Positions 1-64,000 of a DNA stretch of 64,000 nucleotides are shown in pieces; positions within the stretch are counted from its first letter, which is position 1; each line of letters starts with the position of its first letter. The stretch spans positions 858,520 to 922,519 of the forward strand of contig NZ_SPNT01000002.1 in assembly GCF_004959855.1 (NCBI RefSeq). Direction: 5' to 3'. The notes under the pieces were generated by a model. That model had not been told where the DNA came from. It did no database searches and worked only from the letters and a program-made list of their open reading frames with translations. Origin of the DNA: Nitratireductor sp. XY-223 (lineage in GTDB: Bacteria; Pseudomonadota; Alphaproteobacteria; Rhizobiales; Rhizobiaceae). The position numbers were made by a program, and so were the translations under genes.

Positions 1-856
1 TTTCCAGCTCATTGACCGCCTCGGCGAAGTCCTTGTCGAACTGCTTTTGATGCGCCGCATAGGCGAGCTGCAGGGACTGCGGCGCCTGCGACGGCGGGCA
101 GGCCTCCTCGGCATGGAACTTGTCGCCCTCTTCGTCGGGCACCTGGTTGAAGACATACCTGCCTTCGCAAACATCGATCTTGGGCGGCTGCTTCGTCAGT
201 TCGAAATGGTCATAGCCGACCTTGATCATCTTCCAGTATTCGTAGTGCCGGTTGTCGCGATGCCGCGCCATGTTTTCCGCCGTCATGCGGAACGGATAAG
301 CCTGCACCTGGAAGGCCTTCTGGCCGCCACGGTGTGCTTCCCGGGCAAAGGCGTAGATTTCGATCATCAACTCGTCGGTCATGGAATAGCAGCCAGCCGA
401 CGAGCAGGCGCCGTGGACCATGAGGTGGGCGCCGGTGCGGTCATGGGCACGGTCATAGGCGTTGGGATAGCCCATGTTGAAGGAGAGGTAGTAGCTGGAT
501 CTGGGATTCATCTGGTGGGCCCCGATGTGATAGAAGCCCTCAGGCGCCTGGCGGTCGCCCTCCTTGAACTTCGGCCCCAGCTCGCCGGACCATTTGCAGA
601 TCTCGTATTCCTTGACCAGCGCATAGCGGCCCGACGCCTTGGACTTCCAGACCTCCAGCACGCCCTCTTCCTTGAAGATGCGCATCATGATCGGCGCGCG
701 CACGCGCTGATCCTGCGCCTTCATCTTGTTGACCAGTTTCCTGGGAAGCTCGTATTCGGCCTTGTTGTCGACGGATTCAAGGACGTCCTGGCAGCCGGTC
801 AGCGCCAGCGACAGAGCCGATACCGCGATTGCCGATTTCCAGCTGATCAGACCCAC
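1..856 (-). CDS. L,D-transpeptidase (YafK-like murein transpeptidase), lipoprotein signal; C-terminus runs off window start
   Basis: Reverse-strand translation reads VGLISWKSAIAVSALSLALTGCQ (lipobox) ... LMVHGACSSAGCYSMTDE (YkuD/YafK catalytic HGxCSSxGC). Partial, absent from the ORF track. Probable GTG start at 856. Confidence 0.75.
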   Translation of the reverse strand, partial: MGLISWKSAIAVSALSLALTGCQDVLESVDNKAEYELPRKLVNKMKAQDQRVRAPIMMRIFKEEGVLEVWKSKASGRYALVKEYEICKWSGELGPKFKEGDRQAPEGFYHIGAHQMNPRSSYYLSFNMGYPNAYDRAHDRTGAHLMVHGACSSAGCYSMTDELMIEIYAFAREAHRGGQKAFQVQAYPFRMTAENMARHRDNRHYEYWKMIKVGYDHFELTKQPPKIDVCEGRYVFNQVPDEEGDKFHAEEACPPSQAPQSLQLAYAAHQKQFDKDFAEAVNELE

Positions 857-1057
857 AGTGCCCCTTTCCCATCCGCGCGGCGCATTCGAAACCGTCTGTT
901 CAAGTCCACCGACGGACCGCATACCGGTCATAGGCCGCAGTCCGCGGCAAACACAAACACCCTAAGTCGCCCAAAATATGACCGATATGTTTCCGGAATC
1001 TTTACCACATTGACGAATGTGCGCGACTTCACAAATTTGTAAACGCCGTTGTTGCCG

Positions 1058-2011
1058 CTAGAGGTCGCGGCCCATGTCGAGGAATTTCTGCCTGCGGTTC
1101 CGGCGCAGCATGTCGCCGTCCAGCATGCTGAGTTCCGAAAGCCCGCCGGCGATTGCGTCCCCGGTGGCCGCGATGACCGCCGCGGGATCGCGATGGGCGC
1201 CGCCGACCGGTTCTTCGACGATATCGTCAATGACACCGAGCTGCTTCAGGTCCTGGGCGGTGATTTTCATATTGGCGGCCGCATCCTTGGCCCGCGTCGC
1301 GTCGCGCCACAGGATCGATGCCGCGCCTTCGGGCGAAATGACGCTGTAGATCGCGTGTTCCAGCATGTAGATGCGGTTGCCGGTGGCAATGGCGATGGCC
1401 CCGCCGGAGCCGCCCTCGCCGATGATCACGGAAATGATCGGAACCCGGACATTGAGGCACATCTCGGTCGAACGGGCGATGGCCTCGGCCTGGCCGCGCT
1501 CCTCGGCGCCGACCCCGGGATAGGCGCCCGAGGTGTCGATCAGGGTGATGACCGGCAGTTTGAAACGGTCCGCCATTTCCAGGATGCGCACCGCCTTGCG
1601 GTAGCCTTCCGGCCTGGCGCTGCCGAAATTGTGGCGGATGCGCGACTTGGTATCGTTGCCCTTCTCCTGGCCGATAATCGCGACCGCCTCGCCGCGGAAA
1701 CGGCCAAGGCCGGCCTGGATGGCTTCGTCGTTGGAGAACTTGCGGTCGCCGGCAAGCGGCGTGAACTCGTCGAACAGCGCATCGGCATAGTCGCGGAAAT
1801 GCGGCCGCGCCGGATGGCGCGCGACCTGCGTCTTCTGCCACGGGGTCAGCTTCGAATAGAGATCGGCAAGGGTGTCCCGCGCGCGGGCCTCCAGTTTCTC
1901 GATTTCGGCGGCGGTGTCGATGATCTCGTCCTCGCCGGCCAGTTTTTTCAGCTCGTGGATTTTGCCTTCGATGTCAGAGAGCGGTTTTTCGAAGTCGAGA
2001 TAGTTGAGCAT
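1058..2011 (-). CDS. accA: acetyl-CoA carboxylase carboxyltransferase subunit alpha
   Basis: 317 aa; [62 protein letters not shown]. Confidence 0.95.
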
Positions 2012-2105
2012 CTATTTTTCGATCTCGGGCTGTTTATTGGGCGCGTAGGTTCACTGGCTAAGAGCCATTGCTTCGCAAAGCAAGCAAAAACGCCAGATCG
2101 GCGCT

Positions 2106-3059
2106 CTATGTGCTGTTTTTGGCGGCAATTGCAAGTGGGTGCTTGTCGCTGACAAGCCGATGCAGCCGTTCTTCGAGGATATGCGTGTAAATCTGCGTCG
2201 TCGAAATGTCGGAGTGCCCCAGAAGTTCCTGGACGACGCGCAGATCGGCCCCGTTCTGCAGCAGGTGGCTGGCAAAGGCATGGCGCAGCACGTGCGGCGA
2301 CAGGGCCTTTGCGGATATTCCGCAACGGGCAGCGAGCCCCTTGAGCTCCCTTGCAAAGACCTGCCGGGACAGGTGTCCGCTCGCCCCGCGCGCCGGAAAC
2401 AGAAACGGCGAATCTTCGGCGCCGGGCTGCCGGTCGCGCATCAACGCATAGCGCGACAATGCATCGCGTGCGGTCGATGACAGTGGCACGAGGCGCTCCT
2501 TGTTTCCCTTGCCCCGGACGATCAGGAAGCGCTTGTCGTCCTGGGTCGCAACCGAGGCAGGCAGGCTGACCAGCTCGGAAACGCGCATGCCGGTGGCATA
2601 GAGCAGCTCGATCAGCGCCAGCAGGCGCAGCCGGCCGATCCGTTCGTCGTCTTCGTTGCCGGTTTCGTCGGCTTCGCTTCTGGCACGGCCGATCAGCCTG
2701 CCGACGCTCTCCAGGGTGAGCGATTTGGGCAGGGAGAGCGGCTTTTTCGGAGAATCGAGAACGCCGGTCGGGTCGTCGCCGCGCATGCCCTCGCTGTACA
2801 GGAACCGATAGAACTGGCGCAATGCCGAAAGCCGCCTGGCCTGCGAACTTGCGGCGAAGCCCCGGCCGGCAACGTCCTGGAGGTACTTGCGCAGCGCCTC
2901 GCTGTCGGCGCTGGCAAGGCTGGCACCGGCGCCCTGCAAAAACGCATGTGCGTCCTCCAGATCGTTGCGGTAGGAAGTCAGCGTGTTGGAGGCGGCGCCC
3001 CGTTCGGCGCTCATCATTTCGAGGAAGGCCTCCAGATGCGCGAGGCTCAGATCAGCCAT
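2106..3059 (-). CDS. xerD: site-specific tyrosine recombinase XerD
   Basis: 317 aa; [52 protein letters not shown]. Confidence 0.92.
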
Positions 3060-3092
3060 GGCGTTCCGCCGTTTGGTCGGTAACCAAAGGAA

Positions 3093-3239
3093 TCAGTTCG
3101 GATTGACCTTTTCCGTCGGCACGCGGATGGTGATTTCCCGCGGCTTCGGATCGACATAAATGGTCAGGGCGAACATGGCGCCGTACACCAGACCGGCTAT
3201 CACCGCGCAGAACACAATAAACCGGATCAGGGACGGCAT
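3093..3239 (-). CDS. small conserved single-TM protein (48 aa) between xerD and aroK
   Basis: Reverse translation MPSLIRFIVFCAVIAGLVYGAMFALTIYVDPKPREITIRVPTEKVNPN*. Below the length cut-off of the ORF track. One hydrophobic helix then a basic tail. Confidence 0.6.
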   Translation of the reverse strand: MPSLIRFIVFCAVIAGLVYGAMFALTIYVDPKPREITIRVPTEKVNPN

Positions 3240-3399
3240 GCATCATTCCAATGGTTCGAATTCGTCAGCCCTTTATGGGCGAGGCACAGGACCGTTGCAA
3301 GGCTGGATTAAGACCATGTTGATAAGAGGCTTAACGGGTGCTGCTTGACGGGGCGAAAACATTTGTTGATACCGGTTGCATGAAGATGGAAGCGGCCGC

Positions 3400-3978
3400 A
3401 TGAACACCCGGCAAGCGGATCCTGCACGCAAAAGGGCGGATGAAGCGCGCGCCAGCCTCGGCAAACGCACCGTCGTTTTCGTCGGGCTCATGGGGGCCGG
3501 CAAATCGGTGATCGGCAAGCTCACGGCGCAGGCGATGCAGATTCCCTTCACCGATTCGGATCAGGAGATCGAGCGGGTTTCGCGTATGTCGATCGCCGAT
3601 CTGTTCGCCAGTTACGGCGAGGAGGAATTCCGCGCGCTCGAGGCGCGGGTCATCCGACGGCTGCTGCGCGACGGACCGATGGTCCTTTCGACCGGCGGCG
3701 GCGCGTTCATGCAGGAGCGGGTGCGCGCCAATATCAAGCGGCGCGGCCTTTCCGTGTGGCTGAAGGCCGATCTCGAGGTGCTTTGGGAACGGGTTCGGCG
3801 GCGCGGTCACCGGCCGTTGCTGAAGACGGCGGACCCGAAGGCAACGCTGGCGGCGCTGCTCGACGAGCGCTATCCGACCTATGCGGAGGCCGACCTTATC
3901 GTGCAGTCGAGGGATGTCGCCAAGGAGACGATTGTCGGTGAAGTGTTGGAAGCCATTGTGAAAGACGCGAAGGATTAA
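3400..3978 (+). CDS. aroK: shikimate kinase (alternative start 3376)
   Basis: VVFVGLMGAGKSVIGKLTAQ P-loop, DSDQEIE, STGGGAF; followed by aroB. Confidence 0.92.
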   Translation: MNTRQADPARKRADEARASLGKRTVVFVGLMGAGKSVIGKLTAQAMQIPFTDSDQEIERVSRMSIADLFASYGEEEFRALEARVIRRLLRDGPMVLSTGGGAFMQERVRANIKRRGLSVWLKADLEVLWERVRRRGHRPLLKTADPKATLAALLDERYPTYAEADLIVQSRDVAKETIVGEVLEAIVKDAKD

Positions 3979-3983
3979 ATCGG

Positions 3984-5117
3984 ATGAACAATGCCGCTGC
4001 GGAACCGGAACAGGCCTGCGTGCGGGTCGAACTGGGGCCGCGATCCTACGACATCCTGATCGGACCCGGGCTGATCGCCGATGCGGGCGCGCAGATCGCG
4101 GCGCGGCTGGCGGACGTAAATGTCGCAATCATCACCGATGAAACCGTCGCCGCGCTTTATCTGCCGGCGCTGAAGGAAAGCCTCGGCGCCGCCGGAATCG
4201 CCAGCACCGATATCGTGCTGCCGGCCGGCGAGAAGACCAAGAGCTTCGAGCATCTGATCGAAGCGTCCCACGGCGTCCTCGAGGCAAAGCTCGAGCGCGG
4301 CGATGCGGTCGTGGCGCTCGGCGGCGGCGTGATCGGCGATCTCGCGGGTTTCGTGGCCAGCGTCGTGCGCCGCGGCATGCGGTTCGTGCAGATCCCCACG
4401 TCGCTTCTGGCGCAGGTGGATTCGTCCGTCGGCGGCAAGACGGGCATCAATACCGGCCACGGCAAGAACCTGATCGGCGCCTTCCATCAGCCGGCCCTGG
4501 TGCTGGCCGACACGGAGGTGCTCGACACGCTGTCCGACCGCGAGTTCCGGGCCGGCTACGCGGAAGTCGCCAAATACGGCCTTATCGACCGACCCGAATT
4601 CTTCGCCTGGCTGGAGGGCAACTGGCAACAGGTGTTCGCCGGCGGCGCGGCGCGCATCAACGCCATCGCGACGAGCTGCCAGGCCAAGGCCGATGTCGTT
4701 GCCGCCGACGAGCAGGAGAGCGGCCGGCGCGCGCTGCTCAATCTCGGCCACACGTTCGGCCACGCGCTCGAAGCGGCGGTCGGCTATGACGGGCGCCGCC
4801 TGGTGCACGGTGAGGCGGTCGCGATCGGCGTCGTGCTCGCGCATGAGTTCTCGGCGCGCATGAACCTGGCGAGCCCGGATGATGCTCGGCGGGTGGCCGC
4901 GCATTTCAGGGCCGTCGGCCTGCCGACCGGCCTTGGCGACATTGACGGTGCGCTGCCGGCACCCGATATATTGATGCATCACATTGCGCAGGACAAAAAG
5001 GTCAAGCGGGGGAAACTGACATTCGTCCTGACGCGGGGGATCGGGCAGTCGTTCATCGCCGATGACGTGCCGCCTTCCGAGGTTCTCGGTTTCTTGAAGG
5101 AAAAACACCCACAATGA
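3984..5117 (+). CDS. aroB: 3-dehydroquinate synthase
   Basis: 377 aa; GGGVIGDLAGFVAS, QIPTSLLAQVDSSVGGKTGIN, LNLGHTFGHALE. Confidence 0.95.
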   Translation: MNNAAAEPEQACVRVELGPRSYDILIGPGLIADAGAQIAARLADVNVAIITDETVAALYLPALKESLGAAGIASTDIVLPAGEKTKSFEHLIEASHGVLEAKLERGDAVVALGGGVIGDLAGFVASVVRRGMRFVQIPTSLLAQVDSSVGGKTGINTGHGKNLIGAFHQPALVLADTEVLDTLSDREFRAGYAEVAKYGLIDRPEFFAWLEGNWQQVFAGGAARINAIATSCQAKADVVAADEQESGRRALLNLGHTFGHALEAAVGYDGRRLVHGEAVAIGVVLAHEFSARMNLASPDDARRVAAHFRAVGLPTGLGDIDGALPAPDILMHHIAQDKKVKRGKLTFVLTRGIGQSFIADDVPPSEVLGFLKEKHPQ

Positions 5118-6394
5118 TCGCCGAATACTGGCTGACAATCCTCGTCATTCTCGCCCTGATCGTCTTGTCCGGCTTCTTTTCCGGGTCCGAGACGGCGCTG
5201 ACCGCGGCGTCGCGCGCGCGCATGCACCAGCTCGAGGCGAACGGGCAGAAGAGGGCCGGCATCGTGGCGCGGCTGATCGAGCGCCGCGACCGGCTGATCG
5301 GCGCGCTTCTGATCGGTAACAACCTTGTCAACATCCTGGCCTCGGCGCTTGCCACGAGCCTTTTCCTCAGCCTGTTCGGTGAGGCTGGTGTCGCCTATGC
5401 GACCATCGCCATGACCGTGCTGCTGGTCATCTTCTCGGAGGTTCTGCCGAAGAGCTGGGCGATTTCGTCGACCGACCGCTTCGCAATGACGGTGGCTCCG
5501 GCGGTGCGCGTGTTCGTCGCCGTCGCCGGCCCGCTCTCGATTGCGGTCAACGCCATCGTACGCCGGCTGCTCAGCCTGCTCGGGGTGACGCTGTCGACAG
5601 AGACCTCCATGCTTTCCGCACAGGAGGAGCTGCGCGGCGCCGTCGCGCTGCTGCACCGCGAGGGCTCGGTGATCAAGGCCGACCGCGACCGGCTCGGCGG
5701 CGTGCTCGACCTCGGCGAACTGGAAGTGTCCGACATCATGGTCCACCGCACCGCGATGCGCATGATCAACGCCGACGAGGATCCGGAGACCGCGGTGCGC
5801 CAGATCCTCGAGAGTCCCTATACACGCATGCCGGTATGGCGCGACGAGACCGAAAACATCATCGGCGTCATCCATGCGAAGGATGTGTTGCGGGCGCTGG
5901 CCGGCGCCGGCGGCGACCGGCAGACGGTCGACATCGTCAAGACGGCGCAGAAGCCGTGGTTCGTACCCGACACCACCAATCTGAAGGACCAGCTCAACGC
6001 GTTCCTGCGGCACAAGGCGCATTTCGCCGTCGTCGTCGACGAATATGGCGAGGTCGAGGGGCTGGTGACGCTCGAGGACATTCTCGAGGAGATCGTCGGC
6101 GACATCGCGGACGAGCACGATCTGGATATCCGCGGCGTCAACCAGGAGGCCGACGGATCGGTGGTGGTCGATGGCAGCGTGCCGATCCGCGATCTCAACC
6201 GGGCGCTCGACTGGGACCTGCCGGACGAGGAGGCGACGACGGTCGCCGGCCTGGTGATCCACGAATCGCAGATTATCCCTGAGGAGCGCCAGGCGTTCAC
6301 CTATCACGGCATGCGGTTCATCGTGCTGAAACGCGTCAAGAACCGAATCACCAAGCTGCGCATCCGGCCGCTTGCGTCCGAAAGCGGGGGCTGA
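5114..6394 (+). CDS. CNNM-domain/CorC-family (HlyC/CorC) transporter with CBS domains
   Basis: N-terminal DUF21-type TM region, tandem CBS (TRMPVWRDETENIIGVIHAKDVL), C-terminal CorC_HlyC; overlaps the aroB stop. Confidence 0.88.
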   Translation: MIAEYWLTILVILALIVLSGFFSGSETALTAASRARMHQLEANGQKRAGIVARLIERRDRLIGALLIGNNLVNILASALATSLFLSLFGEAGVAYATIAMTVLLVIFSEVLPKSWAISSTDRFAMTVAPAVRVFVAVAGPLSIAVNAIVRRLLSLLGVTLSTETSMLSAQEELRGAVALLHREGSVIKADRDRLGGVLDLGELEVSDIMVHRTAMRMINADEDPETAVRQILESPYTRMPVWRDETENIIGVIHAKDVLRALAGAGGDRQTVDIVKTAQKPWFVPDTTNLKDQLNAFLRHKAHFAVVVDEYGEVEGLVTLEDILEEIVGDIADEHDLDIRGVNQEADGSVVVDGSVPIRDLNRALDWDLPDEEATTVAGLVIHESQIIPEERQAFTYHGMRFIVLKRVKNRITKLRIRPLASESGG

Positions 6395-6397
6395 GCG

Positions 6398-6694
6398 CTA
6401 CCAGCGGACTTTCTCGTCGGGCGCGGCCGGCTCGATCGCAAGGGCGTGGACGCCCTCGCGCAGTTCCTCGCCGAGCAATTCGTTGATGGCGCGGTGCCTT
6501 GCTATACGTGGCATGCCGGCGAATCTGGATGAGACGATACGGATCCTGAAATGGGTTTCGCCGGTGCCGTCGAAGCTTTCCTGGTGGCCGGCGTGCAGGT
6601 GGCTTTCGTTGATGACCTCGAGCCGCTGCGGCTCAAATGCATCACGAAGTTTTTTTGTCATGCGTAACTCAATTGCACCGTTTTGTCCTGTCAT
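6398..6694 (-). CDS. BolA family protein
   Basis: 98 aa; LEVINESHLHAGHQ...GETHFRIRIVSSRFAGMPRIARHRAINELLGEEL. Confidence 0.9.
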   Translation of the reverse strand: MTGQNGAIELRMTKKLRDAFEPQRLEVINESHLHAGHQESFDGTGETHFRIRIVSSRFAGMPRIARHRAINELLGEELREGVHALAIEPAAPDEKVRW

Positions 6695-6840
6695 GACAGC
6701 TCTTTCCTGCTATGCTACTGCGCCCCGGACAGAGGCGGGTCGAAAGCGATCCCGGGCGACTCGGTCCGATCCCGATAATAGGGCAATTTGCGACAAGTCA
6801 ATTCTTGTTCGTGTTGCCGGCACACATCATAATTGAGCAC

Positions 6841-7482
6841 ATGAAACTGGATTCGAAATATTTTGACAGTATTCGCTCGTCCAAGCGCAAGGGCAAGGGC
6901 AAGGCCGGCGCCAAGGCGAAGGAGGAGACGCCCGTCTGCCAGTGGGACGGCTGCGAGAAGAAGGGCGAATTCCGCGCGCCCGTCGGACGTGACGCCGAGG
7001 GAAAATATTTCATGTTCTGCGCCGAGCACGTGCGCGAGTACAACAAGGGCTACAATTATTTCTCGGGGCTTTCCGACAGCGAGATCGCCCGCTACCAGAA
7101 GGAAGCGCTGACCGGCCACCGGCCGACATGGACCGTCGGCGTCAACCGGTCATCGACGGCACGGCCCAATCCGCAGCAATCGCAGGCGCGCTCCGGCAGC
7201 GCCGCTTCCTACGCCAACATGCGCGACCCGTTCCGGCTGTTCGAGGAACGCCAGTCAGGCCGGCCGCAGCCGCGCAAGCGCAAGCTCAAGACGCTCGAGG
7301 CAAAGGCCTTCGACACTATGGGACTTGCCGCAAACGCGACATCAAACGACATCAAGACCCGCTACAAGGAGCTGGTGAAGCAGCATCATCCCGACGCAAA
7401 CGGGGGCGACAGGGGATCCGAAGACCGGTTTCGCGAGGTGATTCAGGCCTATCAATTGCTCAAACAGTCCGGTTTCTGCTAG
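6841..7482 (+). CDS. J-domain (DnaJ-like) protein
   Basis: C-terminal AFDTMGLAANATSNDIKTRYKELVKQHHPDANGGD J domain; typical neighbour of bolA and cobS in Rhizobiales. Confidence 0.88.
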   Translation: MKLDSKYFDSIRSSKRKGKGKAGAKAKEETPVCQWDGCEKKGEFRAPVGRDAEGKYFMFCAEHVREYNKGYNYFSGLSDSEIARYQKEALTGHRPTWTVGVNRSSTARPNPQQSQARSGSAASYANMRDPFRLFEERQSGRPQPRKRKLKTLEAKAFDTMGLAANATSNDIKTRYKELVKQHHPDANGGDRGSEDRFREVIQAYQLLKQSGFC

Positions 7483-7704
7483 AGCGGCCGATGCCCGGAT
7501 TCGAACACCAGCCCGCGTTGACGTCGGCCATCTATGGGGTTACACCTCGCATCGGCTCGCCGTGTCAGCAGCCGAATTCGCCGCGGTCAACGGATCATAA
7601 ACAAGCTTTCCTTGCTCCGGATCATGCCTGCGGATAAACAGCTCACGGACAAACCAGACGCCGAAGGGCGTAAAACGGCCGAACGGAAAGGCCGTGTTGG
7701 AGAC

Positions 7705-8697
7705 ATGATGAACAAGATTGACCTCGATATTTCCGATCTGCCGGACACGACCGTCCAGGTGCGGGAAGCGTTCGATATCGATACCGATCTGACGGTACCC
7801 GCCTATTCGCAGGCCGATGCCTACGTGCCGGATCTCGATCCGGACTACCTCTTCGACCGCGACACGACGCTGGCGATCCTCGCCGGGTTCGCGCACAACC
7901 GGCGGGTGATGGTCTCCGGCTATCACGGCACCGGCAAATCGACCCATATCGAGCAGGTCGCCGCGCGGCTCAACTGGCCGTGCGTGCGCGTCAATCTCGA
8001 CAGCCATGTCAGCCGCATCGATCTGGTCGGCAAGGACGCCATCGTGCTCAAGGAAGGCCAGCAGGTCACCGAGTTTCGCGACGGAATCCTGCCCTGGGCG
8101 TACCAGCACAATGTTGCGCTCGTCTTCGACGAATACGATGCCGGCCGGCCGGACGTCATGTTCGTGATCCAGCGAGTCCTGGAATCGTCGGGACGCCTGA
8201 CGCTGCTCGACCAGAGCCGCGTCATCCGCCCGCATCCGGCTTTCCGCCTGTTCGCGACGGCCAACACCGTCGGCCTCGGCGACACGACCGGCCTCTACCA
8301 CGGCACCCAGCAGATCAACCAGGCGCAGATGGATCGCTGGTCCATCGTCACGACGCTCAACTACCTGCCGCACGACAACGAGGTCAACATCGTGCTCGCC
8401 AAGGTCAAGAGCTTCGACACCGAGGAAGGCCGTGACAGGGTTTCCAAGATGGTGCGGGTGGCCGACATGACGCGCGCCGCGTTCATCAATGGCGACCTGT
8501 CGACGGTCATGAGCCCGCGCACGGTCATCACCTGGGCCGAGAATGCCGATATCTTCGGCGATCTGGCCTTCGCATTCCAGCTCACCTTCCTGAACAAGTG
8601 CGATGAGCTGGAGCGGGCACTCGTGGCCGAACAGTATCAGCGCGCCTTCGGCGAGGAGCTCAAGGACAGCGCAGCGAACATCGTCCTGGATTCGTAA
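7705..8697 (+). CDS. cobS: cobaltochelatase subunit CobS
   Basis: AAA+ [44 protein letters not shown]. Confidence 0.95.
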
Positions 8698-8703
8698 GAT
8701 CCG

Positions 8704-10596
8704 ATGTCGGGACGCGGTGACAATTCGAGGGCGACCTCCCGTCCGCCGGTCGATTCCGAGCCGTTCAAGCGCGCCCTGACCGGTTGCGTGCGATCGATCG
8801 CCAACGATCACGAGCTGGACGTCGTCTTTGCCAATGACCGCGCGGGTGTCGCCGGCGAACGGGTGCGCATACCGGACCTTCCGAAACGGCCGACGCGCGG
8901 TGATATCGACATCACCCGCGGCTTCGGCGACTCCATGGCCCTGCGCAAGGCCTGCCACGACAACGCGATCCACACCGCCATGGCGCCGCAGGGCGAGGAC
9001 GCGCGGGCGATCTTCGATGCCGTCGAGCAGGCGCGGGTCGAGGCGATTGGCTCCAATCGCATGGCCGGTGTCGCCGAGAACCTGACGGCGGTGCTCTCGG
9101 ACCGGTGCGCCAAGGCGGGTTACCGCAACATCACCGATCGCGCCCAGGCGCCGCTGCACGATGCGCTTTCGCTGATGGTGCGCGAGAAGCTGACCGGCCA
9201 GGCGCCGCCCGATTCCGCGGGTCCGGTGCTGGATCTGTGGCGCGACTTCATCGAGGAAAAGGCCGGCGAGGACATGACCCATTTGGGCGAGGTGCTGGAG
9301 GACCAGCAGAAATTCGCCCGGCTGGTGCGCGACATGCTTGCGCACATGGATGTCGCCGAGGAATTTGGCGAGGATCCGGACCAACAGGACCAGCAGGACA
9401 ATTCGGAGGACGAGGACCAGCCGCGATCCGACGAGGAGAACGATCAGGCCTCGGAAGACGAGGCGGGTTCCGAAGCCGCCCCTGCCGAGGAGAACGAGTC
9501 CGCCGACGAGCAGATGGAAGACGGCGAGATGGACGGCGCCGAGATATCCGACGAGGACATGCTCGACGACGACAATGACGACGCCGAGACACCCGGCGAG
9601 ACGCGCCGGCCCAACATGCCGTTCGACGATCTCGGCCAGAAGGTCGACTACGGCGTCTTCACCGACCAGTACGACGAGACGGTGGCCGCCGAGGATTTGT
9701 GCGAGGAGGCCGAGCTCGACCGGCTGCGCGCCTTCCTCGACAAGCAGCTTTCGCATCTGCAGGGCGTCGTCGGGCGACTCGCCAACCGCCTGCAGCGCCG
9801 GCTGATGGCGCAGCAGAACCGGGCCTGGGAATTCGATCTTGAGGAAGGCTATCTCGATTCGGCGCGTCTGGTGCGTCTCGTTATCGATCCGATGCAGCCG
9901 CTGTCCTTCAAGATGGAGCGCGACACGAATTTCCGGGACACGGTCGTGACGCTGCTGATCGACAATTCGGGGTCGATGCGCGGCCGGCCGATCACCGTCG
10001 CCGCCACCTGCGCCGATATCCTTGCGCGCACGCTGGAGCGTTGCGGCGTCAAGGTGGAGATCCTCGGTTTCACGACGAAAGCCTGGAAAGGCGGCCAGGC
10101 GCGCGAGAAATGGCTCGGTGACGGCAAGCCGGCCAATCCGGGACGGCTCAACGACCTGCGCCACATCGTCTACAAATCCGCCGATGCGCCCTGGCGGCGC
10201 GCCCGGCGCAATCTCGGCCTGATGATGCGTGAGGGACTGCTCAAGGAAAACATTGACGGCGAGGCGCTGATCTGGGCGCACAACAGGCTGCTGGGCCGTC
10301 CCGAACAGCGCCGCATCCTGATGATGATCTCCGATGGCGCGCCGGTCGACGATTCGACCCTGTCGGTCAATCCCGGCAATTATCTCGAACGGCACCTGCG
10401 GGCCGTGATCGAGGAGATCGAGACGAAATCGCCGATCGAGCTCCTGGCGATCGGCATCGGCCACGATGTGACGCGCTACTATCGCCGCGCGGTGACCATC
10501 GTCGATGCCGAGGAACTGGCCGGGGCGATGACGGAACAGCTGGCATCGCTGTTCGAGGAGGAATCCGGCGCTGCGATGATGCGCAGGGCCGGCTAG
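8704..10596 (+). CDS. cobT: cobaltochelatase subunit CobT
   Basis: Acidic central region, C-terminal VWA domain with [16 protein letters not shown]; adjacent to cobS. Confidence 0.95.
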
Positions 10597-10606
10597 GTAT
10601 TATTAC

Positions 10607-11608
10607 ATGATTAAACGGACTGCATTGGTTCTTGCCGCGCTCGTGTCGGTCGTTCCGGCTTCCGCCGTCGCCCGTGACGGCGGCTTGCAGGACGTTGCGG
10701 TCGAGGCGATGCAGATCCCGAATTTCAAGGTGCGTTCGGACCGGACACGGTTCGGCGATCTCGAATATCTCGGGGGCATCGAGCTGTCCTCCCCGGATCG
10801 CGTTTTCGGTGGCCTTTCGGCACTTCGGCTTCTGGAGGACCGGACCCGATTCATTGGCGTTCTTGATACCGGCCACTGGATTACCGGCCGCCTCGAGCGC
10901 GACGATGCGGGGCGACTGTCCGGGATTGCCGACCTACGTGTCGCTGCGATGCGCGACAAGGCCGGCCAGGTGGTCGACGCCCGCTGGCTGGTGGATGCCG
11001 AGGGGCTGGCGGTGGAAGGGGACGATGTGTTCGTCAGTTTCGAGCGGCGCCACAGGATCGAGCGCCACCGCCTCGACGAATTGCCGCAGGCGCGCCCGGT
11101 CGCCGATATCGCCCAGCCGATCCCGGCTTATGAATTTCGGAACAATCGCGGCATGGAGGCGTTGTCGATTGCCCCGCGGGGCTCACCGCTCGACGGCGCG
11201 CTGGTCACGGTCAGCGAAAAGAGCCTCAACAAGAAGGGCGACATCTTCGCAGCGATCGTCACCGGACCGAGCAAGGGTGTATTCTTCGTCCGCCGATACC
11301 CGCCCTTCGATGTCACGGACGGGGATTTCCTGCCCAATGGCGACCTGCTGCTTCTGGAGCGGCGCTTCTCGATCGCCGAAGGAGTCGGCATGCGCATCCG
11401 GCGCATCGCCGCCGAAGACATCGCACCCGGCAGGACCGTCGATGGGCCGGTGCTGATCGAGGCCGATTTCGGCGAACAGATCGACAATATGGAAAGCCTC
11501 GACATCTACGAGTCCGCAGACGGCGGCACGCGCATCCTGCTGGCGTCTGACGACAACCATTCGCTTCTGCAGCGCAACCTCATCCTTGAGTTCGCGCTGG
11601 TCGAGTGA
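10607..11608 (+). CDS. esterase-like activity of phytase family protein
   Basis: 333 aa, signal peptide, FGDLEYLGGIELSSPDRVFGGLSALRLLEDRTRFIGVLDTGHW. Confidence 0.7.
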   Translation: MIKRTALVLAALVSVVPASAVARDGGLQDVAVEAMQIPNFKVRSDRTRFGDLEYLGGIELSSPDRVFGGLSALRLLEDRTRFIGVLDTGHWITGRLERDDAGRLSGIADLRVAAMRDKAGQVVDARWLVDAEGLAVEGDDVFVSFERRHRIERHRLDELPQARPVADIAQPIPAYEFRNNRGMEALSIAPRGSPLDGALVTVSEKSLNKKGDIFAAIVTGPSKGVFFVRRYPPFDVTDGDFLPNGDLLLLERRFSIAEGVGMRIRRIAAEDIAPGRTVDGPVLIEADFGEQIDNMESLDIYESADGGTRILLASDDNHSLLQRNLILEFALVE

Positions 11609-11700
11609 CCGACGCGCGTGTTTCCGATTGGGCTGAGCCGGCCGCGCGGATCCGCGCCACTATTGACCGGTGCAGCGCGAAATCAGGTTGAGCGCCAAAC

Positions 11701-12561
11701 CTAATCTTCCCAGCGAAATGATCCCTTGTCGGAACTTACGTGCCCCAATGAGGGCAGCGCGAAATGGCTTCCCAGCACAACGCAGCCCGTCTCGGAAGCC
11801 TCTTCCAGCAATCGCTTGCGTGAAGCAACGGCCATCTCTGCATCGGCATCGTATATGAAGTGCCAATCCGGATACCAACACTGCACGGTAGAATGCATCG
11901 TGTCGCCGGTGATCAGGGCTTCATATTCGCCGCTTTTCACTTTGACAGAAACATGGCCTTGCGTGTGTCCCGGTGTCGGCAGCAACGTCACATGATCACC
12001 CAACATGTGTCCTGCCTCGACCAGTTCGACTTGCCCCGCTTCAATCACAGGTAAAACGCTTTCGACGTAGAGGTCTGCGTTGCGCGAACGCTGAACCTCC
12101 TCGTCCGCCGCAGGCATCAGATAGCGGGCATTCGGGAATGTCGGCACCCAACGCCCGTCTTCGAGACGTGTATTCCATCCGACATGATCCGGGTGCAGGT
12201 GCGTGCACAGGACATAGTCAATGTCTTCGGTGCTCATCCCGGCGGCCGTCAGCGCCGCCATGAACCGCGTATCTGAGCGTTTGTTCCAATCGGCCATGGC
12301 GGGGATGGTTTTGTCGTTGCCCACGCAACTATCCACCAGGATATTGTGTGAGGGGGTTTTCAGGAGAAATCCCTGGACCGGCAGGATCAGCCGTCCAGAC
12401 TGCAAACAAATGCCGCCCTTTACGTGTGTCTCGATGATCTTTGTGACATCCGGCCCTGCCGTCGGAAAAAGCTCTTCAGGCATCATGAACGGGGCGTTTA
12501 TTTCGAGGATTCTCCAAACCTCGACATCGCCGATTTTACAGAGCATGCCATCAACCTTCAT
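11701..12561 (-). CDS. MBL-fold metallo-hydrolase
   Basis: VLCTHLHPDHVGWNTRL (HxHxDH), TPGHTQGHVSV, ITGDTMH. Confidence 0.9.
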   Translation of the reverse strand: MKVDGMLCKIGDVEVWRILEINAPFMMPEELFPTAGPDVTKIIETHVKGGICLQSGRLILPVQGFLLKTPSHNILVDSCVGNDKTIPAMADWNKRSDTRFMAALTAAGMSTEDIDYVLCTHLHPDHVGWNTRLEDGRWVPTFPNARYLMPAADEEVQRSRNADLYVESVLPVIEAGQVELVEAGHMLGDHVTLLPTPGHTQGHVSVKVKSGEYEALITGDTMHSTVQCWYPDWHFIYDADAEMAVASRKRLLEEASETGCVVLGSHFALPSLGHVSSDKGSFRWED

Positions 12562-12701
12562 TCAGCCCGCGCGACGCTGAGAAGGTAGCTGCTATCGCAG
12601 TTGATGCAACAGCAATCATTAGCCGCCATCGACGCGTACCGACAACCACTCCCTGTTGCAGCGCAATACCGTTCTCGGGTTCGCGCTGCCGAAGCAGCCG
12701 A

Positions 12702-13370
12702 CTAACTGAAAATCTCTTCGGCAGACTTCTGCGGCCGGAAGATAGCCAGCAACACCCGGTACGGCGCCAGCATGACCAGCGAGACCAGCAGCTTGACGGT
12801 GAGGTCGCCAAGCGCCCAGGACATCCAGCGCGGCACTTCCATGGCAAAGAAGCCGACCAGCGGCGCCGCCTCGATGGCGAAGCCGTCATTGGCGCCGAGC
12901 ATCACGAATCTGGCCGAGAAGGCGAGCGAGAAGAACAGGACCGTATCGAGGATCGAGCCGAGCACGGAGGAGGCCAGCGGCGCATGCCACCAGTGAGAGT
13001 GGCGGAGGCGATCGAAAATCGACACATCCATCAGCTGCGCGACGAGGAACGCGGTGCCCGAGGCGATGGCGATGCGCGGCGTCGCGACATAGACCGAGAT
13101 ACCGACGGCGAGGATGAACCCGGCCGTGACCACAAGGCGCGCCCTGGCCGGACCGAAATGCCGGTTCGACAGGTCCGTGACCAGAAACGCGATCGGATAG
13201 GTAAAGGCGCCCCAGGTCAGGAGGTCTTCCAGTATGAACGGCCCGAGAGTGTACATGACCGGAAACTGGACAAGATAGTTCGACGCGATTACCACGGCGG
13301 TCATGGCGAGCATGTAGGGGTAGACGCGGGAAACGGCGTCAAAAACAGAGCGTGCGTGTTGAACGAGCAT
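12702..13370 (-). CDS. yhhQ: VUT family protein / queuosine precursor transporter (YhhQ)
   Basis: MLVQHARSVFDAVSRVYPYMLAMTAVVIASNYLVQF...FLVTDLSNRHFG; 222 aa. The ORF track extends upstream of the likely ATG. Confidence 0.82.
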   Translation of the reverse strand: MLVQHARSVFDAVSRVYPYMLAMTAVVIASNYLVQFPVMYTLGPFILEDLLTWGAFTYPIAFLVTDLSNRHFGPARARLVVTAGFILAVGISVYVATPRIAIASGTAFLVAQLMDVSIFDRLRHSHWWHAPLASSVLGSILDTVLFFSLAFSARFVMLGANDGFAIEAAPLVGFFAMEVPRWMSWALGDLTVKLLVSLVMLAPYRVLLAIFRPQKSAEEIFS

Positions 13371-13397
13371 TTTTTTATCCTGGGTGATGCCACCAGC
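13364..13397 (-). promoter_or_regulatory. candidate RNA pseudoknot overlapping the yhhQ start codon (possible preQ1-type riboswitch)
   Basis: Reverse strand GCTGGTGGCATCACCCAGGATAAAAAAATGCTCG: CTGG/CCAG stem, loop GGCAT complementary to ATGCT (start codon), A-rich GATAAAAAA linker. Confidence 0.25.
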
Positions 13398-13480
13398 GAG
13401 GTCCGAACCGGAGGCCGGCCGGCCACAAGAATACGGGCCGATAGGGCGGCCCGCAATTAATTCACAAAATCGACCGCCGC

Positions 13481-13774
13481 TCAGGCGGCCGTCTCGGCAA
13501 CCTTCTTGGCGACCTGGCGCTTCAGCAGGCGCGCGCGCATCGAAAGTTCCTTCTCGTCGGCCTTGAGCAGGAACGCGTCGAGGCCGCCGCGGTGCTCCAC
13601 CGTGCGCAGGGCCGCCGCAGAAACGCGCAGGCGGAAACGCTGGCCGAGCACGTCGGAGATCAGCGTTACGGGGTGCAGGTTCGGCAGGAACTTGCGGCGC
13701 GTCTTGTTGTTCGCGTGGCTCACATTGTTGCCCGACTGGACAGCCTTGCCTGTCAATTCGCAACTGCGGGACAT
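13481..13774 (-). CDS. rpmB: 50S ribosomal protein L28
   Basis: [69 protein letters not shown]. Confidence 0.96.
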
Positions 13775-13986
13775 GGGTTTCACCTTCGTGTTTATTGGGC
13801 CTCGGAAATGCGTCACCGGTGCCGTGCCCCGGCCGCAGTGTCCTTGCCTGTCATTGGAAAGTCGCGGTTCTATAGTCTCCGCCGGAGCGTGCGTCAAGTC
13901 AAAGCTGGCGCGTGCGCGGCGAATACGTTAGATAATCCGGCGCCCCGGGGCGGGCCCTGTGCATCAAGACGCGAAAGACGGATTTC

Positions 13987-14868
13987 ATGCAGGCAACGCT
14001 GATCGGATTTAGCGCCGTCATCATGTGGTCGCTGCTGGCGTTGCTGACCGCTTCATCGGGCAATGTGCCGCCCTTCCAGCTTGCCGCCATGTGCTTTTCG
14101 ATCGGGACGGCCATCGGCGTTGCCGTGCTTGCCGCTCGGCCGTCCGGCCTCCGCGCCCTGCGCCAGCCGCTGCCGGTGTGGCTGCTCGGCGTCGGCGGCC
14201 TGTTCGGCTATCATTTCCTCTATTTCACGGCCCTGCGCAACGCGCCGGCGGTCGAGGCCGGTCTGATCGCCTACCTGTGGCCGCTGTTCATCGTGGTCGG
14301 ATCGGCGATGCTGCCCGGCGAGCGGCTCGGCTGGCAGCACATTGCCGGGGCGCTTGCCGGTCTTGTCGGGACCATCCTGATCGTGTCGCGCAACGGGCTT
14401 TCCTTCGACGACCGGTTTGCCTTCGGTTACGGCGCGGCCCTGCTCTGCGCCTTTACCTGGTCGGGCTATTCACTGCTGTCGCGCCGCTTCGGTTCCGTGC
14501 CCACCGATGTGGTCACGGGCTTCTGCGCAATGACCGCGGTGCTTTCACTGGTTTGCCACCTTTTCCTGGAGGAGACCGTGTGGCCGGTCGGCGCAGCGCA
14601 ATGGCTGGCGGTGGCGGGCCTCGGGCTCCTGCCGGTCGGCGCGGCCTTTTATGCCTGGGACCACGGCGTCAAGCGCGGCAACATCCAGGTTCTCGGTGCG
14701 GCAAGCTATGCGGCGCCGCTTTTATCGACGCTGATCCTGATCGCCGCCGGTGCCGGACGGCTGGACTGGCGCATCGCCGCCGCCTGTCTCCTGATCACCG
14801 GCGGTGCGGCGCTGGCGGCCAAGGACCTGCTCTTTGCGCGCGCGCCGCGAAGCCGAACGGAAGCGTAG
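13987..14868 (+). CDS. DMT (EamA) family transporter
   Basis: Ten-TM pattern, EamA repeats (VEAGLIAYLWPLFIVVGSAML). Confidence 0.88.
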   Translation: MQATLIGFSAVIMWSLLALLTASSGNVPPFQLAAMCFSIGTAIGVAVLAARPSGLRALRQPLPVWLLGVGGLFGYHFLYFTALRNAPAVEAGLIAYLWPLFIVVGSAMLPGERLGWQHIAGALAGLVGTILIVSRNGLSFDDRFAFGYGAALLCAFTWSGYSLLSRRFGSVPTDVVTGFCAMTAVLSLVCHLFLEETVWPVGAAQWLAVAGLGLLPVGAAFYAWDHGVKRGNIQVLGAASYAAPLLSTLILIAAGAGRLDWRIAAACLLITGGAALAAKDLLFARAPRSRTEA

Positions 14869-15534
14869 ATGCCGATCTTCGAATACGCGATCGATTCGCC
14901 GCAACTCGGCAGTCTCATTTTTTCAGCGGTGGCCGCGTTTCTCTACTTCTTCATGGTCGAAAAGCCGCCATCGGCCCGACGGACCGGCGCCAAGACACTG
15001 GCGGTGGCCCTGCTCGCGGTGCTGTCGGTCGTCGTCTCGGGCCCGTGGCTGCTGACGGCGGCACTGCTGTTTTGCGCGGCGGGCGATGCCTTCCTTGCCC
15101 AGGACGACGAACGGGCGTTCCTGGCCGGGCTCGCCGCGTTTCTCATCGGACACGTTCTCTATATCGTCCTTTTCCTCGGCCTCGGTTCCAACGAAACCGT
15201 CGTGCAACAGCCGCTGCGCATCGTCATCGGTGCGGCGGTGGTGCTGTTCGCCATGGCCGCGGCGCGGCGGCTGATACCGGCAGCCGGACAGCTCGGACCC
15301 GCCGTCGCCGCCTATATCGCGGTTATCGTCGCCATGGGGCTTTCGGCGCTGCTGATGCCCGGCTGGGGCGTCGTCGCGGGCGCGCTGCTTTTCATGGCGT
15401 CGGACACGGTGCTTGCGGCGCAGAAATTCCTGCTGCCGCCGGAAGACGCGCCGCATCTGCGGGCGCGCTTCGTTTGGGTCAGCTATTACTTCGCCCAGGT
15501 TCTGATCACGCTGAGCGTGCTGCAACCGGCCTAG
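14869..15534 (+). CDS. lysoplasmalogenase (YhhN/TMEM86 family)
   Basis: 221 aa multi-TM; CAAGDAFLAQDDERAFLAGLAAFLIGHVLYIVLF, LLFMASDTVLA. Confidence 0.82.
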   Translation: MPIFEYAIDSPQLGSLIFSAVAAFLYFFMVEKPPSARRTGAKTLAVALLAVLSVVVSGPWLLTAALLFCAAGDAFLAQDDERAFLAGLAAFLIGHVLYIVLFLGLGSNETVVQQPLRIVIGAAVVLFAMAAARRLIPAAGQLGPAVAAYIAVIVAMGLSALLMPGWGVVAGALLFMASDTVLAAQKFLLPPEDAPHLRARFVWVSYYFAQVLITLSVLQPA

Positions 15535-15590
15535 AAACCGTCCTTGCGGCGGCGGATTTCGGTGAATATGTCGGCATCGACGGCCAACTG
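15531..15590 (-). pseudogene. remnant of a gloB 3' end (C-terminal codons only)
   Basis: Reverse translation QLAVDADIFTEIRRRKDGF* versus intact gloB C-terminus QLAMTDASDADVFAEIRRRKDSF*. The minus-strand TAG overlaps the TAG of the upstream + gene (CTAG). Confidence 0.65.
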
Positions 15591-15676
15591 CCATCCGGTC
15601 GGTCGCATTATCTTAAGTAAATTCGCTTAATGATGTTCTCAGTGTTGTGACCGATTACTGAGTTCCGAGTATTGTT

Positions 15677-18340
15677 ATGCGTGTCCCTCCAGCAACCCGG
15701 CAACGTGCCATCGCTTCCATTCTGAAGCCGACACGTATTTCCACGGCGATTGCTTTGGTGGTCATCGTGATATGCGGATACTTCGCCGATATGCTCAATC
15801 AGCGTGCGATTGAGCGTCACCGGCGCACCGAAGTGATGAGCGAGGCGAACCTCATACGGACAAGGCTCGAGGGAAATATCAACGGCAACATCCAACTGGT
15901 GCGCGGTCTGGTTTCGACCATCGCAACCGAGCCTGACATGACGCAGGATCGATTTGCCGAACTCGTCGGGTCACTTCTGAAAAACCGCTCCCAGCTGCGC
16001 AATATTGCCGGCGCCCCAAATCTCATCATATCGCTCATGTATCCCCTGGAGGGGAATGAAAGGGCGATCGGTCTCGACTATCGACGCAATCAGGCGCAGC
16101 GCGACGCTGCCCTGAAAGCACGGGATCTCAATGAATTGATCCTTGCCGGACCTGTAAATCTGGTGCAGGGCGGTCAGGGGTTTATCGGGCGTTTGCCCGT
16201 TTTCGTCGATGGCCCGGACGGCACAAGGACATTCTGGGGCATCGTGTCCGCCGTCGTGGATGTTGAGAGGCTCTACCGCGACAGCGGACTTCTGGACGTG
16301 AATCTGCCGATTGACATCGCCCTTTTCGGCAAGGATGGACTCGGTCCGGACGGCCAACAGTTTTACGGTCCCGACGTCAGAATGTCCGATCCGGTCAACG
16401 TCGAAATTTCCTTGCCCTGGGGTTCTTGGATGCTGATGGCCGCGCCAAAAGGCGGGTGGGCCGCGCCAGCCGCGGAAATCTGGTGGATGCGTCTGGCAAT
16501 TCTGATTGCGGGCATCCTTATTCTGGTTCCAATCCTGGTCACCGGCAGGCTGATAGAGGAACGACAGCGCCATGCCTCCGAGGCGCGCAGACGTAAAGCC
16601 CAGCTGATGCGCCTTTCACGGCGATTGGAACTGGCGCTCGATGCCTCCAAGGTCGGTGTTTGGGAACTTGATCTTGTAACCGGCAAACTCGTCTGGGATG
16701 CCAGGATGAACGAGCTTTATGGTTATCCGAACGATGACGGGGAACGCACATATAAGCACTGGCGCGACGCCCTGCATCCCGATGATGTGGCCAAGGCAGA
16801 GCAGGAGTTCCGAAAGGCAATCGACGTCAAGGGACGATATTACTCCAATTTCCGCGTCAGGCATCCCGGCGGCGACATCCGCAATATCCGCGCCATCGGC
16901 GCGGTCTATGAAGAGTCCGACGGTTCGTCCCGGATTGTCGGCGTCAACTGGGACGTGACCGCTGACGTCGCCCTAAACGAGGACCTTCGCAGGGCCAAGA
17001 AACTGTCGGACGCCCGCAATGCCGAACTGGAGGCGGCCAAGGCTCATATCGAGTACAATTCCCTGCATGATCCGCTGACCAACCTTCCGAACCGGCGTTA
17101 CCTGGACAACGAATTAAGCAGGGTCGGCGGCGCGTATTCCTCCAATTCGGCGATGTTGCATATCGATCTCGACCGCTTCAAACAAATCAACGACACGCAC
17201 GGGCACAGCGCCGGAGACGCAGTCCTCGTCCATGCCTCGAAGGTTCTGACATCGAACATTACGGAATCCGATTTCGTCGCCCGGATCGGCGGAGACGAAT
17301 TTGTCATCTTCTGTCGCACGGCTGAAAACAAGGAATACCCGATAGAACTGGCCGAGCGGATAATCGACGAGATGAAGCGCCCTATTTCCCATGACGGGCA
17401 CCAGTGCCGGGTCGGGGTCAGCGTTGGTGTCGCGCGCAACGAAGAAAATCTCTTTACCCCGCACCAGCTCCTGATCAACGCCGACATCGCCTTATACCGG
17501 GCCAAAAATCTCGGCCGCAACCGCTATGAAGTCTTCACGCCGTTACTGCAGATAGAGACAATCCGAAACAAACGCATAGCAGATGAAATCCTGTACGGTA
17601 TCGAGCGCAACGAGTTCGTTGCCTATTTCCAGCCGCAGTTCGACGCGCAGTCTCTCGATCTGGTCGGCGTGGAGGCTCTGGTGCGCTGGCACCACCCAAC
17701 CGAAGGTGTTCTGGCGCCGGATTATTTCATGAAAATCGCCGAGGAACTGCATGTCATTTCTCAGATCGACAGATCTGTACTGCTGCAATCGACCCGGCTG
17801 TTCAATATGTGGAAGGTCGCCGGCATGACGCTGCCGAAGGTCTCGGTCAACGTGTCGTCAAAGCGCTTGCATGACGAGGGACTAATAGAGGAAATCAAGG
17901 GCATCGAATTCGAACCGGGAACCGTGTCGTTCGAGCTGGTGGAATCCATTTTTCTCGACGATTGCAATGACGTTGTGAAATCGAACATCGATCAGATCAA
18001 GGAACTGGGCATCGACATCGAGGTCGATGATTTCGGAACCGGTCATGCTTCGATCGTTAGTCTGCTGCAGTTGAAACCGCGCCGGCTGAAGATCGACAGG
18101 CAATTCGTTGCTCCGATCGTCAGTTCGAGCGCGCAGCAGAATCTGGTCGCTTCAATCATCGATATCGGCCGTTCCTTCAACATCGAAGTGGTCGCGGAGG
18201 GCGTCGAAACGATGGAGCACGCAAGCATCCTGCGCGATTTGGGTTGCAGTATTCTGCAAGGCTATGCCTTTGCGCCCGCCATGCTGCCAGACGATCTGAT
18301 CCGTATGTTGCGGGTCAAGAAACCGGTCCATGCGTCCTGA
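15677..18340 (+). CDS. CHASE-PAS-GGDEF-EAL bifunctional diguanylate cyclase/phosphodiesterase
   Basis: 887 aa; RIGGDEFVIF and GVEALVRWHHP motifs, N-terminal two-TM periplasmic CHASE-like region, PAS domain. Confidence 0.92.
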   Translation: MRVPPATRQRAIASILKPTRISTAIALVVIVICGYFADMLNQRAIERHRRTEVMSEANLIRTRLEGNINGNIQLVRGLVSTIATEPDMTQDRFAELVGSLLKNRSQLRNIAGAPNLIISLMYPLEGNERAIGLDYRRNQAQRDAALKARDLNELILAGPVNLVQGGQGFIGRLPVFVDGPDGTRTFWGIVSAVVDVERLYRDSGLLDVNLPIDIALFGKDGLGPDGQQFYGPDVRMSDPVNVEISLPWGSWMLMAAPKGGWAAPAAEIWWMRLAILIAGILILVPILVTGRLIEERQRHASEARRRKAQLMRLSRRLELALDASKVGVWELDLVTGKLVWDARMNELYGYPNDDGERTYKHWRDALHPDDVAKAEQEFRKAIDVKGRYYSNFRVRHPGGDIRNIRAIGAVYEESDGSSRIVGVNWDVTADVALNEDLRRAKKLSDARNAELEAAKAHIEYNSLHDPLTNLPNRRYLDNELSRVGGAYSSNSAMLHIDLDRFKQINDTHGHSAGDAVLVHASKVLTSNITESDFVARIGGDEFVIFCRTAENKEYPIELAERIIDEMKRPISHDGHQCRVGVSVGVARNEENLFTPHQLLINADIALYRAKNLGRNRYEVFTPLLQIETIRNKRIADEILYGIERNEFVAYFQPQFDAQSLDLVGVEALVRWHHPTEGVLAPDYFMKIAEELHVISQIDRSVLLQSTRLFNMWKVAGMTLPKVSVNVSSKRLHDEGLIEEIKGIEFEPGTVSFELVESIFLDDCNDVVKSNIDQIKELGIDIEVDDFGTGHASIVSLLQLKPRRLKIDRQFVAPIVSSSAQQNLVASIIDIGRSFNIEVVAEGVETMEHASILRDLGCSILQGYAFAPAMLPDDLIRMLRVKKPVHAS

Positions 18341-18383
18341 TTGGCCTTTGCCGGGCCTTCGCTGCAGGGAATGATCAGCTCAT

Positions 18384-19154
18384 TCAGAAACTGTCCTTGC
18401 GGCGGCGGATTTCGGCAAACACGTCGGCGTCGGAGGCGTCCGTCATGGCGAGTTGTGCCCGGATATCCGGATCGGACGGGCGCAGGAACGGGTTGGTCGC
18501 CTTTTCGAGACCGATCGTTGTCGGCAGCGTCGCCATGCCGGCGTTGCGCAGCCGGGCAATCTCCTCGGCCCGGCTTGCCAGCGCCGCGTTCTTCGGGTCG
18601 ACCGTAACGGCGAAGGCCGCGTTCGCAGCCGTGTATTCGTGGCCGCAATAGACGATCGTCTCGTCCGGCAGGGCGGCGAGGCGCTGCAGCGCGGTGTGCA
18701 TCTGTTCGGGCGTGCCTTCGAAGATACGGCCGCAGCCGAGCGCAAACAGCGTGTCGGCGGCGAAAAGCACCCCTGCCTCCGGCATGTAGTAGCAGACATG
18801 GCCGAGCGTGTGGCCGGGCGTTTCGATCACATCGACCGCGAGGCTGCCGAATTGGAAGCGGTCACCGTCGGACACGGTCTCGTCGATCCCGGGTATCTTT
18901 GCGGCCTCGGAGGCCGGCCCGAAGACATTTGCGCCGTAGCGCTCCTTCAAAGCCGGAACGGCCTCGACGTGATCGAGGTGATGGTGGGTGATGAATATGT
19001 GATTCAATCCCCAGCCCATGCGTTCCAGTGCCTCGACGATGGGCGCTTCCTCCGGCGCGTCGATCGATGCCGTCACGCCGGTCTTCGCATCATGGACGAG
19101 TACGCCGAAATTGTCCTGGCGGCACGGAAACTGCTCGATCTTGATCTCAGCCAA
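18384..19154 (-). CDS. gloB: hydroxyacylglutathione hydrolase (glyoxalase II)
   Basis: FITHHHLDHVEAV, ETPGHTLGHVCYY, YCGHEYTAANAAFAVTVDP. Confidence 0.94.
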   Translation of the reverse strand: MAEIKIEQFPCRQDNFGVLVHDAKTGVTASIDAPEEAPIVEALERMGWGLNHIFITHHHLDHVEAVPALKERYGANVFGPASEAAKIPGIDETVSDGDRFQFGSLAVDVIETPGHTLGHVCYYMPEAGVLFAADTLFALGCGRIFEGTPEQMHTALQRLAALPDETIVYCGHEYTAANAAFAVTVDPKNAALASRAEEIARLRNAGMATLPTTIGLEKATNPFLRPSDPDIRAQLAMTDASDADVFAEIRRRKDSF

Positions 19155-19287
19155 TCTTTCCTCCCGGTCTCTTGCTTCAGCCGTTGTATAAACAAAGCCT
19201 GCCGGCCTGTTAACGCCAATTCGAACGAAGCGCGATAACAGCCATACAACGCTTCAAATCGCGCGCCCGACGCACTAGGTTTGCCCC

Positions 19288-20043
19288 ATGCACACCGATA
19301 TCGTCGATTTACGGCAGTTTTACCATACGCGGCTCGGAAAGCTTGCGCAGGAGGCCATTGGAATGGCGCTTTCGTCGCTGTGGGCCGAACTGCCCGGCGA
19401 GCGCCTCATGGGTCTCGGGTACGCCGCGCCCTATCTCGACCGGTTCCGGGGCGATGCCGAGCGCACATTCGCTTTCATGCCCGCCGGCCAGGGCGCCATC
19501 AACTGGCCGACCCTGGAAGCCTCCGCCACGGCGCTGGTCTTCGACGAGGAACTGCCGCTGCCGGACGCCTCGATCGACCGCATCCTGATGATCCATTCGC
19601 TGGAATATGCGGAGAACCCGCGCGAAACACTGAAGGAAGCCTGGCGGGTGCTGGCGCCGGGCGGGCGGCTGGTGATCGCGGTGCCGAACCGGCGAGGCGT
19701 GTGGGCGCGGCTGGAGCATACGCCCTTCGGTTCGGGAACGCCCTATTCCCGCAACCAGATCACCGAACTGCTGCGCGAGGCCAGTTTCACCCCGGGCGCA
19801 TTTGCCGAGGCGCTTTTCTTTCCGCCGTCGCGGCACAAGGCGATCCAGAGCATGGCGCGCACGACCGAGCGGCTCGGCAGGCGCTATTGGCCCTTCTTCA
19901 GCGGGCTGGTGATCGTCGAGGCGCAGAAGCGCCTCTATCAGGGGCTGCCGGTGGCCGAACGGGCGTCGCGCCGCGTCTTCGTGCCGGTGCTCGCGCCGCA
20001 GGGCGCGTCGCGCACCAGCCGAACCGGAATCAGCGGTTCATAG
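19288..20043 (+). CDS. class I SAM-dependent methyltransferase
   Basis: Methyltransf_11-like IDRILMIHSLEYAENPRETLKEAWRVLAPGGRLVIAVPNRRGVWA. Confidence 0.85.
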   Translation: MHTDIVDLRQFYHTRLGKLAQEAIGMALSSLWAELPGERLMGLGYAAPYLDRFRGDAERTFAFMPAGQGAINWPTLEASATALVFDEELPLPDASIDRILMIHSLEYAENPRETLKEAWRVLAPGGRLVIAVPNRRGVWARLEHTPFGSGTPYSRNQITELLREASFTPGAFAEALFFPPSRHKAIQSMARTTERLGRRYWPFFSGLVIVEAQKRLYQGLPVAERASRRVFVPVLAPQGASRTSRTGISGS

Positions 20044-20052
20044 ATCCCGGCC

Positions 20053-20643
20053 TTAGCCGTCCATGGAGTCGAGCTTGTCCTGCAACGCCCGAAGCTGGTC
20101 CTTCAGTTCCTTCAGGTCCTTGCTCTCGGCCTTCGGCTTTTCGTCCTCGGCGGGCTTGGCATCCGTTGCCGCGAAGGGCGAGAACATCTTCATCGCCTGC
20201 TGAAAGAGCTCGGTGTTGCGGCGCACCTGCTCTTCCATCATCTGCATCGGCATCTGCATGTTGCGGGCCATCGGCGTTTCACCGAATGCCTTGGTGATCT
20301 GCTCGCGCATCTGATCCTGCTGGGCGGTGAAGGCGCTCATCGAGTGTTCCAGATAGGAAGGCAGGAGCATCTGCATCTGATCGCCGTAGTAGGAAATCAG
20401 CTGGCGCAGAAACGACACCGGCAGCAGCGTGTTGCCGGTCTTCGATTCCTGCTCGAAAATGATCTGCGTCAGAACCGAATGCGTGATGTCATCGCCGGAC
20501 TTGGCGTCGAGGACGACAAAATCGTCGCCGTTCTTGACCATGACCGCCAGGTCATCGAGCGTCACATAGGTGCTGGTGCCCGTGTTGTAGAGCCGACGAT
20601 TGGCGTATTTCTTGATGACGATTTGCCCATCAGCCTTGGCCAT
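20053..20643 (-). CDS. phaR: polyhydroxyalkanoate synthesis repressor PhaR
   Basis: IVIKKYANRRLYNTGTSTYVTLDDLAVMVKNGDDFVVLDAKSGDDITHSVLTQII. Confidence 0.95.
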   Translation of the reverse strand: MAKADGQIVIKKYANRRLYNTGTSTYVTLDDLAVMVKNGDDFVVLDAKSGDDITHSVLTQIIFEQESKTGNTLLPVSFLRQLISYYGDQMQMLLPSYLEHSMSAFTAQQDQMREQITKAFGETPMARNMQMPMQMMEEQVRRNTELFQQAMKMFSPFAATDAKPAEDEKPKAESKDLKELKDQLRALQDKLDSMDG

Positions 20644-20986
20644 GCATGCTACCTCCCTGCCGGCATATGCCGCGTTGACGCCCCTTTCGGAACCCCCGGC
20701 TGAGGATCCCTGACGGGAAGAACTGTATTTTTTGTCCCGGAGCCGACGTCAAGAAAAGCCTGTAAATTCCGGTACGCGCAACAAGATGATCATGAGTGCA
20801 GGCAAAAGTATAGCATTATTTCAAGTGCTTTGTGCAATGCGGCGAGCGCGGCGGCCCAAAGCCGGCTGAGCCGCGCAGGACAAGGAATTGCGCTTATGCT
20901 GCAGGTGCGTTTGACTTCCGCGGCAACCTGCTTCAATTTCATTGATGACACGATCCCGGATCACATCCAACCTTCAGGGAAGACCT

Positions 20987-22168
20987 ATGACAAATCCAGC
21001 AATCGTTATAGCCAGCGCGGCCCGCACGGCCGTCGGCTCGTTCAACGGGGCCTTTGCAACCGTCCCGGCACACGAACTCGGCGCAACGGCAATCTCCGGC
21101 GCTCTCGAACGCGCCGGGGTCGATCCAGCCGATGTCGACGAGGTGATCATGGGCCAGATCCTTCAGGCCGGCGAAGGGCAGAATCCGGCTCGCCAGGCAG
21201 CCATGTCTGCGGGCGTTCCGCAGGAGGCGACGGCCTGGGGCCTCAACCAGCTGTGCGGCTCGGGGCTGCGCGCGGTCGCGGTCGGCATGCAGCAGATCGC
21301 CACGGGCGACGCGTCGATCATCGTTGCGGGCGGACAGGAATCCATGTCGATGGCGCCGCATTGCGCGAACCTGCGCGCAGGCCAGAAGATGGGCGATCTG
21401 AAAATGATCGACACGATGATCAAGGACGGCCTGACCGACGCCTTCTACGGCTACCACATGGGCAACACGGCCGAGAACATCGCCCAGCGCTGGCAGCTCA
21501 CCCGGGAAGAGCAGGACGAATTCGCCGTGGCCTCGCAGAACAAGGCCGAAGCCGCCCAGAAGGCCGGCCGGTTCAAGGACGAGATCGTTCCCTTCACGGT
21601 GAAGACGCGCAAAGGCGACATCGTCGTCGATCAGGACGAGTATATCCGCCACGGCGCCTCGATCGACCAGATGGCGAAGCTTCGCCCGGCCTTCTCCAAG
21701 GAAGGCACGGTCACCGCGGCCAACGCCTCGGGCATCAACGACGGCGCTGCGGCGGTCGTGCTGATGAGCGAGGAGGAAGCCAGCAAGCGCGGCATCACCC
21801 CGATGGCGAAGATTGTCTCCTGGGCGACCGCCGGCGTCGATCCGCAGGTGATGGGCACAGGCCCCATACCGGCATCGAAGAAGGCGCTGGAGAAAGCCGG
21901 CTGGTCGGTTTCCGACCTGGAACTCGTCGAGGCCAACGAGGCTTTCGCGGCGCAGGCCTGCGCGGTCAACAAGGACCTCGGCTGGAATTCCGAGATCGTC
22001 AATGTCAACGGCGGCGCCATCGCCATCGGCCATCCGATCGGCGCTTCCGGCGCGCGCGTCCTCAACACGCTGCTCTTCGAAATGCAGCGCCGCGACGTCA
22101 AGAAGGGCCTCGCCACGTTGTGCATCGGCGGCGGCATGGGCGTTGCCATGTGCGTCGAGCGGCCTTGA
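20987..22168 (+). CDS. phaA: acetyl-CoA C-acetyltransferase (beta-ketothiolase)
   Basis: [65 protein letters not shown]. Confidence 0.94.
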
Positions 22169-22226
22169 ACGAAATCAGCAGGGCGGCCGGCGGGCCGCCT
22201 TTGTTCCTTAGCACTGGGGAGATGTC

Positions 22227-22952
22227 ATGAGTAAAGTCGCAATCGTAACCGGCGGGACCCGCGGTATCGGAGCCGCCATATCGGTCGGCCTGAAGGATGC
22301 CGGATATTCCGTCGCCGCCAACTATGCCGGCAACGACGAGAAGGCCAACGCCTTCAAGGAGGAAACCGGTATCCCCGTCTACAAGTGGGACGTTTCGGAT
22401 TATCAGTCCTGTGTCGACGGTATCGCCAAGGTCGAGGCCGACCTCGGGCCGGTTGAGGTCCTGGTCAACAATGCCGGCATCACCAGGGACACGATGTTCC
22501 ACAAGATGACACCGGAAAACTGGAACGACGTGATCAACACCAACCTGACGGGCCTGTTCAACATGACCCACCCGGTCTGGCCGGGCATGCGCGACCGCGG
22601 TTTCGGCCGGGTGATCAACATTTCCTCGATCAACGGCCAGAAGGGCCAGATGGGCCAGGCCAACTATTCCGCCGCCAAGGCCGGTGACATCGGCTTTACC
22701 AAGTCGCTGGCGCAGGAAGGCGCGGCAAAGGGCATCACCGTCAACGCCATCTGCCCGGGTTATATCGGAACCGAGATGGTCCGCGCCGTTCCCGAAAAGG
22801 TGCTCAACGAGCGCATCCTGCCGCTGATCCCAGTGGGACGCCTGGGCGAGCCGGAGGAGATCGCGCGCTGCGTCGTCTTCCTGGCATCGGACGATGCCGG
22901 TTTCATAACCGGCTCGACCATCTCCGCCAATGGCGGGCAGTATTTCGTCTGA
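22227..22952 (+). CDS. phaB: acetoacetyl-CoA reductase
   Basis: SDR: VTGGTRGIGAAIS, NNAGITRDTMFHKM, NYSAAKAGDIGFTKSLAQE; follows phaA. Confidence 0.94.
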   Translation: MSKVAIVTGGTRGIGAAISVGLKDAGYSVAANYAGNDEKANAFKEETGIPVYKWDVSDYQSCVDGIAKVEADLGPVEVLVNNAGITRDTMFHKMTPENWNDVINTNLTGLFNMTHPVWPGMRDRGFGRVINISSINGQKGQMGQANYSAAKAGDIGFTKSLAQEGAAKGITVNAICPGYIGTEMVRAVPEKVLNERILPLIPVGRLGEPEEIARCVVFLASDDAGFITGSTISANGGQYFV

Positions 22953-22975
22953 TCCGGGTTCAACCGATGTTGCGA

Positions 22976-23001
22976 AACGGCGCCCGGCGGGCGCCGTTTT
23001 T
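22976..23001 (+). terminator. Rho-independent terminator after phaB
   Basis: ACGGCGCCCGGCGGGCGCCGTTTTTG hairpin plus T-run. Confidence 0.8.
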
Positions 23002-23191
23002 GTTTTGTGATTCGCGGGCGCCTGGCCGTTCCGGGAACGGGGCAACGGACCGATGACAGGCGATTTGCCCGAAACGTTAACACGCTGAGCCTCTCCATGC
23101 TTTCAAACCGTATCCAGTTCACCGGCTAACTAGTGGCGCGCGTGCAAATCAGCCCCCATATCTTGTGAGAACAGATCCGGAACCTTTGCAG

Positions 23192-23219
23192 GTCAGCGAT
23201 TCGTCGCCGATTCGTTCCG
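23192..23219. repeat. 28-bp direct repeat copy 1
   Basis: GTCAGCGATTCGTCGCCGATTCGTTCCG, identical to 23476-23503. Confidence 0.9.
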
Positions 23220-23268
23220 CTTTTGGTCGTATTCCTAACGGACCCGGCGATTTTTCGCGACGCGCCGA

Positions 23269-23283
23269 TTAAGCGATTGTTAA
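23269..23283. promoter_or_regulatory. candidate CtrA box (TTAA-N7-TTAA)
   Basis: TTAAGCGATTGTTAA exactly matches the TTAA-N7-TTAA core. Confidence 0.45.
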
Positions 23284-23475
23284 GAATATATCCGTGTTTA
23301 CAATCGGTTAACCATAACGCCCGCGCTCTGGCCCAGGCGGCCGGGAATTCGTTAACGGGCCGACCGGTTATTGCGTGCCGCGGGCAGCGGACCGGGACGA
23401 CGGGATTCAGCATATTGTGGCTTGCGGGCCGCGGAACGGAATATTTTGCCGTGAACAAAACCTGAATCGGCTTGA

Positions 23476-23503
23476 GTCAGCGATTCGTCGCCGATTCGTT
23501 CCG
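23476..23503. repeat. 28-bp direct repeat copy 2
   Basis: Identical to 23192-23219; contains or abuts four GANTC sites between 23464 and 23497. Confidence 0.9.
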
Positions 23504-23604
23504 TCCCTGTTCCAAATCTTAAAATCGGCCATGAAAATTGCAGTGTTCCGACCCATTTGATGTGCTAAGGCAGCACCGTTCAGTTCACAGATGTTTCCCA
23601 ATAG

Positions 23605-26600
23605 ATGCAGCAGAACCCCTCCCAATCCAACCAGCCCTTTGTCTTCAGTGGCCGCGGCGTGACGGCGGTGCTCGGGCCGACAAATACCGGCAAGACCCAC
23701 TATGCGATCGAACGCATGGTGGCGCACAGGAGCGGGGTAATCGGCCTGCCGCTGCGGTTGCTTGCGCGCGAGGTCTATGAACGGATCTGCGTCAAGGCCG
23801 GTTCGGCCAATGTCGCGCTCGTCACCGGCGAAGAGAAAATCGGCCCGAAGGACGCGCGCTACACGGTGTGCACGGTCGAGGCGATGCCGAAGGAGACGGA
23901 TGCCGAATTCGTCGCCATCGACGAGGTTCAGCTGGCCGGCGATCTCGAGCGCGGCCACGTGTTCACCGACCGCATCCTCAACCTGCGCGGCCGCGAGGAG
24001 ACCCTGTTGCTGGGCGCCGCCACCGTCAGGGGCATCCTGGAGAAACTGCTGCCGGGACTGACCGTCGTCTCCCGGCCGCGGCTGTCGCACCTCGCCTATG
24101 CGGGCGCCAAGAAGATCACGAGGCTTCCCCGGCGTTCGGCCATCGTGGCGTTTTCGGCTGACGAGGTCTATGCGATCGCCGAGCTGATCCGCCGCCAGCG
24201 CGGCGGTGCGGCCGTGGTCCTCGGGGCGCTGAGTCCACGCACCCGCAATGCCCAGGTGGCGCTCTACCAGCAGGGCGATGTGGAATACCTGGTTGCGACC
24301 GACGCCATCGGTATGGGGCTCAACCTCGACGTCGACCACGTCGCCTTTGCGCAGGACCGCAAATTCGACGGCTACCAGTTCCGCAGCCTCAATGCGGCGG
24401 AGGTAGGCCAGATCGCCGGCCGGGCGGGCCGGCACATGCATGACGGGACATTCGGCGTAACCGGCCGCGTCGACCCCTTCACCGACGAACTGGTGGAGCG
24501 CGTCGAGGGGCACGAGTTCGAGCCGCTGAAGGTGCTGCAATGGCGCAGCAAGCAGCTCGATTTCAGCTCCGTGCGGTCGCTGTGCGCCAGCCTCGATGAA
24601 GCGCCGACACTCGCCGGCCTCAGCCGGGCGCTGCCGGCGGTTGACCGGCAGGCGCTCGATCACCTTGCACGCGATGCCGACATCGCCGGGCTGGCGACCG
24701 GTCCGCTGGCCGTCGAACGGCTCTGGGATGTGTGCGCGCTGCCCGATTACCGCAAGATCACGCCGGCCCAGCATGCCGACCTGATCGCCACAATCTACAG
24801 CGACATCGTTCGGCACGGTTCCGTGCGCGAGGACTATGTCGCCGAGCAGGTGCGCAGGGCCGACCGGACCGATGGCGAAATCGACACACTTTCGGCACGA
24901 ATATCGCAAATAAGAACGTGGACTTATGCGTCGCACAGGCCGGGATGGCTGGCGAATCCGTCACACTGGCAAGAAAAGACGCGCGAAATCGAGGATCGAC
25001 TGTCGGATGCGTTGCATGAAAGGTTGACGAAACGCTTCGTTGACCGCAGGACATCAGTGCTCATGAAGCGGTTGAGAGAGAACGCGATGCTTGAAGCTGA
25101 AATTGGTGTTGACGGCGATGTCTTTGTCGAGGGGCATCACGTGGGGCAATTGAACGGGTTCCGTTTCACGCCCGACGCGAGCGCCGAGGGGCCGGACGCG
25201 AAGGCCGTGCTGGCGGCAGCGCAGAAATCGCTGTCGCTGGAATTCGAGGCGCGCGCCGCACGTCTGCACGCATCGGGCAACGGCGATTTCGCGCTCGGGT
25301 CCGACGGCTTCGTGCGCTGGATGGGCGATCCGGTCGCACGCCTGACGGAAAGCGACGAGGCGCTGAAGCCGCGTATCGTGCTGCTTGCCGACGAGCAACT
25401 GTCGCAGCAGGCGCGCGATGTCGTAACCGCCCGCGTCGAACGCTTTGTCGGGTTCCAGATCAGCTCGATCCTCAAACCGCTGGAGGATCTCGCCGCGGCC
25501 GAGGACCTCGAAGGCCTGGCCAAGGGGCTCGCCTTCCGCCTGGTCGAAGCTTTCGGCATCCTTTTCCGCCGCGACGTTTCCGCCGACGTGAAAGCCCTGG
25601 ATCAGGATGCGCGCGGCTCGCTTCGCCGCTACGGGGTGCGCTTCGGCGCCTATCATGTCTTCATGCCGGCGCTCTTGAAGCCGGCGCCGGCCGAGCTGAT
25701 CACGCTGCTCTGGTCGCTGCGCAATGACGGCTTCGAAAAGCCCGGATACGGCGAGATCACCGGCGCGCTCGCGGCGGGCCGCACCTCCATCGTCACCGAC
25801 CCGTCCTTCGAGCGGGAGTTCTACCGGCTCGCCGGTTTCCGCTTCCTCGGCAAGCGCGCCGTGCGTATCGACATATTGGAAAGGCTCGCCGACATCATCC
25901 GGCCGCTGCTGCAGTGGAAGCCGGACACGGGGCCGCGTCCTGACGGGGCCTATGACGGGCGCCGTTTCGTGACGACACCGGCCATGCTGTCGATTCTCGG
26001 TGCCACACCCGACGACATCGAGGAAATCCTCAAGGGCCTCGGTTACCGGGCCGACGAGGCCAGCGCCGAGGAGGTCGCCGCCCATTGCGCCGAGCTTGAT
26101 GCGAAGGTTGCCGAAAGTGCCGGCAAGGCCGGCGAGGATGCGCCGAAGGCGCCGGACGCCGAACCGGAGAAATCCGGCGAGAGCGAACCGGTAAAGGTCG
26201 AAGAGCCAAAGGCCGACGCGAGTGAGCCTGCCGAGGCCAAACAGGACGACAAGCCCGCCGAAGCGGACGACAAGGCAGTGGCGGAATCTGCTGCCGATGC
26301 CACCGGCGCTGCCGATGCCGCCGGCGCTGCCGATGCCGCCGGTGCTGCCGAGGCTGCGGGCGGTGCCGAAGCAGCCGGAACCACTGAAACCGCCGACGCT
26401 GTTGAAGCCGCCGAATCCACCAGCACCGCCGGATCTGCCGATGCCGCCGAAAGCAATGAGGCGCCGTCCGATTCCGAAAAGAAGGACGAAGAGGCTGCCG
26501 AACCCCCGAAACCGGTTCTCCTGTGGCGCCCGGCCGGCCGTACCGACGGCAATCGCGGACGCGGCCGACAACAGCAGCACAAGCAGGGCGCCGGGCGCGG

Positions 26601-26790
26601 AAAGAACCGCGGCCATCAGCGCGACGGCGAACGCGGCGGGTACAAGGGCAAGGCCGGTTTCAAGGGAAAGCCGAACAAATCCGGCAAGAACGGCGGCTTT
26701 TCGTCGCGTCCGCCGCGCCGCGACAAGCCCGTCGATCCGGATTCACCGTTCGCGAAACTGGCTGCATTGAAGGAGCAGCTCAACAAGTGA
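23605..26790 (+). CDS. Suv3-like DEAD/H-box helicase with Ala/Glu-rich low-complexity region and basic Gly-rich tail
   Basis: LGPTNTGKTHYAIERMVAH, EVQLAGDLERGHVFTDRILN, YLVATDAIGMGLNLDVDHVAF; C-terminal RGRGRQQQHKQGAGRGK... Confidence 0.9.
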   Translation: MQQNPSQSNQPFVFSGRGVTAVLGPTNTGKTHYAIERMVAHRSGVIGLPLRLLAREVYERICVKAGSANVALVTGEEKIGPKDARYTVCTVEAMPKETDAEFVAIDEVQLAGDLERGHVFTDRILNLRGREETLLLGAATVRGILEKLLPGLTVVSRPRLSHLAYAGAKKITRLPRRSAIVAFSADEVYAIAELIRRQRGGAAVVLGALSPRTRNAQVALYQQGDVEYLVATDAIGMGLNLDVDHVAFAQDRKFDGYQFRSLNAAEVGQIAGRAGRHMHDGTFGVTGRVDPFTDELVERVEGHEFEPLKVLQWRSKQLDFSSVRSLCASLDEAPTLAGLSRALPAVDRQALDHLARDADIAGLATGPLAVERLWDVCALPDYRKITPAQHADLIATIYSDIVRHGSVREDYVAEQVRRADRTDGEIDTLSARISQIRTWTYASHRPGWLANPSHWQEKTREIEDRLSDALHERLTKRFVDRRTSVLMKRLRENAMLEAEIGVDGDVFVEGHHVGQLNGFRFTPDASAEGPDAKAVLAAAQKSLSLEFEARAARLHASGNGDFALGSDGFVRWMGDPVARLTESDEALKPRIVLLADEQLSQQARDVVTARVERFVGFQISSILKPLEDLAAAEDLEGLAKGLAFRLVEAFGILFRRDVSADVKALDQDARGSLRRYGVRFGAYHVFMPALLKPAPAELITLLWSLRNDGFEKPGYGEITGALAAGRTSIVTDPSFEREFYRLAGFRFLGKRAVRIDILERLADIIRPLLQWKPDTGPRPDGAYDGRRFVTTPAMLSILGATPDDIEEILKGLGYRADEASAEEVAAHCAELDAKVAESAGKAGEDAPKAPDAEPEKSGESEPVKVEEPKADASEPAEAKQDDKPAEADDKAVAESAADATGAADAAGAADAAGAAEAAGGAEAAGTTETADAVEAAESTSTAGSADAAESNEAPSDSEKKDEEAAEPPKPVLLWRPAGRTDGNRGRGRQQQHKQGAGRGKNRGHQRDGERGGYKGKAGFKGKPNKSGKNGGFSSRPPRRDKPVDPDSPFAKLAALKEQLNK
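26290..26361 (+). repeat. ~4 x 18-bp in-frame tandem repeat (GCTGCCGATGCCGCCGGC)
   Basis: Visible tandem units encoding (AADAAG)n within the helicase linker. Confidence 0.8.
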
Positions 26791-26795
26791 TCGCG

Positions 26796-27179
26796 ATGAC
26801 CGAGAGCCGGCAACGCATCGACAAGTGGCTGTTTTTCGCGCGGATCGTCAAATCGCGCTCCCTTGCCGCAAAGCTGGCACAGGCGGGCCGTGTGCGCATC
26901 AATGGCGATAAAATCGATCAACCGAGCCGGATGGTCGTGCCCGACGACGTGCTGACCATAGCGCTTGACCGCAAGGTTCTGGTGCTGAAGGTCCTGCAAC
27001 CCGGCACGCGGCGCAGGCCCTATGCCGAGGCGCGGCTGCTTTACGAGGACCAAAGCCCGCCGCCGGCGGCCCGTGAGAGGGGGCTGGCGGCTCTGCCTCC
27101 CTACCGGGAAGCCGGCAGCGGCCGGCCGACCAAACGGGAACGGCGGCAGCTGGACAAGTGGAAATCTGCCGGCGACTAG
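26796..27179 (+). CDS. RNA-binding S4 domain protein (Hsp15-like)
   Basis: RQRIDKWLFFARIVKSRSLAAKLAQAGRVRINGDKI. Confidence 0.9.
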   Translation: MTESRQRIDKWLFFARIVKSRSLAAKLAQAGRVRINGDKIDQPSRMVVPDDVLTIALDRKVLVLKVLQPGTRRRPYAEARLLYEDQSPPPAARERGLAALPPYREAGSGRPTKRERRQLDKWKSAGD

Positions 27180-27415
27180 CGACTGTCGCGCGCCGGGTGC
27201 GACAATTTGTAACAGACGCAAGATCGTCCGCGCTCCGCCGCTTTGACGACAGTGATTTGCTCACGGGCGGCAGAAAAATTAGAACGTCGTTTCTGGAAGA
27301 AAGGCGCGGTGCCATGCGACACCGTGCTGTATAAGCGGCAGTCTTGCCAAGGCAAAACAAAGCCGCTACCTGAACGTCGGACCAACAACAGACGAAGACC
27401 CACCCGGAGCCGTCC

Positions 27416-27754
27416 ATGACATATATCGTCAACGACAACTGCATCAAATGCAAATACACGGACTGTGTGGAGGTCTGTCCGGTCGACTGTTTCTACGAAG
27501 GCGAGAACATGCTCGTCATTCATCCGGACGAGTGCATCGATTGCGGGGTTTGCGAGCCGGAATGCCCGGTCGAGGCGATCAAGCCGGACACCGAACCGGG
27601 TCTTGAGAAGTGGCTCGAAATCAACACCGAGTTCGCGGAGAAATGGCCGAACATCACGATCAAGAAGGATGCGCCCGCCGATGCCGAGAAATATGACGGC
27701 ATGGAAGGCAAATTCGAGAAGTATTTCTCGGCCGAGCCCGGCGAGGGCGACTGA
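27416..27754 (+). CDS. fdxA: ferredoxin FdxA (7Fe type)
   Basis: [55 protein letters not shown]. Confidence 0.96.
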
Positions 27755-28172
27755 GCGGATTCATGTCCCTTTCGTGCCCGGTTTCGGCCGGTCCGGCGGG
27801 GTCACCTTGAAAATGTTCATGAATTAACCAATATTGTGATTGGTGCTTGCAGCGCTATTGTGCAAGTGCGGCAAAACATTGATTCGCGCTGTAATTTGTG
27901 GTACTTATATAGAACTGACCATAGGCAGGTTCTATGAGCCTGTCGGGATTGCCACAATCACGGAAGAAAAACATCCCCGCGAACCGACGTTCTTTTGGCA
28001 GCAGCTTGATTGTCCGGCTGTCAGTTATGGACGGATGTTGATTGTCCGGATGTGCCATCGGCCCCGATCATTCGAGGCGGACGGACCGCAGTTAAAGGTC
28101 CGACCTTGACGTCAGTCCAACAGTACCCAACCCGGCGGTCTCCGGGACTGTAATAGGGAGTATAAAAAACGT

Positions 28173-28757
28173 ATGACAACCCAGCAGAAAAAGTCTTCTC
28201 AGCGTCAGGGTTTCAAGACCAACGAGTATATTGTCTATCCGGCCCATGGTGTCGGCCAGATCGTGGCTATTGAAGAGCAGGAAGTCGCCGGCCACAAGCT
28301 GGAGCTTTTTGTTATCGATTTCGAAAAAGACAAGATGCGGCTCAAGGTTCCGGTTGCCAAGGCGTCCTCGATCGGCATGCGCAAGCTCGCCGAGACGGAC
28401 TTTGTCGACCGTTCGCTCAAAGTTGTGCAGGGACGGGCGCGGATCAAGCGCACCATGTGGTCCCGCAGGGCGCAGGAATATGATGCGAAAATCAACTCCG
28501 GCGACCTCATCTCCATCGCCGAGGTCGTGCGCGACCTTTATCGCGCGGACAACCAGCCGGAGCAGTCCTATTCCGAGCGTCAGCTTTACGAGGCGGCTCT
28601 CGACCGGATGGCGCGCGAGATCGCGGCGGTCAACAAGCTTTCGGAAACCGAAGCGGTGCGGCTGATCGAGACCAATCTCAACAAGGGTCCGAAGCGCGGC
28701 AAGGCGGCCAGCGACGACGGCGCCAATGACGGTGAAACCCAGGAAGCAGCCGCCTGA
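28173..28757 (+). CDS. CarD family transcriptional regulator
   Basis: FKTNEYIVYPAHGVGQIVAIEEQEVAGHKLELFVIDFEKDKM. Confidence 0.94.
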   Translation: MTTQQKKSSQRQGFKTNEYIVYPAHGVGQIVAIEEQEVAGHKLELFVIDFEKDKMRLKVPVAKASSIGMRKLAETDFVDRSLKVVQGRARIKRTMWSRRAQEYDAKINSGDLISIAEVVRDLYRADNQPEQSYSERQLYEAALDRMAREIAAVNKLSETEAVRLIETNLNKGPKRGKAASDDGANDGETQEAAA

Positions 28758-28833
28758 TCGACCGGTCGGCCGGGGTTCACCGGAAAGTGAACGCGGCGTC
28801 TGTGCGACGCTGAATCCGGCAAATTGATGCGAA

Positions 28834-28860
28834 GACCCGGTCAATGACCGGGTTTTTTGC
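28834..28860 (+). terminator. Rho-independent terminator after carD
   Basis: GACCCGGTCAATGACCGGGTTTTTTG. Confidence 0.85.
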
Positions 28861-29072
28861 GTATTTTACTCAGGTTTTTCTGATTCGGAAACGATTGGTT
28901 CCAAATCGTGAACACAGCGTTTCCTTGTAATTGCGGTGATCCGCACACACGATTGTTACGTAGGGATAGAGCGTTTGCCCGTAGTATTGGGGCGTAGCGG
29001 GTCCGCATATCTCCGGCCCATCGGAAGAGACGAGTTGAGCGTTTTTCGAAAACATTCAATCAGGAGTGCGAT

Positions 29073-29933
29073 ATGAGCGGAGTTCGTGCTGGAAATGACA
29101 TGATCAAGGCTGCCATGGCGGCGCCTTATCTCGACCGCGAAGAAGAGCATGAGCTTGCGGTCCTTTGGAAAGAGAAGAAGGATCAGGAGGCCCTGCACAA
29201 GATCGCGACGGCCCATATGCGGCTTGTCATCTCCATGGCAGCGAAATTCCGCAATTTCGGCCTGCCGATGAACGACCTCATCCAGGAAGGCCATGTCGGC
29301 CTTCTGGAGGCGGCCGCGCGGTTCGAGCCGGATCGCGACGTGCGTTTCTCGACCTACGCCACATGGTGGATCCGCGCCTCGATCCAGGACTACATCTTGC
29401 GCAACTGGTCTATTGTGCGCGGCGGCACGAGTTCGGCGCAGAAGGCACTGTTCTTCAACCTGCGGCGGCTGCGCGCGAAATTGTGGCGCAGCAACGAGAA
29501 CATGGGTGAAAGCGCCATTCACCAGGAAATCGCGCTGGCGGTGGGCGTCAATGTCAAGGATGTCGCCGTCATGGACGCGCGGCTCTCGGGTTCCGACACG
29601 TCGCTCAATGCGCCGGTCTCCGATTCGGAGGCACCGGGTTCAGACCGGATCGAATTCCTTAAGAGCGACGATCCGCTGCCAGACGAGCAGGTCGGCATCA
29701 TCATCGACCAGGAACGCCGCTCCGAGTGGATCAGGTCGGCGCTCGACAAGCTCAATCCGCGCGAGATGAAGATCATCCAGGAGCGGCGGCTGAGCGAGAA
29801 CGGCGCGACGCTGGAAGCGCTTGGTACCAGCCTCGGCATCTCCAAGGAACGGGTGCGCCAGATCGAAAACAGGGCGCTGGAGAAACTGAAGGTCGCGCTC
29901 GAAAAAGACGCGCCGGCCATCACCAACCTCTGA
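29073..29933 (+). CDS. rpoH2: RNA polymerase sigma-32 family factor (RpoH2-like)
   Basis: FRNFGLPMNDLIQEGHVGLLEAAARFEPDRDVRFSTYATWWIRASIQDYILRNWSIVR. Confidence 0.9.
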   Translation: MSGVRAGNDMIKAAMAAPYLDREEEHELAVLWKEKKDQEALHKIATAHMRLVISMAAKFRNFGLPMNDLIQEGHVGLLEAAARFEPDRDVRFSTYATWWIRASIQDYILRNWSIVRGGTSSAQKALFFNLRRLRAKLWRSNENMGESAIHQEIALAVGVNVKDVAVMDARLSGSDTSLNAPVSDSEAPGSDRIEFLKSDDPLPDEQVGIIIDQERRSEWIRSALDKLNPREMKIIQERRLSENGATLEALGTSLGISKERVRQIENRALEKLKVALEKDAPAITNL

Positions 29934-29967
29934 CCGGCACCGCGATAAGCGGTCAATTCAGCAATCA

Positions 29968-29998
29968 GGCCCCTGCCGCTCTGCGGCGGGGGCCGTTT
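29968..29998 (+). terminator. Rho-independent terminator after rpoH2
   Basis: GGCCCCTGCCGCTCTGCGGCGGGGGCCGTTT hairpin. Confidence 0.7.
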
Positions 29999-30663
29999 CA
30001 GTTGAACAGGTACGTTTTTATCCTGGCATATCCATAGCCGATGTGGATGCGCTGGATGTGCCCGACGGCGGTCAGGTCGCGCCGGCGGAGCGCGGTGACA
30101 AGATCCGCGAGCTCTTCGACAAGCGCATGCGCGACCTCGGGACCGACTTTCTCGGCGACCTTGTACCAGGTGCTTGCGGCCTGGTAGTAGGTCTGGCGCC
30201 AGAAGGACCGCAGGACGGCATTGCCGATCAAATCGGTGATCAGCTGGTTGAGCCGGTGATTGATGACGACATATTGCCTTTCGTCGAAATCGCCGACCAG
30301 CTGCTTCGCCTCTTCGAGCATGATTTCGGCGCGTTCGATATGCGAATCCAGGACATCGGCCGGGCTAACCGCGCCGATAAGCGGGGCGAGCTGCAGGCGC
30401 ATCTCGTAGACCTGGGCGATCTGCCGGTCCGAAAGCTTGACCACCACCGTGCCGACGCCGTTGCGCGATTCAATCAGCCCGAGGTGGCTGATGCGGCTCA
30501 GGGCGTCCCGAACCGGCGTGCGGCTGACGCCGAACTCGGCTGCAAGGCCGGCCTCGCGCAGCTGGTCGCCCGGCTGGTACTGCAGAAAGCAGATGCGTTC
30601 CAGGATGATGTCCTGCAGGTCGGCCGCGCCCTGGCGTCTTTCGTCGTGTTCCGGCATATCCAT
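29998..30663 (-). CDS. GntR family regulator with FCD domain
   Basis: GDQLREAGLAAEFGVSRTPVRDALSRISHLGLIESRNGVGTVV wHTH plus helical FCD. Confidence 0.88.
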   Translation of the reverse strand: MDMPEHDERRQGAADLQDIILERICFLQYQPGDQLREAGLAAEFGVSRTPVRDALSRISHLGLIESRNGVGTVVVKLSDRQIAQVYEMRLQLAPLIGAVSPADVLDSHIERAEIMLEEAKQLVGDFDERQYVVINHRLNQLITDLIGNAVLRSFWRQTYYQAASTWYKVAEKVGPEVAHALVEELADLVTALRRRDLTAVGHIQRIHIGYGYARIKTYLFN

Positions 30664-30696
30664 GCTTATACCGGCCTTTCCTCCGGCGTTCCCCGA

Positions 30697-31425
30697 TCAG
30701 TTGGCCAATAGACCACCGTATCCCCCGATTTTGTCATCGATACCGGCCAGCCGCAGCATGTCCCACATCAGCGCCTGGTTCGAACAGATCACCGGTTTGC
30801 CGATTCGCCGCTCCAGGGCGTCGACAATATCGAGGCTGCGCAATGCGCCGCAACTGATGAACAGCGCGTCCGTATCGGGCGTGTCGAGGCCGGCGGCAAA
30901 TTCCGCGATGTAATCCGGCCGGACGCGGATCATGTCGCTGTCCTTTTCAAGATTGAGGCCCGCGATCGCGGTGACCTCAAAACCGCGATTTGCCAGGTAG
31001 TCGCACTCGCGGCGGTTGATTTCGTCGAGATAGGGCGTTGCGACGGCGATCTTGCGCGCACCGACATGGCGCAGCGCCCTCATCACCGAGGTGATCAGCG
31101 ACGTCGGTTCCGCTGCCGGCGCGCCCTTCTTCAGCTGTTCAAAAACCCGGTCCTCGCCTATGACGAGGCTGCCGGAGGTGCAGGCATAGGCGATGACGTC
31201 GAGGCTCCCGTCGGGCAACAACGTGGACGCGGCCCCGGCCAGGTCGCCAGCCTGGGCCGACAGGCTCTCGATCGTGATGCTGTCGGGAATGGCGGCGCGC
31301 GTGAAATGCAGTCCGACGCCGTCGGGGCCCAGGCGGAACATGTTCTCCTCGATGGTCTGTTCGGTCGCCAGGAGCACGAAACCCAGCTTGGCGCGGGGGT
31401 GTTGTCCGTCGTCGAAGATCTCCAT
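30697..31425 (-). CDS. Asp/Glu racemase / maleate isomerase / arylmalonate decarboxylase superfamily protein
   Basis: CTSGSLVIGE and FISCGALRSLDIVDALERRIGKPVICSNQALMWDMLR (two-Cys racemase fold). Confidence 0.8.
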   Translation of the reverse strand: MEIFDDGQHPRAKLGFVLLATEQTIEENMFRLGPDGVGLHFTRAAIPDSITIESLSAQAGDLAGAASTLLPDGSLDVIAYACTSGSLVIGEDRVFEQLKKGAPAAEPTSLITSVMRALRHVGARKIAVATPYLDEINRRECDYLANRGFEVTAIAGLNLEKDSDMIRVRPDYIAEFAAGLDTPDTDALFISCGALRSLDIVDALERRIGKPVICSNQALMWDMLRLAGIDDKIGGYGGLLAN

Positions 31426-31495
31426 TCAATGCCCCATTGCTGTACACAAATAGATCGCCACTAGTCTTCTAATCGCATAATTATACAGATTGACA

Positions 31496-31517
31496 GCTTA
31501 GCTGTACATAGCTAAGC
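31496..31517. promoter_or_regulatory. 22-bp inverted repeat, candidate GntR operator
   Basis: GCTTAGCT-GTACAT-AGCTAAGC, perfect 8-bp arms in the divergent promoter region. Confidence 0.55.
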
Positions 31518-31566
31518 GTTGGCGTGAGGATAGAACGAAAGCTGCGCCGAAAACGGAGTGACGGTG

Positions 31567-32724
31567 ATGCTGGACCAGGCCCGCATGAGAACCGAGAACC
31601 TGCAGGCGAGGATGCGCGCGCACGGTATTCGCAAGGCGATATTCACGGACGAGAGTTCCATCGCCTATCTCGCCGGTTTCTGGGGCTATCTCGGCATCGA
31701 ATTCGGACGGCCGACCATACTGGTGGTCGATGCCGACAGCGCACCGGTCGTCATCACGCCGCTGATGGAATCCGAAATGGTCGGCGAAATGACCTGGGTC
31801 GAGGACATCCGGGTATGGGAGGACGCCGGGCAGCGCAGCTGGAGCCGCGCTCTCGGCGAGGCCGTCGGGGACGATCCGGGGCAATTGTGGATCGAGCGCG
31901 ACCACATCCCGGCAATCGTGCGCAACTATCTTGACGAGGCTTATGCCGACGCCGCGTTGCGCGACATCTCGCCCGTCCTCGGCGAAATGCGGATGATTAA
32001 GTCCGATTTCGAGATTGAAATCATGCGGCAGGCGGGTGCGATCGCGGGCGCGATGATGGCGGCCGCCCATGCCTCCCTGGCGGAAGGGGCGCATGAATAT
32101 GAATCGGCCATTGCGGTCATCGACGCGGGCTCTCGCGCCGCCGCCGAATTCCTGACCGACCGGGGCTGGGACCGTTTCGTCTCGCCGATGATCCACAATC
32201 TGCAGATCCTGCAGAGCGGCTCGGACACCTCCATGGTTCACCGGCGCGCAAGTGTCAGGGCCTATGCGAAATTCGACCCGGTCTATTTCTGCTTCTGCAA
32301 TATGGCGCAGTTCAAACAGTACAAGCTCGGTTTCGACCGCATGTTTCATATCGGCGGCGTGACCGACGAGGCGGCCCGCGTCCAGGAGGTGGCGATCGCC
32401 GCGCAGCAGGCCGCGATCGCGGCGATCCGTCCGGGCGCGATCGCGGAGGACGTGGCGGCGGCGGCCAATGCTGTCTACCGCGATCGCGGCTACGAGACCG
32501 GGTACCGCACCGGGCGATCCATCGGCGTTGCCTATCTTGAGGCGCCGGAACTGAAGGCCGGCGACAAAACGGTGCTGCAGCCGGGCATGACATTCGCCGT
32601 CGACGGCGGGATCTCGGTCGACGGCGTGACCGCCGGGCGGATCGGCGACTCGGTCGTCGTGACCGATGGCGGCAGCGACTACATCACCGAATATCCCCGC
32701 ACGATCCTTCTGAGCGACGGTTAG
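31567..32724 (+). CDS. M24 family metallopeptidase / creatinase-like (Xaa-Pro peptidase family; alternative GTG start 31558)
   Basis: N-terminal creatinase fold (SSIAYLAGFWGYLG), C-terminal pita-bread fold (LQPGMTFAVDGGISV). Confidence 0.85.
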   Translation: MLDQARMRTENLQARMRAHGIRKAIFTDESSIAYLAGFWGYLGIEFGRPTILVVDADSAPVVITPLMESEMVGEMTWVEDIRVWEDAGQRSWSRALGEAVGDDPGQLWIERDHIPAIVRNYLDEAYADAALRDISPVLGEMRMIKSDFEIEIMRQAGAIAGAMMAAAHASLAEGAHEYESAIAVIDAGSRAAAEFLTDRGWDRFVSPMIHNLQILQSGSDTSMVHRRASVRAYAKFDPVYFCFCNMAQFKQYKLGFDRMFHIGGVTDEAARVQEVAIAAQQAAIAAIRPGAIAEDVAAAANAVYRDRGYETGYRTGRSIGVAYLEAPELKAGDKTVLQPGMTFAVDGGISVDGVTAGRIGDSVVVTDGGSDYITEYPRTILLSDG

Positions 32725-32725
32725 A

Positions 32726-33523
32726 ATGCAGGACGCTCTGAATGTCGCCGTCGCCCAGAGTCCCGCCGACCTGCACGGTCCGGACGAGCGCCTGGCGTGG
32801 CTGGAAGAGACCGTCGCGGGCCTAATCGACCGGTCGGTCGACCTGCTGGTGCTGCCTGAGCTATTCGTGTGTGGGTACAATGTCGGAGACGCGATCGCCG
32901 GTTGGGCTGAAAGCCAGGACGGGCCGGCATTGCGCCGGATCGGCCGGCTTGCCCGGGACTGCCGGACCGCGATTGCCTTCGGCTATGCGGAAAAGGAATC
33001 GGACCGGATCTACAATTCGGCTGCCTGCATCGCGAAGGACGGAACCGTCATCGGCACGCACCGCAAGCTGCTCCTGCCGCCGGGATTCGAAAGCGACCAT
33101 TTCGATCGCGGCGCCGGCTGCTCCACCTTCATGATCGGCGCCTTCACCGTAGCGCTGCTGATCTGCTACGACGCCGAATTCCCGGAAGCGTTCCGGCGCG
33201 TTGGCGCGGCCGATCTGGTGCTGGTGCCGACGGCGCTCGCCGCCGAGTGGGGCGTGGTCGCCGACCGGGTGATCCCGACGCGCGCCTTCGAGAACGGCCA
33301 GTTCGTCTGCTATGCGAACCACGCCGGTACGGAGCGCGGTCTCGAATATCTGGGGCGCAGCTGCATCGTTGCCCCGGACGGAAAGGACCTGGCGCGCGCC
33401 GGCGGCGGTGAGGGGTTGATTTCCGCGCGGCTCGAATTGGATCGCGTCGCCAGGGCGAGGGCGCGGCTGCCCTACCATCGCGACCGTTGCGATCTGCCCT
33501 GGGACGTCACGATCGCGCTGTGA
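32726..33523 (+). CDS. carbon-nitrogen (nitrilase superfamily) hydrolase
   Basis: LLVLPELFVCGYNVGD, HRKLLLPPGFE, LICYDAEFPE (E-K-C triad motifs). Confidence 0.9.
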   Translation: MQDALNVAVAQSPADLHGPDERLAWLEETVAGLIDRSVDLLVLPELFVCGYNVGDAIAGWAESQDGPALRRIGRLARDCRTAIAFGYAEKESDRIYNSAACIAKDGTVIGTHRKLLLPPGFESDHFDRGAGCSTFMIGAFTVALLICYDAEFPEAFRRVGAADLVLVPTALAAEWGVVADRVIPTRAFENGQFVCYANHAGTERGLEYLGRSCIVAPDGKDLARAGGGEGLISARLELDRVARARARLPYHRDRCDLPWDVTIAL

Positions 33524-33535
33524 GCGCAACACGCA

Positions 33536-35026
33536 TCAGCGATCGGTGACGATCTTGATTTCCTGTCCCGCAGAAAGGCTGGCACCGGGCGACAGCGCGT
33601 TGAGCAGCTGGAAAAGCTCGAGACGGCGATTGGTGCCGCGCATGCGGCCGGCCAGGCCGGCCACGGTTTCGCCGGCCCTGACCGTGTGAAGGCGAACCCT
33701 GAGCGGTTTCAGGGAGGCGACCTCCGACGATGACATCTTGCGGAACGAATTGCGGACACTTTGCGCGGTGGGCTCCAGGGCCGGACTGCCTTTCGGTGCC
33801 GCTGTCAGAAGCCTGTAAATCCGGTTCTTCACGCGGATGACCGTTACGTCGAAATCCCATTTCTCGGCGGAAGCCCGTGCTGTCGCCGCATCAAGTCCGT
33901 TGACCCTTAGCGAGCGGATCGTTGCCGGCTGGAGACCGCTGACCCAGCCGCTGGCGATGTAATTGGTCAGGGACTTGCGCCGATTGTCGGTCACCCCGTC
34001 GAAGCGGATCGCAATGTCGCCCGGACCGGTTGCCAGAACCGCCTGAGCGGTGTTGTCGATCTGGAACCCTTTCGGGACGCTGAAGCGGATGCCGAGATTG
34101 GGATGCAGGAACGTCAGTCCGCGCACATAGCCCTCGTTGGGGCTGTCGCCATAAAGCAGTCCGTTGATGCCCTTCAGATACATGTCGCGGTCGCGGATGC
34201 CGGTGCCGGGTGGACCGAAGGCACGGGCATGACGCTCGGCCAGCTGCAGCCGCTTCGGCGCGTCCGGATGGCTGGAGAGAAAATCGAGGCTCTGGTCGGC
34301 ACCGGCGTCGCCGGCGCGGAAGCGGCTGTAGGCCTCCATCGAGCGCAGGAAGCGGGCGGCGGCGTAGGGATCGAAACCGGCCTGGCCCAGCATGCGCACG
34401 CCGATCACATCGGCCTCCAGCTCCTGTTGGCGCGAGAAGGCCGCCAGGCGCAGCTTGCTGCGCGCGATCACCTGCTGCCCGTCTATCTCGTTGGAGAGGA
34501 CCTCGGCGGCAACGCGGCTCGCCAGGACCTCGGCCTCCTCGGCGCGCTTGCGCTGCAGGCCGTGATTGGCGGTAACATGGGCCATCTCGTGGGCGATGAC
34601 CGCGGCGACCTCGGAGGAATCGTTGGCCAGGGCAAGCAGTCCACGCGTCACATAGAGATAGCCGCCCGGCAGCGCGAACGCATTGACGGCCGGTGAGTTG
34701 AGGATGGTGATGCGGTAGGTTTGCTTGGGGTTTTCCGACACCAGCGTGAGGGCGCCCACGATCCGCGCCAGCAGGCGCTCGACCTTCGGATCGCTGTATT
34801 CGCCGCCATAGCTGGCGACGATGCGCGGATGTTCCTGGGCGCCGAGACGGGCGCGCGGGTCGTTCTTCTCGAGCCGCCCGACGGTCTGCGGATTGTCCGA
34901 CGGACCCACATTCGGCGAATAGGTCTCGTTGAGCAGCGTCTGGCAACCGACCAGCCCGAGGCAAAGGATCGCGGCGCACAAGGCTCTCGCCGCCGACTTG
35001 CGCGGCGTGCGTGGCCCTGGCGTCAT
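33536..35026 (-). CDS. M48 family metalloprotease lipoprotein
   Basis: Lipobox LCLGLVGCQ; AAVIAHEMAHVTANHG zinc motif; ELEADVIGVRMLGQAGFDP. Confidence 0.9.
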   Translation of the reverse strand: MTPGPRTPRKSAARALCAAILCLGLVGCQTLLNETYSPNVGPSDNPQTVGRLEKNDPRARLGAQEHPRIVASYGGEYSDPKVERLLARIVGALTLVSENPKQTYRITILNSPAVNAFALPGGYLYVTRGLLALANDSSEVAAVIAHEMAHVTANHGLQRKRAEEAEVLASRVAAEVLSNEIDGQQVIARSKLRLAAFSRQQELEADVIGVRMLGQAGFDPYAAARFLRSMEAYSRFRAGDAGADQSLDFLSSHPDAPKRLQLAERHARAFGPPGTGIRDRDMYLKGINGLLYGDSPNEGYVRGLTFLHPNLGIRFSVPKGFQIDNTAQAVLATGPGDIAIRFDGVTDNRRKSLTNYIASGWVSGLQPATIRSLRVNGLDAATARASAEKWDFDVTVIRVKNRIYRLLTAAPKGSPALEPTAQSVRNSFRKMSSSEVASLKPLRVRLHTVRAGETVAGLAGRMRGTNRRLELFQLLNALSPGASLSAGQEIKIVTDR

Positions 35027-35157
35027 GCCGCGGTATCCGTCTGTTTCGGGCGAATGTGTGATGGAATCGGCGCCTTGTCGGTTCGCGTTGATAGGAGCGG
35101 GCTCAAGTGATTGTCGTCGCCTGTCCCAGTTGAACAGTGCGATTCGGCGGATGCGGC

Positions 35158-35877
35158 CTATTTTTCACCCTGACCGAGGTAATCGGCAAGACCTTCAATG
35201 TCGCCGCGCCTAAAAAAACCTTCGGACGGGCCGGTGGCGACAATCCTGCCCTTGTCCAGGAAAACAATGCTGTCTGCAATCGCCGCAGCCTCGTCGGGCT
35301 GGTGAGTAACGATCAAAACGGTCATTCCTGTCTCGACCTGCAATTCACGGACCAATAGCAGCATATCGCGGCGTAATCGAGGCCCTAGCGCTGCAAATGG
35401 CTCGTCAAGCAGCAAGACCGGCCTGCGGCGCACGAGCGCCCGTGCTATGGCGACGCGCTGGCGTTCGCCGCCGGAAAGGCTGCCCGGCATGCGGCTTTCG
35501 AATCCGGCAAGTCCGACGCGCTCGAGCGCTTCGGCGACACGCGCCCGATCAGCCGGGTCCGCGGTTATGCGCGGCCGTATCCCCAGACAGATATTGGTGG
35601 CGACGTCGAGGTGCGAAAAAAGGTTGTTCTCCTGGAACACCATGGTCACCGGCCGGTCGGACGGATCGTCGTTTGTAACATCGGTTTCGCCGATAAAAAG
35701 CCGCCCCTCACGGGGCGTTTCAAAGCCGGCTATAAGATCGAGCAGCGTCGACTTGCCGGCACCGGACGGGCCGATCACCGCGGCGATGGTTCCGGCGGCG
35801 ACGTGTGTGTCGAAGCTGAATTCGAAATCGTCGCGGCTCAGGGTGACCGCGTTCAGATCCACCGTCTTGCCGATCAC
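35158..35877 (-). CDS. thiQ: thiamine ABC transporter ATP-binding protein
   Basis: GPSGAGKSTLLDLIAGF, LSGGERQRVAIARALVRRRPVLLLDEP; in thiBPQ order under a TPP riboswitch. Confidence 0.9.
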   Translation of the reverse strand: MIGKTVDLNAVTLSRDDFEFSFDTHVAAGTIAAVIGPSGAGKSTLLDLIAGFETPREGRLFIGETDVTNDDPSDRPVTMVFQENNLFSHLDVATNICLGIRPRITADPADRARVAEALERVGLAGFESRMPGSLSGGERQRVAIARALVRRRPVLLLDEPFAALGPRLRRDMLLLVRELQVETGMTVLIVTHQPDEAAAIADSIVFLDKGRIVATGPSEGFFRRGDIEGLADYLGQGEK

Positions 35878-37502
35878 AATTGCGCCCCCGATGAAACCCG
35901 GCCCCTGTCGGCAATGACCATCAGCACAAGGCAAACAAGCCCCAGAAGAAGCGCCAGACCGGCGGCATCGTTCGTCCTGTAGCTGCCCATGCGCTGCAGC
36001 AGCAGATAGGGCAGCGTGACGACGTCCTGGCTGCCGAACAGCGCAATCGCGCCGAGATCGCCGAGCGACAACGCCATGGCGAAAGCGGTCGCCAGCAGGA
36101 AGGCGCGGCGAAGACCCGGCCAGTCGACAAGGACGAGGCGGTTCAGCCCGGAAATGCCAAGCGACGCCGTAAGCCGTGCCGTGCGGGCCATATGGGTGGT
36201 ATGGGCGGGTTCGAGAACGCGGATGACGAAGGGGAGCGCCATCAACGCGTTGACGGCCACGACGATCAGCGGGGCAATGGCAAAGACATCGACGTGGCCG
36301 CGCAACAGCACGAACCAGCCGGCGCCAAGAACAATGGGCGGCACCAGCAGCACGAGGCTGGACGCTGCCGCTGCGGCGGCGCGAAAGCCCCGTGCCCAGC
36401 CGTGCCGCGGCGCAAGCGGCAGGGCAGCGTGGCGGGCGCGCACCAGGGTCATTGCCATCGATACGGACAGGAGCGCGGCAACAACGGCGATCAGCAGGCT
36501 GGTAGTCACCGCCCGCCAGACGATCGGCTCTCCAAGCAGGCGGCCGAAGTCGGCGAGCAGGCCGGCAACGGCAATGGAAACGAGCGGCGAGACCAAAAAC
36601 AGCGCGGCAATACCGATCAGCCCGAAATCCGCGGCGACCGCGGCTGGGCTTTTCCCGGGATGGCGCCGGACCCGGTGCCCGATGGTGGCGCCCTCCTCGG
36701 GCGCGCCGCCGAGCCATGTCAGCAGGATGAGAAGGAGCGACGTCAAACCCAATTGCAGAAGCGCCAGAATGACGGCGCGCTGCGGATCGAAGTCGAAGCG
36801 CAGCGCCTGGTAGATCGCCACCTCGATGGTGGTGGCGCCTGGGCCGCCGCCGAGCAGAAGCACCAGCGTGAAACTGGTGACGCACAGCATGAATACGAGG
36901 CCGCAGACCGGGGCCAGGTGGCTGCGGATGAACGGCCATTCGATCAGCCGGAACACGGTCCAGGGGTCGAGGCCGATCTGCGCGGCGTTGCGCCACTGCT
37001 CGGGCGGAACCCGCTCGAGCTGCGCAAGAAGGAGACGGGCCGAAAGCGGCAGGTTGAAGAAGACATGGGCGAGCAGGATGCCGGTCAGGCCGTAGATGGA
37101 GACCGGCTGTTCGAGGCCGGCGGCGAGAAGCACCGAGTTGAAAATCCCCTGGCGGCCCCAGATCTCGATCAGACCGAGCGCGGCAACGATGGGCGGCAGG
37201 CCGATCGGAACGGCAAGCAGGCGAATAAGCCAACTGCGGCCGATGAACGCCTGCCGGCGTGCCAGCGCCCTTGCGAGCGGGATTGCGAAGGCAACGGAAA
37301 GCAGCGTCGACAGGAACGCCTGCAGCAGCGTAAAGCGCGTGACTTTCCAGATATAGCTGGTGAACAGCGGACTGCCGTCATCGGCAGCGCCCACGGCGGT
37401 CGTCAGGAGCGCGACGACGGCGGCGCCGATCACCGCCGCCATGGCACAGAGCACAAAGAGCCCTGCACCAATGTTGGCCTTGATCCGGCGCCGTTCGATC
37501 AT
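35874..37502 (-). CDS. thiP: thiamine/thiamine-pyrophosphate ABC transporter permease
   Basis: Two-repeat BPD permease; between thiB and thiQ. Confidence 0.9.
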   Translation of the reverse strand: MIERRRIKANIGAGLFVLCAMAAVIGAAVVALLTTAVGAADDGSPLFTSYIWKVTRFTLLQAFLSTLLSVAFAIPLARALARRQAFIGRSWLIRLLAVPIGLPPIVAALGLIEIWGRQGIFNSVLLAAGLEQPVSIYGLTGILLAHVFFNLPLSARLLLAQLERVPPEQWRNAAQIGLDPWTVFRLIEWPFIRSHLAPVCGLVFMLCVTSFTLVLLLGGGPGATTIEVAIYQALRFDFDPQRAVILALLQLGLTSLLLILLTWLGGAPEEGATIGHRVRRHPGKSPAAVAADFGLIGIAALFLVSPLVSIAVAGLLADFGRLLGEPIVWRAVTTSLLIAVVAALLSVSMAMTLVRARHAALPLAPRHGWARGFRAAAAAASSLVLLVPPIVLGAGWFVLLRGHVDVFAIAPLIVVAVNALMALPFVIRVLEPAHTTHMARTARLTASLGISGLNRLVLVDWPGLRRAFLLATAFAMALSLGDLGAIALFGSQDVVTLPYLLLQRMGSYRTNDAAGLALLLGLVCLVLMVIADRGRVSSGAQL

Positions 37503-38518
37503 CAATCGCTCATGACCGCCAGCCACTCATCGACCCAGGCCTTGCGGTTTTTTGATACTTCGTCGGCGCTGAACAACAGCGTCTTGTCCGGATGGACGAG
37601 CTCTCCAAACGCGGCCGGCAGCGGTTCCGACATCTTGCCGGCGGGGAACATCCAGTTGGTCGTCGGGATCGCATTCTGGAAATCCGGTCCGGTCATGAAT
37701 TCGAGGAACTGGCGGGCAAGCTCCTTGTTCGTCGAGGACTTCACCAGCCCAGCCACTTCGATCTGCATGTAGTGGCCCTCCTCGAACGCCGCGGCCCGGT
37801 AGCGGTCGGTGTCTTCGGCGATCATGTGATAGGCCGGAGAGGTGGTATAGGACAGAACCATCGGCACCTCGCCGGCGGTGAATAGGCCATAGGCCTCCGA
37901 CCAGCCCGGCGTCACGGTCAGGACCCGCTGCTTCAGTTTCTCCCAGGCCTGCGGTGCGGCGTCGCCATAGACGGCCTTGACCCACAGAAGCAGGCCGAGG
38001 CCGGGCGTCGAGGTGCGCGGATCCTGGATGGCGATCTTCTGGTTCGGATCGCCCTCGACGAGCGCCTTCAGGCTCGCCGGCGAGTTGTCCAGGGCGTCCG
38101 TATCGTAGACGACGGCGAAATAGCCGTAGTCATAGGGAACGAAAACATCGTCGCTCCAGTTGCCGGGTACGTCGACATTCGATTGATCGATGCCGCTCGG
38201 CTCGAACAGGCCGGTTTTCTTCGCCTCGGTGACCAGGTTGGTGTCGAGGCCGAGCACGATATCGGCCTTCGTCGTTTCGCCTTCGAGCTTGAGCCGGTTC
38301 AACAGGGCGACGCCATCGGCGATGCCGACCCAGTTGAGGGTGCAGTCGCACTGTGCCTCGAATGCCTCCTTGACGACCGGGCCGGGGCCCCATTCGGCAA
38401 CGAAGCTGTCATAGGTGTAGACCGTCAGTTCGCGGTCGTCGGCAACGGCGCCGGTCGCTGAAGCAATGCTGGCAAATGCTGCGAAGGCAGCGGAAAAAAG
38501 GGTTGTCCTGGCAGGCAT
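37502..38518 (-). CDS. thiB: thiamine ABC transporter substrate-binding protein
   Basis: Signal peptide, [62 protein letters not shown]. Confidence 0.93.
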
Positions 38519-38569
38519 GAGCGCCTCCTTCATCTGGTTTCTTCGGGAAAAAGGCGCTTTGACATGCGT

Positions 38570-38654
38570 CTAATCCCTCCGCCGGTACGAGCCGGATCAG
38601 GTTCTTCGGGTTGGCAAAGCCTCTCAGCCAGCGTCGCCACGCTGGCACCCCGTT
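38570..38654 (-). ncRNA. TPP riboswitch (THI element)
   Basis: Reverse strand GGGGTGCCAGCGTGGCGACGCTGGCTGAGAGGCTTTGCCAACCCGAAGAACCTGATCCGGCTCGTACCGGCGGAGGGATTA; contains CTGAGA and ACCTGATC cores. Confidence 0.95.
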
Positions 38655-38726
38655 AGAGCAACAACCGTCTTAGTGCGGCCGTTCGGCGCTGGCAAGTGGG
38701 CAAAAAGCTGCTATGTGCTTCGATCG

Positions 38727-39380
38727 ATGGACCAAAAGACCACATTTTTGATCCTGCTCGGCGGGAATCTGGAAAAAACGGCGCGGCTGCGGGAGCAGAT
38801 CGCGGACGCGCGGGTGATCGCCGCGGACGGCGGGATGTTCCACGCCCATGACCTGAAATTGAAGCCCGAAGTGTGGGTCGGCGATTTCGATTCCTCGCCG
38901 CCCGACCTGCAGCAACGGTGGTCGCGCACGCCGCGCAAGCCCTATCCGGCGGCCAAGAACCTGACCGACGGCGAGATTGCCGTCGAGGAGGCGCTGGCGC
39001 TTGGCGCGCAGCGGATCGTCCTGGCCGGTGCACTCGGCGGCGAGCGCAGCGACCACGCCTTTTTTCACATGGCGCTCGCCTGCGCGCTGAAAGCGCGCGA
39101 CATCGACGTGCTGCTGACCTCCGGGCTTGAAGAAGGCTGGGCGCTGGGCACCGGATCGTGCACGATCGACCTGCCGGCGGCATCGATGTTCTCCATCCTC
39201 AATTTCAGCGACGTGTCGGCGCTCAGCATCGCCGGTGCGCGCTACGGGCTTGAGGACCACGATCTCGATTTCGGCTCGTCGCGGACGATCTCCAATGTCG
39301 CCGAGGGGCCCGTCACCGTGACGCTCGGTTCGGGAACCGCGCTGCTTTTGGCGCGGCCCTTCGATTTGTCGGGCGAGTAA
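38727..39380 (+). CDS. thiN: thiamine pyrophosphokinase
   Basis: FLILLGGNLEKTARLREQIADARVIAADGGMFHAHDLKLKPEVWVGDFDSS; divergent from the thi operon. Confidence 0.88.
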   Translation: MDQKTTFLILLGGNLEKTARLREQIADARVIAADGGMFHAHDLKLKPEVWVGDFDSSPPDLQQRWSRTPRKPYPAAKNLTDGEIAVEEALALGAQRIVLAGALGGERSDHAFFHMALACALKARDIDVLLTSGLEEGWALGTGSCTIDLPAASMFSILNFSDVSALSIAGARYGLEDHDLDFGSSRTISNVAEGPVTVTLGSGTALLLARPFDLSGE

Positions 39381-39383
39381 ACG

Positions 39384-41207
<1,824 letters not shown>

Positions 41208-41288
41208 GGGTGTTTCGTTGCGCCGGAGCGCAAAACTGTTCCCATTTGAACAAAACCCGCCTAATGTCCCGGCGAAAAAGATGCGAGA

Positions 41289-42140
41289 GTGAAAAACATG
41301 CAGTTTGAAGGCACAAGCGCCTATATCGCGGAAATGGACCTGAAGGTCGCGGTCAACGCGGCGATCACCCTGGAACGGCCGCTCCTGGTAAAGGGCGAAC
41401 CGGGGACGGGCAAGACGGAGCTCGCAAAGCAGGTTGCCTCGGCGCTCGGTCTCGAACTGATCGAGTGGCACATCAAGTCGACGACCAAGGCGCAGCAGGG
41501 CCTTTACGAGTATGACGCCGTTTCGCGGCTGCGTGACAGCCAGCTCGGCGACGACCGGGTCAATGACGTGCGCAACTACATCAAGCGCGGCAAGCTCTGG
41601 GACGCCTTTGCCTCGCAGGAGAAAGTGGTTCTCCTGATCGACGAGATCGACAAGGCCGATATCGAGTTTCCGAACGACCTGTTGCAGGAACTCGATAAGA
41701 TGGAGTTCTTCGTTTACGAGACCGGGGAAACGGTGCAGGCGGTGCAGAGGCCGGTCGTCATCATCACCTCCAACAACGAGAAGGAGCTGCCGGACGCCTT
41801 CCTGCGCCGCTGCTTCTTCCACTACATCAAGTTCCCCGATGCGACGACGCTGCAGAAAATCGTCGATGTGCATTATCCCGGCATCAAGCAGGAACTGGTG
41901 AGCGCGGCGCTGACCCAGTTCTACGAGATCCGCGACGTGCCGGGCCTGAAGAAGAAGCCGTCGACGTCCGAGGCGCTGGACTGGATCCGGCTTCTTGTTT
42001 CCGACGATGTCGCGCCCGCCGACCTGCGCGGCAGCGCCAAGAATGCACTTCCCCGATTGCATGGTGCATTGCTGAAGAATGAACAGGATGTCCACCTGTT
42101 CGAACGCCTGGCATTCATGGCACGGCGCGACGGCGCCTGA
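41289..42140 (+). CDS. MoxR family AAA+ ATPase
   Basis: RPLLVKGEPGTGKTELAKQVASALGLELIEWHIKSTTKAQQGLYEYDAVSRLRDSQL. Confidence 0.92.
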   Translation: MKNMQFEGTSAYIAEMDLKVAVNAAITLERPLLVKGEPGTGKTELAKQVASALGLELIEWHIKSTTKAQQGLYEYDAVSRLRDSQLGDDRVNDVRNYIKRGKLWDAFASQEKVVLLIDEIDKADIEFPNDLLQELDKMEFFVYETGETVQAVQRPVVIITSNNEKELPDAFLRRCFFHYIKFPDATTLQKIVDVHYPGIKQELVSAALTQFYEIRDVPGLKKKPSTSEALDWIRLLVSDDVAPADLRGSAKNALPRLHGALLKNEQDVHLFERLAFMARRDGA

Positions 42141-42192
42141 TAAAAACGTACTTCGTTTTCCATGAAATCCATGCCATCAGATCGACAGTTCC

Positions 42193-43119
42193 ATGCCCAT
42201 CAAGATTCCAGACCAGCTGCCTGCGCGAAAAACGCTTGAAAACGAAGGCGTGACGGTCATGACCGAGACCGCCGCGATCCGGCAGGACATCCGGCCGCTG
42301 CAGATCGGGCTCTTGAACCTGATGCCCAACAAGATCCGCACCGAGGTGCAGATGGCGCGGCTGCTCGGCGCGACGCCGCTGCAGGTGGAACTCACCCTCG
42401 TGCGCATCGGCCGACACAAGGCCAAGAACACGCCGGAGGATCACCTGCTGGCGTTCTATCACACGTGGGACGAGGTCAAGCACCGCAAGTTCGACGGCTT
42501 CATCATCACCGGTGCGCCGATCGAGCTGCTCGAATTCGAGGAGGTCGCCTACTGGGACGAGATGACCCGCATTCTGGACTGGACCGTGCACAATGTGCAT
42601 TCCAGCATGAATGTGTGCTGGGGGGCGATGGCGGCGATCCACCATTTCCACGGGGTGCCGAAGTATTCCCTGAACGAGAAGGCCTTCGGCGTCTACCGGC
42701 ACCACAACCTCAATCCGGCTTCGCCCTATCTCAACGGCTTTTCCGACGATTTCCAGATCCCGGTGTCACGCTGGACGGAGGTCCGCGACAGCGACATCGA
42801 CCCGGAATCGGGGCTGGAAGTGCTGATGAAATCCGATGAAACGGGCGTGTGCCTGGTGCATGAGGCCTTCTGCAACCGCCTCTACATCTTCAATCATATC
42901 GAATATGATTCCTTCTCGCTTGCCGAGGAGTATCAGCGCGATGTGTCGCAGGGAAAGCCGATCCATATTCCGCATAACTATTTCCCGGATGACGACCCTG
43001 AAAGCGAGCCGCAGAACCGCTGGCGCAGCCACGCGCACCTTTTGTTCGGGAACTGGATCAACGCGCTCTACCAGTCGACGCCGTATGACATGTCCCTGAT
43101 CGGGGCGGATCGGAAGTAG
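42193..43119 (+). CDS. metA: homoserine O-acyltransferase (MetA family)
   Basis: [61 protein letters not shown]. Confidence 0.95.
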
Positions 43120-43140
43120 CAGCAAGAAAGGGAAACGCGC

Positions 43141-44325
43141 ATGTTCATACCCTTCTTCCTGGAATTGAAGGCCGCGAAGGTCCCGGTGTCGCTGCGTGAA
43201 TACCTGACGCTTCTGGAAGGCATGGACGCGCGCCTCGTGCCGTACGACGTCGAGGGTTTCTACTATTTGGCGCGCTCGGCGATGATCAAGGACGAGCGCT
43301 ATATCGACCGCTTCGACCGGATCTTCTCGCAGGTCTTCCGCGGCGTTGAGGCGGTTTCCGGCGAAGCCGGCCCGGAAGCGGTCGAACTGCCGGAGGAGTG
43401 GCTGCGCAAGCTCGCCGAGAAGCATCTGAGCGAAGAGGAAAAAGCGCTGATCGAAAGCCTCGGCGGTTTCGACAAGCTGATGGAAACGCTGAAGAAACGC
43501 CTGGAGGAGCAAAAGGGGCGGCACCAGGGCGGCAGCAAGTGGATCGGCACCGCCGGCACCTCGCCCTTCGGCGCCTACGGCTACAATCCGGAAGGCATCC
43601 GCATCGGCCAGGACAGCAGCCGCAACAGGAGCGCGGTCAAGGTTTGGGACAAGCGTGAGTTCCGCAATTTCGACGATTCGGTGGAGCTCGGCACCCGCAA
43701 CATCAAGGTGGCGCTGAAGCGCCTGCGGCGCTGGATCCGGGCCGGCGCCCAGGAAGAATTCGACCTCAACGGCACGATCCGCTCGACCGCTGAGCACGGC
43801 TATCTGGACGTCCAGACCCGGCCGGAACGGCACAACGCCATAAAGCTCTTGATGTTCTTCGATGTCGGCGGCTCGATGGACGGCCACGTGCGGGTCGTCG
43901 AGGAGCTGTTCTCGGCGGTGCGCTCCGAGTTCAAGCACATGGAATACTACTATTTCCACAACTGCCTCTACGAGGGTGTGTGGAAGGACAACCGCCGCCG
44001 CCACAGCGAGGTGCTGCCGACCTACGAGGTGTTGCGCACCTACGGTTCGGATTATCGGGTCATCTTCGTCGGCGATGCCTCGATGAGCCCCTACGAGATC
44101 GTATATCCGGGCGGCGCGGTGGAACACTGGAACGAGGAGGCCGGCGAAGTCTGGCTTCGCCGCGTGCTCGACCATTTCAACAAGGTCGTGTGGATCAATC
44201 CGACGCTCGAGAAGCACTGGGGGTACACTCATTCCATCGGGCTGATCCGGGAGATCTTTTCCGAGCACATGTACCCGCTGACGCTGGCGGGGCTGGAAGC
44301 GGCCACCCGCGAATTGTCGCGATAG
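43141..44325 (+). CDS. VWA domain-containing (CoxE-like) protein
   Basis: LKAAKVPVSLREYLTLLEGM; MIDAS-like FFDVGGSMDGH. Confidence 0.88.
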   Translation: MFIPFFLELKAAKVPVSLREYLTLLEGMDARLVPYDVEGFYYLARSAMIKDERYIDRFDRIFSQVFRGVEAVSGEAGPEAVELPEEWLRKLAEKHLSEEEKALIESLGGFDKLMETLKKRLEEQKGRHQGGSKWIGTAGTSPFGAYGYNPEGIRIGQDSSRNRSAVKVWDKREFRNFDDSVELGTRNIKVALKRLRRWIRAGAQEEFDLNGTIRSTAEHGYLDVQTRPERHNAIKLLMFFDVGGSMDGHVRVVEELFSAVRSEFKHMEYYYFHNCLYEGVWKDNRRRHSEVLPTYEVLRTYGSDYRVIFVGDASMSPYEIVYPGGAVEHWNEEAGEVWLRRVLDHFNKVVWINPTLEKHWGYTHSIGLIREIFSEHMYPLTLAGLEAATRELSR

Positions 44326-44334
44326 GGGCGGGCG

Positions 44335-45351
44335 ATGGCGGCTGAACCGGTGCTTTTCGGCAGGACGCATGACGGGGAGCCGGTTCACAGCCTAAAGATC
44401 ACCGGCGGCGGGCTGACGGTCGACCTGATGAGCTGGGGCGCCGGCATTCGGGACCTGCGCATGGACGGGCACGATGCGCCGCTGGTGCTCGGCTTCGAGG
44501 AATTCGAACATTATCCGGTCCATTCGCCCTATTTCGGCGTGACAGCGGGCCGCTACGCAAACCGCATCGCGCATGGCCGCTTCACGATCGACGGCACCGG
44601 CCATCAGCTCGACCGCAATGAAAAGGGCGCCAACCACCTGCATGGCGGTACGCGCGGCATCGGCAGGCGGGTCTGGTCGATCGCAGAACATGGCGCGGAT
44701 TTCTGCCGTTTCGAGATCGCCGATCCCGACGGCCATATGGGCTATCCCGGCAATTGCGGCATTTCATGCACCTATCGCCTGAAACCGGGCGGTGTGCTGT
44801 CGGTGGTGCTCGAGGCCGAAACCGACCGGCCGACCCTGTGCAATCTCGCCCACCACAGCTATTTCAATCTCGATGGTGGCGACACCATTCTCGACCACGA
44901 GGCGATGATCGCGGCGGATCACTACCTGCCGGTCGACGGCGAACTGATCCCGACCGGCGAGATCTGCGCTGTTGCCGGTACGGAATTCGACTTCACCGAG
45001 ATGCGGCCGATCCGGTTGGGCGGGCGCGAGACGCCGTTCGGCTACGACCACAATTTCTGCCTCTCGGATGCACGCGGACCGAAGCGTGCCGTGGCGCTGG
45101 TCCGCAGCCTGTGCTCCGGCATCGCCATGGAAGTGTGGACGGGCGAACCCGGCCTGCAATTCTATACGGGACTGAAGCTCAACGTTCCCGTGCCGGGGCT
45201 GGACGGGCGCCGTTACGGATCCTGCGGCGGCTTCTGCATGGAGAGCCAGGTGTGGCCCGATTCCCCCAATCATCCGCAATTTCCGAGCGCGGTGTTGCGG
45301 CCGGGGACGCGCTTGCTGCAGGAAACGGACTATATTTTTTCCCGCGAGTAG
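44335..45351 (+). CDS. aldose 1-epimerase / galactose mutarotase family
   Basis: GRYANRIAHGRFTIDGTGHQLDRNEKGANHLHGG, AHHSYFNLDG. Confidence 0.92.
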   Translation: MAAEPVLFGRTHDGEPVHSLKITGGGLTVDLMSWGAGIRDLRMDGHDAPLVLGFEEFEHYPVHSPYFGVTAGRYANRIAHGRFTIDGTGHQLDRNEKGANHLHGGTRGIGRRVWSIAEHGADFCRFEIADPDGHMGYPGNCGISCTYRLKPGGVLSVVLEAETDRPTLCNLAHHSYFNLDGGDTILDHEAMIAADHYLPVDGELIPTGEICAVAGTEFDFTEMRPIRLGGRETPFGYDHNFCLSDARGPKRAVALVRSLCSGIAMEVWTGEPGLQFYTGLKLNVPVPGLDGRRYGSCGGFCMESQVWPDSPNHPQFPSAVLRPGTRLLQETDYIFSRE

Positions 45352-45460
45352 GCCGGTAAAACGCAACAATTGCAGATGCTTAAGTTTGTCCGCGGTGCAG
45401 CGCCGCGGGTGATCGCGCCGGCCTGCAGCTTGACAGGCGCGTCAGAGTAAGGCCCATTAA

Positions 45461-45478
45461 TATATATTATATAAGACT
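45461..45478. promoter_or_regulatory. operator site A (half-degenerate) upstream of the TRAP permease operon
   Basis: TATATATTATATAAGACT; right half-site identical to sites B-D; TTGACA at 45430. Confidence 0.6.
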
Positions 45479-45551
45479 CTGCGGCGGCGATGTCCCGTTT
45501 GGGAGGATGCGACATCTGCGCGGCCCGCGGACGTATTTGCGGGGGAGGATC

Positions 45552-46139
45552 ATGGCCGCGATTATCGCCATCATAAGACCGCTGGCATGGATCAACACGA
45601 TGCTGCTGCGCATCGGACGCAATATCGCCTGGGTGGCGATGGGGCTGATGGTGCTGATCATCGTTTTGCAGGTCGTCTTCCGCTACGTGCTGAACGACGC
45701 ATTGTCGTGGTCCGAGGAGGCGGCGCGCTTCCTGATGCTGTGGATGACGGCACTGATCGCGCCCAGCGCCTATCGTTGGGGCGGCTTCGTTTCGATCGAT
45801 CTTGTCCATGACATGCTGCCGAAACGTGTCGGCAGCATCCTGGCGCTGATCCTGCTGCTGATCAGCCTGATGGTGCTCGTTGTCGCTATTCAGCTCGGCT
45901 ACAACCACGTCAATTCCGGATGGCTGTTCGCTTCGCAAACGCTCAAGCTCGATCTGAGTTCCATGGGATGGGGAATCGTCCGCGTCAAGCAGGCCTGGAT
46001 GTACATGTCCGTGTTCGTGGGCGTCATCTTGCTGACGATCGTGAATATCGAGCTTTGCCTCAAAACACTCGCCGGGATCATCGATCCCACCCGTGAAGTG
46101 CCGGCGGACCAGGATCACCTGGTCATCACAGCGGAGTAG
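45552..46139 (+). CDS. TRAP transporter small permease (DctQ-like)
   Basis: VFRYVLNDALSWSEEAARFLMLWMTALIAPSAYRWGGFVSID. Confidence 0.93.
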   Translation: MAAIIAIIRPLAWINTMLLRIGRNIAWVAMGLMVLIIVLQVVFRYVLNDALSWSEEAARFLMLWMTALIAPSAYRWGGFVSIDLVHDMLPKRVGSILALILLLISLMVLVVAIQLGYNHVNSGWLFASQTLKLDLSSMGWGIVRVKQAWMYMSVFVGVILLTIVNIELCLKTLAGIIDPTREVPADQDHLVITAE

Positions 46140-46144
46140 GCCCG

Positions 46145-47434
46145 ATGCTGTTTTTCTTCCTTCCGCTGTTCCTCGTCTTCCTGATGGTCGGCCTGCCGGT
46201 GTTCTTCGCCCTGCTCGCTGCGCCGGGAATCCTGCTTTGGCTGGCCGATCAGCCGCGCGACTTCGCGCTGCTCTACAAGAACGTCTACAACGGCATGAAC
46301 TCGTTTCCGCTGATGGCCATTCCGTTCTTCATGCTGGCCGGCGAGCTGATGAACCGTGGCGGCATCACGCTGCGCATCGTCGAGTTCAGCCAGTCGCTGA
46401 TGGGGCACCTGCGCGGCGGGCTCGCGCATGTGAATATCCTGTCTTCGATGCTGTTTGCGGGCCTGTCCGGCTCCGCGGTGGCCGACACGTCGGCGCTGGG
46501 CTCGATGCTGATCCCGGCGATGGAGAAAAACGGCTATACCCGCAGGTTTGCAGCAGCCATAACCGCCGCGTCTTCGGTGATCGGTCCGATCATTCCGCCG
46601 TCCGGCATCATGATCATCTACGCCTATGTCATGGGCGAATCCGTGGCGGCTCTCTTCCTCGCCGGCATCGTCCCCGGTGTCCTGGTCGGCGTCGGCCTGA
46701 TGCTGATGACCGCCTATCTGGCGAAATCCAATGATTTCCCGGCAGCGGCGCCGCGCGCCAGTTACCGCGAACGCGGGCTTGCCTTCAACCGGGCGTTCTT
46801 CCCGCTGATGACGCCGGTAATCATTCTCGGCGGCATTCTGGCCGGTGTCTTCACGCCGACCGAGGCTGCCGCGGTTGCCGCCGTCTACGCCTTCATCGTC
46901 TCCATGTTCATCCTGCGGACGATGGTCTGGGCCGATCTGCCGCGGGTGCTGATCAAGGCGTCGCTGACGACGTCGGTCGTGCTGCTGCTGGTCGGTGCGG
47001 CGATGGCGTTCAAGACCGTGGTCAGCCTCAGTCACGCGCCGGAAATCCTTGCCGGGTTCATCCTGAGCCTGACGGAAAACCCGTATCTGCTGCTGTTCCT
47101 CATCAACGTGCTGCTGTTCATCGTCGGCATGTTCCTGGATGCCGGCCCGGCGATCATCATCCTCGGCCCCATCCTGGCGCCGATCTTCACGGACCTCGGT
47201 GTGCATTCCGTGCATTTCGCCATCATCATGAGCGTTAACCTGACCGTCGGTCTGGCCACGCCGCCCATGGGGCTGGTGTTGTTCGTGGCGTCGAGCGTCT
47301 CGGGGGTGAAGGTGGAGACGATCGCCAAGACGATCCTGCCGTTCCTGGCGGTCGAGATCCTGGTGATTTTCCTCATCACCTACTTCCCGCCGATATCCAT
47401 GGCGGTGCCGGAGTTCTTCGGCTTCATCAAGTAA
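46145..47434 (+). CDS. TRAP transporter large permease (DctM-like)
   Basis: FPLMAIPFFMLAGELMNRGGITLRIVEFSQSLMGHLRGGLAHVNILSSMLFAGLSGSAVADTSALG. Confidence 0.95.
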   Translation: MLFFFLPLFLVFLMVGLPVFFALLAAPGILLWLADQPRDFALLYKNVYNGMNSFPLMAIPFFMLAGELMNRGGITLRIVEFSQSLMGHLRGGLAHVNILSSMLFAGLSGSAVADTSALGSMLIPAMEKNGYTRRFAAAITAASSVIGPIIPPSGIMIIYAYVMGESVAALFLAGIVPGVLVGVGLMLMTAYLAKSNDFPAAAPRASYRERGLAFNRAFFPLMTPVIILGGILAGVFTPTEAAAVAAVYAFIVSMFILRTMVWADLPRVLIKASLTTSVVLLLVGAAMAFKTVVSLSHAPEILAGFILSLTENPYLLLFLINVLLFIVGMFLDAGPAIIILGPILAPIFTDLGVHSVHFAIIMSVNLTVGLATPPMGLVLFVASSVSGVKVETIAKTILPFLAVEILVIFLITYFPPISMAVPEFFGFIK

Positions 47435-47526
47435 CGGGGCCGGGAAACAGGGAACGGGAAACCACGAATATGGGCCGCAGGGCGTGCAGCAGAGCCTGTG
47501 CGCTTGACAAGCGACGGTCAGTCTTT

Positions 47527-47564
47527 AATCTTATATCTTATATAAGACTTACTTATATAGGACT
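47527..47564. promoter_or_regulatory. operator site B plus adjacent imperfect copy upstream of dctP
   Basis: AATCTTATATCTTATATAAGACTTACTTATATAGGACT; perfect palindrome TCTTATATAAGA at 47536-47547; TTGACA at 47504. Confidence 0.7.
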
Positions 47565-47592
47565 GCCTGCGATTGACTTCGGGAGGATCCAA

Positions 47593-48687
47593 ATGATCGC
47601 GAAAGGGACTGCAAAATTCTTGGGCGCATTGGCGCTCGGCCTGTCGATGACCGCCATGTCCACCGTAATGGACGGAGCGATCACAACCGCCGGAGCCGCC
47701 GATTTCAAGCTGCGCGCGACCGCCAACTCGAACGAAAACGACGAAGACTATGACGGTCTGATCGTTTTCAAGGACTATGTCGAAAAGGCATCCAACGGCG
47801 CCATCGAAGTCGAGCTGTTCATCGGGACGCAGCTTTGCTCCAACGGCGCGGAGTGCCTGCAGGGCATCTCCGACGGCACCATCGATATCTATATCTCCAC
47901 CTCCGGCGGTGCGTCGGGCATCTTCCCTTACGTGCAGGTGCTCGATCTGCCCTATCTGCTGCGTGACGACCGGATCGCCGAAGAGGTGCTGAGCGAAGGC
48001 AGCTTCACGCGCGCACTGCGCGATCTGGCGCTTGACGATTCGGGTGGAACGATCCGCCTGATGACCATCGGCAACACCGGCGGCTGGCGCAACTTCGCCA
48101 ACACCAAGCGGCGGGTGCAGTCACCGGGCGACATGGAAGGCCTGAAGATTCGCACGGTGGTCGCCGACCTGCCGCAGGAACTGGTGAAGGCGCTCGGCGC
48201 GTCGCCGACGCCGATCCCGTGGCCGGAGCTGTTCACGTCCTTCCAGACCGGGGTCGTGGAAGGTTCGAAGAACGGCATTACCGACATCATGGGCATGAAG
48301 TTCCCGGATGCCGGCCTGAAATACGTGACCCTCGACGGCCACGCCTATATGGGCGCGTTGTGGTGGATGAGCAACGACACCTTCATGTCGATGCCTGAAG
48401 ATATGCGCCGCGTCGTGGTCGACGGATTTGCAGCATTGCAGCAGGCAACCTTCGCCTCGCCCAAGCGCAAGTCCATCCAGGCCTATTCCGATTTTGTCGC
48501 AGAAGGCGGAGACCTCTATGTGCCGTCGCCTGAGGAAAAGGCTGCCTTCAAGGAGGCCGCGGCGCCGGTCTATGAATGGTTCAAGGCCAATATCGACAAC
48601 GGCGAGGCCGCATTCGTCGCGCTGACCGAGGCCGCCTCGGGTGCCGAGGCGAAAATCGACGGCAATGCCGATATGGACATCAAATAG
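47593..48687 (+). CDS. TRAP transporter substrate-binding protein (DctP-like)
   Basis: Signal peptide; NFANTKRRVQSPGDMEGLKIRTV; LPQELVKALGASPTPIPWPELFTSFQTGVVEG. Confidence 0.93.
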   Translation: MIAKGTAKFLGALALGLSMTAMSTVMDGAITTAGAADFKLRATANSNENDEDYDGLIVFKDYVEKASNGAIEVELFIGTQLCSNGAECLQGISDGTIDIYISTSGGASGIFPYVQVLDLPYLLRDDRIAEEVLSEGSFTRALRDLALDDSGGTIRLMTIGNTGGWRNFANTKRRVQSPGDMEGLKIRTVVADLPQELVKALGASPTPIPWPELFTSFQTGVVEGSKNGITDIMGMKFPDAGLKYVTLDGHAYMGALWWMSNDTFMSMPEDMRRVVVDGFAALQQATFASPKRKSIQAYSDFVAEGGDLYVPSPEEKAAFKEAAAPVYEWFKANIDNGEAAFVALTEAASGAEAKIDGNADMDIK

Positions 48688-48735
48688 GCGGACCCGAACG
48701 GTTTCGGGCACTGCCCGAACCTGACGGACGAACAC

Positions 48736-48763
48736 AAAGGCCGCACACACCGTGCGGCCTTTT
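48736..48763 (+). terminator. Rho-independent terminator after dctP
   Basis: AAAGGCCGCACACACCGTGCGGCCTTTT. Confidence 0.85.
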
Positions 48764-48786
48764 GCGTACGGACCGGATGATAACCT

Positions 48787-49278
48787 TCAGCGGAAGGGGT
48801 ACATCCAGGGTTTGTAATCATTGATGAGGATCTGCGCGTGCTCAATCTGATCGGGCGTCATTTTCTTGACCACTTCCTCGAGGCTGATCGCCGCATCCGG
48901 GTCGCCGCCGATCGCCGAGAGCACGTACCACATGTAGGCGCGCACCAGGTCGGGCTGCGGCATGCCGCGTCCGATCTCGTAATACCAGCCGACGCCCGAC
49001 TGCGCGCCGGGGTGCCCCTTCATCGCCGAGCGCAGATACCATTCGAAGGCGCGCACGTCGTCGCGCGGAACGCCAAGGCCCATGGCGTACATGATGCCAA
49101 TCAGTTCCTCAGCGTCGGCGTTTCCCGACCGGGCGGCCGGAAGCAGTTCCTTCATCGCCTCCTCGAAGCGGCTTTCCTCCATCAGGTCGCGGGCAGACTC
49201 TATGTCCGCATGCGCCGGCGCTGCGGAAACAGCACCCGCGAAAACCAGCGCCGCGATGAAACTGACCGATTTGCCCAT
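48787..49278 (-). CDS. Sel1-repeat / TPR secreted protein
   Basis: Signal peptide; GNADAEELIGIMYAMGLGVPRDDVRAFEWYLRSAMKGHPGAQSGVGWYYEIGRG. Confidence 0.82.
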   Translation of the reverse strand: MGKSVSFIAALVFAGAVSAAPAHADIESARDLMEESRFEEAMKELLPAARSGNADAEELIGIMYAMGLGVPRDDVRAFEWYLRSAMKGHPGAQSGVGWYYEIGRGMPQPDLVRAYMWYVLSAIGGDPDAAISLEEVVKKMTPDQIEHAQILINDYKPWMYPFR

Positions 49279-49320
49279 ATGCCCTCAATCTCCCTTGCAA
49301 CCAGCCCCGGCGGGGCCGCC

Positions 49321-50697
49321 GTGTTGAATACGAAGCATAGCAAGCGCCGGGGCACGGGCAAGCTCTCTGCCGCCGTCGGCGCTCTCTTTGTCCTGTTTAT
49401 TCCACCGGTTGCCGTGGCCGGCGACGTGGAGGGCGCAAAGCTGCCGCCGATGCTGTCGGAAGCGGACTTCCTGCCCTTCGACGAGAAGCGGGCGGCGCTC
49501 GGGCGTCTGCTGTTCTACGATCCGGTCCTGTCCGGCAACCGCAATATCTCTTGCGGCACCTGCCACCATCACACCCTGGCCGGCGCCGACGGGCTGGCGC
49601 TGGGGGTCGGCGAGGGCGGCGACGGCATCGGAGAGAAAAGGACAACGGGCACCGGCCGCGACAGGATCGACCGCAGGGTCCCGCGCAATGCGCCGGCCCT
49701 GTTCAACATCGGCCACAAGGACATCCGCCACCTGTTCCACGACGGCCGGTTGAGCATCGACAACCTTTACGGAAACGGTTTCAATTCGCCGGCCGAGGAA
49801 TACCTGCCGCAAGGGCTGAGCAGCCTCGCGGCGGCCCAGTCGCTGTTTCCGATGACGTCCGAGACGGAAATGGCCGGCCATTCGGAAGAAAACGCCATCG
49901 CCGGCGCGCGCAACGACCGGATCGATCACGCCTGGCGGCTGATTGCCCGGCGGGTCAGTGCGGTTCCCGCCTACGGACCGTTGTTTGCGGACGCTTTCGA
50001 CGATATCGAAAGCCCGGCGGATATCACGATCGTGCATATCGGCAATGCTATCGGCGATTTCGTCAATTCGGAATGGCGCTCCTATGACAGCCCCTTCGAC
50101 CGGTACCTTGCCGGCGACCGCGCTGCGTTGAGCAGCGATGCTCAGGCGGGGATGGACGTTTTTTACGGCCGCGGCGGCTGCGCGGCCTGTCACGGCGGCG
50201 CGCTGCTGACCGATCAGGATTTCCACGCGCTGGCGCTTCCGCAGTTCGGGCCGGGGCGCACGCGGATGTTCGACCTGATGCAGCGCGACGTTGGGCGCAT
50301 GGTGGAAACGGACCGCCTGGAGGATGCCTACCGCTTCCGCACGCCGTCGCTGCGCAACAGCGCACTGACCGCGCCCTATGGTCACAACGGCGCATACGCG
50401 ACGCTGGAAGGCATCATTCGCCATCACCTCGATCCGCAGACGGCGTTCGACCGCTGGAGCCGCAAGGAGGTGGCGCTGCCGGCGGCCGAGCATCTGGCGG
50501 AAGCGGATTTTGCACCTCTTGCGGACAGGCGCGAGCGGTTGCGTGTGCGGTCGGTTGTCGACATCGAGCCGGTTTCGCTCGGCGACGACGAGGTGCGGCA
50601 GCTGATCGCATTCATCCATTCCCTGACAGGCGCGGAGAGCGTTAAGGGAAGACTTGGCCGGCCGGATGAGGTGCCGAGCGGATTGCCGGTTGACTGA
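49321..50697 (+). CDS. di-haem cytochrome c peroxidase / MauG family (alternative start 49279)
   Basis: Two CxxCH: CGTCHHH and CAACHGG; VPRNAPALFNIGHKDIRHLFHDGR. Confidence 0.88.
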   Translation: MLNTKHSKRRGTGKLSAAVGALFVLFIPPVAVAGDVEGAKLPPMLSEADFLPFDEKRAALGRLLFYDPVLSGNRNISCGTCHHHTLAGADGLALGVGEGGDGIGEKRTTGTGRDRIDRRVPRNAPALFNIGHKDIRHLFHDGRLSIDNLYGNGFNSPAEEYLPQGLSSLAAAQSLFPMTSETEMAGHSEENAIAGARNDRIDHAWRLIARRVSAVPAYGPLFADAFDDIESPADITIVHIGNAIGDFVNSEWRSYDSPFDRYLAGDRAALSSDAQAGMDVFYGRGGCAACHGGALLTDQDFHALALPQFGPGRTRMFDLMQRDVGRMVETDRLEDAYRFRTPSLRNSALTAPYGHNGAYATLEGIIRHHLDPQTAFDRWSRKEVALPAAEHLAEADFAPLADRRERLRVRSVVDIEPVSLGDDEVRQLIAFIHSLTGAESVKGRLGRPDEVPSGLPVD

Positions 50698-50743
50698 GCC
50701 CGTTGCCGGTGCCGAACTGGGAACTGCATTTCACGGAAAATCC

Positions 50744-50770
50744 AGTCTTGTATCTTATATAAGACTTGAT
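50744..50770. promoter_or_regulatory. operator site C upstream of the kinase-aldolase operon
   Basis: AGTCTTGTATCTTATATAAGACTTGAT; perfect TCTTATATAAGA at 50753-50764. Confidence 0.7.
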
Positions 50771-50804
50771 AGATTGCAGCCCAAAGGAGGCCAGCCTCGC
50801 CGCC

Positions 50805-51710
50805 ATGAAAACCGTTCTCGTAGCCGGTTCAGCCGTGATCGATTTTATTTTCCACCTCGATGAACCACCGTCCTGGACGGAGAAGCACCGGGCGCGGGAA
50901 GCCGCCATTGTCGGCGGCGGATGTGCGGCCAATGCGGCCGTCGCGATTGCCCGGCTCGGCGGCAAGGCCGTCCTGTCGGCGCGGCTCGGGGACGACATGA
51001 TCGGCGACATGATCCTGTCCGGCCTCGACGAGGAAGGGGTCGACCATTCGCTGGTCAAGCGGTTTGCCGGCCGGCGCTCGTCCTATGCCTCGGTGCTGGT
51101 CGATCAGACCGGGGAGCGCTGCATCATCGGCTATCGCGACAACGGTATCGATGCCGGCGATCCCTGGGTGGAACAACTGGAGCTGCCGCCTTTTGAGGCG
51201 GCGCTCGCCGACACGCGCTGGCCCGAGGGCGCCTGCGTCATGATGCGGACCGCGCGCCAGCGCGGGGTGCCCGGCGTCATGGACGGCGAAGCGCCGCTCG
51301 GCGATTCCGACGCGGCGCTCAAGCTGGCGAGCCACGTTGCCTTCTCGCAGCCCGGGCTCAGCCACTATGCCGGCAGCGACGACCTGGAAGACGGACTGAA
51401 ACGGGCGGCCGGCGAAACCGGGGCCTTTGTCTGCGTGACCGTCGGCGAAGGCGGGGTGCACTGGCTCGAGGACGGGGCGCTGCGGCACATGCCGGCTTTC
51501 GCGGTCGACGTGGTCGACACGCTCGGGGCCGGCGATGTCTGGCACGGCGCCTTCACCCTGAAACTTGCCGAAGGCGCCGGCGAGGAGGAGGCCATGCGTT
51601 ATGCCGGTGCCGCCGCGGCGCTGAAATGCACCCGTTTCGGCGGCCGTTCGGGAACGCCCGGCGCTGAAGAGGTGAACTCATTCCTCATGGAGAACAGCTT
51701 ATGCAACTGA
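50805..51710 (+). CDS. PfkB family sugar kinase, YihV (6-deoxy-6-sulfofructose kinase)-like
   Basis: VGGGCAANAAVAIARLGGKAV, GVMDGEAPLG, HVAFSQPGLSHYAG, VDVVDTLGAGDVWHGAF, AALKCTRFGGRSGTPG; strongly resembles E. coli YihV as remembered. Confidence 0.75.
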   Translation: MKTVLVAGSAVIDFIFHLDEPPSWTEKHRAREAAIVGGGCAANAAVAIARLGGKAVLSARLGDDMIGDMILSGLDEEGVDHSLVKRFAGRRSSYASVLVDQTGERCIIGYRDNGIDAGDPWVEQLELPPFEAALADTRWPEGACVMMRTARQRGVPGVMDGEAPLGDSDAALKLASHVAFSQPGLSHYAGSDDLEDGLKRAAGETGAFVCVTVGEGGVHWLEDGALRHMPAFAVDVVDTLGAGDVWHGAFTLKLAEGAGEEEAMRYAGAAAALKCTRFGGRSGTPGAEEVNSFLMENSLCN

Positions 51711-52747
51711 CGGCGGGAAAGCTCTGGGGCCTGCGGCGCATGGCGGACGATGCCGGGCGCTTCAAGATGACGGCGGTCGACCAGCGCCCGCCGATCAAGA
51801 ACCCGATCGCCGCGCACTACGGCGGCGACGAAGCCCCCTATGACGATGTCGCGCGCTTCAAGGCACTGTTGATAGAGACGCTGCAGGGCCAGTCCTCGGC
51901 GATGCTGCTCGATCCCCACTACGCCGTTCCGCGCGGCATTGAATACCTGTCCCCGACCAAAGGGCTGATCGTCACCCTCGAGGACTCCCTGTTCCAGGAG
52001 ACTCCGGACGGCCGGCTGTCGTCCGACATCGACGACTGGTCGGTGGGCAAGATCAAGCGCATGGGGGGCGACGCGGTCAAGGTGCTGGCCTGGTACCGGC
52101 CGGACGCGTCGGCGTCCGTCAACGGGCATCAGCAGGATTTCGTCAAGCGGATCGGCGAGGCCTGCGCCCGTTTCGACATCCCGTTCCTGTTCGAACTGCT
52201 GGTCTATCCGCTGTCGAGCGATGCCCACCAGACGAAGGACTATGTCGAAATGCAGGGCAAGAAGGCCGACGACGTCCTGGCCTCGGTGGCGGAGTTCGCC
52301 AAGCCGGACTACGGCGTCGATGTCTTCAAGCTGGAAAGCCCCGTCAATGCTGGCGATGTCCCCGGCGTCGGCAATGATGGCTGGGAGGCGGTGCAGTCCG
52401 TCTATGACGACATGGGACGATTGGCCGGCCGGCCGTGGGTGATGCTGTCGGCGGGCGCCGGCAAGCCGCAGTTCCGAAACATCCTGAGCCATGCCTACCG
52501 GGCCGGTGCATCCGGCTATCTTGCCGGGCGGGCGATCTGGCTCGACGCGTTTTCCGAGTTTCCCGACTGGGATCTTATACGCGACGGCCTCACTGGTGAG
52601 TCAGTCGACTATATGAAAGATTTGAATGCCCTGACGGACAGCGAGGCGGCGCCGTGGCACGCGCATCCGGCCTTTGGTGAGGGCGGCGCGCGGTTCGCCC
52701 CGAATGACGCCGGTTTCCGGCACGCCTACGGGGATATCGCCCGATGA
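51701..52747 (+). CDS. class I aldolase of LacD/YihT family (candidate 6-deoxy-6-sulfofructose-1-phosphate aldolase)
   Basis: RFKMTAVDQRPPI, DVFKLESP (Schiff-base Lys region), WVMLSAGAGKPQFRNILSHAYRAGASGYLAGRAIW; overlaps the kinase stop. Confidence 0.7.
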   Translation: MQLTAGKLWGLRRMADDAGRFKMTAVDQRPPIKNPIAAHYGGDEAPYDDVARFKALLIETLQGQSSAMLLDPHYAVPRGIEYLSPTKGLIVTLEDSLFQETPDGRLSSDIDDWSVGKIKRMGGDAVKVLAWYRPDASASVNGHQQDFVKRIGEACARFDIPFLFELLVYPLSSDAHQTKDYVEMQGKKADDVLASVAEFAKPDYGVDVFKLESPVNAGDVPGVGNDGWEAVQSVYDDMGRLAGRPWVMLSAGAGKPQFRNILSHAYRAGASGYLAGRAIWLDAFSEFPDWDLIRDGLTGESVDYMKDLNALTDSEAAPWHAHPAFGEGGARFAPNDAGFRHAYGDIAR

Positions 52748-52764
52748 CGGGATGGTCTCCGGAA

Positions 52765-53355
52765 CTAGTCCAGCAGCAGGCGGGCGACCACATCCAGCGC
52801 CGGTCCTTCGGACCCGCTGTTGCGCGCCGGCGCGACAATGACCGCTTCTCCCTGCCGCGGTGCGATGCCCGTCAGCGCCTCGACATTTTCGGGATGGGTG
52901 ACCATGACCTGGTTTCCGGGTCCGCGAAACTGGCGGATGATCTCGATGACCTCGTCGTTCCTGCGCGCAAGCAGGTCCGGGTCGTCCTCGACCAGGTCGA
53001 GCGCTTCAATGGGCTCGGCCTCGACATCGCGAAAGGCGTTGGCGGCGGTTTCCAGCGTGCGGCACCACTGGCTGGAATAGATCCGCGATATCGACACCGC
53101 GCGAGCGGCAAAGCGGACGCCGCGCCTGCGCGCCTGCTGGCGCCCTCGGTCGGAAAGGTTGCGCTGCGTGGTGCAGTCGTCAAGCTCGAAAAACGGCGGG
53201 TCGCCGACACCCGGAGCCAGCGCGTGGGTCAAGAGGATCGTGTAGCCGCCGGTGGCAAGTCTTGCCCAAGCCGCCTCCGTTGAACCCGCCTTGGACGCAA
53301 CAAATGAGAACAGAACAACTACAAGGGCGGCAAAGGCAGAGGGACGTCGTTTCAT
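52765..53355 (-). CDS. histidine phosphatase family protein with altered RHG motif
   Basis: TILLTHALAPGVGDPPFFELDDCTTQRNLSDRGRQQAR, YSSQWCRTLETA; Thr replaces the Arg before the catalytic His. Confidence 0.75.
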   Translation of the reverse strand: MKRRPSAFAALVVVLFSFVASKAGSTEAAWARLATGGYTILLTHALAPGVGDPPFFELDDCTTQRNLSDRGRQQARRRGVRFAARAVSISRIYSSQWCRTLETAANAFRDVEAEPIEALDLVEDDPDLLARRNDEVIEIIRQFRGPGNQVMVTHPENVEALTGIAPRQGEAVIVAPARNSGSEGPALDVVARLLLD

Positions 53356-53398
53356 ACAGCGGCTCCGATACCGAATATACTAGGAGTTTAATCGGCAA

Positions 53399-54793
53399 AT
53401 GAAAGAGGTACAGACAATAGGTGTGCTGCCGCTCGGTCGGCCGACATTCGATGTCGCCTTTGCCGAAGAGAAACTCGCCGCCATGTTGAACGCTCTTGCC
53501 GCAACGGGCAAGTCACTGATTGGCCCGCGCAAACTGCTGATGGACAGCAACGAGACGGAGGCGGCGATCGACAGCATGGCGGCGGCCGCGCCGGATGCCG
53601 TCCTGATCCTGCAGGTCACCTTCACCGACGCGGTCGCAACGATGCGTATCGCCGGGGTCTTCGACACGCCGATCGCCATCTGGGCGGTGCCCGAACCGCG
53701 GCTTGGCGGACGCCTGCGGCTCAACGCGTTTTGCGGCCTCAATCTCGCATCCCATGCGCTCGGACGCGCGCAGCGGGCGTTCTCCTGGATTTATGCGAAT
53801 CCGGACAGCGAACATATCGGCTCGGAACTTGAAACACTGTTTGACGGCACGCGGCAGACGAAGCCCCTTCCCGAAACCCCGCCCAGTGGCGGCAGCGAGG
53901 CCGGGCGGCAGATCGCGGCCGGACTCGGCGGCAAGCGCATCGGCCGCATTGGTGCCCATCCGGATGGTTTCGATACCTGCCGTTACGATGCCGATCGGCT
54001 GCGCAATCTCGGCATCGAGGTCGACGAACTGACGCTGCAGGACCTGTTCGATGCCGCGAAAAAGGTGCCGGATGCGGAACTTGCCGGTATTCGCGAAGCG
54101 GCGGAATCGGACCTTGAGGGTCTCGACGATGTCGATCAACAGGAGCTCGACCGGTCGCTGCGCCTGAAGGCGGCGATCGAGGTGCTCCGGGGCCGGGGCA
54201 AATACGATGCCTTCGCGATCCGCTGCTGGCCCGAAACCTTCACCGAGTATGGCGGCGCTGTGTGCGGGCCGGTTTCGATGATGGGCGAGGTGCGCGTTCC
54301 CTGCGCCTGCGAGGCGGATGTCTACGGCGCGGTCACGCAAATGCTGCTTCAGACGGTGGCCGACGCACCTGTTTTCCTGGTGGATCTCGTCGATATGGAC
54401 CCGATCGGCGACACCGGCGTTGTCTGGCACTGCGGCCAGGCACCGGTGTCGATGGCGGATCCCGCGAAAAGGCCGGAGGCGACGATCCACACCAACCGCA
54501 AGATGCCGCTGCTCTACCAGTTCAAGCTGAAACCCGGGCGCGTCACTTTCATGCGACTGAGCCAGGCACGCGGTGGCCAGGCGATGATTGTCGCCGCCGG
54601 CGAGGTGCTCGATCAGCCGATGGCCTTTACCGGGACATCGGGTGTCGTTCGTTTCGACCGGCCGGTTAAGGAAGTCCTTCCGGATATCATGGACGCAGGC
54701 CTCGAGCACCACATGGCGCTGGCCTATGGCGACCACGGCGAAACACTTCTTGATGTGGCCTCGGCACTCGATCTGCCCGTCATCCGACTTTGA
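53399..54793 (+). CDS. L-fucose/L-arabinose isomerase-like family protein
   Basis: 464 aa; IGVLPLGRPTFDVAFAEEKLAAMLNAL, AFAIRCWPETFTEYGGAVCGPVSMMGEVRVPCACEADVYGAVTQMLLQ. Confidence 0.75.
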   Translation: MKEVQTIGVLPLGRPTFDVAFAEEKLAAMLNALAATGKSLIGPRKLLMDSNETEAAIDSMAAAAPDAVLILQVTFTDAVATMRIAGVFDTPIAIWAVPEPRLGGRLRLNAFCGLNLASHALGRAQRAFSWIYANPDSEHIGSELETLFDGTRQTKPLPETPPSGGSEAGRQIAAGLGGKRIGRIGAHPDGFDTCRYDADRLRNLGIEVDELTLQDLFDAAKKVPDAELAGIREAAESDLEGLDDVDQQELDRSLRLKAAIEVLRGRGKYDAFAIRCWPETFTEYGGAVCGPVSMMGEVRVPCACEADVYGAVTQMLLQTVADAPVFLVDLVDMDPIGDTGVVWHCGQAPVSMADPAKRPEATIHTNRKMPLLYQFKLKPGRVTFMRLSQARGGQAMIVAAGEVLDQPMAFTGTSGVVRFDRPVKEVLPDIMDAGLEHHMALAYGDHGETLLDVASALDLPVIRL

Positions 54794-54806
54794 GAGCAAC
54801 GAACAG

Positions 54807-55892
54807 ATGAGCACTATACGCTACGCAATAATCGGCTCGGGCATGATGGGGCAGGAGCATATCAGGAACCTCGCCCTCATCGACGGTACGCAGGTCAGCG
54901 CCGTCGCCGATCCGAACAGCGAGATGCGCCGGCGGGCGGCGGAACTGGCCGGACCCGGCTGCGCGGCGTTCGATCATCACGGCGCGCTGCTCGCGGCGGG
55001 CGGCTTCGACGCGCTGGTCGTCGCCGCGCCCAACCATTTGCATCGGCCGATCCTCGACGATGTCCTGAAGGTGGATGTTCCGCTGCTTGTCGAAAAGCCG
55101 CTCGGCCTCGACGGGCCGCAATGCCGTGAAATCATGGCGACCGCGAACGGGCGGCGCGCACCGGTTTGGGTGGCGATGGAATACCGCTACATGCCGCCGA
55201 TCGCCCGGCTGCTCGACGAAGTGCGCAAGGGATCGGCCGGGGTTCCGAGAATGATCGCCATTCGCGAACACCGGTTTCCGTTCCTGAGCAAGGTCGGTGA
55301 CTGGAACCGCTTCCAGGACCAGACCGGCGGCACGATGATCGAAAAATGCTGCCACTTCTTCGACCTGATGCGACTCGTCTCCGGCTCCGAGGCCGTCCGG
55401 GTCTATGCGTCCGGTGGCATGGACGTCAATTTCCGCGACGAGACCTTCGGCGGCCGCAAGGCTGACATTCTCGACAATGCATTCGTGATCGTCGATTTCG
55501 AAAACGGCATGCGCGCAATGCTGGATCTGTGCATGTTCGCGGAGGGCGCCTACTGGCAGGAAACTGTCAGCGTGACCGGAGACAAGGCGCGCATCGACGC
55601 CCATGTTCCGGGACCGGCCCGTTTCTCCACTGACGGGCGCGAACGCCACGCCAGGCTGGTGATCTCACCGCGCGACACGAAGGCGCCCGTCAGCGAGGAC
55701 ATCGTGACGGACGAGGCGATCCTGTCCGCCGGCGACCACCATGGTTCCACCTTCTACCAGCACGAGAGATTCGCACGGATCGTCCGTGAAGGCGGTTTGC
55801 CGGAAGTTTCGATGGATGACGGCGCGCGGGCGGTCGAGATCGGCGCGGCGGCGGAAGAATCCGCGAAAACGGGAATGCCGGTGACGCTCTAG
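54807..55892 (+). CDS. Gfo/Idh/MocA family oxidoreductase
   Basis: IRYAIIGSGMMGQEHIRNLALIDGTQVSAVADP, VVAAPNHLHRPI, LLVEKPLG. Confidence 0.92.
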   Translation: MSTIRYAIIGSGMMGQEHIRNLALIDGTQVSAVADPNSEMRRRAAELAGPGCAAFDHHGALLAAGGFDALVVAAPNHLHRPILDDVLKVDVPLLVEKPLGLDGPQCREIMATANGRRAPVWVAMEYRYMPPIARLLDEVRKGSAGVPRMIAIREHRFPFLSKVGDWNRFQDQTGGTMIEKCCHFFDLMRLVSGSEAVRVYASGGMDVNFRDETFGGRKADILDNAFVIVDFENGMRAMLDLCMFAEGAYWQETVSVTGDKARIDAHVPGPARFSTDGRERHARLVISPRDTKAPVSEDIVTDEAILSAGDHHGSTFYQHERFARIVREGGLPEVSMDDGARAVEIGAAAEESAKTGMPVTL

Positions 55893-55899
55893 AAAATTG

Positions 55900-56634
55900 T
55901 CACGGCAGGCTGACGGTATAGTGCATGGCGCCGGTCAGGCAGCGCGATGTGCGCAACTCCACCGCCTTGCCCTCGAGGTCGCGGGCTATGCGGGTGATCA
56001 GCAGCAGCGGTTCGCCGACCCCGCAGCCGAGCGCGGCCGAATCGCGCTCGTCGCACAGGATCGCCTTGAGTTTCTCATCGGCCTTGGCGATGGTGATCCC
56101 CCAGCGGGTGGAGTACAGCCGGTAGATGTTGTTCGGAATCTCCGACAATTGTCCAAATCCGGGGTAGATGGCCGAGGGAATGGTGATCGTCTCGGCGATC
56201 ACCGAACTGCCGGCCATCAGGCGCACCCGCTCGATGCGCCAGACCGGATCGTTCGGAGCGATCGCCAGCGCCTCGGCTTCCTCGCGGCTGGCCGGTTCCT
56301 GCGACGAACACAAAAGGCGCGAATCGGGAAAGCTGTCTTCATCGCGCTTGTCGTCCGACGTCAGCCGGAAAAACTGGAACAGGATGCGCGCGTCCTCCGG
56401 CTCCGCGACGAAGGTGCCGCGGCCCTGCTGGCGCACGAGCAGGCTCTCGGCCGTCATCGCGTCGAGCGCCTTGCGGACAGTGCCCTGGCTCACTTTCAAT
56501 TCGCGGGCGAGGTCCTGTTCGCTCGGGATGTTCGTGCCCGGTTGCCATGTGCCGTCCACAAGGCGGCGGATGAGCTGGTCCTTGACCTGTGCGTAGAGCG
56601 GCTTGAAGCCGATATTCGTGTCGGTATCCTGCAA
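55900..56634 (-). CDS. GntR family regulator with UTRA domain (HutC type), candidate regulator of the sulfonate locus
   Basis: PLYAQVKDQLIRRLVDGTWQPGTNIPSEQDLARELKVSQGTVRKALDAMTAESLLVRQQGRGTFV plus UTRA; TTG start inferred. Confidence 0.88.
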   Translation of the reverse strand: MQDTDTNIGFKPLYAQVKDQLIRRLVDGTWQPGTNIPSEQDLARELKVSQGTVRKALDAMTAESLLVRQQGRGTFVAEPEDARILFQFFRLTSDDKRDEDSFPDSRLLCSSQEPASREEAEALAIAPNDPVWRIERVRLMAGSSVIAETITIPSAIYPGFGQLSEIPNNIYRLYSTRWGITIAKADEKLKAILCDERDSAALGCGVGEPLLLITRIARDLEGKAVELRTSRCLTGAMHYTVSLP

Positions 56635-56698
56635 TGGCGGCCCCTTGATTTGCGTGTCTTTGTTTAGCCCGATCCGGTTGACAACGCCAGCATGTTGT

Positions 56699-56720
56699 AT
56701 CTTATATAATATATAAGACT
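56699..56720. promoter_or_regulatory. operator site D between the GntR gene and suyA
   Basis: ATCTTATATAATATATAAGACT, near-palindrome of two half-sites; TTGACA at 56678. Confidence 0.7.
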
Positions 56721-56763
56721 TGGCGCGAGAGCGCCGAGATTTCTGGCTATTTTGGAGGCAAGC

Positions 56764-57051
56764 GTGAGTATCCCGCAACTGCTGGTGCACGACCGCAAGG
56801 ACAATGTCGGTGTTGTCGTTGTGGAAAATCTGACCGCCGGCACGAACATGACCTGTGTCGTGACCGAGGACGATTCGGATTTTGAACTGACATGCAACGA
56901 TGACGTTCCCATCGGCCACAAGGTGGCGCTCCAGGATTTTTCCGTCGGCGACACGATCATCAAATATGGCGAAGACATCGGCAAGGTCGTCGCGGCCGTC
57001 AAGAAAGGCGGCCATGTCCACACCCACAACCTGAAAACCAAGCGCTGGTAG
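56764..57051 (+). CDS. suyA: (R)-sulfolactate sulfo-lyase small subunit (UxaA/SAF domain)
   Basis: 95 aa; [28 protein letters not shown]...[30 protein letters not shown]; immediately precedes suyB. Confidence 0.82.
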
Positions 57052-57061
57052 GAGGCTGAAC

Positions 57062-58228
57062 ATGTCGCGAACGATCATGGCGTACCGGCGTGAAAACGGC
57101 CGGGTCGGTGTGCGCAATCACGTTGTCATCCTGCCGCTCGACGATATCTCGAACGCGGCCTGCGAGGCGGTTGCGAACAACATCAAGGGTACGATGGCGC
57201 TGCCGCATTCCTACGGCCGGCTGCAGTTCGGCGAGGATCTCGACCTGCATTTCCGCACGATGATCGGCACCGGGGCCAATCCCAATGTGGCGGCGGTCGT
57301 CGTTATCGGCATCGAGCCGGAATGGACGAAGGTTGTTGTCGACGGCATCGCCGAGACCGGAAAGCCGGTGACCGGCCTTTCCATCGAGCAGAACGGCGAT
57401 ATCGCAACCGTTGCGGCGGCCTCGCGCATTGCCAAGGACTATGTGCACTGGGCGACCGAGCTGCAGCGCGAGGCATGCGACATCTCCGAATTGTGGATCT
57501 CGACCAAATGCGGCGAGAGCGACACCACCACGGGCCTGTCCTCATGCCCGACGGTCGGCAACATGTACGACAAGCTGTTGCCGGAAGGGATCTACGGCTG
57601 CTTCGGCGAGACCTCGGAAATCACCGGCGCCGAGCATCTTTGCGCCGAGCGTGCCGCCAATCCGGAGGCCGGCGAGAAGTTCATGCGGATCTGGCAGGCG
57701 TACCAGGACGACGTGATCGAGGCGCACAAGACGTCGGACCTTTCCGACAGCCAGCCGACCAAGGGCAATATCCTCGGCGGGCTGACGACGATCGAGGAAA
57801 AGGCGCTCGGAAACCTCGAGAAGATCGGCCGCACGTCACGCTATATCGACGCGCTCGGGCCTGCGGAAAAGCCGCAGATGGGCAACGGGCTCTACTTCAT
57901 GGACACATCGTCCGCCGCTGCCGAATGCGTGACGCTGATGGCGGCCGCCGGTTATGTCATCCATACCTTCCCGACGGGGCAGGGCAATGTCGTCGGCAAC
58001 CCGATCGTGCCGGTTATCAAGATCTCCGGCAATCCGCGGACCTTGCGTACGATGAGCGAGCACATCGATGTCGACGTGACGGGTGTCCTGCGGCGCGACA
58101 TGACCATCGACCAGGCCGGCGATGCGCTGATCGACATGATCGCGCGCACGGCCAACGGGCGCAACACGGCTGCCGAGGCGCTGGGCCACCGCGAATTCGT
58201 GATGACCAAGCTTTACCGAAGCGCCTGA
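57062..58228 (+). CDS. suyB: (R)-sulfolactate sulfo-lyase large subunit (UxaA C-terminal family)
   Basis: 388 aa; [120 protein letters not shown]. Confidence 0.85.
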
Positions 58229-58276
58229 TCCGTGAGACAGTCGCGCCGCGCCGGTGTCGACTTGCTGGAAAACCCG

Positions 58277-59212
58277 ATGGCCAAAATCGTTATCACCGAA
58301 TTCATGGATGACGCGGCTGTGGCTGCGCTGGCGCAGCGTCACGAAACCCATTACGACCAGGGGCTTGCGGACCGCCGGGAGGAGATCGTTGCGCTCGCCG
58401 CGGATGCCGCCGCTCTCATCGTGCGCAACCGCACGCAGGTGAATGCCGGGCTGCTCGACGCGGCGCCGGGTCTCAAATGCGTCGGGCGGCTGGGAGTCGG
58501 CCTCGACAATATCGACCTGGATGCCTGCAAGGAACGCGGTGTCGCCGTCTATCCGGCGACGGGTGCTAACAATGCGAGCGTTGCCGAATATGTCATCGCC
58601 AACGCCATGCTGCTTTTGCGCGGTGCCTATCAGTCAACCGAGGCAATGCTTCGCGGCGACTGGCCGCGCCAGGATCTGATGGGCCGCGAGCTCGCGGGCC
58701 ACACATTGGGACTGGTCGGATTCGGCGCGATCGCCCGCGAGGTGGCGGTGCGCGCCGGCGTGCTCGGCATGGACATCGTGGCGCACGATCCGCACCTGAT
58801 GGCCGACGATCCGGGCTGGCAGATCGCCCGCAACGTGTCGCTGGACGGTCTTCTGGAACTGGCCGACGTCATCAGCCTGCACACGCCGCTCAACGATGCG
58901 ACACGGCACATGATCGATGCGGACGCGCTCAACAAGATGAAAGCGGATGCGATCATCATCAATGCCGCGCGCGGCGGCGTGATCGACGAGGAGGCGCTGG
59001 CCTCGGCGCTGGCCCACGGCCGGATCGGCGGCGCGGCGCTGGACGTCTTCGATACCGAGCCGCTGACCGCGGAGGCCGCGATGAAATTCAGCGGCCTGAA
59101 AAACATCGTCCTGACGCCGCATATCGCAGGCGTGACCAAGGAATCGAACATCCGCGTCAGCGCGTTGACCGCGCAGAACGTCCTCAACCATCTCGCAGGG
59201 GCGGGGTCCTGA
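58277..59212 (+). CDS. slcC: D-2-hydroxyacid dehydrogenase, probable (S)-sulfolactate dehydrogenase
   Basis: KIVITEFMDDAAVAAL, VGRLGVGLDNIDLDACKERGVAVYPATGANNASVAEYVIANAMLLLRGAY, LTPHIAGVTKESNIRVS; context with suyAB and comC. Confidence 0.8.
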   Translation: MAKIVITEFMDDAAVAALAQRHETHYDQGLADRREEIVALAADAAALIVRNRTQVNAGLLDAAPGLKCVGRLGVGLDNIDLDACKERGVAVYPATGANNASVAEYVIANAMLLLRGAYQSTEAMLRGDWPRQDLMGRELAGHTLGLVGFGAIAREVAVRAGVLGMDIVAHDPHLMADDPGWQIARNVSLDGLLELADVISLHTPLNDATRHMIDADALNKMKADAIIINAARGGVIDEEALASALAHGRIGGAALDVFDTEPLTAEAAMKFSGLKNIVLTPHIAGVTKESNIRVSALTAQNVLNHLAGAGS

Positions 59213-60219
59213 TGGCGCAGACGGGCGAACGGCTCAGCACCGATGCGGTGCACACGCTGATCAGCGGCGCGCTGAAGCGGAGCAACACATCACAGAGGAA
59301 TGCCGCGCGCGTCGCCGATGCGCTGCTTGCGGCGGAACTTGCCGGGCAAAGGGGCCACGGACTGCGCCGGGTTCCGACCTACGCGGCACAGGCAGCCGCC
59401 GGCAAGGTCGACGGCCACGCCGATCCGAGCCTCGAACAGCACAGGCCCGGCGCCGCGCTTGTCGATGCCGCGAACGGTTTCGCCTATCCCGCCATTGCGC
59501 TTGCAGACGACTGGCTGGCGGAAACCTGTCCGGTGCAGGGCATTGCCGTGGCCGGAATCACCCGCTCGCACCATTGCGGCGTTGCCGGCGTCATCGTGGA
59601 AAAGCTGGCCGAGCGCGGGCTTGTTGCCATGCTCTTTGCCAACACGCCGGCGGCGATGGCGCCCTGGGGCGGTAAGCGCGCCCTTTACGGAACGAACCCG
59701 ATCGCGTTCTCGGCACCGCTCGCCGACGGCGATCCGATCACCGTCGATATTTCCCTGTCGCGTGTGGCACGCGGCAAGATCATGGCGGCCAACCAGAGCG
59801 GCGATCCCATCCCCGAAGGATGGGCGTTCGATGCCGACGGCGCGCCGACGACCGACGCGACGGCGGCGCTCGCCGGAACGATGGCGCCGCTGGGCGATGC
59901 CAAGGGGACGGTCCTGGCGTTGATGGTCGAACTGCTGTGTGCCGGTCTGACCGGCGCCAATTACAGCTATGAGCAGACCTCGTTCCTGAATGCCGAGGGC
60001 GGACCGCCGGGCGCGGGGCAGACGCTCATAGCCATGGACCCGGGTCTTTTCGGCAAGGACGCGCGGGCGCGATTCGGGATCATGGCCGGAATGATCGCGG
60101 AGACCGAGGGCGCCCGGCTGCCGGGCCGCCGGCGGCAGGCGCTGCGTGCCGAACTCATTGCCAACGGCATTCCTGTCGATCCTGGACTGCTGGCCGACAT
60201 CGAGGCGATCGGGACCTGA
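59212..60219 (+). CDS. comC: Ldh-family (malate/L-lactate/sulfolactate) dehydrogenase, probable (R)-sulfolactate dehydrogenase
   Basis: GHGLRRVPTYAAQAAAGKVDG, ITRSHHCGVAGVIVEKLAERGLVAMLFANTPAAMAPWGGKRALYGTNPIAFSAP; overlaps slcC. Confidence 0.8.
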   Translation: MAQTGERLSTDAVHTLISGALKRSNTSQRNAARVADALLAAELAGQRGHGLRRVPTYAAQAAAGKVDGHADPSLEQHRPGAALVDAANGFAYPAIALADDWLAETCPVQGIAVAGITRSHHCGVAGVIVEKLAERGLVAMLFANTPAAMAPWGGKRALYGTNPIAFSAPLADGDPITVDISLSRVARGKIMAANQSGDPIPEGWAFDADGAPTTDATAALAGTMAPLGDAKGTVLALMVELLCAGLTGANYSYEQTSFLNAEGGPPGAGQTLIAMDPGLFGKDARARFGIMAGMIAETEGARLPGRRRQALRAELIANGIPVDPGLLADIEAIGT

Positions 60220-60228
60220 ATACCGCGC

Positions 60229-61062
60229 TCAGGCGGCAAGCGGCAGACGGATCTCGGTCAAAAGGTCCTCAGGCTTGGTGTCGGCCGGATCGTTGAGATA
60301 AACCTCGTAGCAGGGAGCGTCCGCCGGCTCTCGGCCCGAGCCCGGTAGCCAGTGGCCGAACAGATGATCGTAGGCGACCCGGATGTCCCCATAGGGGCCC
60401 TTATAGGTCAGGACCGCGCAGTCGCCGCCGTCAAGGATCACGTCGTCAAGGCCCTTCGGCAGCATTGTGTCGTCTGACACGATGAAGCCCGCACAACTTT
60501 TCAGATCGGCTTCCGCAACCACATTCGGATCATCGTAGTGGACGGCGGCAATGCCGCGTATGTTCGATCCAAGCTCCGGTGCGAAGGTCCACAATTTCCG
60601 GAAGCACGGGCCGATCCCCGCGTAGGGGCCCTGATGGTGCAGTGCGGCGAGGCGCTGGATTTCGGTTTTCCTGATTTCAACATCGAACATTTTGCTGTCT
60701 CCTTTCGAAAGTGCGTTGACGGTAGGGGCCGGAAAGCCCTCCATGCGGAACGATCGGGGAGAAACGCCATATTGATCCTGGAAGGCGCGCGAGAAGCTGT
60801 TCACATTGGGATAGCCTACTTTCGCCGCAATGGCGGCGACCGGCCAGTCCTTGCCGATGAGCCACAAGGCGGCCCTGTAGAGCCGAAGACGGCGAACGGC
60901 CTGGGCGCAGGTCTCGCCGGTCATGGCGTGGAACACCCGGTGCCAGTGAAACCTGGACATGGCCGCCACATCCGCAAGCGCGTCCAGCGACAGGTCGCCG
61001 GCGGGATTGTCATGAATATATTTCAAGACGCGCATGATGCGCTTGTCGTAGTCGGTCGACAC
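60229..61062 (-). CDS. AraC family regulator with GyrI-like effector domain
   Basis: MSRFHWHRVFHAMTGETCAQAVRRLRLYRAALWLI HTH; C-terminal GyrI-like domain. Confidence 0.9.
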   Translation of the reverse strand: MSTDYDKRIMRVLKYIHDNPAGDLSLDALADVAAMSRFHWHRVFHAMTGETCAQAVRRLRLYRAALWLIGKDWPVAAIAAKVGYPNVNSFSRAFQDQYGVSPRSFRMEGFPAPTVNALSKGDSKMFDVEIRKTEIQRLAALHHQGPYAGIGPCFRKLWTFAPELGSNIRGIAAVHYDDPNVVAEADLKSCAGFIVSDDTMLPKGLDDVILDGGDCAVLTYKGPYGDIRVAYDHLFGHWLPGSGREPADAPCYEVYLNDPADTKPEDLLTEIRLPLAA

Positions 61063-61244
61063 CGGTCACTCCCGATTCATTCCGGCGTCACCATGCCCCA
61101 AAGGCAATCCGCAAATCTTGCTGAATTGGCGGTTGCGCTGCGGGTTCGGCACGCCGCTTGTCGCAGGCCGAAAGCCGGCGTACTGACTGTCATGTATTTT
61201 TCACAAATCGCGGGCATGGAGGATAAAATCCATGCGAGGCGTCC

Positions 61245-62165
61245 ATGACAGACAGCATGTTCCAAGCCCCCGGCCGGTTCTTTCGGGGCAACCTGCACAC
61301 CCACAGCAACCGTTCCGACGGTGCCCTCGAGGCCGAGGAGGTGTGCCGCCGATACAAGACGGAAGGCTATGATTTCCTGGCGCTGACCGACCATTTTGTC
61401 GGAACCTACGGCTATCCGATTACCGACACGAGACCCTACCGTGACAATCAGTTCACCACTATCCTGGGCGCGGAACTCCATTCGGGCGCCATGGCCAACG
61501 GCGAGCTGTGGCACATCCTTGCCGTCGGGCTGCCACTGGATTTCGAAGTGCCGAACGCGCCGCATTTCAAGCCGGTCGAGGACCAGGAAAGCGGCGCCGA
61601 GATCGCCCGCAGGGCGCGCGAGGCTGGCGCCTATGTGGCGATCGCCCATCCGCAATGGTCGGCGCTGACCATGGAGGATGCGCGGACCATCGATGCGGCG
61701 CATGCGGTTGAGGTCTACAATCACGGCTGCGGAGTCGGCGCCGACCGGGCCGACGGCTTTCATACGCTCGAACTGCTCCTTTCGGAGGGCCGCAGGCTCG
61801 ACCTTTGCGCAACCGACGATGCCCATTTCACCGAACCGGACCATTTCGGCGGCTGGGTCATGGTCAAGGCGCAGGAAAACCGCCCCGAGAGCCTTCTGGA
61901 AGCGCTCAAGGCCGGCCACTACTATTCGAGCCAGGGTCCGGACTTCGTCGGTATTTCCTGGAGCGACAAGACCGTGGATGTGGAAAGCAGCGCCGTCTCC
62001 TCGGTGATTGTCCAGGGGCAGGGTTCGGCGGCCGTCGCCGTGCATGGCGACGCCATGACCAGGACGCAGGTGTCGTTGATCCGGTTCACGGATTCGCCCT
62101 GGCTGCGGGTGACGATCGTTGACCGCGACGGCAAGCGGGCCTGGTGCAACCCGGTCTGGCGATGA
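61245..62165 (+). CDS. PHP-domain metal-dependent phosphoesterase
   Basis: GNLHTHSNRSDGALEAEEVCRRYKTEGYDFLALTDHFVG; AIAHPQWSALT; ATDDAHF. Confidence 0.88.
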   Translation: MTDSMFQAPGRFFRGNLHTHSNRSDGALEAEEVCRRYKTEGYDFLALTDHFVGTYGYPITDTRPYRDNQFTTILGAELHSGAMANGELWHILAVGLPLDFEVPNAPHFKPVEDQESGAEIARRAREAGAYVAIAHPQWSALTMEDARTIDAAHAVEVYNHGCGVGADRADGFHTLELLLSEGRRLDLCATDDAHFTEPDHFGGWVMVKAQENRPESLLEALKAGHYYSSQGPDFVGISWSDKTVDVESSAVSSVIVQGQGSAAVAVHGDAMTRTQVSLIRFTDSPWLRVTIVDRDGKRAWCNPVWR

Positions 62166-62174
62166 CGTGGCGGC

Positions 62175-62885
62175 TTACCCTTCCGGGTCGTAGACGTAGC
62201 CGATGCCGCGGACGGTCTTGATGACGGACGGTTTTTCGGGGTTGCGCTCGATCTTGCGGCGCAGGCGCGAGATGCGGATGTCGATGGACCGGTCGAACGG
62301 GTCCCAGCTGCGGTCGTGGGCCTTTTCGAGAATCTGGTCGCGGTTGAGAACGCGGCCCTTGTTTTCCGCGAACGCCTTCAAAAGGTTGAATTCCATGGCG
62401 GTGAGCGGAATCTCTTCGCCGTCGGCATCGCGCATTTTCGCCGCCTCGATGTCGAGCACATAGTCGCCGAAACGTGCCGTACCGGGCTTTTCCTCCTTGC
62501 CGGCGCCGTCTGCGGACTTGCGTCGCAGCACTGCCTTGACGCGCGCCTCCAGCTCGCGCAGATCGACCGGCTTGCCGAGATAGTCGTCGGCGCCCATCTC
62601 CAGGCCGATGATCCGGTCCACCACCTCGCCGGCGGCCGTCAGCATCACCACGGGCGTCTGGTCCTCGATGCGCAGCGACCGCAATGTCGTCAGCCCGTCC
62701 TCGCGCGGCATGTTTATGTCGAGGATTATCAGGTCGATCCGGTCGCTGGCCATCACCGCCCGCAGTTCGTCGCTGCTCGAGGCCTTCGAGACCTGGAAGC
62801 CGCGCTTGCACAGGTATTCGTGCACCATTTCGCGGACTTCGAGTTCGTCGTCGCAGATCAGCAGGTGGTACTGGTTGTTTTCCAT
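62175..62885 (-). CDS. OmpR/PhoB family response regulator
   Basis: Receiver (LICDDE, DLIILDINMPREDG, GADDYLGKP) plus winged-helix DNA-binding domain. Confidence 0.93.
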   Translation of the reverse strand: MENNQYHLLICDDELEVREMVHEYLCKRGFQVSKASSSDELRAVMASDRIDLIILDINMPREDGLTTLRSLRIEDQTPVVMLTAAGEVVDRIIGLEMGADDYLGKPVDLRELEARVKAVLRRKSADGAGKEEKPGTARFGDYVLDIEAAKMRDADGEEIPLTAMEFNLLKAFAENKGRVLNRDQILEKAHDRSWDPFDRSIDIRISRLRRKIERNPEKPSVIKTVRGIGYVYDPEG

Positions 62886-64000
62886 TTATCCGTCTTCTTT
62901 TTCGTTGTTCAAAATACCATAAACAAGTTCGCGCAACTCGGCCGGCGACACCGGTTTCTCGAGATACGGGCGCTGTGATTCCTGCAACAGCCGCTGGGAG
63001 GCCGCACCCATCGTATCGCCGGTGATAAATGCCGTTTTGTCGAGAATGTGCGGATGGTTGTCGCGGATCGTCTCGTAGAGGCCGCGACCGTCCAGCGACG
63101 GCATGTTGAGGTCGCTCAAGAGCAGGTCGTAACGCTGTTCATTCAGGCGCTTGACCGCATCGTCGCCCGAATGCGCCAGCGTGACCTGGAAGCCTTCCTT
63201 CCTGAGGATCTCGGCGATCAGTTCGGCGACCTCGACCTCGTCGTCAACGACAAGCGCCCGCACGCCGGATCGGCTGCGCGCATCCTCGATTGATTCAGTT
63301 TCATCCTCGGCGTTCTTGCCGCCGGCCGGAAGCGAGATGACGAAGCGGCTGCCGCCGCGATAGTCGGGATCGGCCCAGATGTGGCCGCCGTGCGAATGGA
63401 TGATGCGGTGGCAGAACGCGAGCCCTATGCCGGTGCCGTCGCCGACATCCTTGGTCGTGAAGAAGGGCTCGAAAATGCGCGCGATGATGTTCTTCGGGAT
63501 GCCCGGGCCGTTGTCGGTCACCGTGATCTCGACCGTATCGCCCGCCTTGCCGGTGCCGGTCGCGACAGTGATCCGGTTGCCCTCGCCGGCGGCCAGTATT
63601 GCCTGTTCGGCATTGATGATGAGATTGATGATCACCTGGGTGATCTGATCGGCGTCGGCAATGATCTCGGGAACGCGCCCGGCAAGGTCGCAGACGATCT
63701 CCAGGCCTTCATCCTTCTTGCCGTAACCCGCGACGTCGACGGCGGTGGTGATCACCGCGTTGACATCGGTGTTTTCCATCTTCGTCGGCTGTTGGCGTGC
63801 CATGGCCAGGAAAGTCTTGACGATCTTGGCGCAGCGTTCGGCGGCGCTGCTGATCTTCTCGATGCGCTTGATGGTCTCCGGCTCATGGGCCTCCTCGCGC
63901 AGCATCAGCGAATGGCCGACCACGATGGACAGCGGGTTGTTCAACTCATGCGCGACACCGGCCAGCAACTCGCCGAGCGCCGACATCTTCTCGTTCTGGA
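62886..64000 (-). CDS. hybrid histidine kinase with C-terminal receiver domain; N-terminus beyond window
   Basis: HELNNPLSIVVGH H-box, IINLIINAEQAI N-box, GTGIGLAFCHRI G2, receiver DLLLSDLNMPSLDGRGLYE; ORF is open past the window edge. Confidence 0.9.
   Translation of the reverse strand, partial: QNEKMSALGELLAGVAHELNNPLSIVVGHSLMLREEAHEPETIKRIEKISSAAERCAKIVKTFLAMARQQPTKMENTDVNAVITTAVDVAGYGKKDEGLEIVCDLAGRVPEIIADADQITQVIINLIINAEQAILAAGEGNRITVATGTGKAGDTVEITVTDNGPGIPKNIIARIFEPFFTTKDVGDGTGIGLAFCHRIIHSHGGHIWADPDYRGGSRFVISLPAGGKNAEDETESIEDARSRSGVRALVVDDEVEVAELIAEILRKEGFQVTLAHSGDDAVKRLNEQRYDLLLSDLNMPSLDGRGLYETIRDNHPHILDKTAFITGDTMGAASQRLLQESQRPYLEKPVSPAELRELVYGILNNEKEDG

Follow-up and report, generated by a model that had tools for sequence, protein, structure and literature searches.

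We report that four short AT-rich sites in a sulfonate gene cluster of the window (the whole 64,000-nucleotide stretch of Nitratireductor sp. XY-223 DNA that was analysed) are, with a probability that we put at about 0.85, the operators of a divergently encoded GntR/UTRA regulator, here named SuyR, a repressor of the SdhR-like HutC clade that would be released by a C3 sulfonate. Judging from the DNA, this one repressor very likely turns on the uptake of sulfoquinovose, a sulfonate sugar of plants, together with its complete breakdown, and the regulon is apparently both real and not described before. A shared-site regulon joining the transporter, kinase-aldolase and suyAB-slcC-comC genes under the adjacent GntR/UTRA protein had been proposed in a preliminary description, and it is supported by the exclusivity of the motif, its footprint in orthologous loci, its co-occurrence with the regulator, and the invariance of the recognition helix.

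Candidate operators in a sulfonate gene cluster

The cluster encodes, on the plus strand, a TRAP transporter with dctQ (45507-46139; PF04290), dctM (46145-47434; PF06808), and dctP for the solute-binding protein (47593..48687; PF03480). Homologs of both a sulfofructose kinase and a class I sulfofructose-1-phosphate (SFP) aldolase, the marks of a sulfo-EMP pathway, follow on the same strand: a YihV-like PfkB kinase (50805..51710), which in the PDB is matched best by sulfofructose kinase 7ag6 (E 1.8e-67), and a candidate aldolase of the LacD/YihT kind (51701..52747). The sulfoquinovose isomerase candidate of the fucose-isomerase family (53399..54793, plus strand) is SftI-related (NF048012, E 6.5e-88, below the curated cut-off) and not YihS-type, which makes this a hybrid sulfo-EMP cluster. 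SqgA (54807..55892, plus strand), an NAD-dependent sulfoquinovosidase of family GH188 (PMC10755693), matches 8qc3 and 8qc2 at E about 1e-109 (8.5e-110 for 8qc3), and its RFPFLSK aligns to RFPFLHK, conserving the sulfonate-contacting R, L and K of RFPFLxK (R166/L170/K172; PMC11465081). Also on the plus strand, suyA (56764-57051), suyB (57062-58228), slcC (58232-59212) and comC (59212-60219) are named from their families by homology and synteny, which point to sulfolactate epimerisation and desulfonation; SuyAB matches the broader galactarate/altronate dehydratase family, below equivalog cut-offs, and takes its name from its split subunits and synteny. No sulfolactaldehyde dehydrogenase of the SlaB/GabD type was noticed among the genes at 45.5-60.2 kb.

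The window sequence bears out the four AT-rich sites and the degenerate neighbour reported earlier, namely TTATATAAGACT at 45467, TATCTTATATAAGACT at 47534 and 50751, and ATCTTATATAATATATAAGACT at 56699, with the imperfect copy ACTTATATAGGACT at 47551 beside the string at 47534, as well as TTGACA at 45430, 47504 and 56678. All on the plus strand, operator 1 (45456..45478; 26.6 bits) lies 5' of dctQM with its core TATATTATATAAGACT at 45463, 28 nt beyond TTGAC (45430), a gap that is identical in three other genomes, and operator 2 (47527..47564; 29.9 bits), 5' of dctP, combines its core at 47534 with a helper half-site AATCTTA and a weaker second palindrome, TTACTTATATAGGACT (47549-47564), 25 nt beyond TTGAC (47504), as in six other genomes. 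Operator 3 (50744..50767), 5' of the kinase gene, joins the helper AGTCTTG to the core at 50751; its promoter lacks TTGAC, i.e., has no -35 match, and its TCTTG-core-TTGATAGATTG context is kept in related kinase promoters. Operator 4 (56698..56721), TATCTTATATAATATATAAGACTT, sits between gntR and suyA, 15 nt beyond TTGAC (56678), where it overlaps the -10 region and is also 5' of gntR. Neither the isomerase gene nor that for SqgA has its own operator, and both follow a gene on the opposite strand (52765-53355), so control by read-through is assumed.

The repeat had been described as a palindrome, which holds for the best consensus, (A)GTCTTATATAAGAC(T), and only in part for the string TATCTTATATAAGACT. 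On sequence grounds, we refine the operator to a 14-16-bp palindrome of that consensus, with a helper half-site, TATCTTA, that lies 7 bp upstream of it and covers the -10 region. The suyA operator of this species has a degenerate inner left half-site (TAATAT), so that what remains there is a 19-bp palindrome, TCTTATA-TAATA-TATAAGA. A SuyR dimer would bind the palindrome, and the helper half-site would likely recruit a further subunit over the -10 box. Placed at or just 3' of the -10, SuyR would block transcription of dctQM, dctP, kinase-aldolase and suyAB-slcC-comC, and probably that of gntR too. Its release by a C3 sulfonate inside the cell, be it sulfolactate or one of the neighbouring compounds sulfolactaldehyde and sulfopyruvate, would jointly induce sulfoquinovose uptake, sulfo-EMP cleavage and desulfonation. 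SuyR might conceivably act as an activator instead of a repressor.

Distribution of the site in relatives and the likely inducer

Phylogenetic footprinting, suggested as a check on the earlier proposal, covered the window and 26 orthologous loci and places the site between suyA and the GntR/UTRA gene, or 5' of gntR, in 27 of 27, with the 15-nt gap to TTGAC fixed in 24 of them. The site is 68-183 bp upstream of gntR in all 35 of the genomes listed. Across 299 family genomes, it occurs in 50 of the 52 with a GntR ortholog vs. 41 of the 247 without, while a reversed-pattern control was found in 6 and 45, respectively; this regulator-motif co-occurrence has a Fisher p of 5e-29, related genomes not being independent samples. 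The two ortholog-carrying genomes that have no site have no suyB either. Copies of suyAB unlinked from gntR (L104-L106) retain the site, and none is present at suyAB operons that lack SuyR, among them one of a congener and the second copies inside SuyR-carrying genomes. Judged by these patterns, the same switch and its repressor go as a pair across dozens of relatives. One match in a relative (G003, C102:1177063) lies inside a gene and was taken as chance.

In relatives, sites are also found at genes linked to the cluster by function: soeABC (9 of 20 genomes with SuyR vs. 0 of 20 without), whose site in the genome of the window is weak, a TTT transporter, and ED-type aldolase/lactonase genes with a sugar ABC transporter. 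These additions in relatives, among them an alternative upstream sugar pathway, favour a C3 sulfonate over sulfoquinovose or sulfofructose as the inducer. Among the candidates put forward earlier, sulfolactate stands, as a C3 sulfonate, and the two sugars become less likely, as SuyR has suyAB beside it at 25 of the 26 loci, but sulfo-EMP genes are present at no more than about a third. DasR and NagR, two UTRA regulators, answer to sugar phosphates, and sulfo-EMP genes and SqgA fall within the window regulon, which leaves some room for SuyR sensing a sugar, whether sulfoquinovose, sulfofructose or a phosphorylated derivative, in place of a C3 sulfonate. We find this possible but doubtful, since most orthologous loci pair SuyR with suyAB without sulfo-EMP genes, and an ED-type upstream module replaces sulfo-EMP in Sinorhizobium and Chelativorans, the C3 end alone being constant across loci. 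The Chelativorans and Sinorhizobium clusters of PMC12421959 resemble loci L079/L080. In the tandem sulfofucose-sulfolactate sulfolyase pathway of Paracoccus (PMC12421959), SlcC, ComC and SuyAB likewise act after sulfosugar cleavage, but the upstream module is ED, whereas that of the window is sulfo-EMP, and regulator and site were not studied there.

SuyR, its relatives and other readings of the sites

SuyR (55903..56634, minus strand) belongs to the HutC subfamily because of its domains, an N-terminal GntR HTH (PF00392, 6e-20) and a C-terminal UTRA domain (PF07702, 2e-28), and not because of its operator, whose core CTTATATAAG is without the GT...AC of the HutC consensus NyGTMTAKACNy. SdhR is listed as an exception within this subfamily, with the same core as the SuyR sites, and its predicted motif is given as TCTTATGTCTTATATAAGACATAAGA (PMC4494728, citing Suvorova et al. 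2012), so that the motif class is not new. The match extends to a TCTTATR helper 7 bp upstream in most SuyR sites, and locus L026 carries the SdhR consensus itself. SdhR and the window SuyR have in common operator core, helper half-sites, recognition helix VSQGTVR and a clade supported at 99/99, but SdhR-like genes adjoin mdh and form their own branch, whereas the window SuyR adjoins suyAB and the sulfoglycolysis genes, not mdh/TCA genes, and branches apart from the mdh-linked regulators. By sequence comparison, it is a separate branch of the SdhR clade, predicted to control a different regulon. In G006, whose SdhR-like protein is 37% identical to the window SuyR, a site at mdh was considered as a stray target and rejected, being the promoter of the SdhR-like paralog. 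Outside the lineage, the motif is not diagnostic of sulfonate genes, since other bacteria carry it at SdhR-mdh and further loci.

The prediction of SdhR on an identical sequence, the coexistence of SdhR-like and SuyR proteins in G006, and an FCD GntR gene beside some uxu-type sites could mean that the sites are read by a different regulator, either an SdhR paralog or a GntR of the FCD type, the adjacent GntR/UTRA protein having another role. This is very unlikely, as the site adjoins SuyR wherever mapped, some uxu-type sites have no FCD gene nearby, and SuyR is the only member of the VSQGTVR clade in this genome, whose other UTRA-type GntRs fall outside (the next best is 31% identical) and lack the helix VSQGT[VA]RKAL, which is invariant in all orthologs checked and reads VSQGTVRKAL in the window SuyR. 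HutC-type DasR and NagR, with their dre sites (PMC4918961, PMC4333415), resemble SuyR in domain architecture and short palindromic operators and are its best PDB matches, but the DasR helix is SRTTVR, with GG contacts in NagR operators, whereas SuyR has SQGTVR with CTTATATAAG. A regulator gene named SuyR in suyAB clusters (PMC6018796) is likened to ours by its position, adjoining suyAB with slcC and comC; no binding site for it is described in the literature searched.

The conserved strings might also be mainly AT-rich -10 boxes of similar promoters, given that the upstream half-site TATCTTAT keeps a fixed spacing from TTGAC that puts it roughly where a -10 box would be, and that all four sites have one orientation relative to the genes. 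What makes this highly improbable is that the downstream arm ATAxAAGA, beyond the -10, is the most invariant part (27/27 at most positions), that the core is constant while its distance from the -35 is promoter-specific and kept across genera (22 at suyA, 25 at dctP, 28 at dctQ), and that the motif is absent from SuyR-less suyAB promoters, its presence tracking SuyR. A direct TTGACA-N17-TATAAT promoter reading was a poor fit, and -10 boxes could be placed only in or next to TATCTTATAT.

Occurrence of the motif at unrelated genes had been named as a finding that would speak against the regulon, and pattern searches over the 59 contigs (6.19 Mb) show it to be exclusive to the cluster: TATATAAGACT has four matches, every one at these promoters, exact TCTTATATAAGA two, both within the cluster, and degenerate TRTMWKATAYAAGA seven, all at these four sites (reversed control, two). 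Imperfect sites at C58:57777-57807, preceding an acyl-CoA dehydrogenase/CoA-ligase operon, misfit the core and were set aside. The eye is drawn to AT-rich palindromes in GC-rich DNA, but a chance repeat of such words is already refuted by six matches to TCTTATATAAGA in the window (at most two mismatches) vs. 0.11 expected from shuffles, together with genome-wide exclusivity, 27-locus conservation and family co-occurrence.

Regulation of sulfonate breakdown

Regulation of sulfoquinovose and sulfolactate breakdown has been little studied outside E. coli, where CsqR/YihW is a DeoR-family protein, unlike the GntR/UTRA SuyR. CsqR/YihW controls sulfo-EMP genes locally (PMC10991401), as proposed for the window SuyR, but in E. 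coli the pathway stops at dihydroxypropanesulfonate (PMC12890257) and lacks suyAB, whereas the window cluster has suyAB. The word "regulator" is absent from the 2026 sulfoquinovose review. A defined operator and regulator offer a handle on pathway genes missed by homology, e.g., transporters and the sulfite-oxidising soeABC, open the question of the inducer to direct testing, and could serve in a biosensor for sulfolactate or sulfoquinovose. The operator common to SuyR and SdhR would, on sequence, be a clear case of paralogs that kept their DNA specificity and changed their regulons. More tentatively, SuyR may be an organosulfonate sensor from the SdhR-type clade that kept the ancestral operator, with one cis code over interchangeable upstream pathways (sulfo-EMP, ED-type), transporters, desulfonation and soeABC sulfite oxidation under a C3-sulfonate signal. 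SdhR-type paralogs would recognise the same sequence, so cross-regulation between sulfonate and TCA genes could arise wherever both are present. The SuyR sites may also flag an unrecognised sulfonate pathway (a uxuAB-like module with an ABC transporter).

A shared site in four promoters of a probable sulfoquinovose cluster

This analysis confirms that the AT-rich palindrome reported from the sequence alone is real and shared by the promoters of dctQM (45467), dctP (47534), the kinase-aldolase operon (50751), and suyA (56699), exactly where the preliminary description had placed it. The last site separates suyA from gntR (55903-56634, minus strand), encoding the HutC-type GntR/UTRA regulator that we call SuyR. 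The reported TTGACA hexamers at 45430, 47504, and 56678 are also real, and none was found at the kinase promoter. Allowing up to two mismatches, TCTTATATAAGA has six matches in the window vs. 0.11 in shuffled sequence. The proposed genome-wide scan gave matches confined to the four promoters—two for exact TCTTATATAAGA, both in this cluster, four for TATATAAGACT, and seven for a degenerate site pattern—and the interpretation of these promoters as a regulon is well supported.

Judged by its genes, the cluster appears to serve sulfoquinovose import and full degradation, with pyruvate, triose phosphate, and sulfite as products. Besides the regulator, it encodes a TRAP transporter, a PfkB kinase (nearest to sulfofructose kinase), a LacD/YihT-type aldolase, an SftI-related isomerase, the NAD-dependent sulfoquinovosidase SqgA, in which the sulfonate-contact residues are present, and suyA, suyB, slcC, and comC, named partly by synteny; no sulfolactaldehyde dehydrogenase was noticed within it. 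Between the kinase-aldolase and isomerase-sqgA genes lies a histidine-phosphatase-like gene (52765-53355, minus strand), whose start resembles a signal peptide and whose position is kept in many relatives. A galM-type aldose 1-epimerase gene (44335-45351, plus strand) just upstream of the TRAP genes, also kept in place in relatives, has no operator of its own and may encode a sulfoquinovose mutarotase.

Conservation of the site and co-occurrence with SuyR

Phylogenetic footprinting, also proposed at the outset, compared the window with 26 loci of gntR orthologs found in one collection scan, which range from Hoeflea to Fulvimarina. The regulator gene adjoins suyAB in 25 of the 26, and the site is kept in 27/27 loci, between gntR and suyA except in one locus without suyA nearby, where it lies upstream of gntR. 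Positions 14-16 and 18-21 of the 24-mer are invariant, and the gap from TTGAC to the site is 15 nt in 24/27 loci. In its most general form, the site comprises a 14-16-bp palindrome, (A)GTCTTATATAAGAC(T), and a half-site TATCTTA(T/G) 7 bp upstream that overlaps the -10 region. From TTGAC to this core, the distance is 22 nt for suyA, 25 for dctP, and 28 for dctQ, each value recurring in other genomes.

Motif and regulator go together: among 299 family genomes, the degenerate motif occurs in 50/52 with a GntR ortholog vs. 41/247 without (Fisher p 5e-29). A reversed-pattern control matched 6/52 and 45/247, respectively, and the motif rate in GntR-negative genomes is therefore background. The two GntR-positive genomes without the motif have weak GntR matches (42-45% identity) and no suyB. 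Three suyAB copies unlinked from gntR carry the site, and suyAB operons lack it where SuyR is missing from the genome or from the operon's context, including one operon in a congener. Four diverged regulators beside suyAB (35-38% identity) have the same core or its TCTTGTAYAAGA variant, and share with SuyR orthologs an invariant recognition helix, VSQGT[VA]RKAL, which the window genome's remaining UTRA-type GntR matches all lack. A second, motif-free suyAB operon type near TRAP dctM-like genes (L087-L089, L091-L093, L097, L099-L103) perhaps serves another C3 sulfonate; G086, G156, and G216 each carry it together with the SuyR type.

Proposed mechanism, regulon content, and inducer

Repression by occlusion is the best supported mechanism. 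SuyR belongs to the DasR/NagR type of regulator, and the sites cover the -10 region or follow it directly, so that SuyR bound there would occlude the promoters. The upstream half-site may act as a helper; extra half-sites at 7-12 nt from the centre of GntR-family palindromes have been described (PMC4494728). Site position, conservation, co-occurrence with SuyR, and helix identity are direct results, whereas binding, repression, the ligand, and the helper role are inferred.

In other genomes, the same site lies upstream of a tripartite tricarboxylate transporter and upstream of sulfite dehydrogenase genes of the soeABC-like kind. It also separates a sugar ABC transporter from an HpcH aldolase/gluconolactonase pair that is similar to the sulfofucose ED cluster in PMC12421959. 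In a separate test, a symmetric matrix was applied to soeA promoters from two sets of 20 genomes, GntR-positive and GntR-negative; scores of at least 12 bits were reached in 9/20 vs. 0/20, respectively (p 0.0006). The window genome's own soeA promoter (L107, G000:C44) has a weak, degenerate site, TATAATATAGAAGACC (13.8 bits), similar to those of two congeners, which is either a weak regulon member or a decaying site. Because suyAB stays constant and the sugar module varies, the inducer is more likely to be a C3 sulfonate.

SuyR-type sites also precede an ABC transporter/uxuAB-like module (mannonate dehydratase, fructuronate reductase; binding protein 80-96% conserved) at L066, L068, L070, L076, L077, and L113 in other genomes. 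A close UxuB is encoded in 14 SuyR-positive genomes, at least 9 of which have a linked site; no such site was seen in those SuyR-negative genomes with a close UxuB that could be checked. Either a sulfonated sugar acid or a common hexuronate may be the substrate.

A known operator class with an apparently new regulon

SdhR, a HutC-subfamily regulator, is listed with the predicted motif TCTTATGTCTTATATAAGACATAAGA (PMC4494728), which is the same operator as that proposed for SuyR. The perfect core occurs in 22/398 Pseudomonadota genomes, mostly beside regulators of a SuyR/SdhR-like clade—SuyR with suyAB, SdhR-like with mdh, and others. In our tree, all core-linked regulators fall in one supported clade, with SuyR separate from the mdh-linked branch and the window genome's other UTRA-type GntRs that were entered all outside. 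In one Rhizobiaceae genome bin, G006 (L069/L161), an SdhR-like regulator accompanies an mdh-prpB-gltA-sdh cluster and shares its operator with the SuyR of that bin, reflecting either horizontal transfer or a contaminating contig. In other phylum members (L191, L192, L194), GTCTTATATAAGAC occurs without mismatch close to weakly prpB-like genes, which suggests a third regulon for this operator class.

Given the predicted SdhR motif, the DNA code ascribed to SuyR is of a kind already known. The literature searched, which included few subscription papers, did not contain the sulfonate regulon itself; it appears to be a new regulon within that known kind, and it offers a useful motif as well as a ligand question that can be tested.
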